Assembly (NCBI GenBank): GCA_002067365.1
Contig: MVRK01000071.1
Coordinates: 1 to 44,151, forward strand
Direction of reading: 5' to 3'
DNA length: 44,151 nt
Origin: Methanosaeta sp. PtaU1.Bin060
Lineage (GTDB): Archaea > Halobacteriota > Methanosarcinia > Methanotrichales > Methanotrichaceae
Part shown: piece after piece, positions 1 through 44,151 of the stretch
Position numbering within the stretch: position 1 is the first letter of the stretch
Layout of the letters: the number at the start of each line of letters is the position of its first letter
Notes under the pieces: model-generated
Database searches by the model: none
What the model saw: the letters and a program-made list of their open reading frames with translations, nothing else
What the model was told of the DNA's origin: nothing
Made by a program: the position numbers and the translations under genes

Positions 1-678
1 TGGCGATGTCTCGGATGGAGCGGTGACCGGCTTCTCAATCTCCTGTGAAATCTTGGATGTCTTCGGCGCTACCACCGATGGCGTCGTAGCGGGCTTCTCG
101 ATCCCGCCGGCGACTTTTGCCTCCTGTGACGATGTCTCCGATGGAGCGGTGACCGGCTTCTCAATCACCTGTGAAATCTTGGATGTCTTCGGCGCTACCA
201 CCGATGGCGTCGTAGCGGGCTTTTCGATCCCGCCGGCGACCTTTGATTTCGGAGCTGTCTCGGACGGAGCCGTGACCGGCTTTTTTTGCGTCTCCCAAAT
301 ACTTGGTGATGGCTTTGCCTGCTCTTTGCTCTTCTTTGGCTTTTCGATCAGCTCAGGCATTCCATAGGTCGGATAGCCAAAATCCATAACAAGAAAAGTG
401 AATCCTGTGGCCGACGATTCAGGGTGTCCGCATAGATGCATTACCCCAACGGAGGGAATACCGCCGCCCGTGTCGATGCCCTTGAGGGTGACCTCCTTGT
501 TCAAGACCACTTCTTCGCCATATATGCCGCTGTGCACCTCGATGACATCCCCGGGGCTTGCCGCGTCTAAAGCCGCTTGAATGCTGGCATAATCGCATCC
601 CTGCTGACAAACAGTGAGGGTGCTTGCCTGCGAGATTCCTGCCAGCAGCAGGACAGCCGCCACGAGGTACAATCTCAA
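1..678 (-). CDS. Secreted beta-helix-type protein with Pro-rich repeats, C-terminus cut by window edge
   Basis: The reading frame runs off the left edge, leaving 226 residues. I start it at TTG 678, because GGGAAGG lies five bases upstream and an in-frame stop lies at 714-712. Residues 1-19 form a signal peptide (LRLYLVAAVLLLAGISQA). Residues 20 to about 80 (TVCQQGCDYASIQAALDAA, then SPGDVIEVHSGIY) match the N-terminal pattern of right-handed beta-helix, NosD-like surface proteins. After about residue 110 the protein is a low-complexity Lys/Pro/Thr region built of 41-42-residue repeats containing IEKPATTPSVVAPK and IEKPVTAPSETS. An exported cell-surface protein with a long linker is likely; its ligand is unknown. 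The plus-strand ORF over the same bases is a shadow of the repeat. Confidence 0.72.
   Translation of the reverse strand, partial: MRLYLVAAVLLLAGISQASTLTVCQQGCDYASIQAALDAASPGDVIEVHSGIYGEEVVLNKEVTLKGIDTGGGIPSVGVMHLCGHPESSATGFTFLVMDFGYPTYGMPELIEKPKKSKEQAKPSPSIWETQKKPVTAPSETAPKSKVAGGIEKPATTPSVVAPKTSKISQVIEKPVTAPSETSSQEAKVAGGIEKPATTPSVVAPKTSKISQEIEKPVTAPSETSP
21..269. repeat. 126-bp tandem coding repeat
   Basis: Two near-identical units begin at 21 and 147, 126 bp apart. The second is about 123 bp, and a third starts degenerating near 270. Bases 1-20 match 127-146, so the array continues beyond the window edge. The unit encodes the 42-residue Pro/Thr/Lys repeat of the minus-strand secreted protein. 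Near identity at DNA level suggests recent slippage or unequal crossing-over. Confidence 0.85.
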
Positions 679-986
679 TATCGCCTTCCCTCTTCGCCAT
701 ATACTTTGTATTTATGATAATAAATCTTTGGTCGATAGCGCATCTCTCTCATGGCATGTGCTCTTTAGGCTGTCTACTGATAACGATAGTTGTAACAGAA
801 TATGCTCCTTCTCCTCTCAATAAGCCTGGAAAAAATAAAATGGCATCTGTCTAGAATTTCCGAAAAATGCTTAACGAATCAGTCAGAGCAACAATGGATG
901 GCGGCCAGAGAGGGCGTTGAAATGCGATTCGATGATGCTGATAGGCGCGTCGACTTCTCACAGGCTTGAGATTTATAAGGGATACG
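679..986. other. Divergent intergenic region
   Basis: This is AT-rich near 700-740, where the minus strand reads TTATTATCATAAATAC (about 726-711). That is a plausible TATA-type promoter for the secreted repeat protein. Nothing else was recognised, and there is no RNA gene I can support. Confidence 0.4.
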
Positions 987-1601
987 ATGGATATCGCTTT
1001 ACTGCTCAGGGGATTTGTCATAGGCCTCTCAATCGCCATGCCCGTGGGTCCAATCTGCGTTTTATGCATTCGCCGAACCATAGCTGAGGGCAGACTGAGG
1101 GGGATCGCCTCCGGCCTGGGCGCTGCCACAGGCGATGCTGTATATGGAAGCATCGCAGGTTTTGGCTTGACATTCATCTCGAATATCTTGATCGGCCAAC
1201 AGGAATCGCTTCGCCTTATCGGCGGGCTATTTCTATGTTATCTGGGCATCAGAACCCTCTTGGCAAAACCAGCGAAAAGAGCCGCTTTGGCCTATGATGA
1301 CAGACTGGCTGGCGCATATGCCTCGACATTTATCCTGACCCTCACAAACCCTATGACAATCCTCTCTTTTGCGGCATTGTTTGCAGGCCTAGGTCTGGCA
1401 GGCGCAGGCAGCGGCATTTCATCTGCACTAGCTCTAGTCCTGGGCATTTTCACGGGCTCATTATCTTGGTTTTTCATATTGTGCTGCGGCGTCGATTTAT
1501 TTCGGGATAGGCTTGACTCACACAGGTTGCTGTGGTTGAACAGGGTCTCGGGGGCAATAATAATTGGTTTTGGTTTGGCCGCCCTTTTAAGCATCATCTG
1601 A
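987..1601 (+). CDS. LysE/RhtB-family amino-acid exporter
   Basis: A 204-residue integral membrane protein with about six hydrophobic segments. The N-terminal signature (FVIGLSIAMPVGPICVLCIRR) is the LysE/RhtB/ArgO pattern GxxxxxxPGP, here with MPVGP. A second family-typical stretch is LTNPMTILSFAALFAG. The family exports amino acids or small metabolites from the cytoplasm; the substrate cannot be read from sequence. I chose ATG 987, preceded by AAGGGA, over an in-frame TTG at 966 that would add seven charged residues. It is transcribed alone, and no neighbouring biosynthetic gene hints at its substrate. Confidence 0.85.
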   Translation: MDIALLLRGFVIGLSIAMPVGPICVLCIRRTIAEGRLRGIASGLGAATGDAVYGSIAGFGLTFISNILIGQQESLRLIGGLFLCYLGIRTLLAKPAKRAALAYDDRLAGAYASTFILTLTNPMTILSFAALFAGLGLAGAGSGISSALALVLGIFTGSLSWFFILCCGVDLFRDRLDSHRLLWLNRVSGAIIIGFGLAALLSII

Positions 1602-1963
1602 AGGATTCATAGAGGTTATGGCTAGATGTCCTGGGGTATAATTTTTTGCTTCGGCCAATGCCGATCCGCTGGCTCTACTTGCCGGGCATTTACTGGCCCT
1701 TTGCCCCTTGAACCATCGGGGGGTGCCACCCGCATCTCAATGCATCAACCGATCACGAATTACGTCGATCACCGAAAGATATATATCCGTTTAATGTCGA
1801 ATATGTAGATTGCAAAAGTCGATCACCTCAATCCCTCCTACGTTCCCTGACTTTTGCTCCCTCCTTATTTTCCATTCTTCAGAGGAAAATGTGATGCAAC
1901 CACCCGAATGGGAGGTTAGATTGATGCGGCCCAACCTCCTCTCCAATCCTAAAACCGCCCGCC
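1602..1963. other. Convergent intergenic region with weak hairpin
   Basis: Between the exporter and copA, which converge. GGAGGTT (1911-1917) and AACCTCC (1933-1939) form a 7-bp inverted repeat with a 15-base loop, about 25 bases beyond the copA stop. It could help terminate copA transcription, but there is no T-run. An AT-rich motif AAAGATATATATCC lies near 1773-1786 with no gene behind it. Nothing else seen. Confidence 0.35.
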
Positions 1964-4420
1964 CTAGATTGTAGCTCTCTCCTTCATCTTCGCCGGAGGC
2001 ACATACCTCTTTAGCAGGAGCGAGAGCGAGACGACTGTCACTGAGCTCAGCGCCATGGCGAGCCCTGCCAGCTCCGGCCTGAAGGTTATGCCGAAGAATG
2101 GATAGAGAACCCCTGCAGCCAGAGGCACCAGGGCACCATTATATGCAAAGGCCCAGAAGATATTCTGCTTGATCCTCGTGATGACCTTGCGGCTGAGCTG
2201 GATGGCGGCCACGACATCGAGAAGGTCCTCGCTCATCAGGACGATCTCCCCTGTCTCGATGGCGACATCAGTTCCGCTTCCGATCGCGATTCCCACATCA
2301 GCCTGCGCCAGCGCCGGAGCGTCGTTTATCCCGTCGCCGACGAAGGCTACCCTCTCTCCTCCCTGCTGAAGCCTCCTCATCTCGCTGGCCTTCTCCTCCG
2401 GCAGAACCTCCGAGAGGACCTGCTCGATTTCTAGCTGGCTCGCGACTGCTGCTGCGCTGCGAGCATTGTCGCCGGTGATCATCACCACCTTCAGCCTCAT
2501 CTTCTTGAGCTGAGCCACAGCAGGCGGCGCAGAGTCCTTCAGCCTGTCTGCTATGGCCAGAAGACCGCAGGCCCTTCCGTCCAGAGCGACCAGCATCGCA
2601 GTCTTTCCATTCTCCTCAAAGCCCTCAGCCCTCTTGAGGAGTTCCTCGGATAGATCGATGCCAAGATCCTTGAAGAGCATCCTGTTCCCGGCCACAACAT
2701 CTCTTCCGCCGACCTTTGCCACGACGCCTTTTCCCGCCAGGGCCTCGAAATCCGCTGCATCGGCCAGAGGGATCTCATCAGCCTCAGATCGCCTCACCAC
2801 GGCCTCTGCCAGGGGATGCTCAGAGCCCTTCTCTGCGCTCGCTGTCAGCCTCAGCAGCTCTCTTTCGTCCAGGCCGAAGGCCTCGAGGTCGGTGACCTCC
2901 GGTCGGCCCACAGTCAGGGTGCCAGTCTTGTCGAAGGCGATGGCGTTGAGGCTGTCAGAGGCCTCCAAGGCCTCGCCGCTCTTGATGAGGATGCCAAGCT
3001 CAGCGCCTCGGCCGATGCCGACGGTGACAGCTGTAGGCGTTGCCAGGCCGAGGGCGCAAGGACATGCTACTACTAATACGGATATGAGGGCCGTCAGAGA
3101 GAAGAGGAGTGTGTTGTGGGCGATGAAGTACCAGTAAGCGAAGGCCGCAAAGGCGATGGCCAGAATCGTGGGAATGAAGTAGCCGACTGCTCTGTCCGCG
3201 ATCCTCTGGATGGGTGGCCTTGAGCCCTGCGCCTCCTCCACGAGGGAGATGATCTGCGCAAGAGCCGTCTCTTTTCCGACCTTGGAGGCCCTGAACCTGA
3301 TCAGGCCGTTCTTGTTCAGTGTCCCGCCCACAACGCCATGGCCCTCCTCCTTCAGCATCGGAACGGGCTCGCCCGTGATCATGGACTCGTCCACATAGCT
3401 CTTTCCGTCGATGACGAGGCCGTCTGCAGGTATTTTTTCTCCCGGTTTTACTATTATTATATCTCCAACCTGGACGTCCTCCACGGCCACATGGTGCTCC
3501 ACGCCTTCTTTCAGGATTGTGGCGGTCTTGGGCTGCAGCCCTACCAGCTTCTTGATGGCCTCGGATGTCCTTCCCTTGGCCTTGCTCTCCAGGTATCTGC
3601 CCAGAGTCAGGAAGGCGGCAAGCATGAGAGCAGTCTCGTAGAACATGAAATCCGGGGTCAAGACTATCCCGAATGTCCCCAGGATTGAGGAGCCATAGGC
3701 AACGCCTATGCCCATGGCATACATCACGTCCATGTCCAGGTTCCTGTTGCGAAGTGCCCTCCAGGCAGCCTTGAAGATGGGACAGCTGACGTAGACGAAG
3801 GCCGGAGCCGAAACGACCAGCATCAGCCAATTCATGGGCACCGCCATCATCATGGGCACGACTCTCTCGAGAGGCAGGTACATCATCCCCATGAGCAGAA
3901 GGCTGAAGGCAAATCCGATGATGATGCGTCTTCTTTTCTCGGCCAGGTCCCTCTCCAGCATCTCCTTTTCCCTGTCGGCGATCCCTTCTTCGCCAGCCGT
4001 CCCGAGGAACTGATAGCCGGTATCCTCGATGGTCTTCTTCATCTCTTCGAGGCCGACCATCCTCGGGTTGAATGTGACATAGGCTTTTTCGGCTGCCAGG
4101 TTGACATGCACGTCTGTGACCCCGTCCAGCTTCTTGAGGGCGACCTCCAGGGCACCGACGCACATGGCGCAGACCATGCCTCCAATTCTCAGCACAATCT
4201 TCTCGTCTATGACATCGTATCCCGCGTCCCTTACAGCCTTTTCCAGGTCGGCCACTCCGAGCCTCTCTGGATCGTACTCTACAGACGCCATCTCTGTAGC
4301 CAGATTGACCCTTGCCTGGAGAACTCCGTCTAGGTTCCTCAGTGCCTTCTCTACCGCCGCAGTGCAGGCAGCGCAGACCATCCCGGATACTTTCAGCTCG
4401 GCTGTCTTGCTCTTTTGCAT
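1964..4420 (-). CDS. copA: Cu(+)-exporting P1B-type ATPase CopA
   Basis: At 818 residues this has the full length for a CopA with two N-terminal metal-binding domains: HMA1 GMVCAAC (Cys16, Cys19) and HMA2 GMVCAMC (Cys84, Cys87). Eight membrane segments follow, with the actuator TGEPVP loop, the transport motif CPC (VVACPCALGLATPTA), the phosphorylation motif DKTGTLT, the HP motif GSEHPLAEAVV, TGDN and GDGINDAPAL. The late helices carry YN (FAYNGALVP) and MxxSS (MALSSVTV), which with CPC define Cu(+) specificity in the P1B-1 group. It pumps cuprous ion out of the cytoplasm using ATP. It starts 29 bp after copZ with GGAG upstream of ATG 4420, so copZ-copA form an operon. Confidence 0.96.
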   Translation of the reverse strand: MQKSKTAELKVSGMVCAACTAAVEKALRNLDGVLQARVNLATEMASVEYDPERLGVADLEKAVRDAGYDVIDEKIVLRIGGMVCAMCVGALEVALKKLDGVTDVHVNLAAEKAYVTFNPRMVGLEEMKKTIEDTGYQFLGTAGEEGIADREKEMLERDLAEKRRRIIIGFAFSLLLMGMMYLPLERVVPMMMAVPMNWLMLVVSAPAFVYVSCPIFKAAWRALRNRNLDMDVMYAMGIGVAYGSSILGTFGIVLTPDFMFYETALMLAAFLTLGRYLESKAKGRTSEAIKKLVGLQPKTATILKEGVEHHVAVEDVQVGDIIIVKPGEKIPADGLVIDGKSYVDESMITGEPVPMLKEEGHGVVGGTLNKNGLIRFRASKVGKETALAQIISLVEEAQGSRPPIQRIADRAVGYFIPTILAIAFAAFAYWYFIAHNTLLFSLTALISVLVVACPCALGLATPTAVTVGIGRGAELGILIKSGEALEASDSLNAIAFDKTGTLTVGRPEVTDLEAFGLDERELLRLTASAEKGSEHPLAEAVVRRSEADEIPLADAADFEALAGKGVVAKVGGRDVVAGNRMLFKDLGIDLSEELLKRAEGFEENGKTAMLVALDGRACGLLAIADRLKDSAPPAVAQLKKMRLKVVMITGDNARSAAAVASQLEIEQVLSEVLPEEKASEMRRLQQGGERVAFVGDGINDAPALAQADVGIAIGSGTDVAIETGEIVLMSEDLLDVVAAIQLSRKVITRIKQNIFWAFAYNGALVPLAAGVLYPFFGITFRPELAGLAMALSSVTVVSLSLLLKRYVPPAKMKERATI

Positions 4421-4449
4421 GCACTCTCCACTAAGCTGTCAAAAGAGAT

Positions 4450-4665
4450 TCAAGCTGCCTTGTATCCTGCACGTTCCACCGCCCTTTTGAGATCTTGCAG
4501 CGTGAGTTTCGCAGGGTCGTATTCCACATAGGCGATCTTCCTGGCCAGGTCGACATTGGCGCTCTTCACTCCATCGAGACCTGAAAGTGCTCTCTCCACA
4601 GCACCTGAGCAACCGGCGCATGCCATGCCTGTGACTCTTATCTCAACCTTCTTGATTTCTGACAT
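4450..4665 (-). CDS. copZ: CopZ-like copper chaperone (single HMA domain)
   Basis: A 71-residue protein that is one heavy-metal-associated domain. The metal site GMACAGC is followed by SGAVERALSGLDGV and a C-terminal AGYKAA. It should bind Cu(+) in the cytoplasm and pass it to the N-terminal domains of CopA, encoded immediately downstream. I place the start at ATG 4665 (MSEIKKVEIRV). The longer frame from 4713 adds an arginine/serine stretch that the fold does not need. AGGAGGAGG lies about 12 bases before ATG 4665, slightly distant but the only good ribosome site. Confidence 0.9.
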   Translation of the reverse strand: MSEIKKVEIRVTGMACAGCSGAVERALSGLDGVKSANVDLARKIAYVEYDPAKLTLQDLKRAVERAGYKAA

Positions 4666-5045
4666 GTTTTTTGACGACCTCCTCCTGGGGCTTATCACAG
4701 AATCAGAGCACAATCCAACATATTGTTCTCAACATCTTCGTTTATCAATCTTCTTTTTTTCGCATCTGATCCGTCTTGCCTTCCATCTTGGTCATAACTC
4801 TCTCATTCCCCGATCCTCTCTCACCTCTCGATCTCCTGTTCCCATTTAATCTAAACCTCAGATCACCGTCCAATTTCCATCTCATGTCTCAGTCCATTTT
4901 GTTTTATAGTCCCAGATTGGATTTCTCTTTTGATTCACTCATATCGAATAATCAGCTCTACGACCTCGTTTCTGCTCCCAATTCGATGCAAAGTATTTAA
5001 GCAATCAAGTTAAGGATCGTATAGTCGCTATAGACCGGTATAGCC
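4666..5045. other. Divergent copZ / HxlR control region
   Basis: A 380-bp AT- and pyrimidine-rich spacer between divergent genes. Near the HxlR start it holds AAAGTATTTAAG (about 4990-5001), a plausible TATA box, and the repeated GTATAG sites described separately. On the copZ side no clear TATA box stands out. No RNA gene or ORF with coding character was found. Confidence 0.4.
5019..5043 (+). promoter_or_regulatory. Candidate operator at the HxlR start
   Basis: TATAG-TCG-CTATA (5020-5032) is a perfect inverted repeat, and GTATAG recurs directly at 5019-5024 and 5038-5043. The cluster ends two bases before ATG 5046 and lies about 20-45 bp after the TATA-like AAAGTATTTAAG. A protein bound there would cover the transcription start, so negative autoregulation is the simplest reading. 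This is inferred from position and symmetry only. Confidence 0.45.
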
Positions 5046-5471
5046 ATGCCTAAAAAGTGCGAGTATATCGAATCCTGTCCTTTCAAGCACACTGTGGATG
5101 CCATCAGCAAGAAATGGGCACTTCCTGTCATAAACGCCATCGGATGCTCTGGAAGGTTGAGGTTTCATGAGCTCATGGATGCATTGATTGACATCAGCCC
5201 GAAAGCTCTATCGGATATGCTCAGAAAACTCGAAGCAGAGGGCTTGGTCAGGAGGGAATCGTTTGCCGAAATCCCCCCGCGAGTTGAATACATCCTTACA
5301 GAGGACGGATTAGAGCTCAGAGATGCGGTTATTACTCCCCTGTTAAAATGGGCGGCGGCGAGAAACGGCGGGTCCAGAAGGTGCCATCCAGCATGTCAGA
5401 GGACTCCGGTTCCGATGTGGATGCATTCATCCCGGGACGCCAATTCCCGGAACAAGGCATTGATGAAATGA
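5046..5471 (+). CDS. HxlR-family winged-helix transcriptional regulator
   Basis: A 141-residue protein whose residues 8-105 fit the HxlR family: CPFKHTVDAISKKWALPVI, then LRFHELMDALIDISPKALSDMLRKLEAEGLV (helix-turn-helix) and PPRVEYILTEDGLELRDAV (wing). Such proteins are DNA-binding dimers, often sensing oxidants or electrophiles through cysteines. Here Cys5 and Cys11 sit at the N-terminus, and an unusual C-terminal tail adds GGSRRCHPACQ. The gene is divergent from copZ-copA and convergent with the disulfide-reductase pair, so a metal or redox signal is plausible but not shown. The tail after about residue 112 is longer than usual for the family. Confidence 0.85.
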   Translation: MPKKCEYIESCPFKHTVDAISKKWALPVINAIGCSGRLRFHELMDALIDISPKALSDMLRKLEAEGLVRRESFAEIPPRVEYILTEDGLELRDAVITPLLKWAAARNGGSRRCHPACQRTPVPMWMHSSRDANSRNKALMK

Positions 5472-5528
5472 TGATCTCTGTCTCGCAGAGGCAGGAGACC
5501 CGTCGTTGAAATCGATGCATGACTCGGG

Positions 5529-6047
5529 CTAGATGAACCTCTCAAACCTCTCCTTGCCCGCCTTGCAGATGGGACAGACCTCGGGCGGGCCGTCCCTCGC
5601 ACAGAGGTAGCCGCAGACCCGGCATCTCCAGACCGGCTTTGAGAGCTTTGGACCCTCTCCGAGGGAGACGCCGGTGGACCTGAGCCTCGTCTTATTCCCG
5701 GGCGCGGGCCTCCTTTCGGGAACCGGCTCAAGATCCTTCTCGCCTCGCAGGATCTCCCCCGAAACATAAAGGGCGCAGTAGCATGCTCCGTAATCGAGCA
5801 GATCCGGATCTCTGTAGTCGCACGGGCAGATGATGTCCGTGTCCTCTCCTCTGTCCTCCGATGCGAGCCTGCAGGGACAAGCCCTGTAGCCGTACCTCCT
5901 CTCGTTCACGAGCAGGCCCTTCACGAGGCCCTTGGTGAACTCCATCTCCGGGTTGAGGTTGTAACCTCCCTGCCTCGCATCTCTATCGAGCCTCGCATAG
6001 AGCTCTTCGACCTCCTCTGCAGATGGCTCAAGGGAGTGCTCCCTCAT
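5529..6047 (-). CDS. Ferredoxin:disulfide (thioredoxin) reductase catalytic subunit fused to rubredoxin
   Basis: A 172-residue fusion. Residues 1-95 are the FTR catalytic fold with its six cysteines as CPC (57/59), CPC (74/76) and CYC (89/91), which build a [4Fe-4S] cluster next to a redox disulfide. Residues 139-172 are a rubredoxin-type iron site: CRVC (142/145) and CPIC (158/161). Related methanogen proteins pass electrons from ferredoxin to a thioredoxin- or glutaredoxin-like partner. The third motif is CYC where the plant enzyme has CHC, so the catalytic histidine is replaced by tyrosine. The start overlaps the upstream glutaredoxin stop as ATGA, indicating translational coupling and a likely enzyme-substrate pair. 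Confidence 0.9.
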
Positions 6048-6322
6048 CCCTGCAGGGCCTCCTTGATCTCCTTCTCTCTAAATCCTACGATGGGCTTCTC
6101 TTTGATCACGAGGGTCGGGAAGGAGCTGCTAGGATTGTAGTGCCTGACCTGCTCGATGGCCTCAGACCTCTCGCCGCCCTTCAGCAGATCGACGTAGACG
6201 TACTGGAAGGCCACTCCAAGGTCAGTCAAAAGCTCCTTCGTCTTCTTGCACCAGATGCATGTGCTCAGGGCGTAGAGGGTGATCTTGCCCTTGTCCTTTC
6301 CAGGAACCTCTTCGAATTTCAT
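6044..6322 (-). CDS. Glutaredoxin-like thiol protein
   Basis: A 92-residue glutaredoxin/NrdH-type protein. The active site is CIWC (Cys22, Cys25) in [17 protein letters not shown], and the cis-proline loop is SSFPTLVI. A short N-terminal extension ([13 protein letters not shown]) precedes the fold. It is a small cytoplasmic disulfide carrier. Its stop overlaps the start of the ferredoxin:disulfide reductase, so it is the probable electron acceptor of that enzyme, possibly serving ribonucleotide reductase or other reductive enzymes. The partnership is inferred from gene coupling and from known methanogen systems. Confidence 0.88.
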
Positions 6323-6513
6323 GTTGCCACCGATCTGTAAGAAAATATGCCGCTGAAAGATAAATAGGTTCTCAGGTGCAACCGAGACTCATGCGAGGCG
6401 AATTCGGATGGGAGGCGATGCGGACGCCACAAAGGTCTGGATGATTTAGTCTTTGGATCTGGCAGTCTGAGTGAGCGATAACTTTTAAGCCGGGGACGAC
6501 AAATGCCGAGATT

Positions 6514-6921
6514 ATGATCATGAGGTGGGCACTGCTGGCCCTGACGCTCATCTTCGCCGCCTCCGCAAGCCCGAACGAGGCCACTGGAATCGTCTCAAGC
6601 GTGATAAACGGAGACACCTTCGAGGTCCAAGGCTTCGGGCTGGTCAAGCTGGCGGACATCAACTGCCCTGAGATGGGGACCATGGAGGGGGTTCACGCAA
6701 GGGAGTTCGCCATGGAGAACCTGCTCGGAGCTCAGGTCTTCCTGGATATCGATGAAAGAGCACGCGAAGAGGCCAAGGGGGCAAGGCCCTGCTTGGTCTA
6801 CCTGGCAGACAGAAATGGAACCCCAAACTTAGATAAGAATTTCAATAAGATGGTCGCCAGGGCTGGATTTGCAGCGATAAAGAACGATTCCAGAAGCGAG
6901 TTTGATCCTGGCAGGTGGTAG
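6514..6921 (+). CDS. Secreted staphylococcal-nuclease-like (SNase) domain protein, altered active site
   Basis: A 135-residue protein: signal peptide 1-18 (MRWALLALTLIFAASAS), then one SNase/TNase OB-fold domain (GIVSSVINGDTFEVQGFGLVKL and onward). In staphylococcal nuclease Arg35, Asp40, Glu43 and Arg87 carry out catalysis. The matching stretch here is KLADINCPE, which gives Lys45, Asn50 and Glu53 in place of Arg, Asp and Glu. Arg91 in GARPCLVYL probably matches Arg87. Two of four key residues therefore look substituted. It may be a weak or non-catalytic binding protein outside the cell. Transcribed alone and convergent with the CorC-like gene. Confidence 0.75.
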   Translation: MIMRWALLALTLIFAASASPNEATGIVSSVINGDTFEVQGFGLVKLADINCPEMGTMEGVHAREFAMENLLGAQVFLDIDERAREEAKGARPCLVYLADRNGTPNLDKNFNKMVARAGFAAIKNDSRSEFDPGRW

Positions 6922-6938
6922 CGCGCCTTAGGTCTGCC

Positions 6939-6950
6939 AAAACCGGTTTT
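6939..6950. other. 12-bp perfect palindrome between convergent genes
   Basis: AAAACCGGTTTT lies in the 50-bp gap between the stops of the SNase-like and CorC-like genes. It has no loop, so it is a poor terminator, but it could be a protein site or chance. Low weight. Confidence 0.3.
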
Positions 6951-6971
6951 CTCCTGGCCAGCCCAATTCGC

Positions 6972-8321
6972 TCATCGCTGTAGTCTCTCCTGGCCGCTAT
7001 GCTGGATCGTCGAGCCCTTCTTTGCGCCGCCTTTTTGAAGAGGTGTCACAAGAAGCTTGTCCACCCTGTTCTCGTCCATATCCACAACCTCGAAGCGAAG
7101 CCCGCCCCATTCGAAATGATCTCCTGCCGATGGGATCTTGCCAAGATGCATCATCACGAATCCACCGATTGTCTTATAGTAGCCGCTCTCCTCTTCAGGA
7201 AGCTCACGAAGATGAAATATCTCCTTGAACTCATCGGCAGGAAGCATGCCATCCAGCAACCAGGAGCCATCATCGCGCTGAACAGCCAGGGGCTCGTCAG
7301 TCTCGCTCAGGGGCGGCAGATCTCCTACGATGGCTTCGAGCACATCCCTGAGGGTGACCATTCCCTGAATGCTGCCGTACTCGTCGATCACCATGGCCAT
7401 ATATACGCCCGACTGCTTGAAGAGTTCGATTATCTTCAGGGCAGGCATGCTCTCTGGAATGAAGATGGGCGGTATCAGAGAATCCTTGAGATCGATGCGC
7501 TTTTCGCCAAGGCTGCAGGAGAGCATATCCCTGGCCCTGACAATGCCCAGGATCTCGTCCAGGCCGCCGTCACATACTGGATAGAAGAAGTAATCGCCCT
7601 CTGATATCTTGCGCCTGATCTCATCGAGAGAGTCCCCTATATCCAGCCATATCACCTCGGTGCGGGGTATCATCAGGGCCGCAGCTTTCTTGTCGCTCAG
7701 GCGGAAGACCCTCTCGACGATGTCCTGCTCCGTCTCCTCGAAGACGCCGGCTCTTGTCCCCTCTTCCAGCAGGATCTTGACCTCCTCCTCTGTCACCGGC
7801 GGCTCGGCTGACGGCTTTATGTTCATGATCCTCAGGAGGAGGTCTGTGGATGCTCCGAGCAGGAATACAACGGGCGATGCGATTCTGGATACCAGGTTCA
7901 TCGGCGAGGCAATAGCAGAGGCTATCTTCTCGGGGCTGTTCAGCCCGACCCTCTTCGGGACAAGCTCGCCGAGGACTAGGGAGATATAAGAGATGCCTAT
8001 AACCACGATCAAGATGCCCGCCAGATCGCTGTAGGGCGCTATCTGAGGGACCTGCCTCAGAGTCGTAGCTATCTGTTTTGCGAGGGTCGCCCCGCCGAAA
8101 GCTCCCGATAGGATGCTGATCAGGGTAATTCCTATCTGTGTGGTAGAAAGAAATCTGTTCGGGGAGTTCGCCAGCTCCAAAGCGGCCTTCGCCTTTTTAT
8201 CACCCTCGTCAGCTCGCTGCTGAAGCCTGGGCTTTCTGGCTGAGACTATGGCAATCTCTGACATGACGAAGATGCCGTTGATGACGACCAGCAAAAATAT
8301 GATCAGGATCTCGTAGATCAT
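6972..8321 (-). CDS. CorC/HlyC-type membrane protein (DUF21-CBS-CorC_HlyC)
   Basis: A 449-residue protein with the standard three-part layout. Residues 1 to about 190 are a DUF21 membrane domain (LIIFLLVVINGIFVMSEIAI at the start, several further hydrophobic helices). Two CBS domains follow at roughly 205-330 (MIPRTEVIWLDI; VIDEYGSIQGMVTLRDVLEAIVG). The acidic CorC_HlyC domain lies at about 345-430 (LLDGMLPADEFKEIF; YKTIGGFVMMHLGKIP). Members are linked to Mg/Co or Na-dependent Mg efflux; older annotation as hemolysin is misleading. ATG 8321 has AGGGTGAAGG upstream. It appears to be monocistronic. Confidence 0.92.
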   Translation of the reverse strand: MIYEILIIFLLVVINGIFVMSEIAIVSARKPRLQQRADEGDKKAKAALELANSPNRFLSTTQIGITLISILSGAFGGATLAKQIATTLRQVPQIAPYSDLAGILIVVIGISYISLVLGELVPKRVGLNSPEKIASAIASPMNLVSRIASPVVFLLGASTDLLLRIMNIKPSAEPPVTEEEVKILLEEGTRAGVFEETEQDIVERVFRLSDKKAAALMIPRTEVIWLDIGDSLDEIRRKISEGDYFFYPVCDGGLDEILGIVRARDMLSCSLGEKRIDLKDSLIPPIFIPESMPALKIIELFKQSGVYMAMVIDEYGSIQGMVTLRDVLEAIVGDLPPLSETDEPLAVQRDDGSWLLDGMLPADEFKEIFHLRELPEEESGYYKTIGGFVMMHLGKIPSAGDHFEWGGLRFEVVDMDENRVDKLLVTPLQKGGAKKGSTIQHSGQERLQR

Positions 8322-8493
8322 CGTGCCTTCACCCTGAAATATCTCGTTCGAAGGGCGATCCCAGCGGACAGGCCGGCGGCATCGGGCTCTTTCCAGAGAA
8401 TCAGCGTCACTCGAATATTAATAGCCCCTCGAATTATTTAAGATTTGGCGAGCAAAATACCCTTGCATGATAGAGGGCTCTTGGGGGTCAGAT

Positions 8494-9027
8494 TCAGCCG
8501 GAGCTTCCGAAGGTCGCCATGGCCTCGCCCTGCTGCAAGACATGGCCCTGCATGGCTCTCTCCAGTTCCTGTCTTGCTGCGCCAGCGCTCAGATTGAGCA
8601 TCCTGTCAAGCCCATAGACCCGGAAGATGTACCTGTGCGGCCTTCCGGGGGGTGGGCAGGGGCCCCAGTATCCGATCTCCCCAAAGCTGTTCACGCCCTG
8701 CGTCGCCCTGATGGGCCGCTGCACTGAGGCATCTCTGGGGATGCCCTCAGGAATGATCTCTTGAGGCTCGATGTTCCATGCGATCCAATGGGTAAAAGTG
8801 CCCCGCGGAGCATCGATATCATCTACGATCACCGCCAGGGATGCGGCATTATTCAGCCCATGAACCTCGATCTTGGGCGATGTGTCTTTTCCTTCACAGG
8901 TGTGGTTCACTGGCACCTGGGCAAAGCCGAGCTTCACTTCAAGGTTCTTCATCGCTTCACCTCCAGCTATCGCATTTGATCCGGATAGGACTACAGCCAC
9001 AAGAGCAAGGGCGATCCATGAATCCAT
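8494..9027 (-). CDS. Secreted YbhB/YbcL-type PEBP (Raf-kinase-inhibitor-like) protein
   Basis: A 177-residue protein. Residues 1-22 are a signal peptide (MDSWIALALVAVVLSGSNAIA). The rest is a phosphatidylethanolamine-binding-protein fold with the hallmark DDIDAPRGTFTHWIAWNI and GYWGPCPPPGRPHRYIFRVYGLD. The bacterial/archaeal YbhB group has no settled function; a conserved anion-binding pocket suggests small phosphorylated or lipid headgroup ligands. The signal peptide implies an extracellular site, unlike cytoplasmic YbhB. ATG 9027 has AGGTTAG just upstream. It is a single gene between CorC and HerA. Confidence 0.9.
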   Translation of the reverse strand: MDSWIALALVAVVLSGSNAIAGGEAMKNLEVKLGFAQVPVNHTCEGKDTSPKIEVHGLNNAASLAVIVDDIDAPRGTFTHWIAWNIEPQEIIPEGIPRDASVQRPIRATQGVNSFGEIGYWGPCPPPGRPHRYIFRVYGLDRMLNLSAGAARQELERAMQGHVLQQGEAMATFGSSG

Positions 9028-9256
9028 CTAACCTATAATGATAAGTCTGCAGAGTTAAATATCTATTTGTTTGCGCTTCATGCATCCATGAATCTTCGCT
9101 ATGCAAGGAAGCACGAGCGATGAAGTCGAAAAGCAGGATGCAGGATTATGAGGCTCATCCTCGAAGCACCATAGGCAGTTTTTGAAAAGGGCATCCCGGC
9201 CTGATCCCTGAAGGCGGGATGTGGGTAGCCGTCCTGTGCAAGAAGAAGAGCAAATG

Positions 9257-10843
9257 TCACGCCCTTCTCGTCCCGAGAAACTTCCTCAGCAGACCACCTT
9301 GCGCCTTCTCAGTCTCATTGCTCTTTCTGACGCCGTCGGAGTGAGGTCGCGGCCCTCTTCGGGGTGCAGCCCGCGCGCTTTGTCTCTGTTTCTCTTTGGA
9401 GACGATGGTAGTGCTCACGCCGCCGTGCCTGGACTTCCTCGGCCTGATGTTGACTGTGATGGGGCGCTCTATCTCATTGCTCACGAGCATGGCTACCCCC
9501 GGCGGCAGCCGCTTTATCTCCTCCTCCAGATCTGATGTCATGCCCTCAAGCCCCTTGCTCAGGGCCTTGAGGTCATTGGGGTTGGTGACCCTCATGATGA
9601 TCTGGGTGTTGCACTGGGAGATGACGTTCTTGTCCACCCTCGCAGGCCTCTGGCTTATGACCATCAGGCCCAGCCCGAACTTCCTGCCCTCGGCTGCGAT
9701 GGTGCGCACGATGCTTGTGCTTGCGGCGTTCCCAGTCCCCCTCTCGGGGATGTAGTTGTGAGCCTCCTCGACGACGACCATTCCCGGAGCAATCAATCTG
9801 CGCTTCCGGGCCTCGAATATCTCTGTGAGAAGCCTGGCGACTATCATCGACTGAAGCTCTGGTATGATGCCTGTCATGTCTATCACCGAGGCTCGCCCCG
9901 GACGCAGCAGCTCCTCGGGAGGTGTCGCAGTTCCAGAGAACAGTCCCAGCTCGAGAAGAGACTCCAGCTGTCCCACCAGGTTCCATTTCACCTTGGAGTT
10001 GCTCCGCACGACCTGATCGATGATGTCCTCCAGAGTGTAGGCATCGGTCTCTGATCGCAGGGCGCTGATGGCCTCGTAGAGGAGTCCGAGCTGTCCGCTC
10101 GTGCTCTCATGAGGTATCATCTTCGCCACCTCCCTCGCAGAGAGGTTGAGCCCGTTGAACCTGAACGGCCGATCTGCCCGCGGGTTCATCGCCATCTCCC
10201 CTGGGGTGTAAACCACTACCTCGAATCCCCGAGGCTTGATCTTGTACTTGGAGAAGTCGCCCTCCTTGTTGGGCTCCTTCATGGATGAATACTCGCCGTG
10301 CGGATCTATGATGAGGAGGGCCACCCTCCTCTCCAGAAGCTCTTCGAGGATTACGGCTGCGGTATAGGATTTTCCCGAGCCCGTCTTGGCAAGGACGCTG
10401 CAGTGCTTCTGTACAAGGGTATTGGCGTCAAGCTCGACGCGGATATCATATCCTCTCAGGAGCCCGATGTACATGTCGCCCTTGGCCAGGCCGAGGGTGG
10501 CCTTGATGAGCTTCTCGTCTGCCACATAGACAGGGTCTCCGGGCCTCGCAGGGCTTGTGGGAAGGCGCAGGCGTCCATTGCTGCCGATGCCTATCACCCT
10601 CGCCTCTGCGATCATCATCTCCCTGGAGTCGTAATTTCTGGCGGGGTCGCTCAACTGGTTCACGCTGTAGGCCGAGTTGGACCTCTTGATGTCCTCTACC
10701 TGGGCAAGGATCCAATCCTTTCCCTCGGCCTTGGCCTTGATGTAAGTGCCTCGCCCGACCTCCTTGTTGATTAAGAACTTGAAAGCAAGAGGATTGGTCT
10801 CACCCACGATGGTGCCGACAGTTCCCTTCACTATGGACCTCAA
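9257..10843 (-). CDS. herA: HerA-type DNA-translocating ATPase
   Basis: A 528-residue protein with an N-terminal HAS-barrel (1 to about 110), then a FtsK/HerA RecA-like domain. Walker A is AKTGSGKS at 152-159, a Walker-B-like stretch is MVVVEEAHNYIP, an Arg-rich switch follows (SQRPARVDKNVISQCNTQI), and the terminal basic tail is RKSRHGG to GTRRA. HerA forms a hexameric DNA pump that, with NurA nuclease and Mre11-Rad50, resects DNA ends. No nurA or rad50 is adjacent here, so assignment to the resection HerA rather than a related DUF87 paralog is likely but not certain. The start is TTG 10843, with GGTGAT upstream. Confidence 0.85.
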   Translation of the reverse strand: MRSIVKGTVGTIVGETNPLAFKFLINKEVGRGTYIKAKAEGKDWILAQVEDIKRSNSAYSVNQLSDPARNYDSREMMIAEARVIGIGSNGRLRLPTSPARPGDPVYVADEKLIKATLGLAKGDMYIGLLRGYDIRVELDANTLVQKHCSVLAKTGSGKSYTAAVILEELLERRVALLIIDPHGEYSSMKEPNKEGDFSKYKIKPRGFEVVVYTPGEMAMNPRADRPFRFNGLNLSAREVAKMIPHESTSGQLGLLYEAISALRSETDAYTLEDIIDQVVRSNSKVKWNLVGQLESLLELGLFSGTATPPEELLRPGRASVIDMTGIIPELQSMIVARLLTEIFEARKRRLIAPGMVVVEEAHNYIPERGTGNAASTSIVRTIAAEGRKFGLGLMVISQRPARVDKNVISQCNTQIIMRVTNPNDLKALSKGLEGMTSDLEEEIKRLPPGVAMLVSNEIERPITVNIRPRKSRHGGVSTTIVSKEKQRQSARAAPRRGPRPHSDGVRKSNETEKAQGGLLRKFLGTRRA

Positions 10844-11270
10844 AGGTCATCACCGTTAAGATAAGTCATCAGCCGCTCCTATCAAATTATCTCTATTTTC
10901 TCCAAATGAATGCATGCGCTGATACATTATTTATTTTACGATTTTAAATTGCCCCTTTGCTGCTATTCCAACCATATAGAATACCTGAGGGTATAAAAAG
11001 ATTGGTCCGAAGCCGGATCAACCTATCATTCATTATATTTTAATTATTTGATGCAACACCAAGGCGCTTCGGCGATTCCGGCAGGCTGAAGGCCGAAAAA
11101 CAGTGAATCATCCCATCCCGCATATCGCATCAATAATAAGCGAAAAGCTCCTGCAGGCAGAAATAAGAGCAAGGTATTCAATTCATATATTTCTAAAAAA
11201 TGAGTACGATCCTTTTACTGGGGTCTGTTATGGTCCCGACCCGTCCATGAGCCGGGACCGCAGAATCATT
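10844..11270. other. Intergenic region downstream of the Tyr-rich gene
   Basis: A 427-bp AT-rich stretch upstream of herA and downstream of the next minus-strand gene. It contains TTCGGC (11068-11073) and GCCGAA (11092-11097), a loose inverted repeat, and the hairpin at 11232-11259. AT-rich segments near 10925-10945 and 11030-11050 may hold herA promoter elements, but no single TATA box is decisive. No coding frame with convincing features. Confidence 0.35.
11232..11259 (-). terminator. Hairpin just past the Tyr-rich secreted protein gene
   Basis: GGTCCCG (11232-11238) pairs perfectly with CGGGACC (11253-11259) across a 14-base loop, 11 bases beyond the stop of the minus-strand gene ending at 11271. 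The position fits a transcript-end structure. There is no adjacent U-run, so termination is only probable. Confidence 0.4.
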
Positions 11271-12029
11271 CTAATAGCCCGGATAGCTGGACCCCGAATT
11301 CGAATAACTGGATCCCGTACTCGATCCTACGCCTGTGGTGAACGAATAGCGGGTGTAGCTTGTGTAGGGATTCGAGTAGGTCACCTGGCCATATCCATAT
11401 GGGTACGGATATGGATTGGGGTTGGGCGTATAGCCGCCATAGCTGTTAACATATATGTAGATGTAGTTGCTCCAGCCGTTGCAGTAGTACTGAAGGATGT
11501 GCCAGCCTGGAACGTCTGCGTAGAACCACCTCTTATACCATCCCGGAGAGAATATCCTTCCGGAGTATTGGGTGTCCACTCCCATTCCGCTGGGATACCA
11601 TTCGTAGAACCATATATTGCCTGAGCTGGATGTCTGCATCCAGAGGGGCAGATTTGCGTAGAGATAACAGCTTGCCACTGTTTGGGGAGCGTAGGAGACA
11701 TACAGCTTGTTGGAAACGAAGCCGCCCGACGGGACCACCATCTTATAAGTCGGGCCCGTGGCGCTAACTTCGCCCAATCTCGGTGATGCTGAGTATGCCA
11801 ACTGCTGGCTTGCAGCCATCACTTGCCCAGATCTCTCCTGAGCCGAGGGAGCCTGCTGCGATGTAGTCACAGTCGATGGTATTTGAAGCCCCAGAGCTTC
11901 GACGCTGGTTGGCGCCGAAGGAGTGGGTGCCCCGCCTTGATCTCCGGCGGAGAACTGATCAAGCTGGCCCAGGGCGCAGGGGGCCGTGATCATGATTATT
12001 AATGCGGCTGAGATCGCGATCCATTTCAT
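11271..12029 (-). CDS. Secreted tyrosine-rich protein, family not recognised
   Basis: A 252-residue protein with a signal peptide (MKWIAISAALIIMITAPCALG, cleavage about residue 21). A Ser/Thr/Pro/Gln-rich linker runs to about residue 85. The aromatic core (about 90-190) includes SNKLYVSYAPQTVASCYLYA, LWMQTSSSGNIWFYEW and GWHILQYYCNGWSNYIYIYV. The tail is low complexity, with alternating Pro-Tyr and Gly-Tyr (PNPYPYPYGYG), then a Ser/Gly-rich end. Two Cys in the core could form a disulfide. It is exported and probably cell-surface associated. The core looks like a compact beta domain, but I cannot name it. Transcribed alone. Confidence 0.7.
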   Translation of the reverse strand: MKWIAISAALIIMITAPCALGQLDQFSAGDQGGAPTPSAPTSVEALGLQIPSTVTTSQQAPSAQERSGQVMAASQQLAYSASPRLGEVSATGPTYKMVVPSGGFVSNKLYVSYAPQTVASCYLYANLPLWMQTSSSGNIWFYEWYPSGMGVDTQYSGRIFSPGWYKRWFYADVPGWHILQYYCNGWSNYIYIYVNSYGGYTPNPNPYPYPYGYGQVTYSNPYTSYTRYSFTTGVGSSTGSSYSNSGSSYPGY

Positions 12030-12223
12030 TCGATAACACCTCTAATAAATTGACGTTACTAGGGTAAATAGGTAACTGAAAAATAGTCTGTACTGCTGTG
12101 TCTATCGTCAATATTGCCATTGATATTAATATTATTTACAAGTTATTTGATAAGATGGCGGTCCTGGGGATGATAGTCTTTGAACCATGATGAAAAATAT
12201 AAGATGGAGGGGGATTGCGGACC

Positions 12224-13036
12224 CTAAATTCGGACGTTGACCCCCCGCTCTTTCAGGTAGCTCTTCACATCCCCTATGCTCCATTCTCCGAAATGGAAGA
12301 TGCTTGCGGCGAGAGCTGCTGATGCTTTCGTCCTCTGGAAGACCTCCAGCATATGCTCAGGGCTGGCGCATCCGCCCGAGGCGATCACAGGGATCCTGAC
12401 TCTGCTGGCCACTGCATCTGTGAGGGGAATGTCGAAGCCGTCGTAGGTTCCATCGCGATCCATGCTGGTGAGGAGGATCTCGCCCGCCCCCAGGCGCTCG
12501 GCTTCAAGCGCCCAGGCGATGGCGTCGATCCCTGTGAATTCGCGGCCTCCATAAAAGGAGCACTCGAACCAGCAGGGGCCTTCGGGCGTGCTCACCACTA
12601 TCCTGCCGTCTTCGGGGTTGTACCTGCGCTTGGCGTCGATCGCTATCACCACGGCCTGGTTCCCATATCTCTCTGCGATCTCGCTGATGAGCTGCGGGCG
12701 CTTGAGGGCAGAGGTGTTCACTGTGATCTTGTCCGCTCCTGCGTTGAAGACATCTCTCGCCTGCTCAACGCTCTTGATGCCGCCGCCGACAGCCAGGGGC
12801 ACGAAGACGGACTCCGACGTCTTCTTGATCACGCTCACCATCGTGTCCCTTCGCTCGTGTGAGGCTGTTATGTCCAGGAAGACAATCTCGTCCGCCCCTT
12901 CCTCGTAGTACCTGCCCGCCAGCTCCCAGGGAATGCCTGCGTACCTGATCTGCTTGAACTCGATCCCCTTGACCACGCGTCCCCCAGGCACGCCAAGGTC
13001 GCAGTCAAGGCACGGGATGATCCTCCTGGCTAGCAT
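12224..13036 (-). CDS. hisF: Imidazole glycerol phosphate synthase cyclase subunit HisF
   Basis: At 270 residues this is a complete (beta/alpha)8 barrel. N-terminal [11 protein letters not shown] holds the first catalytic Asp, [13 protein letters not shown] and KITVNTSAL the phosphate sites, [15 protein letters not shown] the second catalytic Asp, and [13 protein letters not shown] the C-terminal phosphate site. With HisH it converts PRFAR and glutamine-derived ammonia to IGP and AICAR in histidine synthesis. Its start overlaps the hisH stop by 7 bp, so the two subunits are co-translated. The insertion around [19 protein letters not shown] is a variant of the usual loop. Confidence 0.97.
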
Positions 13037-13632
13037 TTAGTGCACCTCACGAAGTTCTCCAATATCTTCAGTCCCTTGGCTCCTGACTTCTCGGGATGGA
13101 ACTGGGTTGCGAAAAGGTTGTCCATGGCCACAGCTGCGGTCACCTCTACGCCGTGCTCAGTCGTCGCTGCGATGACAGACTTATCCTCGGGGACGCAGTG
13201 GTAAGAGTGCACGAAGTAGAACATGTCCCCTTCGGATATGCCCTCAAGCATCTTTACATGGCGCTTGATGTTGAGGCTGTTCCAGCCCATCTGGGGGATC
13301 ATCACATCATCTGGCAGGCGCACCACCTTGCCCCTGATCCAGCCCATCCCCTCAGCGCCGGGGCTCTCCTCGCTCTCGTCGAAGAGGACCTGAAGGCCGA
13401 TGCAGATTCCAAAGATCGGCGTTTTCTCCTCCCTCGCCCTGAGAAGAGCGCCCTCGAAGCGGGAGAGGCGGTCCATGCATCTTCCGAAGGCTCCCACACC
13501 CGGAACCACGATGCCGTCTGCTCCCGCGAGCCCTTCTGGTTCGCGCACTATTTCCGGGGCAGCATCAACCCGGACCAGCGCATTGTAGATGCTGAATAGA
13601 TTTCCCATCCCGTAATCAACTATCGCGATCAT
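13030..13632 (-). CDS. hisH: Imidazole glycerol phosphate synthase glutaminase subunit HisH
   Basis: A 200-residue class-I glutamine amidotransferase. It starts [15 protein letters not shown], has the oxyanion strand [15 protein letters not shown], the nucleophile elbow [10 protein letters not shown] with catalytic Cys, and the His/Glu pair in [10 protein letters not shown]. It hydrolyses glutamine and channels ammonia into HisF, encoded immediately downstream with overlapping ends. Together they are a complete IGP synthase. The other his gene in this window, hisD, lies 14 kb away, so the pathway is dispersed, as in many methanogens. Confidence 0.97.
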
Positions 13633-13803
13633 TGAGACTCATCCAATCATCATTAGCCGGAAATGGCTTTCCTCTCGATCGATATATATCTTCCCGACTC
13701 ACATGGCCCGTGCCTGCTCCCATCGGCGGCGAAGGCCTGACGATTATGAATACAGAATACGAGGCGATTTGAATAAAATAATGGTGAAGATCCTGGGATC
13801 TTC

Positions 13804-15129
13804 TTAAAAATTGTTTATATATCTTTCGATCTCCCAATCATGCACCCAGGTGTTGTAAGCCTCCCACTCCATGTTTCCAAGGCGCATTATGTTATTGAAG
13901 ACATGCTCACCAAGAGCGTTTCGCAGAACATTGTCGCTCTCCAGGCTGTCGAGGGCTTCTTTCAGGTTTGCCGGGAGGGTGCCTATTCCAAGGGCCTTTC
14001 TCTCGGCGGCAGACAGCTCGTAGACATTGATGTCCACCGGCTCCCCTGGATCAGCGCCTCTGCGAATGCCGTCTAGGCCTGCGGCCAGGATGGCAGCAAA
14101 TGTGAGATATGGATTGCATGTCGGGTCGGGCGACCTGAACTCGAGGCGCGTGGAGAGCCCTCGGCCTGCCGGTACTCTGATAAGCGATGACCTGTTTGGC
14201 CCTGACCAGCTGACATAAACCGGAGCCTCGAATCCTGATACCAGCCTCTTGTAGGAGTTAATCAGAGGATTGGCGATGGCCGTGATGGCGCAGGCGTGCT
14301 CTTTCAGACCTCCAATGAAACACCTTGCGAGATCGCTTATGTTCATGGGCATCTCCGGATCAAAGAAAGCATTCTCTCCATTGCGGAAGAGGGATATGTT
14401 GCAATGCATCCCTGTTCCCGCCGCCCCATAGATGGGCTTTGGCATGAAAGTCGCCCGCAGGCCCTCCATCATGGCGATGGTCTTTGTGATATACTTGAAT
14501 GTGACCACCTTGTCTGCGTTCTTGAGGGCGTCATCGTAGACGAAGTCTATCTCATGCTGCCCCCTTCCAACCTCATGATGGGATGCCTCAATGGTGAAAT
14601 CCATCTCTATCAATGCCTTCATGATCTTCTTCCTGATGTTCTCAGCCAGGTCGGTCGGGCCCAAATCGAAGTAACCACCGAAGTCCTGCGGCCTTGTCGC
14701 CGAGCCGCCATTCTGCTTCTCGAAGAGATAGAACTCCAGCTCGGGTCCCACATTCATTGTGTAGCCCATCTCTTTCGCCTGATCGAGCATATGCTTTAGG
14801 ACGAATCTCGGATCGCCCTCGAAGGGCTTTCCATTCGGATGATGAACATCGCATATGAGCCTCGCCTCATTCGATCCATCCTGAGTCCTCCAGGGCAGGA
14901 TGTTGAAAGTCGAGATATCTGGCCGAAGAACCATGTCGGATTCCTGAATCCTTGCAAATCCCTCGATGGAGGAGCCGTCAAAGGATATGCCGTTCTTCAG
15001 CGCTTTGCCCAGCTGGGTTACAGGAACTGTGACGTTCTTCACTACTCCTTGGATGTCCGAAAATTGCAGCCGTATGAACTCCACATTTCTCTCTTTGATC
15101 GCACTTTGCATCTGTTCTTGGAAATGCAT
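13804..15129 (-). CDS. glnA: Glutamine synthetase (type I)
   Basis: A complete 441-residue GSI. Visible motifs: ISFDGSSIEGFARIQESDM, the metal-ligand stretch VGPELEFYLFE, ASHHEVGRGQHEIDF, the glutamate/ammonia loop (GTGMHCNISLF), KRLVSGFEAPVYVSWSGPNRSSLIRVP and LEFRSPDPTCNPYLTFAAILAAGLDGI. It makes glutamine from glutamate, ammonia and ATP, the entry point of nitrogen. It is divergent from a glutamate synthase-like gene, so both halves of the GS-GOGAT cycle share one control region. The start at ATG 15129 has AGGAAG adjacent; an in-frame ATG seven codons in is possible. Confidence 0.97.
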   Translation of the reverse strand: MHFQEQMQSAIKERNVEFIRLQFSDIQGVVKNVTVPVTQLGKALKNGISFDGSSIEGFARIQESDMVLRPDISTFNILPWRTQDGSNEARLICDVHHPNGKPFEGDPRFVLKHMLDQAKEMGYTMNVGPELEFYLFEKQNGGSATRPQDFGGYFDLGPTDLAENIRKKIMKALIEMDFTIEASHHEVGRGQHEIDFVYDDALKNADKVVTFKYITKTIAMMEGLRATFMPKPIYGAAGTGMHCNISLFRNGENAFFDPEMPMNISDLARCFIGGLKEHACAITAIANPLINSYKRLVSGFEAPVYVSWSGPNRSSLIRVPAGRGLSTRLEFRSPDPTCNPYLTFAAILAAGLDGIRRGADPGEPVDINVYELSAAERKALGIGTLPANLKEALDSLESDNVLRNALGEHVFNNIMRLGNMEWEAYNTWVHDWEIERYINNF

Positions 15130-15400
15130 CTTCCTATCCGCTCCTTCACTATGAGATACTCAAACAGGCTTTTGGTTGGTCACACAGTCGTCATGTGTGC
15201 CTCTTGACCAGGGCCATAAACCTATCGCTTTCGTGAGCCAACAAGTCAATTAAGCTATCCTACGGCAGTTATGATTATTTAGGAACTCGATGGATCTGTG
15301 GTGTTTAATATACTATCTGCACGGGAACGAGCGCTCTTCGGCCTTGAGGGGCCTTCGAGAAATGGGTCATATTTTATACAGTTTACATTATATATCGCAG

Positions 15401-15426
15401 ATATGAAATCTTCATATTTTTTCATA
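15401..15426. promoter_or_regulatory. Candidate operator: TATGAA/TTCATA half-site cluster
   Basis: ATATGAA (15401-15407), ATC, TTCATAT (15411-15417) is a perfect 7-3-7 inverted repeat. A further TTCATA follows at 15421-15426, ten bases on and so on the same DNA face. The TATA-like CTATATATAAG begins 16 bases after the inverted repeat. A minus-strand TATA-like box ends four bases to the left, so a bound protein could affect both glnA and the plus-strand gene. Confidence 0.5.
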
Positions 15427-15506
15427 GCAATCTCTATATATAAGTTTCATCGAGTCGCGGGCAACATATATTTATAATTTTGAAACTAAGCTTATTTTAG
15501 GGATTA

Positions 15507-15523
15507 TTCATACAAATTATGAA
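15507..15523 (+). promoter_or_regulatory. Candidate operator TTCATA-N5-TATGAA upstream of glutamate synthase-like gene
   Basis: TTCATA (15507-15512), CAAAT, TATGAA (15518-15523) is a perfect inverted repeat with a 5-base spacer. Fifteen bases downstream lies CTTATATATATG. The same repeat, spacing and TATA distance recur at 35860-35876. It differs from the NrpR operator forms I know (GGAA-N6-TTCC, GGTA-N6-TACC), so the binding protein is unknown. Confidence 0.55.
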
Positions 15524-15538
15524 CTATTCACAACAATC

Positions 15539-15550
15539 CTTATATATATG
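15539..15550 (+). promoter_or_regulatory. TATA box for glutamate synthase-like gene
   Basis: CTTATATATATG is a strong archaeal TATA-like sequence on the plus strand, 15 bp after the TTCATA/TATGAA repeat. Transcription would start near 15565-15575 and give a leader of roughly 180 bases before TTG 15752. The alternative upstream box is CTATATATAAG at 15434-15444. Confidence 0.5.
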
Positions 15551-15751
15551 ACGTCCTGTCCAAGAAAATACCAATCCGCAAAGAAATAAGTTGCAATCTT
15601 GCCACGTGATGCAGAGAATGCCGCAAAGGAAACATTTCGTGGATGGATCTTTGGTATATAGTAAATATTTGTTAATGTAAGCCGGGCTGTCACCCATAGA
15701 TAAATAATATTAAAATAATAATAAGGAATTGGATCAATAGGAGGAGGAAAC

Positions 15752-17350
15752 TTGAATCTGAGGAGACCCAATGCCAGTGCAGCAACTGGAACATTCAACC
15801 GCTCAAGAAGCGTTGTCCCCCAATCGGGATTGTGCTCGGACTGTCTTGATGGCTGCAGAGGTGGCTGTGAGACCTGGTTAGCATCGTTCAGAGGCAGAGA
15901 AGTGCTGTACCCAGGTCCTTTTGGAGAGATAACGGCCGGAGCAGATAAGGACTATCCCATAGATTACTCTCACCTGAGCATTCAGGGATACGCCGTAGGA
16001 GCCGCAGGATTGCCTGAGGGCGTCGAGGCTGGGCCCGATACTGCGCTCTTCCCCGGGGTCAATACAGAGACCGAGTACGGTTGGTCCAAGAAGGTCAAGA
16101 TGCATCTGCCCATCTTCACTGGCGCGCTTGGCTCGACTGAGATTGCCAGGAAGAACTGGGAGCACTTTGCCATTGGTGCAGCCATAACCGGAATCACCCT
16201 GGTGTGCGGCGAGAACGTCTGCGGAATCGATCCAGGGCTTGAGAGGGACGGCAAAGGGAAGGTGACCAAATCTCCCGAGATGGACAGAAGAATCAACATA
16301 TACAGGAAATTCTATGACGGCTACGGCGAGATCCTGGTGCAGATGAATGTGGAGGACACACGCCTCGGTGTGGCAGAATATGTCTCCTCCAAACACAACC
16401 TGGATACGATTGAGCTGAAGTGGGGCCAAGGAGCCAAATGCATCGGCGGCGAGATCAAAGTGAAGAGCCTTGAGAGGGCCCTTGAGCTCAAGAAGAGGGG
16501 ATATGTCGTCTCGCCAGATCCCGACTTGCCGGAGATTCAGTCGGCATTCCGTGGAGGGGCCATAAAGGAGTTCGAGCGCCACTCCCGTCTGGGCTTTGTC
16601 ACCTACGACGGATTCATGGCCGAGACTGACAGGCTCAGGGATCTCGGCTTCAAGCGCATCACTCTGAAGACTGGTGCCTACTCTATGGTCGAGCTGGCTA
16701 TGGCCTTGCGGTATTGCGCCGAGGCAAAGATCGATCTGCTGACCATCGATGGAGCGCCCGGCGGAACAGGAATGAGCCCCTGGCCCATGATGAATGAGTG
16801 GGGCATACCCACGTTCTACCTGCAGTCTCTGGCCATCGAGTTCGCCAATAAGCTGACCCGGCGCGGGCTGCGTGTGCCTGACCTTGCCATGGCAGGCGGC
16901 TTCTCGACTGAGGATGGCGTCTTCAAGGCTCTGGCGATGGGAACACCCTATTTCAAGGCGGTGTGCATGGGCAGAGCCCTCATGATCCCCGGGATGGTTG
17001 GAAAGAACATCCAGGACTGGATGAGCAAGAACGATCTGCCAAAGTCCGTCTCCAAGTTCGGAAGTAAGCCCGAGGAGATCTTCGTGGCCTACGAGGAGCT
17101 GAAGGCCAAATACGGGAACGATTTCAAGGATATACCCCTCGGCGCCATCGCCATCTATACCTACGGCCAGAAGTTCAAGACTGGCCTGCAGCAGCTCATG
17201 GCCGGCTCCAGGAACTTCAGGCTCTCCACCATCTCGCGAGACGATCTCATGGCGCTTACCGAGGAGGCGGCATACGTCTCTGGCATACCCTATGTCATGG
17301 AGGCCCGCCGCGAAGAGGCTGAGAGGATACTGGATGCCCTGGTTCCCTGA
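15752..17350 (+). CDS. Archaeal FMN-binding glutamate synthase-like protein
   Basis: A 532-residue protein equal to the FMN/synthase barrel of GltB without the glutaminase and GXGXG domains. Barrel signatures include MHLPIFTGALGSTEI, LKWGQGAKCIGGEIK, LTIDGAPGGTGMSPWP (FMN phosphate/active loop) and MAGGFSTEDGVFKALAMG. The N-terminus carries CSDCLDGCRGGC (Cys28, 31, 35, 39), a cluster-like motif preceding the barrel. It probably makes glutamate from 2-oxoglutarate and ammonia with electrons from ferredoxin or a partner; the glutaminase part must be separate. The start is TTG 15752 behind GGAGGAGG. Divergent from glnA, so it is a likely partner in ammonia assimilation. Confidence 0.88.
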   Translation: MNLRRPNASAATGTFNRSRSVVPQSGLCSDCLDGCRGGCETWLASFRGREVLYPGPFGEITAGADKDYPIDYSHLSIQGYAVGAAGLPEGVEAGPDTALFPGVNTETEYGWSKKVKMHLPIFTGALGSTEIARKNWEHFAIGAAITGITLVCGENVCGIDPGLERDGKGKVTKSPEMDRRINIYRKFYDGYGEILVQMNVEDTRLGVAEYVSSKHNLDTIELKWGQGAKCIGGEIKVKSLERALELKKRGYVVSPDPDLPEIQSAFRGGAIKEFERHSRLGFVTYDGFMAETDRLRDLGFKRITLKTGAYSMVELAMALRYCAEAKIDLLTIDGAPGGTGMSPWPMMNEWGIPTFYLQSLAIEFANKLTRRGLRVPDLAMAGGFSTEDGVFKALAMGTPYFKAVCMGRALMIPGMVGKNIQDWMSKNDLPKSVSKFGSKPEEIFVAYEELKAKYGNDFKDIPLGAIAIYTYGQKFKTGLQQLMAGSRNFRLSTISRDDLMALTEEAAYVSGIPYVMEARREEAERILDALVP

Positions 17351-17380
17351 GAGCCGAAACTAATTTTTTCTCAATGGTCA

Positions 17381-17428
17381 GGGCGGCATCATGGCCAAGG
17401 CGAGCGGCCTGCAAAACTGATGCCGCCC
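17381..17428. terminator. Strong bidirectional hairpin between convergent genes
   Basis: GGGCGGCATCA (17381-17391) pairs perfectly over 11 bp with TGATGCCGCCC (17418-17428). The loop holds an inner GGCC/GGCC stem (17393-17396 and 17406-17409). It lies 30 bases after the glutamate synthase stop and about 70 bases past the stop of the convergent lyase gene, with CTTTT following on the plus strand. Confidence 0.6.
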
Positions 17429-17501
17429 CTTGACGCTTTTATGTGTGCTGGATTGATTTATGAGATCCCTCTGATGCTCGCGGGGTTGAGCTCTTGCTGA
17501 T

Positions 17502-18386
17502 CTATTGGCCAGAAACGCAGTATCCATCCTCCGCCTTCCTGATCTCCTCCAGCCCAACTAACCTATTGAACTCGTCGAAGGTCATCATCCTCTCGTCGAG
17601 TCCTGCAGTGGTGCCTGTCCTCTTCAGCGTCTCGAAGAGCTCGCGAGCTGCCAGAGCAACGGCATATGTGCAGGCCGTCGCATAGGCCACGACTGAGTAG
17701 CCGATCTCTTCAAGCTCTTTTGAGGTCAGCGTCGGCGTCCTGCCTCCCGGAAGCATGTTCACCATGTGGGGCGCATCCACCTCCCCTGTTATCCTCCTCA
17801 TCTGCTCGACTGATTCAGGTGCCTCAACGAAGATCAGGTCCGCTCCTGCCTCCCTGTATAGATTGGCCCTGTGGATGGCGTCCTCGATGCCGTTCACTGC
17901 CAGAGCATCTGTCCTGGCCGTGATCACGAGGTCTGGGTCCGATCTGGCGTCGAGGGCAGCCCGTAGCTTGCTCACCATCTCCTCAGGGGCTATGACCTGT
18001 TTGCCTGCCATGTGGCCGCAGCGCTTGGGATAGTCCTGGTCTTCCAGGAAGAGCCCTGCGACGCCGGCTTTCTCGAAGAGCCTCACAGTCCTGATGACAT
18101 TGGTTACGTTGCCGTGACCTGTATCGCCATCGGCGAAGACTGGGATATTCACTGCATCAACCATCCTCGATGCAGCCTCCGCCATCTCAGTCAGTGTGAG
18201 CAAAGAGACGTCTGGCATCCCCAGAAGGGCTGCGCTATTTGCATAGCCCGCGCTGAAGACCGCCTTGAATCCAGACTGCTCTGCGATCCTGGCGCAGAGG
18301 GCATCATGGGCCACGGGGATCATGAGGATCTCATCATCCTCGATGTACCTCCTCAGGAGGGAAGTTTTCCTCAATCCTATCACCAT
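17502..18386 (-). CDS. Isocitrate lyase / PEP mutase superfamily enzyme
   Basis: A 294-residue barrel enzyme of the (methyl)isocitrate lyase group. Mg-binding FADGDTGHGN is at 85-94, LEDQDYPKRCGH at 114-125 holds the catalytic Cys123 in the KxCGH loop typical of lyases, and ITARTDALAV and IFVEAPES follow. The Cys loop favours C-C bond cleavage (2-methylisocitrate or a related 2-hydroxy or dimethyl-malate substrate) over phosphonate mutase activity. No methylcitrate cycle genes are nearby, so the substrate stays open. Annotation as carboxyphosphonoenolpyruvate mutase would be over-precise. Monocistronic, convergent with the glutamate synthase-like gene. Confidence 0.85.
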   Translation of the reverse strand: MVIGLRKTSLLRRYIEDDEILMIPVAHDALCARIAEQSGFKAVFSAGYANSAALLGMPDVSLLTLTEMAEAASRMVDAVNIPVFADGDTGHGNVTNVIRTVRLFEKAGVAGLFLEDQDYPKRCGHMAGKQVIAPEEMVSKLRAALDARSDPDLVITARTDALAVNGIEDAIHRANLYREAGADLIFVEAPESVEQMRRITGEVDAPHMVNMLPGGRTPTLTSKELEEIGYSVVAYATACTYAVALAARELFETLKRTGTTAGLDERMMTFDEFNRLVGLEEIRKAEDGYCVSGQ

Positions 18387-18759
18387 CTCCTCTAGGAGAG
18401 ACCATCTCCATTAATATTCTCGTGCCCGGCTGTTCTAATCTCAATCAGATGCAGTGGGGCGATTGCTTGTAGGGGGTGAAATCTTTTGAGGACTGTCTCG
18501 CTCATCATCTGCAAATGCTCTGGTGCGAGGGATGGCAAGTTGCACCAGGCACCTGCAGCTTCGAAGAATATTATGAACGTCTGAACTGAACCATTAAATC
18601 GGTTTTTGCTGAAAACAGAACGGTTTTTGGGATTTTTTAAAGTGCCGGGCAGGATGAGCAGACTCGCCGTTCGTTCGGAATGGGTCTTTTATATCGTTCG
18701 AAGAGAGGGATGTGCGGACAACAACTCTGGAAATCGTGTTGTCCTATGGAGGTATAGAT
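18387..18759. other. Divergent intergenic region with hairpin and promoter motifs
   Basis: A 373-bp gap. CTGGTGC (18520-18526) pairs with GCACCAG (18542-18548) around a 15-base loop. CGGTTTTTG occurs twice within 18600-18635, followed by TTTTTT. The promoter for the repeat protein lies at 18668-18700. No ORF of coding character; a small RNA is possible but unsupported. Confidence 0.35.
18668..18700 (+). promoter_or_regulatory. Promoter of the collagen-like gene, with CGTTCG repeats
   Basis: The TATA box TTTTATAT (18687-18694) lies 66 bases before ATG 18760. The hexamer CGTTCG occurs at 18668-18673, 18672-18677 and 18695-18700, so it flanks the TATA box on both sides. The placement suggests a repressor or activator site, but no regulator is identified. 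Confidence 0.5.
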
Positions 18760-19323
18760 ATGGCTAAATTTATCAAATTGTTTGTGGCATTGGCAGCCCT
18801 ATGCATTCTCGTCCTGCCTGCCTTCTCAACGCCGGATTACGGAATGATGGGGCAGGATGGTAACCAGAAGGCGTGCGGTTGCGATAAGTCAGCGATGGGA
18901 GTAGATGGGAAGGCATGCGATGGCCAGAAGTCGATGATGGGACAGGATGGCAAAGCATGGGACAACGAGAAGTTCAAGATGGGCTGGAACAAAGATAAGC
19001 AGTGCGATTGCAACAAGGAGATCAGGTCCATGATGGGCCAGCCCGGAAAGGATGGCCAAGCAGGCTGCAACAAGGATAACATGCCTATGATGGGCGAGCC
19101 TGGAAAGGATGGCCAAGCAGGCTGCAACAAGGATATCAGGTCCATGATGGGCGAGCCTGGAAAGGACGGCCAAGCAGGCTGCAACAAGGATAACATGCCT
19201 ATGATGGGCCAGCCCGGAAAGGACGGCCAGCCAGGCGGCAACAAGGAGATCAGGTCCATGATGGGCGAGCACGGAAAGGACGGCTTCAAGGCTGTCATAG
19301 TAAGTGTTCGCGTCATTCAGTAG
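18760..19323 (+). CDS. Secreted Cys-containing collagen-like repeat protein
   Basis: A 187-residue protein that I cannot assign to a family. GGAGG seven bases upstream fixes ATG 18760. Residues 1-23 are a signal peptide (MAKFIKLFVALAALCILVLP). Residues 28-85 are irregular repeats of MMGQDGK with CGCD and CDC pairs. Residues 90-175 hold a 19-residue repeat, MMG[QE]PGKDGQAGCNKD[NI][MR][PS], in four full copies plus a partial one. Each repeat has a short Gly-X-Y-like GEPGKDGQAG stretch. One Cys per unit, plus abundant Met, Asp and Lys, could bind metal or cross-link chains outside the cell. The last repeat loses its Cys (PGGNKE). Runs of Gly-X-Y are too short for a long triple helix. Confidence 0.75.
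   Translation: MAKFIKLFVALAALCILVLPAFSTPDYGMMGQDGNQKACGCDKSAMGVDGKACDGQKSMMGQDGKAWDNEKFKMGWNKDKQCDCNKEIRSMMGQPGKDGQAGCNKDNMPMMGEPGKDGQAGCNKDIRSMMGEPGKDGQAGCNKDNMPMMGQPGKDGQPGGNKEIRSMMGEHGKDGFKAVIVSVRVIQ
19030..19284 (+). repeat. 57-bp tandem coding repeat
   Basis: Units begin at 19030, 19087, 19144, 19201 and 19258, exactly 57 bp apart, and are nearly identical; the fifth is partial. Alternate units share endings (MP versus RS), so a 114-bp dimer was probably duplicated. The repeat encodes the Met/Gly/Cys motif of the secreted protein. It is in frame and inside a gene, not a CRISPR array. Confidence 0.9.
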
Positions 19324-19534
19324 AACAAAAGGCAAGCCTAATTGAAGGCGGATATTACGTAAGAGGGTCAGGATACGGACATCCTGACCAATGATCATTT
19401 AAAAATGCAAAAGCGTGACCGCAGTTGAATTCGGATCTCAATTAAGTGCACTTCAGTTTGTTCATATGTCGAGATACCAAAACTGTTGGATGCCTTGAGA
19501 ATTGGCGGAAGACAGTGAAAAAGAGGAACTTGAA

Positions 19535-20152
19535 ATGAAAAAGATGTTTAATTTAGGGATATTGATATTTCTGATAGCGGGATGCATGGTGACGACCGCT
19601 GTCTCACAAGAGCAGGTAACTTTGACCACATACGTTCACGATGGAAGCCTCGATGGAGCTCTGCTCTCAGGGGTTCAGATTACGGGGCAGGATGCAGGCG
19701 GCAACACCTTCCAGGGCGTGACAGACTCGAATGGCGCTGCGGTCTTCAGCGGAGTCTCTGGTACCTGGGCATTCTCCTTCACAAAGGATGGCTACGATGA
19801 ATTGGACCTGAACTACGAGGTCAACGAGACGCAAGAAGCGGCAGCCTATCTTCAGAAGGCATCTCTCTCTCAGGAAGAGACAGAGAGCGCAACAGAACAG
19901 GTTACTCTGACGGTGGACGTCCACGATGGAAGCCTCGATGGAGCTCTGCTCTCTGGGGTTCAGATTGCGGGACAGGATGCAGGCGGCAACACCTTCCAGG
20001 GCGTGACAGACTCGAATGGCGCTGCGGTCTTCAGCGGAGTCCCTGGTACCTGGGCATTCTCCTTCACAAAGGATGGCTACGGTGAATTGAACCTGAACTA
20101 CGAGGTCAACGAGACTCAAGAAGCAGCCGCCTATCTGGAAAAGTCGACATAA
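19535..20152 (+). CDS. Secreted protein with two beta-sandwich repeats (paralog A)
   Basis: A 205-residue protein starting at ATG 19535, with AGAGGA upstream. Signal peptide MKKMFNLGILIFLIAGCMVT, with cleavage after about TTAVS (a lipobox-like Gly-Cys is present at GC). Two 95-residue repeats follow, each with VTLT.YVHDGSLDGALLSGV, GQDAGGNTFQGVTDSNGAA, GTWAFSFTKDGY and YEVNETQEAAAYL. The pattern (DGxxxDGxxLSGVxIxxxDAxGNxxxxxTDSNGxxxF) matches carboxypeptidase-regulatory-like or Ig-like beta domains used as surface modules. No catalytic motif. The next gene is a paralog with three such repeats. Confidence 0.75.
   Translation: MKKMFNLGILIFLIAGCMVTTAVSQEQVTLTTYVHDGSLDGALLSGVQITGQDAGGNTFQGVTDSNGAAVFSGVSGTWAFSFTKDGYDELDLNYEVNETQEAAAYLQKASLSQEETESATEQVTLTVDVHDGSLDGALLSGVQIAGQDAGGNTFQGVTDSNGAAVFSGVPGTWAFSFTKDGYGELNLNYEVNETQEAAAYLEKST
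19637..20136 (+). repeat. 285-bp spaced near-identical domain duplication
   Basis: Bases 19637-19851 and 19922-20136 are nearly identical with an exact 285-bp offset, matching two 95-residue protein repeats. Differences are few and mostly synonymous or conservative, which suggests recent duplication or gene conversion. Confidence 0.85.
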
Positions 20153-20500
20153 TCTCAAAATAAAAAGACTGCTTCGGCGTTGAAGCATCGGCCATGCAGC
20201 AGATTGCAGCCAGTTTGATGAATGAAAACAATAGTGCGGGCTCGTGGTGGCTGACAAAGAGGCCAGAACTCGGATCGAACAGCGATTCTGGTCCCTCCTC
20301 ATCCCATTACATCCACCTCATTTGCTCACCATCACGAGCCCTTTCACCCCCATGGTCCGCCGGACGAGAACTGCAACATCGGCCAATTCGGCTCTCTGCC
20401 CTCAAGGCTGTGGCAGGTACAATCATGTTTTATATTGTTTGAGGAGATAGTAACAAGTAACAAAAGCACGAGCGTTGATTCGTGGCTTGAGGGACTGGAC
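20153..20500 (+). other. Intergenic region between paralogs
   Basis: A 348-bp gap between two same-strand secreted-protein genes. GCTTC-GGCGTT-GAAGC near 20171-20186 is a small hairpin just after the first gene. The remainder has no clear TATA box; TTTTATATTG near 20429 is the best promoter candidate for the second gene. Small plus-strand frames here have no coding character. Confidence 0.35.
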
Positions 20501-21535
20501 ATGAGAAAAAGATACTCTATGATATTCTTTTTTTTAATTTCGATATCTTTGGCATTGGGTGGTACGGGATTCGCAGCCTCCCCGCTCACCAACGGAAAGT
20601 GGGCGGCACCTGAAAGCTTCACCGCGGGGATGTACCCTGGGCAGGAGGAGAACAGATTCTCTATGGCTTACAGCCAGGTCACATTGAGCCTCTATGTCCT
20701 CGATGGCGGGCCTGATGGCTCGCCGCTTTCTGGAGTGGCTGTCACTGTGTATGATGCAGGAGGAAATCGCTTTGAGAGAATAACGAACCCCAACGGCCTG
20801 GTGGTCGTGCGGGGAGACGCAGGCATGTGGAGGTTTGCCCTTGTCAAGGATGGCTATACGCCCCTCAATGTGAATCATAACATCACTGCGAATGGCAGAG
20901 CCTTTGTTTTCCTTGAGAGTGCCACAGTGCAGCCTGAGCAGGTCTCTCTGACTGCATATGTTCATGATGGAAGCCTCAATGGGACTCAGCTCTCAGGAGT
21001 CCGGGTCACTGGGCAGGATGCAGGCGGCAACGCCTTCGAGGGCACGACCGACTCGAATGGCGCTGTGACCATCGGCGGTCAGCCAGGCCTGTGGCAGTTC
21101 CAGTTCACCAGGGATGGCTACGAGGCACTGGACCTGAGCTATGAGGTCAATGAGACCCATGAGGCTGTCGTCTACCTCACCAGGTCACAGGCGCAGCCTG
21201 AGCAGGTCTCTCTGACTGCATACGTCCATGATGGAAGCCTCAACGGGACTCAGCTCTCAGGAGTCCGGGTCACTGGACAGGATGCAGGCGGAAACGCCTT
21301 CGAGGGCATGACCGACTCGAATGGCGCTGTGACCATCGGCGGTCAGCCAGGCCTGTGGCAGTTCCAGTTCACCAGGGAGGGATACGAGACTCTCGACCTG
21401 AGCTATGAGGTCAATGAGACCCATGAGGCTGCAGCCTACCTGGAGAAGGCATACGATGAGCAGGAACAAAATGATGGTCATGTCGTGACTATTCCCCTTG
21501 CATCAAATGGCTCCACCACACGCCTGACGGCCTAG
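20501..21535 (+). CDS. Secreted protein with three beta-sandwich repeats (paralog B)
   Basis: A 344-residue protein. I start it at ATG 20501 (MRKRYSMIFFFLISISLALG), which gives a normal signal peptide with GAGGG upstream; a longer frame from 20435 would bury it. After about residue 55 come three repeats: a diverged one (VTLSLYVLDGGPDGSPLSGV) and two near-identical 88-residue units (VSLTAYVHDGSLNGTQLSGV, GQDAGGNAFEG, TDSNGAVTIGGQPGLWQFQFT). They share the module of the preceding gene. The final 25 residues (DEQEQNDGHVVTIPLASNG) are non-repetitive. Likely a cell-surface or extracellular adhesive protein; no enzymatic motif. Confidence 0.75.
   Translation: MRKRYSMIFFFLISISLALGGTGFAASPLTNGKWAAPESFTAGMYPGQEENRFSMAYSQVTLSLYVLDGGPDGSPLSGVAVTVYDAGGNRFERITNPNGLVVVRGDAGMWRFALVKDGYTPLNVNHNITANGRAFVFLESATVQPEQVSLTAYVHDGSLNGTQLSGVRVTGQDAGGNAFEGTTDSNGAVTIGGQPGLWQFQFTRDGYEALDLSYEVNETHEAVVYLTRSQAQPEQVSLTAYVHDGSLNGTQLSGVRVTGQDAGGNAFEGMTDSNGAVTIGGQPGLWQFQFTREGYETLDLSYEVNETHEAAAYLEKAYDEQEQNDGHVVTIPLASNGSTTRLTA
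20933..21450 (+). repeat. 264-bp tandem domain repeat
   Basis: Near-identical units start at 20933 and 21197, 264 bp apart, encoding the second and third 88-residue domains of paralog B. The first domain (about 20668-20930) is related at protein level only. The unit is also related to the 285-bp repeat of paralog A. Confidence 0.85.
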
Positions 21536-21569
21536 CGCCTTAGAGACTGGCACAGCAAAATAGCACAGC

Positions 21570-21604
21570 TGCTTCAGGCGGCATGGGATCAGCCGCCCGG
21601 AGCA
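21570..21604 (+). terminator. Terminator hairpin after paralog B
   Basis: TGCTTCAGGCGGC (21570-21582) pairs with GCCGCCCGGAGCA (21592-21604), 13 positions with one G-U and one mismatch, around a 9-base loop. It starts 35 bases after the stop. A CTTTTTTATT run follows near 21630, at the tail of convergent mch. Confidence 0.55.
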
Positions 21605-21635
21605 GCGAGGGACGAGGGCCGACTTTATCGCTTTT

Positions 21636-22616
21636 TTATTCCTTTTGCCGGGAGGCTTTGAGCAGCTCCAGGTTGAAGGACTCCATAAGAACCTCAGGAT
21701 TCAATCTGCCGCTGACAAAAGTGCGCCTGGATGTCATCTCGTTCATGACCACCCTGGCAGGTGCAAAGACATTATGGTCCACCTTGAAGAAATCGAATCC
21801 AGCCGCCTTGAAGGTCTTATAGAAGGGCGCTCCGTAGTCGCGGGACGCCTCTGATGGCATGGACAGAAGGATCTGCCTCAGCTCCTCCAGGTTCTCATAC
21901 TTCAGGGTATAGAAGGTCTCTCCACCGTAGATGATGGAGTCATTCGAGGAGCCCATGCACATTGTGGCGTCACCGACGACTGGCGAGATGGGAGCCCTTC
22001 CCCAGCCGCTCGCGATGCAGTTGATGTCGAAGCCCATAGTGAAGAGCTTGTGAAGGCCGGTCTCGACGACGCGAGCAGAAACCTGCACCAGCCCCGCCAC
22101 AGAATCTGTGGGCGCAACAGCCAACCTCAGGTCTGCGGGATCTATGCCGCACTGTTCAGCGATCTTTGATGAGACGGCCGCGTCAGGAAGCCTGTTTGAT
22201 TCGAGCACCAGAACGCCCACGTCCGAAAACTCCTCGAAGCCGATCTTCTCATAGAGGTCCTTGGTCTTTCCCGCCAGGACACGCGCCGGCCCGCTTCCCA
22301 TGGCGAAGTACTTGTCGGCCTTTATCTGCCACATGGCGCACTGGGATGCCATGCATGAGACTGCCGGGTGATCAGTTGCCACCTGAACGCCAGGAAGCTG
22401 CACGCCCAGAACATCGCAGGGGACGATCTGGATGTCAGCAAGATCCGCCATGCAGAGTCTGCTGAGGTAGATGCCAGCGCCCAAACCACCAGCGGCCTTC
22501 ACGCCGGCGTCCGCCACTACAGTGCCGTTGTCAAGCTCGTGGACCTCCAGTCGCAGTTCATCCTCGAAGTCCAGCATGTCCTCAAAAACCTCGAAACCCA
22601 TCTCGTTGATGCCCAT
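21636..22616 (-). CDS. mch: N5,N10-methenyltetrahydromethanopterin cyclohydrolase
   Basis: A 326-residue Mch, the usual length. Signatures include DAGVKAAGGLGAGIYLSRLCMADL, ATDHPAVSCMASQCAMWQI, FAMGSGPARVLAGK, APTDSVAGLVQVSARVVETGLHKL, ASGWGRAPISPVVGDATMCMG and KVDHNVFAPARVVMNE. It interconverts 5-formyl- and methenyl-H4MPT in the C1 branch of methanogenesis, a cytoplasmic step. This is the clearest lineage marker in the window. Start ATG 22616 with AAGGTGAT upstream; the TTG immediately before it is also in frame. It is isolated from other methanogenesis genes, as is common. Confidence 0.97.
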   Translation of the reverse strand: MGINEMGFEVFEDMLDFEDELRLEVHELDNGTVVADAGVKAAGGLGAGIYLSRLCMADLADIQIVPCDVLGVQLPGVQVATDHPAVSCMASQCAMWQIKADKYFAMGSGPARVLAGKTKDLYEKIGFEEFSDVGVLVLESNRLPDAAVSSKIAEQCGIDPADLRLAVAPTDSVAGLVQVSARVVETGLHKLFTMGFDINCIASGWGRAPISPVVGDATMCMGSSNDSIIYGGETFYTLKYENLEELRQILLSMPSEASRDYGAPFYKTFKAAGFDFFKVDHNVFAPARVVMNEMTSRRTFVSGRLNPEVLMESFNLELLKASRQKE

Positions 22617-22880
22617 CAAGGCCGATCACCTTTCCTCTCCAGAAAGCCGGAGGTCTTATTAATTTGGCGATGACAGCACCCTTGAGACAGGATGCGAACC
22701 TGCCATGGAGACAAATGGTCTGCGGATCGGTGTTTTGTTCGGCAGTGCTTTCAGGATGCTTTCGAGGAGAGCTTTTGGGCGCACCATTTTTCGGGAAATA
22801 TGTTATGTTATCGGTGAATTGTTTTGGGATGCATTGCTTATTAATATGAGAATAATAAAACCCTCTTCGGATTAAGCGGA

Positions 22881-23534
22881 ATGGAAGGTTTGAAATTGAA
22901 GCTGAGATGTTCGGGCTTGGTAGTGCTTATTCTTCTGGTGCTGTTGTGGTCGGCCTCCCCTCTCCTGGCCGAGGACGCCGCTCAGGCGGTGGCCAGTCCC
23001 GAGACGAATGCATCCATCAGCGCGATCGCTGCGGAAGAGGATCTCTCTCCTGCAGTACCCTTGAATGTACAGGGCATCTGGCGTTTCTCCATCGCAGGCA
23101 CAGAGATCACTGTGGCTTTGAACCAGTCGGAAGATGCCATCCACGGGCAGGCCAAGTTTGAGGGTGCAGATCCCTGGAATGGCGTTGTGGCAGGCTCAGT
23201 CTCGGGCAGGATGGTTTATATCGCCATGGCAGCCATGCAGGGAAAGGTGCTGGTCTCCACTTACATCACAGGGACCGCGGAAGACAACACCCTCACAGGG
23301 AGCTATGTCCAGTACGACGGCAGCATGGCGAAGGGCGATCTTTCAGCCACAAGGATCGGCTCCGACACATCAGGCTACACTCCAGCAAGCGTGGCTCTGC
23401 CTGAGACAGCAGCACAGCCCCAGGCGACGCCTGAGCAGCCGGAGGCTGTATCAAAGAAGACCGCCTTCAAGGATGTGACGGAGCTGGCCAAGGGGATAGA
23501 CCCCAACATCATGCCGAGGTTTGCTCCTCTGTAG
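22881..23534 (+). CDS. Secreted protein, family not recognised
   Basis: A 217-residue protein with a strong signal peptide (RCSGLVVLILLVLLWSASPLLA, cleavage about residue 30). The core, about 60-165, reads as antiparallel strands: GIWRFSIAGTEITVALNQS, AIHGQAKFEG, WNGVVAGSVSGRMVYIAMAA, KVLVSTYITGTA, TLTGSYVQYDGS. That layout resembles small lipocalin-like or META-like beta barrels, but I cannot name a family. The C-terminal part is Pro/Gln/Ala-rich, then ends ELAKGIDPNIMPRFAPL. ATG 22881 may be replaced by TTG 22890 or 22896, since GGAAGG lies between them. A TATA-like TTATTAATATG lies about 40 bp upstream. Confidence 0.6.
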   Translation: MEGLKLKLRCSGLVVLILLVLLWSASPLLAEDAAQAVASPETNASISAIAAEEDLSPAVPLNVQGIWRFSIAGTEITVALNQSEDAIHGQAKFEGADPWNGVVAGSVSGRMVYIAMAAMQGKVLVSTYITGTAEDNTLTGSYVQYDGSMAKGDLSATRIGSDTSGYTPASVALPETAAQPQATPEQPEAVSKKTAFKDVTELAKGIDPNIMPRFAPL

Positions 23535-23704
23535 CCCCGGCAATAAAAGCGTTAGGCTTCATCGGGCTTCCGCCCCAAGCGCGCCTATTCTTTCGATGGT
23601 AGGGCTTGGAATGGATGGGGCTGCACCTATCTCAGCGTGTTCAATCACGCAGATTCATAGAAATGTAGGTTAGAAAACCCGATTCATCAGGGCATGAGCA
23701 GGAG

Positions 23705-24199
23705 TCACTGCATCCTCTTCTCAAAAATGTATGCTTCTTCCTTCTGTTTCCCTGGATTCTTAATCCCGACGACCGTAAACCCCAATTTTTGAACATAGAA
23801 GTGATGGTTCCTTGTTGCGAATGTAGGGGTATCTGTCATCCATGCTTTGGTATCAGTGTACTTAGATTCGATCAACCCCCATATCCTCGTCCCGATTCCT
23901 CTTCCCTGGAATGGCGGATCGATGAAAATTGTTCCCAGATAATTTTTCCCGTTTTCTCTGATCCAGAGAATAACGCCACCGATAAGTATCCCGTTCAGTA
24001 AGACCTTGAATGATTCAGTGGGGGAATGTAATCCCCATTTCATCAAAAGCCGCCCGTCATCATACCCATCAGGACCGCCTCTCTCCTCACCGAGATGGAT
24101 CCTCGTATCATTATCAAAAGCCCGGGTCATGATACTGGTTAGCGGTCTGATATCCTCTTTGGTTAAGGGCTGCAATTCAATGTTTTCTTGCTTATTCAT
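23705..24199 (-). CDS. GNAT-family N-acetyltransferase
   Basis: A 164-residue acetyltransferase. The acetyl-CoA signature is FIDPPFQGRGIGTRIWGLIES (Q-x-x-G-x-G). The preceding strand is GKNYLGTIFI, and the C-terminal strand is HHFYVQKLGFTVVGI. I start at ATG 24199, which has AGGTGA six bases upstream; GTG 24208 is upstream but lacks a site. The acceptor is unknown: the family covers amino sugars, antibiotics, polyamines and protein N-termini. No neighbour suggests a pathway. It has somewhat lower GC than flanking genes, a weak hint of different origin. Confidence 0.85.
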   Translation of the reverse strand: MNKQENIELQPLTKEDIRPLTSIMTRAFDNDTRIHLGEERGGPDGYDDGRLLMKWGLHSPTESFKVLLNGILIGGVILWIRENGKNYLGTIFIDPPFQGRGIGTRIWGLIESKYTDTKAWMTDTPTFATRNHHFYVQKLGFTVVGIKNPGKQKEEAYIFEKRMQ

Positions 24200-24398
24200 A
24201 AGATTCACCTGCTAGCTTCACGCTTCATTTCACATCAATTAAAAAAGATGCGGCTACAACTCTTGATCGCAGAGAGAAACTCATCGCAGGACTTACGGGC
24301 TTGCTCTGGTCCTCCATGTCTCTCATTTATCTCCGAGGGTCTTTATATGTCCTGGTGCACTATATATCAAGAAGTTTGGCTCTAGTGGAGGGATCACA

Positions 24399-24995
24399 TT
24401 GAAGGAGAATTGTGCGAGCCTGATTATGATGATGTGTCTGGTTCTGCTCCTGATGCCCGGAGCGCAGACATCTTCGATGGGGGACATGGACGTCTATCGA
24501 GCGAGTGAGGATTGCGGCAAGTGGAGGGTGAGCTTCAACTGGTCTGAAATGGACGCCTACAAAACGAGCGTATCTCATGGCGACACCGAATCTGGCGATA
24601 TCAAGATCCTGACTGATACCCTGGTCCTGACATCCCCCGCTGAAAAACAGAGGGTGGTGAAGGTCGCAGTCATGCAGTACTCCTCCAGAGACCCATCCAT
24701 TGTGAATTCCAGCCACCTGATGAGCCTCGCAAATGAGACCCTCTCTAAGTCGGGCGTCTGCGGAGGCTCGAAAGTGGCCATGAGATCGGTGGACGGCAAG
24801 CTCGGTGCCTTTGCAAGTGGCATAAAATGCTCGAGTGGTGAGCCCGTATTCACTGCTGCGTATCCTGTGGATTACTACCTCGATCGGCCTGGAGGCGTCT
24901 TGGCCTCAGATGCCGTCGGGGTCATCATCTCAACATACGGGCAGGATGCGACAGAACGCCTGATAGGCTCTATAAAGATAGAACAGACGAGATAG
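24399..24995 (+). CDS. Secreted protein, family not recognised
   Basis: A 198-residue exported protein. The start is TTG 24399, fixed by GGAGGG at 24387-24392. The TATA-like CTTTATATG lies near 24340. The signal peptide is residues 1-25 (CASLIMMMCLVLLLMPGAQT). The mature part has MDVYRASEDCGKWRVSFNW, a Cys pair near GVCGGSK and a second near IKCSSGEP, and VDYYLDRPGGVLASDAVGVIISTY. The mixed alpha/beta pattern suggests a compact globular domain. I do not recognise it. It ends 72 bp before rnp4. Confidence 0.65.
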   Translation: MKENCASLIMMMCLVLLLMPGAQTSSMGDMDVYRASEDCGKWRVSFNWSEMDAYKTSVSHGDTESGDIKILTDTLVLTSPAEKQRVVKVAVMQYSSRDPSIVNSSHLMSLANETLSKSGVCGGSKVAMRSVDGKLGAFASGIKCSSGEPVFTAAYPVDYYLDRPGGVLASDAVGVIISTYGQDATERLIGSIKIEQTR

Positions 24996-25067
24996 CCCAA
25001 GAAAGAGAGCGCCTGCAGAAGGGCATGAGGACATAGCTTTATCATCTCCTTCTTCGCAGGCAGAGCA

Positions 25068-25388
25068 GTGAGACACAGGAAGGACGCGCAAAAAAAGGGC
25101 AGGGAGATCGCCCGCCAGCGCATGGATCTCCTCTTTCGCCTGGCTGCAGCAGAGCATGAGCTTCACCCTGAGAGAAGCGACAGGTACGCTCAGATAGCAC
25201 GCCGCATCAGCACTCGTGCCAGGGTCAGGATACCGCCGCACCTGAAGGGGCTCTTCTGCAAGCGCTGCGGCCGCTACCTCTCACCCTCCGGCACCCGTGT
25301 GAGGCTGCACAGGGGAATCCTGACAGTCACCTGTCTTGGCTGCGGAAGGCAGACGAGACGCCCTTACAAGATCAAGATGAATTCTTAA
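25068..25388 (+). CDS. rnp4: RNase P protein component 4 (Rpp21/Rpr2)
   Basis: A 106-residue protein of the archaeal Rpp21 family. Basic helices come first (AQKKGREIARQRMDLLFRLAA, SDRYAQIARRISTRARVRIP), then a zinc ribbon with CKRC (Cys64, Cys67) and CLGC (Cys89, Cys92), separated by YLSPSGTRVRLHRG. It binds RNase P RNA with Rpp29 and helps mature tRNA 5' ends. The start is GTG 25068, with only a weak ribosome site (GGCAGA). It is on the same strand as the preceding secreted-protein gene but is probably transcribed separately. Confidence 0.93.
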   Translation: MRHRKDAQKKGREIARQRMDLLFRLAAAEHELHPERSDRYAQIARRISTRARVRIPPHLKGLFCKRCGRYLSPSGTRVRLHRGILTVTCLGCGRQTRRPYKIKMNS

Positions 25389-25576
25389 CTCGGGCGGCTG
25401 CACGCATTTTCTTGCGCCCGCAAAAACTGGCAGAGGCCATCGAATAATTGCTCCTCCGCCATCTGGGTGTCACCCGCCAGCAGCCCTCGCTTTCGGACTG
25501 GGCCGAACGTCGCCGGATCTCGTCTTGCCCCGGATGCTCAAGAAGCAAGATCTGCCGGCGTGAACCAGAGAGCAGC

Positions 25577-26092
25577 CTAGGCAGAGCCCTGTGGCGCTTC
25601 GAGCTGTTCGTAGCCGATATACTCCATGATCCTCTCTTTCTTGTCGCCGATAAGCTCCATCTCCCTGTCGAGGATCTCATTTATCAATGGCATAACAGGG
25701 GCAGTGCCGTCCCAATTCCTTGTGATTATCTCCTCAGACCCACTCTCTCTCGTCACCTGGTCCGCCACGAAGGCGCAGAGATAAATATCATCTATGTAGC
25801 CCTGGGGCCCGAACTTCTCTTCTGGGATCACATCCATCGGCAGGATGAAATAAGCTATGGCTGCAATGACCAATGGTGACATATGGCTTGGAAGAGAGCG
25901 ATCGTCTAGAAGCCTTGTCATGAGCCTGTAGAGTGCTGGTGCTTGATGTACCATCTCGCTGAATTCGCCGTTGTAACCCGAGATGTCATTCTCCAGCAAT
26001 GCATCAAATCTCTTCATTTCCGAAACCACCTCTCTCCAGAGCCTGAGCGCACCCGCGTGGGAGAACTCTGGCATCAAGAAGGCATGGAACAT
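25577..26092 (-). CDS. DUF1232 (YkvA-type) protein
   Basis: A 171-residue protein from ATG 26092; a TTG at 26155 would add 21 residues, and neither has a clear ribosome site. The N-terminal half is helical (LRLWREVVSEMKRFDALLE, MVHQAPALYRLMTRLLDD). It leads to the DUF1232 core SPLVIAAIAYFILPMDVIPEE, then GYIDDIYLCAFVADQV. That core (hydrophobic helix, Pro-x-Asp-x-x-Pro, then Asp-Asp) is typical of small membrane-associated proteins of unknown role. The acidic C-terminus (ELIGDKKERIMEYIGYEQLE) is variable. Function unassigned. Confidence 0.8.
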   Translation of the reverse strand: MFHAFLMPEFSHAGALRLWREVVSEMKRFDALLENDISGYNGEFSEMVHQAPALYRLMTRLLDDRSLPSHMSPLVIAAIAYFILPMDVIPEEKFGPQGYIDDIYLCAFVADQVTRESGSEEIITRNWDGTAPVMPLINEILDREMELIGDKKERIMEYIGYEQLEAPQGSA

Positions 26093-26214
26093 GAAATTAG
26101 TTAAACTTTTGTGCTGGAATGATTCTCCTGCATGGCCAAAATTTCGAGGTGGCAATCATTGCCAGAGTGCATCCGAGGAGTAATGATAATTACCTGCACG
26201 AGATATTAGATGCC

Positions 26215-27024
26215 ATGAGGCTCTCTATCATTATCACCATCATGGCACTAACAGCGATCTGCGTTCTACAGGCGGCCGGGGAGCAGGGCGCAGGCTTCTG
26301 GTCGTCCCGGGCCCATCAGCTCTATCTCAATGGCAGTTATGAGGATGCCGTCAAAGCTTACGACAAGGCCATAGAGCTGGACCCGAATAACGCCTCGCTG
26401 TACAATGGTAGGGGCATCGTCCTCTCCTTCGGCCTCGACAGGCAGATTGATGCCCTGGCAGCTTATGAAAAGGCCCTCAATCTCGATTCATCCTACGCCG
26501 ATGCTTTCTGCAACAAAGGCTATGCCCTCTGCCGCCTTGGGGAGTACGATGAAGGATTGGAATGTTATGATAAGGCCATCCAGCTGGCCCCCTCTTTTGC
26601 CGAGGCATGGAGCTTCAAGGGGCTGGCCCTCTCCATAGGTCTCGGAATGAACGATGAGGCCCTCGCATGTCTTGACAAGGCTGTGGCCCTCGACCCCAAC
26701 TATTACGACGCCTGGATCAACCGAGGTCTCGTCCTGTCCAACATCGGAAAGAATGATGAGGCCATCGCCTGCCTCGAAAGGGCTATCAAGATAAACCCGA
26801 AAATACCGAAAGGCTGGAACAATGAGGGCGTAGTCTTCCTCAAGATGGGATACTATCAGGATGCAGTTGCCGATTTCAACAAGGCTTTGCGGCTCGATCC
26901 GTCGTATGAGGAGGCGAGGCAGAACAGGGAAATGGCCCTGTCAGCTATTGATCAGACCCAGGGCAGCGACCTCGATGATGCCCTGAACAGGGCAAGGCAA
27001 GCCCAGGGTGCCAATATGGCCTGA
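26215..27024 (+). CDS. Secreted or membrane-anchored TPR protein
   Basis: A 269-residue protein. I start it at ATG 26215 (MRLSIIITIMALTAICVLQA), which gives a signal sequence; the longer frame from 26119 has no such logic. The rest is about six tetratricopeptide repeats of 34-36 residues, for example GSYEDAVKAYDKAIELDPNN, GEYDEGLECYDKAIQLAPSF, GKNDEAIACLERAIKINPK and GYYQDAVADFNKALRLDPSY. TPR arrays are protein-protein scaffolds. Export suggests a role at the cell surface, as with many methanogen TPR proteins. The C-terminus is a short acidic/Gln-rich tail. Confidence 0.85.
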   Translation: MRLSIIITIMALTAICVLQAAGEQGAGFWSSRAHQLYLNGSYEDAVKAYDKAIELDPNNASLYNGRGIVLSFGLDRQIDALAAYEKALNLDSSYADAFCNKGYALCRLGEYDEGLECYDKAIQLAPSFAEAWSFKGLALSIGLGMNDEALACLDKAVALDPNYYDAWINRGLVLSNIGKNDEAIACLERAIKINPKIPKGWNNEGVVFLKMGYYQDAVADFNKALRLDPSYEEARQNREMALSAIDQTQGSDLDDALNRARQAQGANMA

Positions 27025-27182
27025 GGCTCTCAACATTTTCTCGTTGTTCGACGGCCTATTTCAGATTCGAGATGAAAGAGACCATTGCAGCCTGATCGAA
27101 AACGTAGAATGGTATGCAGCCCCGGCCGCGAATGGCGGGGGCGCGCAGGCCACAGCCATTGATCTAAGCTCGGCTTCTATTC

Positions 27183-28475
27183 TCACTCCCTCTTCCCAAG
27201 CCTCCGCCTCACAGATTCAGCGTGCGCCTTCAGCCCCTCTGCCTCTGCCAGCGTCGTCACAGTCTCCTCAAGGATCCGCAGGCCGTCCTCTGTGATCATC
27301 TGCACAGTCATCTTCTTTGTGAAGTGGTCGACGTTCAGCCCCGAGAAGTGGCGGGCGTAGCCAGACGTGGGAAGCACATGGTTGGTTCCTGAGGCATAGT
27401 CGCCCGCGGCCACGGGCGTGTACCTTCCAAGGAAGACGCTTCCAGCGTGGCGCACCGACCGCAGCGCCTCCATCGGGTCGAGGGTCAGGATCTCCAGATG
27501 CTCAGGCGCGAAGGCATTGGCGAAGTTCAGGGCCTCGTCGATGTCATCCGCCACAAGGATAGCGCTATGCTCCAGGCTCTGCAGGACGATCTCCTTTCGA
27601 TCAGCACCCGGGGCCTGAATATTCAGCTCCTCCTCGACAGCCGAGGCCACAAGATCGTCTGTGGCCACAAGCACCGCCAGCGAGTGCGGATCGTGCTCAG
27701 CCTGGGCGATCATATCCGAGGCTATGATGGCCGGGTCTGCCGTCCTGTCGGCGATGATGAGCACCTCGCTTGGGCCTGCAGGAAAGTCTATCTCGACGCT
27801 GCCGCGCATAAGCATCTTCGCAGCTGTGACATAGATGTTCCCAGGCCCCACGATCTTGCTCACTTTAGGCACAGTCTCCGTACCGAGGGCCAGGGCTGCG
27901 ATGGCCTGAGCGCCTCCGAGCTTGTATATCTCGTCTGCGCCCGCCATGTCCGCGGCGACAGTGGTGAGGGGCGTGACTGAGCCGTCCGCCCGCGGGGGCG
28001 TGCAAACCACTATCCTTGGAACCTCCGCTACCCTCGCGGGGATCACGCTCATGAGGGCCGAGCTGGGGTATGCGGCTCTCCCGCCTGGCACATAGGCCCC
28101 CACAGAATCCAGGGGCACGACCTTCTGGCCGACTGCCACGCCCGCCGTCACCTCAGTCATCCAGAGGTCGCGCTCCCTCTGCTCATCATGGAAGGCGAAG
28201 ATGTTCTCGGCAGCCTCTGCCAGAGCTTCGAGAAGCTTCTCATCGACGGCATCGTAGGCGGCGTCGATCTCCTCCCCCGAGACCTTCAGGCCCTCTTTGT
28301 CGAGCTTTGCGCCTTCGAACTTCTCTGTGAACTTCAGAAGGGCCTCGTCGCCTTTCGATCCTACCTCCATCAGTATCTCGTTCACGTTTGGCAGAACATC
28401 CTGAATGCCCGTCTCCCGTGAGAGAAGAGCGCGCAGGTCCTCATCCTTCAGATCCCTAAGCCACTTGATTATCAT
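27183..28475 (-). CDS. hisD: Histidinol dehydrogenase
   Basis: A 430-residue HisD. Visible: GGRAAYPSSALMSVIPA, GGAQAIAALALGTETVPKV, IVGPGNIYVTAAK, FPAGPSEVLIIADRTADP (NAD site), AQAEHDPHSLAVLV, ANAFAPEHLE and TNHVLPTSGYARHFSGL. It oxidises histidinol to histidine in two NAD-dependent steps using zinc. I chose ATG 28475 (MIIKWLRDLKDEDL), preceded by GAGG, over a longer frame at 28490. It begins 29 bp after the DNA ligase gene on the same strand, probably as the last gene of the ACT-hom-lig-hisD run. Confidence 0.97.
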   Translation of the reverse strand: MIIKWLRDLKDEDLRALLSRETGIQDVLPNVNEILMEVGSKGDEALLKFTEKFEGAKLDKEGLKVSGEEIDAAYDAVDEKLLEALAEAAENIFAFHDEQRERDLWMTEVTAGVAVGQKVVPLDSVGAYVPGGRAAYPSSALMSVIPARVAEVPRIVVCTPPRADGSVTPLTTVAADMAGADEIYKLGGAQAIAALALGTETVPKVSKIVGPGNIYVTAAKMLMRGSVEIDFPAGPSEVLIIADRTADPAIIASDMIAQAEHDPHSLAVLVATDDLVASAVEEELNIQAPGADRKEIVLQSLEHSAILVADDIDEALNFANAFAPEHLEILTLDPMEALRSVRHAGSVFLGRYTPVAAGDYASGTNHVLPTSGYARHFSGLNVDHFTKKMTVQMITEDGLRILEETVTTLAEAEGLKAHAESVRRRLGKRE

Positions 28476-28504
28476 CGGGAAACCTCGCAAAAATTTGATC
28501 TATT

Positions 28505-30208
28505 TCACTCTTGGCCTGCGGATTCCGACCTCGCAGATGGACTCTTGTTCCTTCCCCTCTGCATCTTGTAGAGCGAGGCCACCCGCTCCAGAGTGTCCGC
28601 CTCCTCCAGGGACTTGTCATCCCGGACCCTGACCAGCCGCGGGAAGCGCAGGGCGAACCCCGAGGAGTAGTTCGGGCTCTTCTGGATCTCCTCATAGGCC
28701 ACCTCGAAGATCACAGCAGGCTTCAGCTCCATCTCCATTCCCTTCTGCACCACTATAAGTTCCTTGAAGATCCCTGTCAGTTCGCTCAAGGCCTCGTCGG
28801 TCAGCCCTGTGGCCACCCAGCCCACATCCAGGAGCCTGCCGGTCTCGGGATCTACGCACGCCAGCCGGTAAGATCCGAGGAAGCTCGCCCTCCTGCCCTC
28901 GCCCCACCTCGCTCCAATCACCACCAGGTCCAGCGTCTCCATCACCGGCTTGATCTTCAGCCAGTTCTTTCCTCGCTTTCCTGGAGTGTAGGCCGATGCG
29001 GGATTCTTGAGCATGATGCCCTCGTGCCCAGCGCTCAGGGCCTCTTTATAGATCCTCTTTGCCACCTCCACCTTCTCCGACAGGAACTGCTCGGCCACGA
29101 GAGATGGCTCGGCGACCTTGACCAGAAGCGCCCTTCGCTCCGAGAGGGGCAGATCAATCACGCTCTCGCCTTCCAGGTAAATCAGATCGAATAAGAAGGG
29201 CTTCAGAGGGATCTCCGCAGCGAGCCTCTTGACATTGTACTTTCGCCTGAACCTCTTCAGGACCTCCTGGAAGGCCCTGGGCCGCCCGTCTTCGGCTATG
29301 GCCACCGCCTCGCCGTCCAGGATCGCAGTTTTGGCATGGATCATCTGCGTCGCGTCCCGGACTATATCGGGCAGGGAGGCGGTCACATTCTCAAGACGTC
29401 GCGAGAAGATGCGCACCTTCTCTCCGTCTTTGTGGATCTGCACGCGAGCGCCGTCGTACTTCCACTCGATTGCTGCGGTTCCAATCTCCTTCAGCGATGC
29501 GGGTATCCCCGCCCCGAGCTGGGCCAGCATCATCTTGATGGGATGGTTGAGCATAACGCCGAGGTCCGAAAGGGTGCCTTTTTTGGCGCTCACAGCCACA
29601 AGGCCCATGTCGTTGGTGAGGCTGTATCCGCGCTCGACCGCATCTGCGGGCCTGCCGAAGGCCTTCGCCAGGGCATCCCTCACACCCCCCTCGCCCACAC
29701 CAATCCTCATGTCCTCGATGGAGAGCCTGGCGATGTACAGGGCCTCAAGCTCCGATGCCTGGCTGAAGAGGAACTGCAGGTTCTTGATCTTCGCATCCTG
29801 GCTCCTCTTTCCTGAGGCCTTTGCCACGGCCACGAACCTCTGGTAGACATCGGAAATGGAGAGCTGATCCTGGCCGATGAAGGATGCGAAGTTCTGCGGC
29901 CTGCGCTTCTCGACGACCCTGGATGCCACGAGGCCGGCGTCCCCCGCGGCCCTCAGCATCTCCTGGATCTGCGAATTGGGGCAGCCGCATGCTCTTGCCA
30001 GAGCCTCATAGAGGGTGCTGGGACCTACGCCCATGACAATGTCGGAGCCTGGCGGGAAGACTGTCCCCATGACGAAGTTGGACGAGATGGCCAGCTCCTC
30101 ATCATCAAGCCCTGCGAGGAATGCCGCGACTAGGTCGATCTTATCAAGGGTGCTGCTTACTTCCTCCACCCTGTGGCAAAGATCCGCGAAGGAGAGAAAG
30201 CTGGTCAT
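28505..30208 (-). CDS. lig: ATP-dependent DNA ligase
   Basis: A 567-residue archaeal/eukaryal type ligase. The N-terminal DNA-binding domain (1 to about 210) includes YIARLSIEDMRIGVGEGGVRDALA. The adenylation motif is EWKYDGARVQIH, with nucleophile Lys250. Later motifs are RIFSRRLENVT, ILDGEAVAI, PFLFDLIYLEG, EGIMLKNPASAYTPGKRG and NWLKIKP, then an OB-fold domain. It seals nicks, joining Okazaki fragments and completing repair. It follows hom by 6 bp, so it is co-transcribed with amino-acid genes. The Lys/Ser-rich C-terminus (KMQRGRNKSPSARSESAGQE) is family-variable. Confidence 0.97.
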   Translation of the reverse strand: MTSFLSFADLCHRVEEVSSTLDKIDLVAAFLAGLDDEELAISSNFVMGTVFPPGSDIVMGVGPSTLYEALARACGCPNSQIQEMLRAAGDAGLVASRVVEKRRPQNFASFIGQDQLSISDVYQRFVAVAKASGKRSQDAKIKNLQFLFSQASELEALYIARLSIEDMRIGVGEGGVRDALAKAFGRPADAVERGYSLTNDMGLVAVSAKKGTLSDLGVMLNHPIKMMLAQLGAGIPASLKEIGTAAIEWKYDGARVQIHKDGEKVRIFSRRLENVTASLPDIVRDATQMIHAKTAILDGEAVAIAEDGRPRAFQEVLKRFRRKYNVKRLAAEIPLKPFLFDLIYLEGESVIDLPLSERRALLVKVAEPSLVAEQFLSEKVEVAKRIYKEALSAGHEGIMLKNPASAYTPGKRGKNWLKIKPVMETLDLVVIGARWGEGRRASFLGSYRLACVDPETGRLLDVGWVATGLTDEALSELTGIFKELIVVQKGMEMELKPAVIFEVAYEEIQKSPNYSSGFALRFPRLVRVRDDKSLEEADTLERVASLYKMQRGRNKSPSARSESAGQE

Positions 30209-30214
30209 GCTCCA

Positions 30215-31222
30215 TCAGAATATCGCGTCTATGCGCTTTGTCCTGTAGATGCTGATGATGTCCGTCAGGATGGCAGAGGCCGTCTCGATGGACCCGGCAC
30301 CCAGACCCGTGACAGTGATGGTTCCCGAGAGGTCTGTGTAGATGGCCGCCGAGTTCAGGGTTCCTCCCACGGCGATTGGGCTGCCCATGGGCACCAGCAT
30401 AGGCCTGACAGTCAGACCAGGAACATCTCCGATGAGCTTGATCGCATATCCCCGCTTAGTTGCCAGCGCCAGCGCCTCAGGCGTGACGCCCGTGATTCCA
30501 GTCACCTCAACATCGCTGTACTTGATGTTCATGTCAAAGAGGGCGTTGGCGAGGATCACGACCTTTCCTGCGGTGTCCACACCCTCCACATCGTAGCTGG
30601 GGTCTGCCTCTGCAAATCCAAGGTCCTGCGCCTCGCTCAGGGCATGGGTGTAGGGAATATTCTCCTCAGCCATGCGCGTGAGGATGTAGTTGCAGGTGCC
30701 ATTGAAGATGCCCCTGATGCCGTAAATGGTGTTTCCCACAAGCGTTCTCTCGACGAGGCTTATGAGCGGCATTGTTCCGCCGACAGTCGCCTCGAACTTC
30801 AGCATCACGCCATTGTCCTCGGCCAGCTTCTTGAGCCTGCTGTAGGACACCACCAGAGGTCCCTTGTTCGATGTCACCACATGCTTGCCTGCTGAGAGAG
30901 CCGCCTCCATGTGCCCGAGCCCTGGTTGGCCGTGAACTATGTTCGTGGGCGTCACCTCTATCATCAGGTCTGAGTCGATAGCGCCGATCGCCTCCTTGCC
31001 CTTCATGCTGGATGTGGCCACGTTCTGCAGCGTCCTCTCGCCGAGGATCTTCGATGAGTCCACGCCGTCCTCGGCGATGACTGTGCCAGTATGGTCAGTG
31101 ACGCTCACGAGCTTCAGGTTCAGGCCCATCTCTCGGAGAGTCTTTTTCTTGCGGTTCAGGACATCGACTACGCCGTGGCCAACGATCCCGTAGCCCACCA
31201 GGGAGATCTTGACGTCTCTCAT
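30215..31222 (-). CDS. hom: Homoserine dehydrogenase
   Basis: A 335-residue enzyme of the short type, with no fused aspartokinase or ACT domain. The NAD(P) site is LVGYGIVGHGVVDVL. TSNKGPLVVSYSRLKKLA, KFEATVGGTMPLISLVERTL, IYGIRGIFNGTCNYILTRM and FAEADPSYDVEGVDTAGK form the catalytic region. It reduces aspartate semialdehyde to homoserine, leading to threonine and methionine. Its start overlaps the stop of an ACT-domain protein (ATGA, 31219-31222), suggesting that the separate ACT protein supplies allosteric control. Confidence 0.96.
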   Translation of the reverse strand: MRDVKISLVGYGIVGHGVVDVLNRKKKTLREMGLNLKLVSVTDHTGTVIAEDGVDSSKILGERTLQNVATSSMKGKEAIGAIDSDLMIEVTPTNIVHGQPGLGHMEAALSAGKHVVTSNKGPLVVSYSRLKKLAEDNGVMLKFEATVGGTMPLISLVERTLVGNTIYGIRGIFNGTCNYILTRMAEENIPYTHALSEAQDLGFAEADPSYDVEGVDTAGKVVILANALFDMNIKYSDVEVTGITGVTPEALALATKRGYAIKLIGDVPGLTVRPMLVPMGSPIAVGGTLNSAAIYTDLSGTITVTGLGAGSIETASAILTDIISIYRTKRIDAIF

Positions 31223-31725
31223 ACGGCCTCAGCCTCGATGGGCTCTATCACCAGCAGCTTCTTCTCCACTCCAACATCTCTCAGTATGGTCAGAGCCTTC
31301 TGGATCTCTGCCTTGCCCGTGGCGCGGATCTTAAGGTAGGCCGAGGAGGGCTCGTCCACTCCGGGCATCGTCAGGGATAGATCCATCACCTCTGCAAATC
31401 CTGTTGAGTCGATCCTCTTCACTGTGTCCCCCAGGTCACTGTCCAGCACGTGGCCCACGAGCACCACAGAGACCGCCTCGATGAAGCGATCCTCGCCAGC
31501 CCTCACCACAGTGACCCCGCTATTCTTGAGCTGTTCTTTGACGATCTCGATCTTGGATCTGTCCATCTCCACCACGAAGCGAACGGGAATAGTGCCGCGA
31601 GGCGTCTTGCGCTCCCTGTGGTGAACAACGCTTATGATGTTGGCCTTGTTATCCTTTAGCGGCTGCAGCGCCAGAAGAAGCTGACCAGGTATGTCCTGCA
31701 GCTCCAGGTCCATGGAAAGTCGCAT
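31219..31725 (-). CDS. ACT-domain protein coupled to homoserine dehydrogenase
   Basis: A 168-residue protein with two ACT-like beta-alpha-beta units: MRLSMDLELQDIPGQLLLALQ (then NKANIISVVHHRE) and VMDLSLTMPGVDEPSSAYLKI (then IQKALTILRDVGVEKKLLVI). ACT domains bind amino acids and regulate biosynthetic enzymes. Translational overlap with hom makes threonine-type feedback on homoserine dehydrogenase the natural guess. I prefer ATG 31725, which has TGAGGAA eight bases upstream, over ATG 31737, which has none. Unattached ACT proteins next to hom are common in methanogens. Confidence 0.88.
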   Translation of the reverse strand: MRLSMDLELQDIPGQLLLALQPLKDNKANIISVVHHRERKTPRGTIPVRFVVEMDRSKIEIVKEQLKNSGVTVVRAGEDRFIEAVSVVLVGHVLDSDLGDTVKRIDSTGFAEVMDLSLTMPGVDEPSSAYLKIRATGKAEIQKALTILRDVGVEKKLLVIEPIEAEAV

Positions 31726-31807
31726 AGCATTCCTCATAAATTACTGGACGTTTGGTTCTGCCTGAAGGGAAATAAACCTTGTGCAGAGGCGCGTCCTGTC
31801 GGTCCTG

Positions 31808-31819
31808 CAGAGGCCTCTG
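31808..31819. other. 12-bp palindrome upstream of the ACT-hom operon
   Basis: CAGAGGCCTCTG is a perfect palindrome 83 bases upstream of the ACT gene start. The partial echo TGCAGAGGCG lies about 22 bases to its left. It may be an operator for the operon, but chance occurrence is quite possible. Confidence 0.3.
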
Positions 31820-31977
31820 ACATTTTTGCAGCCTTCAGCAGAGACCAGTTGGAAAGTTGCAGGGCCTATCGGGCTGCACGCTTTTTGGGGAAGAGTCGAC
31901 GCTCTTGGATCGGCTCAAGAGATCGATCAGAGGCAGGATTTGGCATTTGAACTGATATTTGATCCTTTTGCGGGCTT

Positions 31978-32712
31978 TCAGGCCCTCGTTATCCTCTCCA
32001 GATCCACCCGCGCGCGCCGCAGCGGCGGCAGAGCACCCCATAGCGCCATCTCCTCGCCCCTGATCACGAGCGCCCCGTCGATCCCCGGCCTGTCTATCGC
32101 CTGGAAGCATCTATCCAGAGGATTGTCGGCCTGAACGGCATTTCCGAGTGCTGTGGCCGCAGCGTCCGCCAGCGCAAGGTCCTGCGAGACCACAGTGGCA
32201 GCATCTGCACATCCAAAGCTGATAGACGGCCCGACTGTGCCGGAGCTTGTGGCGATGCCCAAAGGCTTTTGCCGCGGCGATACCTCAAAGGCGAGGCCTT
32301 GGATCGGCGAGGCACCCGCATAGATCCCCACAAGGATAGGCTGGTCGTTCAGGATGGAGATATCCCCGCCATTGTCCACGATGGCATATCTCGCGCCCTC
32401 ATCTATCATAGCCTGCACTGCGAACTTGGCGATGGTGCCTGCGACTGCGGCCATCGGCCCGATGCCGAAGACGGCCGATCTGCTGGCCATCTGCCTCACT
32501 ATCTCAGGGACGCTGTTTGCCCCGGCATCCTTTGCCAGATCGTAGGGCTCCAGGGTGAGCATGAAGAAGGGATCTGCCCCGATGAAATCCTCCAGAAGCC
32601 TGCGCTCTTGATGAATCGACCTCTTCGCGGCCTCAATGTGCCTCTGATCGCGGGCAGAGATCGTGGCTATAGTCTCTTTCAGCTGGAAATGCTCTCTCAG
32701 AAGATCTGGCAT
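31978..32712 (-). CDS. UPF0280-family protein
   Basis: A 244-residue protein matching UPF0280, an archaeal family with an ApbE-like (FMN transferase) fold. Visible: FGIGPMAAVAGTIAKFAVQA, YAIVDNGGDISILND, GIATSSGTVGPSISFGCADAATV, and ALADAAATALGN (acidic, metal-ligand-like) near the end. The biochemical role is unproven. In ApbE relatives the equivalent motifs bind FAD and Mg. No ribosome site precedes ATG 32712, so it may be leaderless or translated after hflX, whose stop is 45 bp upstream. Confidence 0.85.
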   Translation of the reverse strand: MPDLLREHFQLKETIATISARDQRHIEAAKRSIHQERRLLEDFIGADPFFMLTLEPYDLAKDAGANSVPEIVRQMASRSAVFGIGPMAAVAGTIAKFAVQAMIDEGARYAIVDNGGDISILNDQPILVGIYAGASPIQGLAFEVSPRQKPLGIATSSGTVGPSISFGCADAATVVSQDLALADAAATALGNAVQADNPLDRCFQAIDRPGIDGALVIRGEEMALWGALPPLRRARVDLERITRA

Positions 32713-32757
32713 GATTGTAATAGCAATGCTGCTTTACTACAATATTGGTTTCGATAT

Positions 32758-34029
32758 TCAATCGAAGATGGTATCTCCTTCGTCACAGGCGGCCACCCCA
32801 TCTTTCAGCCTTGCGACAGCCTCTTCTCTGCCGCGCAGCCTGACCACAAGCTCCTCCCCGTATCTCACATCCAGAAGCTCAGCAGTCTCGTAGAGCCTGG
32901 AGAGCTCGCTCATGGCCTTTGAGCTGTAGGGCAGCCGGATCTGGTACTCCCTCCTGGGTCGCAGCCTCTGGCCGATACTCTCCGCCAGCTCCAGAAGGCC
33001 CTGACCGCCCGAGGCTGAAGCCAGCACCGGATGGGGAGCGAGATCCCTGATCAGCTCCTGCCTCTCCTTTGCCTCGCCCCGTCTGAGCCTGTCCGCCTTA
33101 TTGAGGACGGTGACGAGGGGGGCCGTGACCCCGCAATCCCAAAGGGCCTTGTGAGACGCCACCAGCTTGCGCCGCATGAGTTCCGGAGGATCGCTGACGT
33201 CTGCTACCAGGAGCACCAGGTCTGCCTGGGAGATCTCAGAGAGGGTCGAGCGAAATGCCCTGATGAGGAAATGGGGCAGGTCGTCTATGAAGCCCACTGT
33301 GTCTGTGAGCAGGACCCGCCTGCCCTCGATCTCCAGTGCCCTGGTGGTGGGCGACAAAGTGGTGAACGGCTGGTCCCTTGCCACAACGCCCGCTCCAGTG
33401 AGGGCATTGAGCAGGGTGGACTTGCCAGCATTGGTATATCCTGCCAGCGCCACGAGGTCAAAGCCCAGCTCTCTCCTCCGGGAACGTCTCTCCTCGCCCA
33501 TAGTCTCTACCTCTTGAAGAGCCGTGCGGATCTTGGCCATCCTGCCCCTGATGTCATGGTACATAGACTGCTCGTAGGCTCCCGCACCACGGAAGCCCGG
33601 CTGCTCTCCTTTCTTCTTCATAGAGAGGGCATTCCTCACATGGGGGGCGTCGTAGCTGAGCCTGGCCAGCTCCACCTGCAGCTTTGCCTCTCGCGTGGAG
33701 GCTCGGGAGGCGAAGATCTCGAGGATCAGGTTGAACCTGTCTATCACCCGAGCAGAGAACTCGTTTCGGATGTTGAAGACCTGGTTGGGGCTCAGGGGAT
33801 TGTAGAAGATCAGCTTGTCTGGGCAGTAGCTCAGGGCCTCCTCGATCTTTCCTCTGCCGATCTGGAAACGATGATCGCGGCCCCTGCGCTGTTTAATCTC
33901 CGCCAGCACACTATAGCCTGCGGCCTTTGCCAGCCCCTTTAGCTCCTTCATCTTGTACTGGTCGGGTGACCTTCCTGGGCTCTCTCTCATGAGAAGGACG
34001 GCCGTCTTGCCATCATGAATCGCGATCAT
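32758..34029 (-). CDS. hflX: HflX-type GTPase
   Basis: A 423-residue GTPase. The HflX N-terminal nucleotide-binding domain includes RRGRDHRFQIGRGKIEE, FYNPLSPNQVFNI and RVIDRFNLILEIFASRA. The Gly-rich linker is KKGEQPGFRGAGAYE. The G domain has GYTNAGKST (G1), TLSPTTRAL (G2), LTDTVGFIDDLPH (G3) and NKADRL (G4). HflX binds the large ribosomal subunit and can split stalled ribosomes. The start ATG 34029 has GGAGG five bases upstream inside the previous gene, and overlaps its end by 17 bp. A longer frame to 34227 is shadow sequence of that gene. Confidence 0.93.
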   Translation of the reverse strand: MIAIHDGKTAVLLMRESPGRSPDQYKMKELKGLAKAAGYSVLAEIKQRRGRDHRFQIGRGKIEEALSYCPDKLIFYNPLSPNQVFNIRNEFSARVIDRFNLILEIFASRASTREAKLQVELARLSYDAPHVRNALSMKKKGEQPGFRGAGAYEQSMYHDIRGRMAKIRTALQEVETMGEERRSRRRELGFDLVALAGYTNAGKSTLLNALTGAGVVARDQPFTTLSPTTRALEIEGRRVLLTDTVGFIDDLPHFLIRAFRSTLSEISQADLVLLVADVSDPPELMRRKLVASHKALWDCGVTAPLVTVLNKADRLRRGEAKERQELIRDLAPHPVLASASGGQGLLELAESIGQRLRPRREYQIRLPYSSKAMSELSRLYETAELLDVRYGEELVVRLRGREEAVARLKDGVAACDEGDTIFD

Positions 34030-34393
34030 GATCGCCTCCATCGGTGATGAGCCTGCGTCCCGCCAAAGAGATGTGATGGGCCAGCTCCACTGCTGTTCGC
34101 TCTGCAATGGTCTCAGGGTACTTGAAATCCCTGCCGAGGATGCTCTTCGCCCTCCATACCTCCAGGTTGTAGAGGTCTCCTGATTCGGCCACGACGGTTC
34201 CTGGGAGGCCGAGAGAGGCATCGGCAATCAGGTCTGCCACAGTATTGATATCCACAGACTTTGAGGAGCGGGGCAGCATCCTGACAGAAAGGATCTTCTC
34301 GATGCGCTCTGGGGATACGCGGGCCGAGACAGCGGCGCAGACCATCTGGTATATTCCCTTCACTGCATGGCGGCCCGATATGTCCACTGCCAC
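34013..34393 (-). CDS. DUF2209-family archaeal protein
   Basis: A 126-residue protein matching DUF2209, found in methanogens and relatives, of unknown function. The N-terminus AVDISGRHAVKGIYQMV looks like an RNase-H-like first strand with an Asp. LPRSSKSVDINTVADLIADA and VVAESGDLYNLEVWRAKSILG follow. The start is GTG 34393 after GAGATC. Its last 17 bp overlap hflX, so the two are probably co-translated. That overlap ties it loosely to ribosome or RNA quality control, which is inference only. Confidence 0.8.
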   Translation of the reverse strand: MAVDISGRHAVKGIYQMVCAAVSARVSPERIEKILSVRMLPRSSKSVDINTVADLIADASLGLPGTVVAESGDLYNLEVWRAKSILGRDFKYPETIAERTAVELAHHISLAGRRLITDGGDHDRDS

Positions 34394-34445
34394 GATCTCT
34401 ATCTATTCAACCCCTGATCACTCTGTCAGTACAAGGCTCCAATGT

Positions 34446-35084
34446 TCATTGCACAATGGCATGGTTCTGCACAATCCTCAGGGCCTCCTCGGGGGTCAGG
34501 CCGGCACCCACTGCGATCTGCACGGCCCTCTCGGAGTCTATGAGGTCTTCTGGGGAGTGGGTATCAGTGTCCACCACCATCATCGCCCCAGCCTGCTTGG
34601 CCATCCGGACGACGTGGCCGTTGGTGATGTTGTGGCCTGATCGTGCTGTTATCTCGAGGCATACGCCATTCTCCTTAGCCAGCTCTGCCTCTTCCAGGGT
34701 GATGAAGCCGGGATGGGCCAGGATGTCCACCTCCGCCTCCAAGGCTGCCTGATTCGTGCCGGGGCGGACGGGCTCGACGGGCGTCTCGCCGTGCATCACC
34801 ACGATCTCGGCCCCGAGCCTGCGGGCCAGGGAGACGAGCGGGGCGATCTTCGAAGGGGGCACATGGGTCAGCTCGACGCCAGGCAGGACCCTGATATCCA
34901 ATACATCCTCCATATATTTGGCTTTGGAGATGCAGGAGAGGATGTGCTCCATGTTCGTGCAGTCCACATGATCGGTCAGGCCGATGGCCGTGTAGCCCTT
35001 CACCTCAGCCCGGCGCACAAGCTCGGAGGGTATCAGCTCGCCATCGCTGAATGTGGTGTGGGTATGCAGATCTATCATTCGCAT
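34446..35084 (-). CDS. PHP-domain phosphoesterase
   Basis: A 212-residue PHP-domain protein of the histidinol-phosphatase-like group. Metal ligands appear in IDLHTHTTFSDGEL, GLTDHVD, LPGVELTHV, VVMHGE, ILAHPGF and VDTDTHSPED. It would hydrolyse a phosphoester using two or three metal ions. With hisF, hisH and hisD elsewhere in the window, a histidinol-phosphate role is possible, but PHP enzymes vary. No clear ribosome site precedes ATG 35084, so a leaderless mRNA is possible. It ends 52 bp before the DUF2209 gene. Confidence 0.88.
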   Translation of the reverse strand: MRMIDLHTHTTFSDGELIPSELVRRAEVKGYTAIGLTDHVDCTNMEHILSCISKAKYMEDVLDIRVLPGVELTHVPPSKIAPLVSLARRLGAEIVVMHGETPVEPVRPGTNQAALEAEVDILAHPGFITLEEAELAKENGVCLEITARSGHNITNGHVVRMAKQAGAMMVVDTDTHSPEDLIDSERAVQIAVGAGLTPEEALRIVQNHAIVQ

Positions 35085-35195
35085 AAGGCTCGTGCCCGCA
35101 GGGTATTAAGCATTGTTCTTTGGTCGGCTGAGCGACTAGATGTGCTAAAAGAGCGGAAATTATGTGCCATCGACAAAGTCGGTCCTTTGAGGATC

Positions 35196-35753
35196 TCATT
35201 CACCCTTGAAGATCGCCAGCGTCTGCTCCTTGATCTGTCTCATCTTCTCCTCGCCCATCAGAGCCTCGACGAGCCTCAGGGCGAACTCCATCGCAGTCCC
35301 GGGCGAGCGGCTGGTGATGAGGTTCTTGTCCACCACGACGCTGTCCTCACAGAACTCTGCGCATGCCTCCACCTGGGCCTTGCCCGAGGGGCTGACAGTA
35401 GCTCTTCGGCCCTGCAGGACGCCAGCCTTGATCAGCACAGAGGGCGCTGCGCAGATGGCAGCGACGTGCTTTCCTGCCCTGTCCATATCCTGCGCCATCC
35501 TCAGGATGCGCTCGTCGTTCCCCAGGTTCACGAAGCCGGGGGATCCTCCAGGCAGGACGAGCCCTTCGAAATCCCTGATGTCGACCTCATCCAGGCTTGT
35601 GTCCGGAATCACCTTGATCCCGTGGGAGCCCTCCACTGGCCCTGTCTTCAGCCCTGCGGTCACGACCTCGACATCTGCACGTCTCAATATATCTATGACG
35701 TTGACAGCCTCGATCTCCTCAAAACCCTCTGCCAGAGGTACTAGGATTTTCAT
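35196..35753 (-). CDS. DJ-1/PfpI-family protein
   Basis: A 185-residue protein from ATG 35753 (MKILVPLAEGFEEIEAVNVID). The nucleophile elbow is AAICAAPSVLIKAG, with the conserved Cys, and the partnering Glu is in EGFEEIE. GLVLPGGSPGFVNLG and ITSRSPGTAMEFALRLVE complete the fold. Closest in pattern to DJ-1/YajL/ThiJ proteins, which act in protein or metabolite repair (deglycase claims are disputed). Two further in-frame ATGs lie at 35762 and 35771. Its upstream region faces the promoter of the small plus-strand unit. Confidence 0.93.
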   Translation of the reverse strand: MKILVPLAEGFEEIEAVNVIDILRRADVEVVTAGLKTGPVEGSHGIKVIPDTSLDEVDIRDFEGLVLPGGSPGFVNLGNDERILRMAQDMDRAGKHVAAICAAPSVLIKAGVLQGRRATVSPSGKAQVEACAEFCEDSVVVDKNLITSRSPGTAMEFALRLVEALMGEEKMRQIKEQTLAIFKGE

Positions 35754-35858
35754 GTTTCTCATGCTCTCCATTAACAGGTCATTGGCCTGGATTTCTTAAA
35801 ACAATTGATGCTATGGCTGAAAGACACCATCTTCAGATATTACTATCATCAGTTTTTT

Positions 35859-35877
35859 GTTCATACTTTTTATGAAC
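35859..35877 (+). promoter_or_regulatory. Candidate operator TTCATA-N5-TATGAA upstream of the small unit
   Basis: GTTCATA (35859-35865), CTTTT, TATGAAC (35871-35877) is a perfect 7-5-7 inverted repeat. The TATA box CTATATATAA begins 13 bases after the repeat (14 after the core TATGAA). The core repeat, spacer length and TATA distance copy those at 15507-15550 upstream of the glutamate synthase-like gene. Confidence 0.6.
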
Positions 35878-35890
35878 GCCTCACAATCAA

Positions 35891-35902
35891 CTATATATAA
35901 TT
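35891..35902 (+). promoter_or_regulatory. TATA box of the small plus-strand unit
   Basis: CTATATATAATT on the plus strand, centred near 35896. By the usual archaeal spacing, transcription should begin around 35916-35925. The first long ORF starts only at 36033, so the leader would be about 110 bases. Confidence 0.55.
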
Positions 35903-35914
35903 CCTGGCATGGAA

Positions 35915-35955
35915 AGCTGATGTTGAGCCGGGCTGAAGGCTCAATGAAATCAGCT
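35915..35955 (+). ncRNA. Nested two-tier hairpin at the predicted 5' end; structured leader or small RNA
   Basis: AGCTGAT (35915-35921) pairs with ATCAGCT (35949-35955). Inside it TTGAGCC (35923-35929) pairs with GGCTCAA (35938-35944) around an 8-base loop, leaving a 1/4-base internal loop. All 14 base pairs are Watson-Crick. Downstream, GCCCG near 35975 can pair with CGGGC near 35998. If transcription starts after about 35918 the outer stem is shortened. It could be the leader of the ORF at 36033 or the start of an independent RNA ending at the hairpin 36328-36371. No known RNA family was recognised. Confidence 0.4.
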
Positions 35956-36032
35956 CGTTGTTAAAGGCTTGACGGCCCGGCAGGTTTCGGCGAAGTGCGG
36001 GCTCCCCCCGAAGATATTCGACGGGCGGAAAA

Positions 36033-36305
36033 GTGTTGTTCGCTGCCAAGGAATCCGGATGGCGAACCATAGAATGGTCGATAGCAACGTGCGATCTAAA
36101 GAGGCAGATGTTGGCAATGGAACTGAGCAAGACGAGCAACTTCTATCTGATGGCGATGTATGTCTATCTGAAAGCCTATAATGAGGCCATTTCCGACTTT
36201 GAGGGCGCTGTGAAGGACGCTGGATACCCAGATATAGCCCTGATGTCTGTCAAGCAGAAATACAAAGAGAAGATCGAGCGCCTGGCGCGCGAGATGTCGA
36301 TGTAG
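36033..36305 (+). CDS. Small protein of unknown family
   Basis: A 90-residue frame from GTG 36033. Alternative starts are ATG 36108 (65 residues; AGAGG lies three bases upstream) and ATG 36117 (62 residues). The C-terminal part, NFYLMAMYVYLKAYNEAISDF then EGAVKDAGYPDIALMSVKQKYKEKIERLAREMSM, looks like real amphipathic helical protein, while the first 25 residues are less convincing. It lies between a strong TATA promoter and a terminator-like hairpin, which supports a transcribed gene. I do not recognise it. A competing frame at 35969-36181 looks like a shadow. Confidence 0.5.
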   Translation: MLFAAKESGWRTIEWSIATCDLKRQMLAMELSKTSNFYLMAMYVYLKAYNEAISDFEGAVKDAGYPDIALMSVKQKYKEKIERLAREMSM

Positions 36306-36327
36306 ATGCGCTCGCTCCTGCTTGGCT

Positions 36328-36371
36328 GCGAGGTCCACAGAAGCTGTATCTTTTAAGCAGCGGACCTTCGC
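36328..36371 (+). terminator. Terminator-like hairpin of the small unit
   Basis: AGGTCC (36331-36336) pairs with GGACCT (36362-36367), extended past one bulged T by GCG (36328-36330) with CGC (36369-36371). The loop is 25 bases. TTGTTTTATTTG follows. It begins 22 bases after the stop of the small ORF. Confidence 0.5.
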
Positions 36372-36505
36372 ATCTTGTTTTATTTGAATTTCGGCAACTG
36401 GCCGAACCCTCCCCGGCATCGGGGGACTTATTCAGATCAGCCTCAGGTCTCTGTCGGGAAGGATCGCAACCTACAAATGTGGTCTTGGCTAACTCTCGAC
36501 CGGCC

Positions 36506-36868
36506 ATGATCTGTCTGCGATGCGGCAACTGCTGTGTTTATCTGGACATTGCGATCATAGATCCCGGATCGATCCTGCCAGACGGCACAATCGATCCCGA
36601 TCGCTCGATGGCCATGATCTTCAAGCCAGCTGGAGTGATGTGCCCTCATCTTCTCTTCGATGGCAAAACCGCAGTCTGCACCATCCATCACCTCTCATGC
36701 TACCGCGGAACGCCCTGTGATCAATTCGAGCAGATCGGCCCGGAGGATTCTGTGTGCATCATGAGTGGATACTTTCGGGCTTTGGCCCCCATGAATCAAG
36801 AGCATCGCGCCAGAGATCAAAGAGACCATCAGGTCAACGGCGATGGTGATGCTGCCATAAAAAGATAG
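36506..36868 (+). CDS. YkgJ-like cysteine-cluster protein
   Basis: A 120-residue protein from ATG 36506. The N-terminus MICLRCGNCCVYLDIAI carries the CxxCGxCC motif of the zinc/iron-chelating YkgJ (UPF0153) family. Further cysteines are in VMCPHLLFDGKTAVCTIHH and SCYRGTPCDQF, the expected second half of the metal site. The last 30 residues (HRARDQRDHQVNGDGDAAIKR) are unrelated to the fold. The family binds a metal cluster; its biological role is unknown. There is no good ribosome site, so the start is tentative. Confidence 0.75.
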   Translation: MICLRCGNCCVYLDIAIIDPGSILPDGTIDPDRSMAMIFKPAGVMCPHLLFDGKTAVCTIHHLSCYRGTPCDQFEQIGPEDSVCIMSGYFRALAPMNQEHRARDQRDHQVNGDGDAAIKR

Positions 36869-36923
36869 ACGCGCATTATGTGAAACTATTGTTAAGTTAA
36901 ATTAAAAAATGAAGGAGCGTAGC

Positions 36924-37748
36924 CTAAACGCAGGGCAGCCAGTCAACGCTGATCTTGCCGCATGTGGAGTTGCCCCAGAGCTGTATGAATTTCTCGATAG
37001 AGAATACGCCGGTGAGGTCCTCGACGGATCTGCCATATTCAGCATGTCGTCCCTTTAGCTGTGGATCTGCCTGAGGGTCCCTTGATATCCACCCGATATG
37101 GGCCACACCGATCACATTGGAGTTGAGGTTGGCTTCCAGAACGCCTGTGCAGCAGGGAGCGGGTATATTGAAGCCCCCCCATAAGAGGTTTAAATATACA
37201 TTATCATTAACATCGTCCATATTGCTATACAGACGAGTTCTGACCTCAGTGGACTTCTGCAGGTGCTCGGCGTGGGTGTACATCTCAGTTAGCACAGCTC
37301 CGATCTTGTAGTTCTGGACGCAGAGCTTCTCGACCCACTTCTGGTCGTATGTGCCTGTCTGGTAGGAGACCGGCATATATTCGAACTCAGCCTCCTTGGT
37401 GAAGTTGATGTAGTCCATAGGCGGCTCGCCTGTTGGCCAACCAGCATCCGGTTCCCAAAAAATGGCCTCGCCTCCCTCGAACTCAAAACCATCGAAGCCT
37501 GGCCCGAGGTCCTTATATCCGCAGTGGCTTCCAATTTGTCTCTCGGCTTCAAGTTCAGTCCGCTCTGTGATGACGTTGCCGGATCCGGACTCCTTCTCTA
37601 CGAGCTTGGCACCATTAAAGCCCCACTGGGTGGAGATTATCATCTCCGCATTCTTATATCCGACACCCTTCACGGAGGCTTTTTCGTACATGTAATTGGA
37701 TGCGCCGGCCGTGCTGACCAGAGCTAAAGCCACAACTAAAGCCGCCAA
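36924..37748 (-). CDS. Secreted protein, family not recognised; start codon unclear
   Basis: A 274-residue frame from TTG 37748, with a signal-like segment AALVVALALVSTAGAS. The mature part is rich in Glu and aromatic residues: VKGVGYKNAEMIISTQWGF, ERQIGSHCGYKDLGPGFDGF, PMDYINFTKEAEFEYMPVSY, and CCTGVLEANLNSNVIGVAHI. It ends with two Cys (STCGKISVDWLPCV). The TTG has no ribosome site, whereas a strong GGAGGAGG at 37784-37777 points to a start near 37769. There the in-frame codon is ACG, giving TTNQWISL before the hydrophobic core. Related secreted proteins commonly begin with Lys-rich residues, so an ACG start or a lost ATG is possible. Exported; function unknown. Confidence 0.65.
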   Translation of the reverse strand: MAALVVALALVSTAGASNYMYEKASVKGVGYKNAEMIISTQWGFNGAKLVEKESGSGNVITERTELEAERQIGSHCGYKDLGPGFDGFEFEGGEAIFWEPDAGWPTGEPPMDYINFTKEAEFEYMPVSYQTGTYDQKWVEKLCVQNYKIGAVLTEMYTHAEHLQKSTEVRTRLYSNMDDVNDNVYLNLLWGGFNIPAPCCTGVLEANLNSNVIGVAHIGWISRDPQADPQLKGRHAEYGRSVEDLTGVFSIEKFIQLWGNSTCGKISVDWLPCV

Positions 37749-37882
37749 AGATATCCACTGGTTGGTCGTCTCTTTCCCTCCTCCTTAAAACATGGCCAAA
37801 TTCAGCATTTCGCACATTTATATGTTACCCTCTGCAATTTTTGCGCTGCAATTGGCACATGATGAGGATCTGCTGGGGCCTT

Positions 37883-40800
37883 TTAATTCCTGTTCGGTCT
37901 TGCAGGTCTCGCGGGCCTTGCGGCTCGCTTGGTTTGATCTGCACCGCTGTCCTGAAGCTTATTGGCTATCTTCACAGTCAAAACGTTTGACCATCCAGAG
38001 GATGCACCTTTACTATCCGTTGTCATTGTCCTGATGAGATATGTACCAGCCGCACTCCAGCGATGTGTTATGCCCGCCGTAGTGCCGGATTTGACCAGGG
38101 GAGTCGTAAAGGTTGTTCCATCGCCCCAATCGTATGTGTATTTAACCTGATCTCCATCTGGATCGGTTGCCACCGTCAGGTATGGATAGTTGGTTCCAAC
38201 TGTTCCTGTAGTCGGGCCAGCCAGCTTGGTTGGTGCTCTGGGCTGCACGTTTGCGGCTATTGTGACAGCCAGAGGATCTGACCATCCAGAGGCCGCGTCC
38301 TTGCTATCCGTAGCCATGGCTTTGACCTGGTATATGCCTGCTGAGGTCCAGAAATGGGTCGCATTCGTGGCTGTGCCTGAAGCCGCCATAGTGGTGTCCG
38401 TGGTTGTCCCATCTCCCCAGTTGAAGGTGCATCCAACCAGGTCGTCATCTGGATCTATTGCCAAGGTTGAGTAACGATATGGAACAAAGGCATATCCGGA
38501 ATTCGACCCGGATGGTGCAGATGGCACACCAGGTGGACGATTATCCTCCTGGAGATATTTATTAAACTCCAGATTATTTGATTCGTTCCTTTCACGGATG
38601 CCATTCTTCTGATCTACGAATACATAAATATTGTATAATTTACCGGGTTCTGGAATCCAAACAGTTGTTAGATTCACATTAACCGAATTATTCGAAGTTA
38701 TTGGCGGGACGGCTTCGGTTCCCAGCAAATTTGGAACATAGGTCTTATATGGATTGGTTTGGCTGTATTCCGGCGTCCCATTATAAAATCCTACTGTTGT
38801 ACTTTGAGCATCTGCAGGACCTAGATTTTGAATCAATGCGCTTATCATAACCTGTCCCAGTTCGTCTACGTCGGAAAACGTAATATCTGCAGGATTGATA
38901 ACCAGGTCCGAACCAGGACTTATTAGGACTTGCGTTTCTGCCAAATTATTCGCCTTGTCGAGTTCTTGTATCAGATTATGCGGATCAATTTGAACGCAGA
39001 TTTCGTGCTGCCCAGGAGTTGCATACCAATCGATATCGATTGTTGATCTGCTGCCTGGTGGTATGGTGTCAATCGTAACATTACCAATCAATGTTACATT
39101 TGTGGATATATTGCCATCGAATAATTCAATTGTTACGTTTTCCGCACTTGATAAGCCGATATTGCTAATGACCGCCTCGATTGTCGCGTTTCCTTCAGAC
39201 ATCTCTGAGATTGAGACGTTATTAGCGCTCAGGGCCAAATCTGGCAAGATCATTGTTCCTAGATTGGCCATGTTATTCGTCTCATTTTGTTCGCGAATAC
39301 CATTGAGGCGGTCCACTACAACATACACATCATGGCGACCACTGCTTACCCCGCTAACATCCCATATAGTCGAAATTGTTTCGTTGCTACTCTGGAGCAA
39401 CGTAGTCGTAGCAGCATCTATCAGTGTCCCATTAATCCCACCATCGAAAAGCTCAATTGAGATATTCGATGCTGGTACAACTCCTAAATTATGTACAGTT
39501 GTGTTAATCATTAACGACTGTTGTCCGTAATAGCATGCAATATCTGATTCATTGACTTTTAGGTCTGGAAGCACTGTTGACTTGAAAGCTATATTATTGC
39601 CCTCATCTGCCTCTGTAATGCCGTTATTTGAATCTATTTCGACGTATATATCATGAGATTGCTGTAGTGCAGGGATATTCCAAATTACAGAGACTGTTGC
39701 ATTTTGTCCAGCCTGCAGCAATGGAATAGTCTGATTTGTACCGATTTGCGGACCTTCAAGCCCATCGAAAAATGCAACATCGACTGAGTTTGCATGTAGA
39801 TCACCGATGTTGTGTATTTTGGCGTTTATGGTGATTTGATCCCCTGGATAAGCCGTCTCATTCGAAAAAGTGATGTCTTCCGACTCTAATGTGACGTCTG
39901 GCATAATTGGGTGAATCAAGTAATATAAGTTGCTTTTGCCATCCTCGAATGTATGATTAACTAATGTCATATTCTTTTTCACGTAAGATGCCACAAGTTC
40001 ATCATTCGAGGTAACACCCGTCGATAGCTGCCATTCAGCGGCCGTATCATTTGTAAGCTGCCCTTTACTGCGCCAAATCATATTGCTATTGTCGCGAACC
40101 GTGTAGAATATATCTTGGCCTAATAAGGAAGCGCCTTGCCATACAACAATGGCATTATTGTGGCTATCGAATGATAAGTCCATCTCATTTATGGTAGTAC
40201 TCGTTGCCACTAACTCTGGACTCGACCAAACGTTTTCGAATTTTGAGATATATATACGATCATTTGTTTCGTTTTGCTTGACCCAAACCAATATAATATT
40301 ATTAGATGTATCAAATTGGAGCCTTGGCTTAGTGTCTTCGCTGTTGTCATTCGTCAAGAGTTCCGGATTACTCCATAGACCTCCATTCCATACAGAATAG
40401 GATAGTTCTCGATCATCCACTGTAGTACTATTGCCGTCAGTATCCGCACTCCAGACACAAACCCCATTGGTTTCCGAATAGGCAAGAGCTGGTTTAGCAT
40501 CGACCCTAACATTTTCTGCAATTACTTTAGGTTCGATCCAATCAGAACCATTCCAAATCGAGTAATATATATCCCTGTCAGAGTTTGTTGTCAAGTTATT
40601 ATCCTTGTCAACCCCCCAAGTTGCAACCACGTTATCATTCTCATCGGTGGATAATGTTAGATAATCTTCAAATACTGAGTTATGTGTCAGAGCTTTTGGA
40701 GTACACCATAGTCCAGTAGTTTTATTTAATACAGAATATTCTATTTCTGCATCACCCAACACTGAAAATATGAACGTGTTTGCTGATATCGACGTATTAT

Positions 40801-43510
40801 TGAATAAAGTCCATACCGCAATAGCATTGCCATTTTTGTCGAATTTTACATTCGGACTGAACTCGGGCAAGTTGTTATCAGTTACTGGTGACGGAATGCT
40901 CCACGATCCGCCATCCCAGGCTGAATAATAGATCTCAAACCCTTTTATAGGTGGCTTATTGATATCATCGTGACCCCACACCATCGTCATGTTGTCGTTG
41001 CCGTTGATTGCAATCGAAGGAGATGCATAGGGGAATACATTTTCAACTAGAGATTTTTCTTGTAATGCTAGTGAATTTAATTCTAGTGTACTCTGCCCCA
41101 ATTTCTTCAAATTTGCTTTGCTACCGGTGAAACTAGCATAATTTGAAGTAGCATAGTCTCTTGGTATAGGCTTCCACCCAGTTAGATTCACCAATAGGGG
41201 CTTATTTTGTATGTAATTTGATTTCGGGTAAGACCAAGGAAGGCCCCACGGATGATACTCAAACTCTGTACCCCAACCAAATAATATTACCTTCAATTTC
41301 AGATATAGATCAGCAGCCACTTGTTTAAAGTAGGGCTGAGGAACCTGCCCTGTTAAACTTGGTTCACCTACTACCTTTCCCTCTACATATTTGTCTTCTG
41401 AATCTTGAACATAACCTTCCAGCGCTGTACTAAACGTTGCTTCACCAGACTTCCAATTCAATCCGGGAATTAATCCACCCTCACCTGGCTCAATGTTAAG
41501 GGCCAATTCAATTCCAGGTATAACATTCACACCTGCTTCCACTCCCACATTTCCTATATGTGGGACATCGATTGTTAGTGGCCACTGCTGTAGGGGAAGG
41601 CTTACCTCGCCAGAAATCTTAATGGCGGCTGATTCAAGATATAGTGTTAAAGCTCTAAAAGCGGCTTCTATAGTCGCGCCAATTGCCCCTTCACCACTTT
41701 TACCAGCTTTTAATTCTGCTTCACCCCCTCCAAATAGATTTGCAAGCCCCAAATTATTTCCTTCGAATCCAAAATTAAATTGTCCCTTATACCCATACGT
41801 ACCATGGACTATTGGGACCTGATTGGGTATGGTAATTGTTGCGTCCATCGCAGGTTCCGGTATAGTTATTTTGTTTTTAAGTTTATATGTGACTGCATTG
41901 CCTTCTGCATCCGTTTCACAATTGCCCTTAACGGCCCACTCTAACCATTCAGGAAGCGTTACCACCTGTGGTATGATAGTAAAAGGCTGGGATGCTATAT
42001 TAGCGCCATCTAATGCTGTAATAACCAATTTGCTGGGAGATGGTAAGCTGCCCATGTCATATGCCATGCTCCATCCATCTGATCCATCATCGTCTATTTT
42101 AAGTACGCCATTCATGACAAATCCTACGCATTTGACATCATCAGATGTCTTCGCAGTATAAACGTTGGTTAATGGCCAATATGACAAAAAATAACCGGTG
42201 TATTTAGATGCTACATCATATATTATGGGGCCTTTCAAAGAGTTACTTGCAGCATTATTGGTCTCATCAGACTCTTTAATTTTATTATCCGGATCTATGA
42301 CTACACATAGACGATGCTGGCGAGACGATGGATTCCATACTAACGCCACCTTATTTATACCAGGATTCATGTATATAATTTGAGAATTTATCTGGTTTCT
42401 TCCACCTGTTGCAATATCTTCATCATAGAATTTTACATTAACGGACCTTTGTTCGTCATCGTTCTCATAATGTATTGATGCTTCTGCGTTTACCTCAAGA
42501 CCATTAGGGGCCTGATTGATCTTTAAAAATGAGATATCTTCAGTTGAAATATAAAAATCCGGAAGGGAGCTAACTGTAATCATTTTTGATTTCTTATCTT
42601 GTTGAATGGAATTGCTGCTATAGACTATTGCTTCTATGTGGAAATCCCCCGGGGCAGCATTTGCTGGGATTGATAATTGCTGATTGGAATTTGTTATAGT
42701 ACCCTTATGTAAGGTGATTGTCGTAGAGTGGCCGTCAACATTTTGGCCATATATGTCATACAGATTTGTCTCAAGTCTTACAGATTGAGAATCTTGATCT
42801 GTTGTGAGGCCGATTACTGCATTAATTCTGTCGCCTGGAGAATATGCTTGTCTATCGCTCGAAATTGATACTATTTTTGCATTTCCTTTTGCACCGCTAT
42901 TGATTATTAATTGCCCCCAATCGCATTCTGTGGCCCAGCAATATTTAGAAGCATCATCAATAATAATCTGGATATGATTGGTTCCAGGAGAACCACCATT
43001 TGCACCGTTTATCCATGAAGGATCTAGAATGAATGTAGTTGTGCTCCACTCACTATTAGCACCAGTTAAAGTGCCTAAATAATGACCATTAAGATATACG
43101 GGGTCAATTTCGCATTTTCCATTACACGCACCGTTACAATATTGATCCACATCATAGATGCTCAATGTGAGTTGGCCCGAGGAGATCTCCGAATCTGCAG
43201 TATTGACCAACATATCAAATTCAATAGTACTTGGCCAGAATAGGTATCTATCCAAATTGCCACCAGAATCAACTATAATTGTCTCTCCAGCTTGATTAAT
43301 TGTCGGTTTCATTATTGGTATTTTTCCTTCTGAGTGTGATGGCGTTTTGTTAATCAATTCAGGATCATCGCATCTAACATTGCTAAAATTATATTGATCT
43401 GAAATGATTCCCATGTCCCTCTGATCGTCACCAGAAATCGAGTTCCCAGCCATCACAGTTGAACAGATCGCCAGGCTCAGCAAGAATACTAAAGCCAGTT
43501 TCAGCTTCAT
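37883..43510 (-). CDS. Giant secreted surface protein: CARDB, predicted beta-propeller, PKD repeats
   Basis: A 1875-residue protein with a signal peptide (MKLKLALVFLLSLAICSTVMA). From N to C it has a beta-rich domain (about 50-215), a first CARDB-like domain (about 317-430; PDFYISTEDISFL, VNVKFYDEDI, DPDNKIKESDETNN), and a Gly-rich region (530-740). Then comes a repeat region (about 830-1180) whose units resemble YYSxWNGGxWSxPxxxT...FDxxNNxxxVW, probably seven propeller blades. Four more CARDB domains (about 1200-1640; VHNLG..PASNISIELFDG) and two PKD domains (about 1657-1850; FNWGDGTTTDTTM, YDWGDGTTFTTPL) follow. The tail is basic, RAARPARPARPNRN, with no membrane anchor. Likely adhesion or envelope. 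TATA at 43546-43558 and GAGGG upstream of ATG 43510. Confidence 0.85.
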   Translation of the reverse strand: MKLKLALVFLLSLAICSTVMAGNSISGDDQRDMGIISDQYNFSNVRCDDPELINKTPSHSEGKIPIMKPTINQAGETIIVDSGGNLDRYLFWPSTIEFDMLVNTADSEISSGQLTLSIYDVDQYCNGACNGKCEIDPVYLNGHYLGTLTGANSEWSTTTFILDPSWINGANGGSPGTNHIQIIIDDASKYCWATECDWGQLIINSGAKGNAKIVSISSDRQAYSPGDRINAVIGLTTDQDSQSVRLETNLYDIYGQNVDGHSTTITLHKGTITNSNQQLSIPANAAPGDFHIEAIVYSSNSIQQDKKSKMITVSSLPDFYISTEDISFLKINQAPNGLEVNAEASIHYENDDEQRSVNVKFYDEDIATGGRNQINSQIIYMNPGINKVALVWNPSSRQHRLCVVIDPDNKIKESDETNNAASNSLKGPIIYDVASKYTGYFLSYWPLTNVYTAKTSDDVKCVGFVMNGVLKIDDDGSDGWSMAYDMGSLPSPSKLVITALDGANIASQPFTIIPQVVTLPEWLEWAVKGNCETDAEGNAVTYKLKNKITIPEPAMDATITIPNQVPIVHGTYGYKGQFNFGFEGNNLGLANLFGGGEAELKAGKSGEGAIGATIEAAFRALTLYLESAAIKISGEVSLPLQQWPLTIDVPHIGNVGVEAGVNVIPGIELALNIEPGEGGLIPGLNWKSGEATFSTALEGYVQDSEDKYVEGKVVGEPSLTGQVPQPYFKQVAADLYLKLKVILFGWGTEFEYHPWGLPWSYPKSNYIQNKPLLVNLTGWKPIPRDYATSNYASFTGSKANLKKLGQSTLELNSLALQEKSLVENVFPYASPSIAINGNDNMTMVWGHDDINKPPIKGFEIYYSAWDGGSWSIPSPVTDNNLPEFSPNVKFDKNGNAIAVWTLFNNTSISANTFIFSVLGDAEIEYSVLNKTTGLWCTPKALTHNSVFEDYLTLSTDENDNVVATWGVDKDNNLTTNSDRDIYYSIWNGSDWIEPKVIAENVRVDAKPALAYSETNGVCVWSADTDGNSTTVDDRELSYSVWNGGLWSNPELLTNDNSEDTKPRLQFDTSNNIILVWVKQNETNDRIYISKFENVWSSPELVATSTTINEMDLSFDSHNNAIVVWQGASLLGQDIFYTVRDNSNMIWRSKGQLTNDTAAEWQLSTGVTSNDELVASYVKKNMTLVNHTFEDGKSNLYYLIHPIMPDVTLESEDITFSNETAYPGDQITINAKIHNIGDLHANSVDVAFFDGLEGPQIGTNQTIPLLQAGQNATVSVIWNIPALQQSHDIYVEIDSNNGITEADEGNNIAFKSTVLPDLKVNESDIACYYGQQSLMINTTVHNLGVVPASNISIELFDGGINGTLIDAATTTLLQSSNETISTIWDVSGVSSGRHDVYVVVDRLNGIREQNETNNMANLGTMILPDLALSANNVSISEMSEGNATIEAVISNIGLSSAENVTIELFDGNISTNVTLIGNVTIDTIPPGSRSTIDIDWYATPGQHEICVQIDPHNLIQELDKANNLAETQVLISPGSDLVINPADITFSDVDELGQVMISALIQNLGPADAQSTTVGFYNGTPEYSQTNPYKTYVPNLLGTEAVPPITSNNSVNVNLTTVWIPEPGKLYNIYVFVDQKNGIRERNESNNLEFNKYLQEDNRPPGVPSAPSGSNSGYAFVPYRYSTLAIDPDDDLVGCTFNWGDGTTTDTTMAASGTATNATHFWTSAGIYQVKAMATDSKDAASGWSDPLAVTIAANVQPRAPTKLAGPTTGTVGTNYPYLTVATDPDGDQVKYTYDWGDGTTFTTPLVKSGTTAGITHRWSAAGTYLIRTMTTDSKGASSGWSNVLTVKIANKLQDSGADQTKRAARPARPARPNRN

Positions 43511-43976
43511 CAGTTAACCCTCTTAAAAATACGTGAGTGTAAACAGTTTTATAAATAGTTTTTGGCACTTTCTAAATTTAGTTATAATAAAATCCCAAAG
43601 AAACATTTTCTCCTGTAGCGCTCAATAACCCACCCTGCCTAAAAAACCGTCTCCTAGATGATCAAAACGGCCTCAAATGGTGCTGGGATTCTTCAGCAGG
43701 CGGGAATCTAGAATCCTCAAGTTTTTTTATACAGTAATGATAACGATTAATAAGCTAACCAAATACAATTTATATTTTTAATCTTTTCGTAATTTCACGG
43801 CGTGGATACAGGATCTGTGGCAAGGTTATGCACGGCGACCTCGGGGCGGCTGTGTGAGATCAGCAAACACAGGGATCTCTGCTCTTTCACGCAAACAATT
43901 CAATCGACGCCCATGCCTGTATCTCCGCGATCAAATCAAACTTGAATCCCTGTCATTGCCCCAGATCAGCAAGTCT
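43511..43976. other. AT-rich intergenic region and promoter of the giant protein
   Basis: A 466-bp gap. On the minus strand CTATTTATAAAAC (43558-43546) is a TATA box about 40 bp before the giant gene's ATG. AT-rich sequence near 43720-43790 has no gene attached. The plus-strand frame 43854-44093 has no coding character and overlaps the next real gene. No RNA gene recognised. Confidence 0.45.
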
Positions 43977-44151
43977 TCAGATCATCCTTTTTCTTTGAAT
44001 TGCCTTTTCAAATGTCAGGTTCTCGCCAGGCCCGACCCTCATCTCGATCCCCTGCCATTTTTCCAAAATCGAGCGCAGCTCCTCGATGAATGAGGCCCTC
44101 CCCTCTCTCTCCTCATGATCGCTGCCAAAGGCGATGCCAATCTCCCCCGCC
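43977..44151 (-). CDS. C-terminal fragment of a gene cut by the right window edge
   Basis: The minus-strand frame is open from the right edge to TGA at 43979-43977. It gives 57 residues: AGEIGIAFGSDHEEREGRAS, then FIEELRSILEKWQG, IEMRVGPGENL and TFEKAIQRKRMI. The composition (balanced charged residues, amphipathic helix FIEELRSILEKW) is that of a cytoplasmic globular protein. Too little is present to name it. Confidence 0.6.
   Translation of the reverse strand, partial: AGEIGIAFGSDHEEREGRASFIEELRSILEKWQGIEMRVGPGENLTFEKAIQRKRMI

Follow-up and report, generated by a model that had tools for sequence, protein, structure and literature searches.

A TTCATA-N5-TATGAA palindrome upstream of ammonium-assimilation genes in the Methanotrichaceae is a candidate operator of a nitrogen-responsive activator other than NrpR

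In the genome of Methanosaeta sp. PtaU1.Bin060 and its relatives in the family Methanotrichaceae, the palindrome TTCATA-N5-TATGAA lies in front of genes for ammonium uptake and assimilation. On the evidence read from the sequences, namely the site, the set of genes behind it, the degree to which it is conserved, and its constant position in front of BRE/TATA, we consider it likely that the palindrome binds a dimeric protein controlling these genes, and that this protein is a nitrogen-responsive activator and not NrpR.

We analyzed a contig of 44,151 nucleotides (the window, meaning this whole stretch of DNA). The original prediction placed two copies of the palindrome in it, each followed after 14-15 bp by a strong plus-strand TATA box. 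Both copies were found to be exact, with their TATA boxes at 15 and 14 bp (Table 1). Under a first-order model, only 0.002 exact copies were expected in the 44-kb window and 0.12 in the whole genome of 2.78 Mb, compared with the 2 and 3 observed, respectively. No inward-facing half-sites with any other spacer from 0 to 12 were detected within the window. The protein encoded behind the first copy matched Pfam PF01645 over residues 295-412 (E 5.6e-15). A third, outward version of the site had also been claimed. Its letters are present at 15402-15416 and 15421, but the half-sites are arranged differently and no sign of conservation was found, so we dropped it as an instance of the same site; it is possible that this segment is a second promoter or an element on the glnA side.

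Table 1 Features of the window discussed in the text.
Feature	Position	Strand	Basis and remarks
NrpR-type palindrome GGAA-N6-TTCC, GGAAATGGCTTTCC	13659..13672	-	Between hisH TATA box and start codon; consensus from PMC2723118
glnA, 441 aa	13804..15129	-	TIGR00653 GlnA, 556 bits; divergent from glutamate-synthase-like gene
Outward half-sites TATGAA-N3-TTCATA plus TTCATA (15421), then CTATATATAAG	15402..15445	+	Sequence only
Putative operator TTCATA-N5-TATGAA, TTCATACAAATTATGAA	15507..15523	+	Exact match; 5' of glutamate-synthase-like gene
TATA box CTTATATATATG	15539..15550	+	Sequence; starts 15 bp past operator, a spacing class common to other regulon promoters
Glutamate-synthase-like gene (532 aa); TTG start codon preceded by GGAGGAGG	15752..17350	+	ORF; Pfam Glu_synthase PF01645
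Putative operator TTCATA-N5-TATGAA, TTCATACTTTTTATGAA	35860..35876	+	Exact match; 5' of small-protein gene
TATA box CTATATATAATT	35891..35902	+	Sequence; starts 14 bp past operator; CTTTATATAATTC conserved in orthologous promoters
Conserved small protein of 65 aa, or 62 aa with the ATG at 36117 as start	36108..36305	+	Orthologs

The third exact copy in the source genome (C43:11707) precedes a split glutamate synthase operon by 79 bp. This operon contains a class-II amidotransferase gene, a gene for a GltB-type synthase domain, a third gene of 273 aa and further genes. A copy with one mismatch (C43:13230) precedes a second glnA adjoining this operon, and each of the three amtB copies (contigs C134, C135, and C130) has a site that deviates at one or two positions. 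The genes that carry the site in this genome comprise gltB, glnA, three amtB genes, the glutamate-synthase-like gene, and the one at 36.1 kb; the site is exact at the gltB operon and at both window positions, and carries 1-2 mismatches at glnA and all three amtB genes.

We expanded the search to 50 Methanotrichaceae genomes and found 85 exact copies, compared with 8 copies of a control, the reversed motif, which is a palindrome of identical composition. The same half-sites separated by N6 occurred 12 times. In the other families of the class (188 genomes), the summed totals were about 124 for the motif and 101 for the control; outside the Methanotrichaceae the motif is background, with no enrichment. 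The fetched sites were then assigned to their neighbor genes, with gene clusters named using Pfam and with start codons and contig ends corrected by hand. Nitrogen or glutamine-handling genes were found directly downstream of about 73 of the 85 exact sites. Most of the sites belonged to amtB-glnK (27), the gltB operon (25), or the glutamate-synthase-like gene (10), while a divergent nucleotidyltransferase-glmS / glycosyltransferase pair accounted for 5, glnA, a formate/nitrite-type transporter, and the small protein for 2 each, and a redox pair with a GltD-like subunit for 1. Several of the gltB sites also lie directly downstream of glnA. Within the genus, eight orthologs of the glutamate-synthase-like gene have an exact site upstream. 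The five sites at the glmS pair came from five genomes, in one of which (L120) asnB follows the glycosyltransferase gene. The location of the site between these two divergent transcription units suggests that the regulon extends to sugar metabolism that consumes glutamine.

For about a dozen of the exact sites no obvious nitrogen target was seen; two of these were inside coding sequence. In G001, two exact sites were observed 248 bp apart on contig C96 (L067:6158-6422), far upstream of a kdpA-like gene and with no nitrogen gene adjoining. No nif gene was seen behind the exact sites in the Methanotrichaceae. The predicted enrichment near nitrogen genes was borne out for amtB-glnK, glnA, and the glutamate synthase genes, but not for nif.

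To cover genomes in which the exact site was absent, we located the glutamate synthase amidotransferase gene across the family and read its promoter. In eight such genomes the gltB promoter holds the site in the matching position, altered at one or two bases. Across 24 gltB promoters from eight genera, including eight without an exact site, the mean frequency of the commonest base was 0.96 and 0.98 in the two half-sites, 0.68 in the spacer, and 0.53 upstream, and the consensus was gTTCATAA.T.TTATGAAc.TTTCTTAAATAgcTATAAA. Genomes without exact copies were found either to have one- or two-mismatch copies at the matching place or to have lost the target genes. Three genomes, G005, G048, and G049, have no copy of the site, no gltB amidotransferase gene, and no intact amtB, and they have kept NrpR; here the site has disappeared together with its targets. 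The operator is common to a number of nitrogen genes and is kept from genus to genus, as in a nitrogen-assimilation regulon, and the expectations that the motif would exceed its control and would be kept in relatives were both confirmed, the latter at matching places in distant genera.

We analyzed the spacing between the site and the TATA box. Of the gltB promoters, 19 have the TATA core beginning 15 bp past the site, while in those of other species of genus g8 the distance is 25 bp, and in one case 35 bp, the extra length coming from additional copies of a 10-bp unit. Two of the g8 promoters were checked by eye, as the script had chosen a later T-rich stretch. In amtB promoters the distance is 17-19 or about 27 bp, with 13 amtB promoters having no clear TATA match by script. 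The site is upstream of TATA in all promoters that were read, and steps of 10 bp preserve the helical face. This favors an activator that contacts the basal transcription machinery, in agreement with the original proposal of activation and not simple repression. The 10-bp steps could also be plain duplication of the 10-bp unit (TTTCTCAAC). Archaeal upstream activators such as Ptr2, of the Lrp family, act from sites directly 5' of BRE/TATA. The palindrome described here, at about -54 and at a fixed distance upstream of TATA, resembles the Ptr2 arrangement, and we take this as a resemblance only.

The second window site precedes the gene for a conserved small protein. Its orthologs are 60-69% identical in nine aligned genomes, and a profile search of 200 genomes of the class returned 18 full-length matches, all from the Methanotrichaceae and none from the Methanosarcinaceae. 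In a titled sequence collection its relatives are mostly labeled Methanothrix, Methanosaeta, or Methanotrichaceae. AlphaFold2 predicted a two-helix hairpin with moderate confidence (mean pLDDT 76), and a weak match to ChaB fell below the cut-off. The promoters of all orthologs examined in the genus contain the operator with 0-2 mismatches, and those of genus g4 contain it exactly, while it is absent from the small-protein promoters of genera g2, g3, g9, and g10. The small protein is found under the site in the genus of the window and in G003. A small protein of the nitrogen response is known from Methanosarcina mazei, where sP36 (61 aa) links GlnK1 to AmtB1 (PMC10714827). The likeness is one of small size, about 61-65 aa, and of a place, predicted for the window protein, in the nitrogen response. 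We do not claim that the window protein is an sP36 member, as its profile found no full-length relative outside the Methanotrichaceae among the 200 class genomes.

The leader of the small-protein gene (35917-36107) exceeds that of most relatives in the genus by about 80-150 nt, and a strong hairpin (GCTGATGTTGAGCC...GGCTCAATGAAATCAGC) stands at its start. We considered a non-coding RNA at 35.9 kb and rejected it: there was no Rfam match, the fold of the leader (z -1.3) was no clear improvement on shuffled sequences, and the small ORF is conserved while the leader is not.

We weighed four other explanations of the site. The half-site TTCATA/TATGAA is AT-rich, as are the promoters, and the copies might simply be chance AT-rich palindromes near strong TATA promoters. 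However, a control palindrome of the same composition is 10-fold rarer, the N6 form is 7-fold rarer, nearly all targets are nitrogen genes, and no enrichment is seen beyond the Methanotrichaceae. The control, spacer, and target counts already refute this explanation, which is hardly credible. A more serious candidate is NrpR, the known archaeal nitrogen repressor. The site could be its operator in the Methanotrichaceae with a changed recognition sequence, bound by NrpRI while NrpRII contacts TBP/TFB and represses from upstream. NrpRI and NrpRII homologs were found in 48 of the 50 genomes, the NrpRI of the source genome has an HTH domain, and amtB-glnK and glnA are NrpR targets in other methanogens (PMC2723118, PMC11456600). 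However, the site differs in spacing and sequence from GGAA-N6-TTCC, the NrpR operator in Methanococcus maripaludis (PMC2723118), and its presence does not follow that of NrpR. G001, a 93% complete assembly with no match to PF01995 (NrpR), carries five sites, those at amtB, glnA, and gltB included; in G004 NrpR is degraded and near-sites have been kept; and G005, G048, and G049 have NrpR and no motif. Palindromes of the classical NrpR type also occur separately in some of the same promoters. In the hisH/glutamate-synthase-like promoters of relatives, GGAAAAGCTTTTCC and similar palindromes were located 12 bp from the TTCATA site or downstream of TATA, and in two relatives they stand in tandem downstream of TATA. 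Because NrpR and the site do not track each other and separate GGAA-N6-TTCC palindromes adjoin it, the site is probably not that of NrpR, in line with the original note, and an altered NrpR operator is very unlikely.

A repressor other than NrpR could instead bind the site and block BRE or the recruitment of the polymerase under ammonium excess. Some archaeal repressors bind 5' of BRE, and the site is close to the promoter, though fully upstream in all cases. In the gltB promoters, however, several bp separate the end of the site from the BRE-like TTAAATA, elsewhere the distance to TATA reaches 35 bp, and there is no overlap with TATA or the start, which makes such a repressor quite unlikely. 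As for the identity of an activator, an AT-rich palindrome of 17 bp in front of TATA is reminiscent of the sites of archaeal Lrp-family activators, and a glutamine-responsive Lrp/AsnC-type protein would fit. A precedent is Sa-Lrp of Sulfolobus, which is reported to respond to glutamine (PMC3584215). Against this, full-length Lrp genes were found both in genomes with and in genomes without the motif among the eight searched, most were linked to an aminotransferase gene, and none showed the site at its own promoter. No Lrp gene was therefore singled out, and we regard an Lrp/AsnC-type activator as unlikely. A transcription factor encoded near hisHF, TF1 (MRESTVKILDD...), was rejected, as it is present in every genome, including the motif-less ones, and in several copies in nearly all genomes. 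The conserved neighbor genes of the sites yielded no other regulator.

The gene set can be compared with two known systems. As with the genes under NrpR in Methanococcus maripaludis and Methanosarcina mazei, it includes amtB-glnK and glnA, with palindromic operators at archaeal TATA promoters. It differs in its half-sites, its spacer, and the breadth of its targets, which extend to the gltB operon, glmS/asnB, and the small protein. NrpA of Methanosarcina mazei (PMC11456600, PMC9765008) is an activator of nitrogen genes from the same order and would share its direction of action with the proposed regulator. However, NrpA is described as nif-specific and no nif gene was found behind the exact sites here.

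We propose that a dimeric DNA-binding protein on TTCATA-N5-TATGAA controls amtB-glnK, glnA, the glutamate synthase operon, the glutamate-synthase-like gene, and glmS/asnB, and in some genera also the gene for the 62-65 aa protein. The bound protein would respond to nitrogen status and would act from about -54 as an activator that touches the basal transcription machinery. It would not be NrpR, for which some of these promoters appear to carry separate GGAA-N6-TTCC operators. At the level of sequence, the enrichment, the nitrogen targets, and the conservation across genera give good support to the original idea of one regulator and an undescribed nitrogen regulon. We found no prior description of the motif in open-licence literature, and no description of nitrogen-assimilation control in Methanothrix in the literature searched.

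Methanothrix is a main producer of methane from acetate in digesters and wetlands. We lean towards a model in which a separate, so far unrecognized nitrogen-responsive activator runs ammonium uptake and GS/GOGAT in this family and has recruited the 62-65 aa protein, while NrpR would keep a smaller set of genes with GGAA-N6-TTCC operators. The findings would separate two layers of archaeal nitrogen control. The candidate operator, whose gene set and geometry are now defined, offers a direct handle on the missing regulator through DNA-affinity capture, and its presence at the small-protein gene predicts that this conserved protein works in ammonium assimilation.
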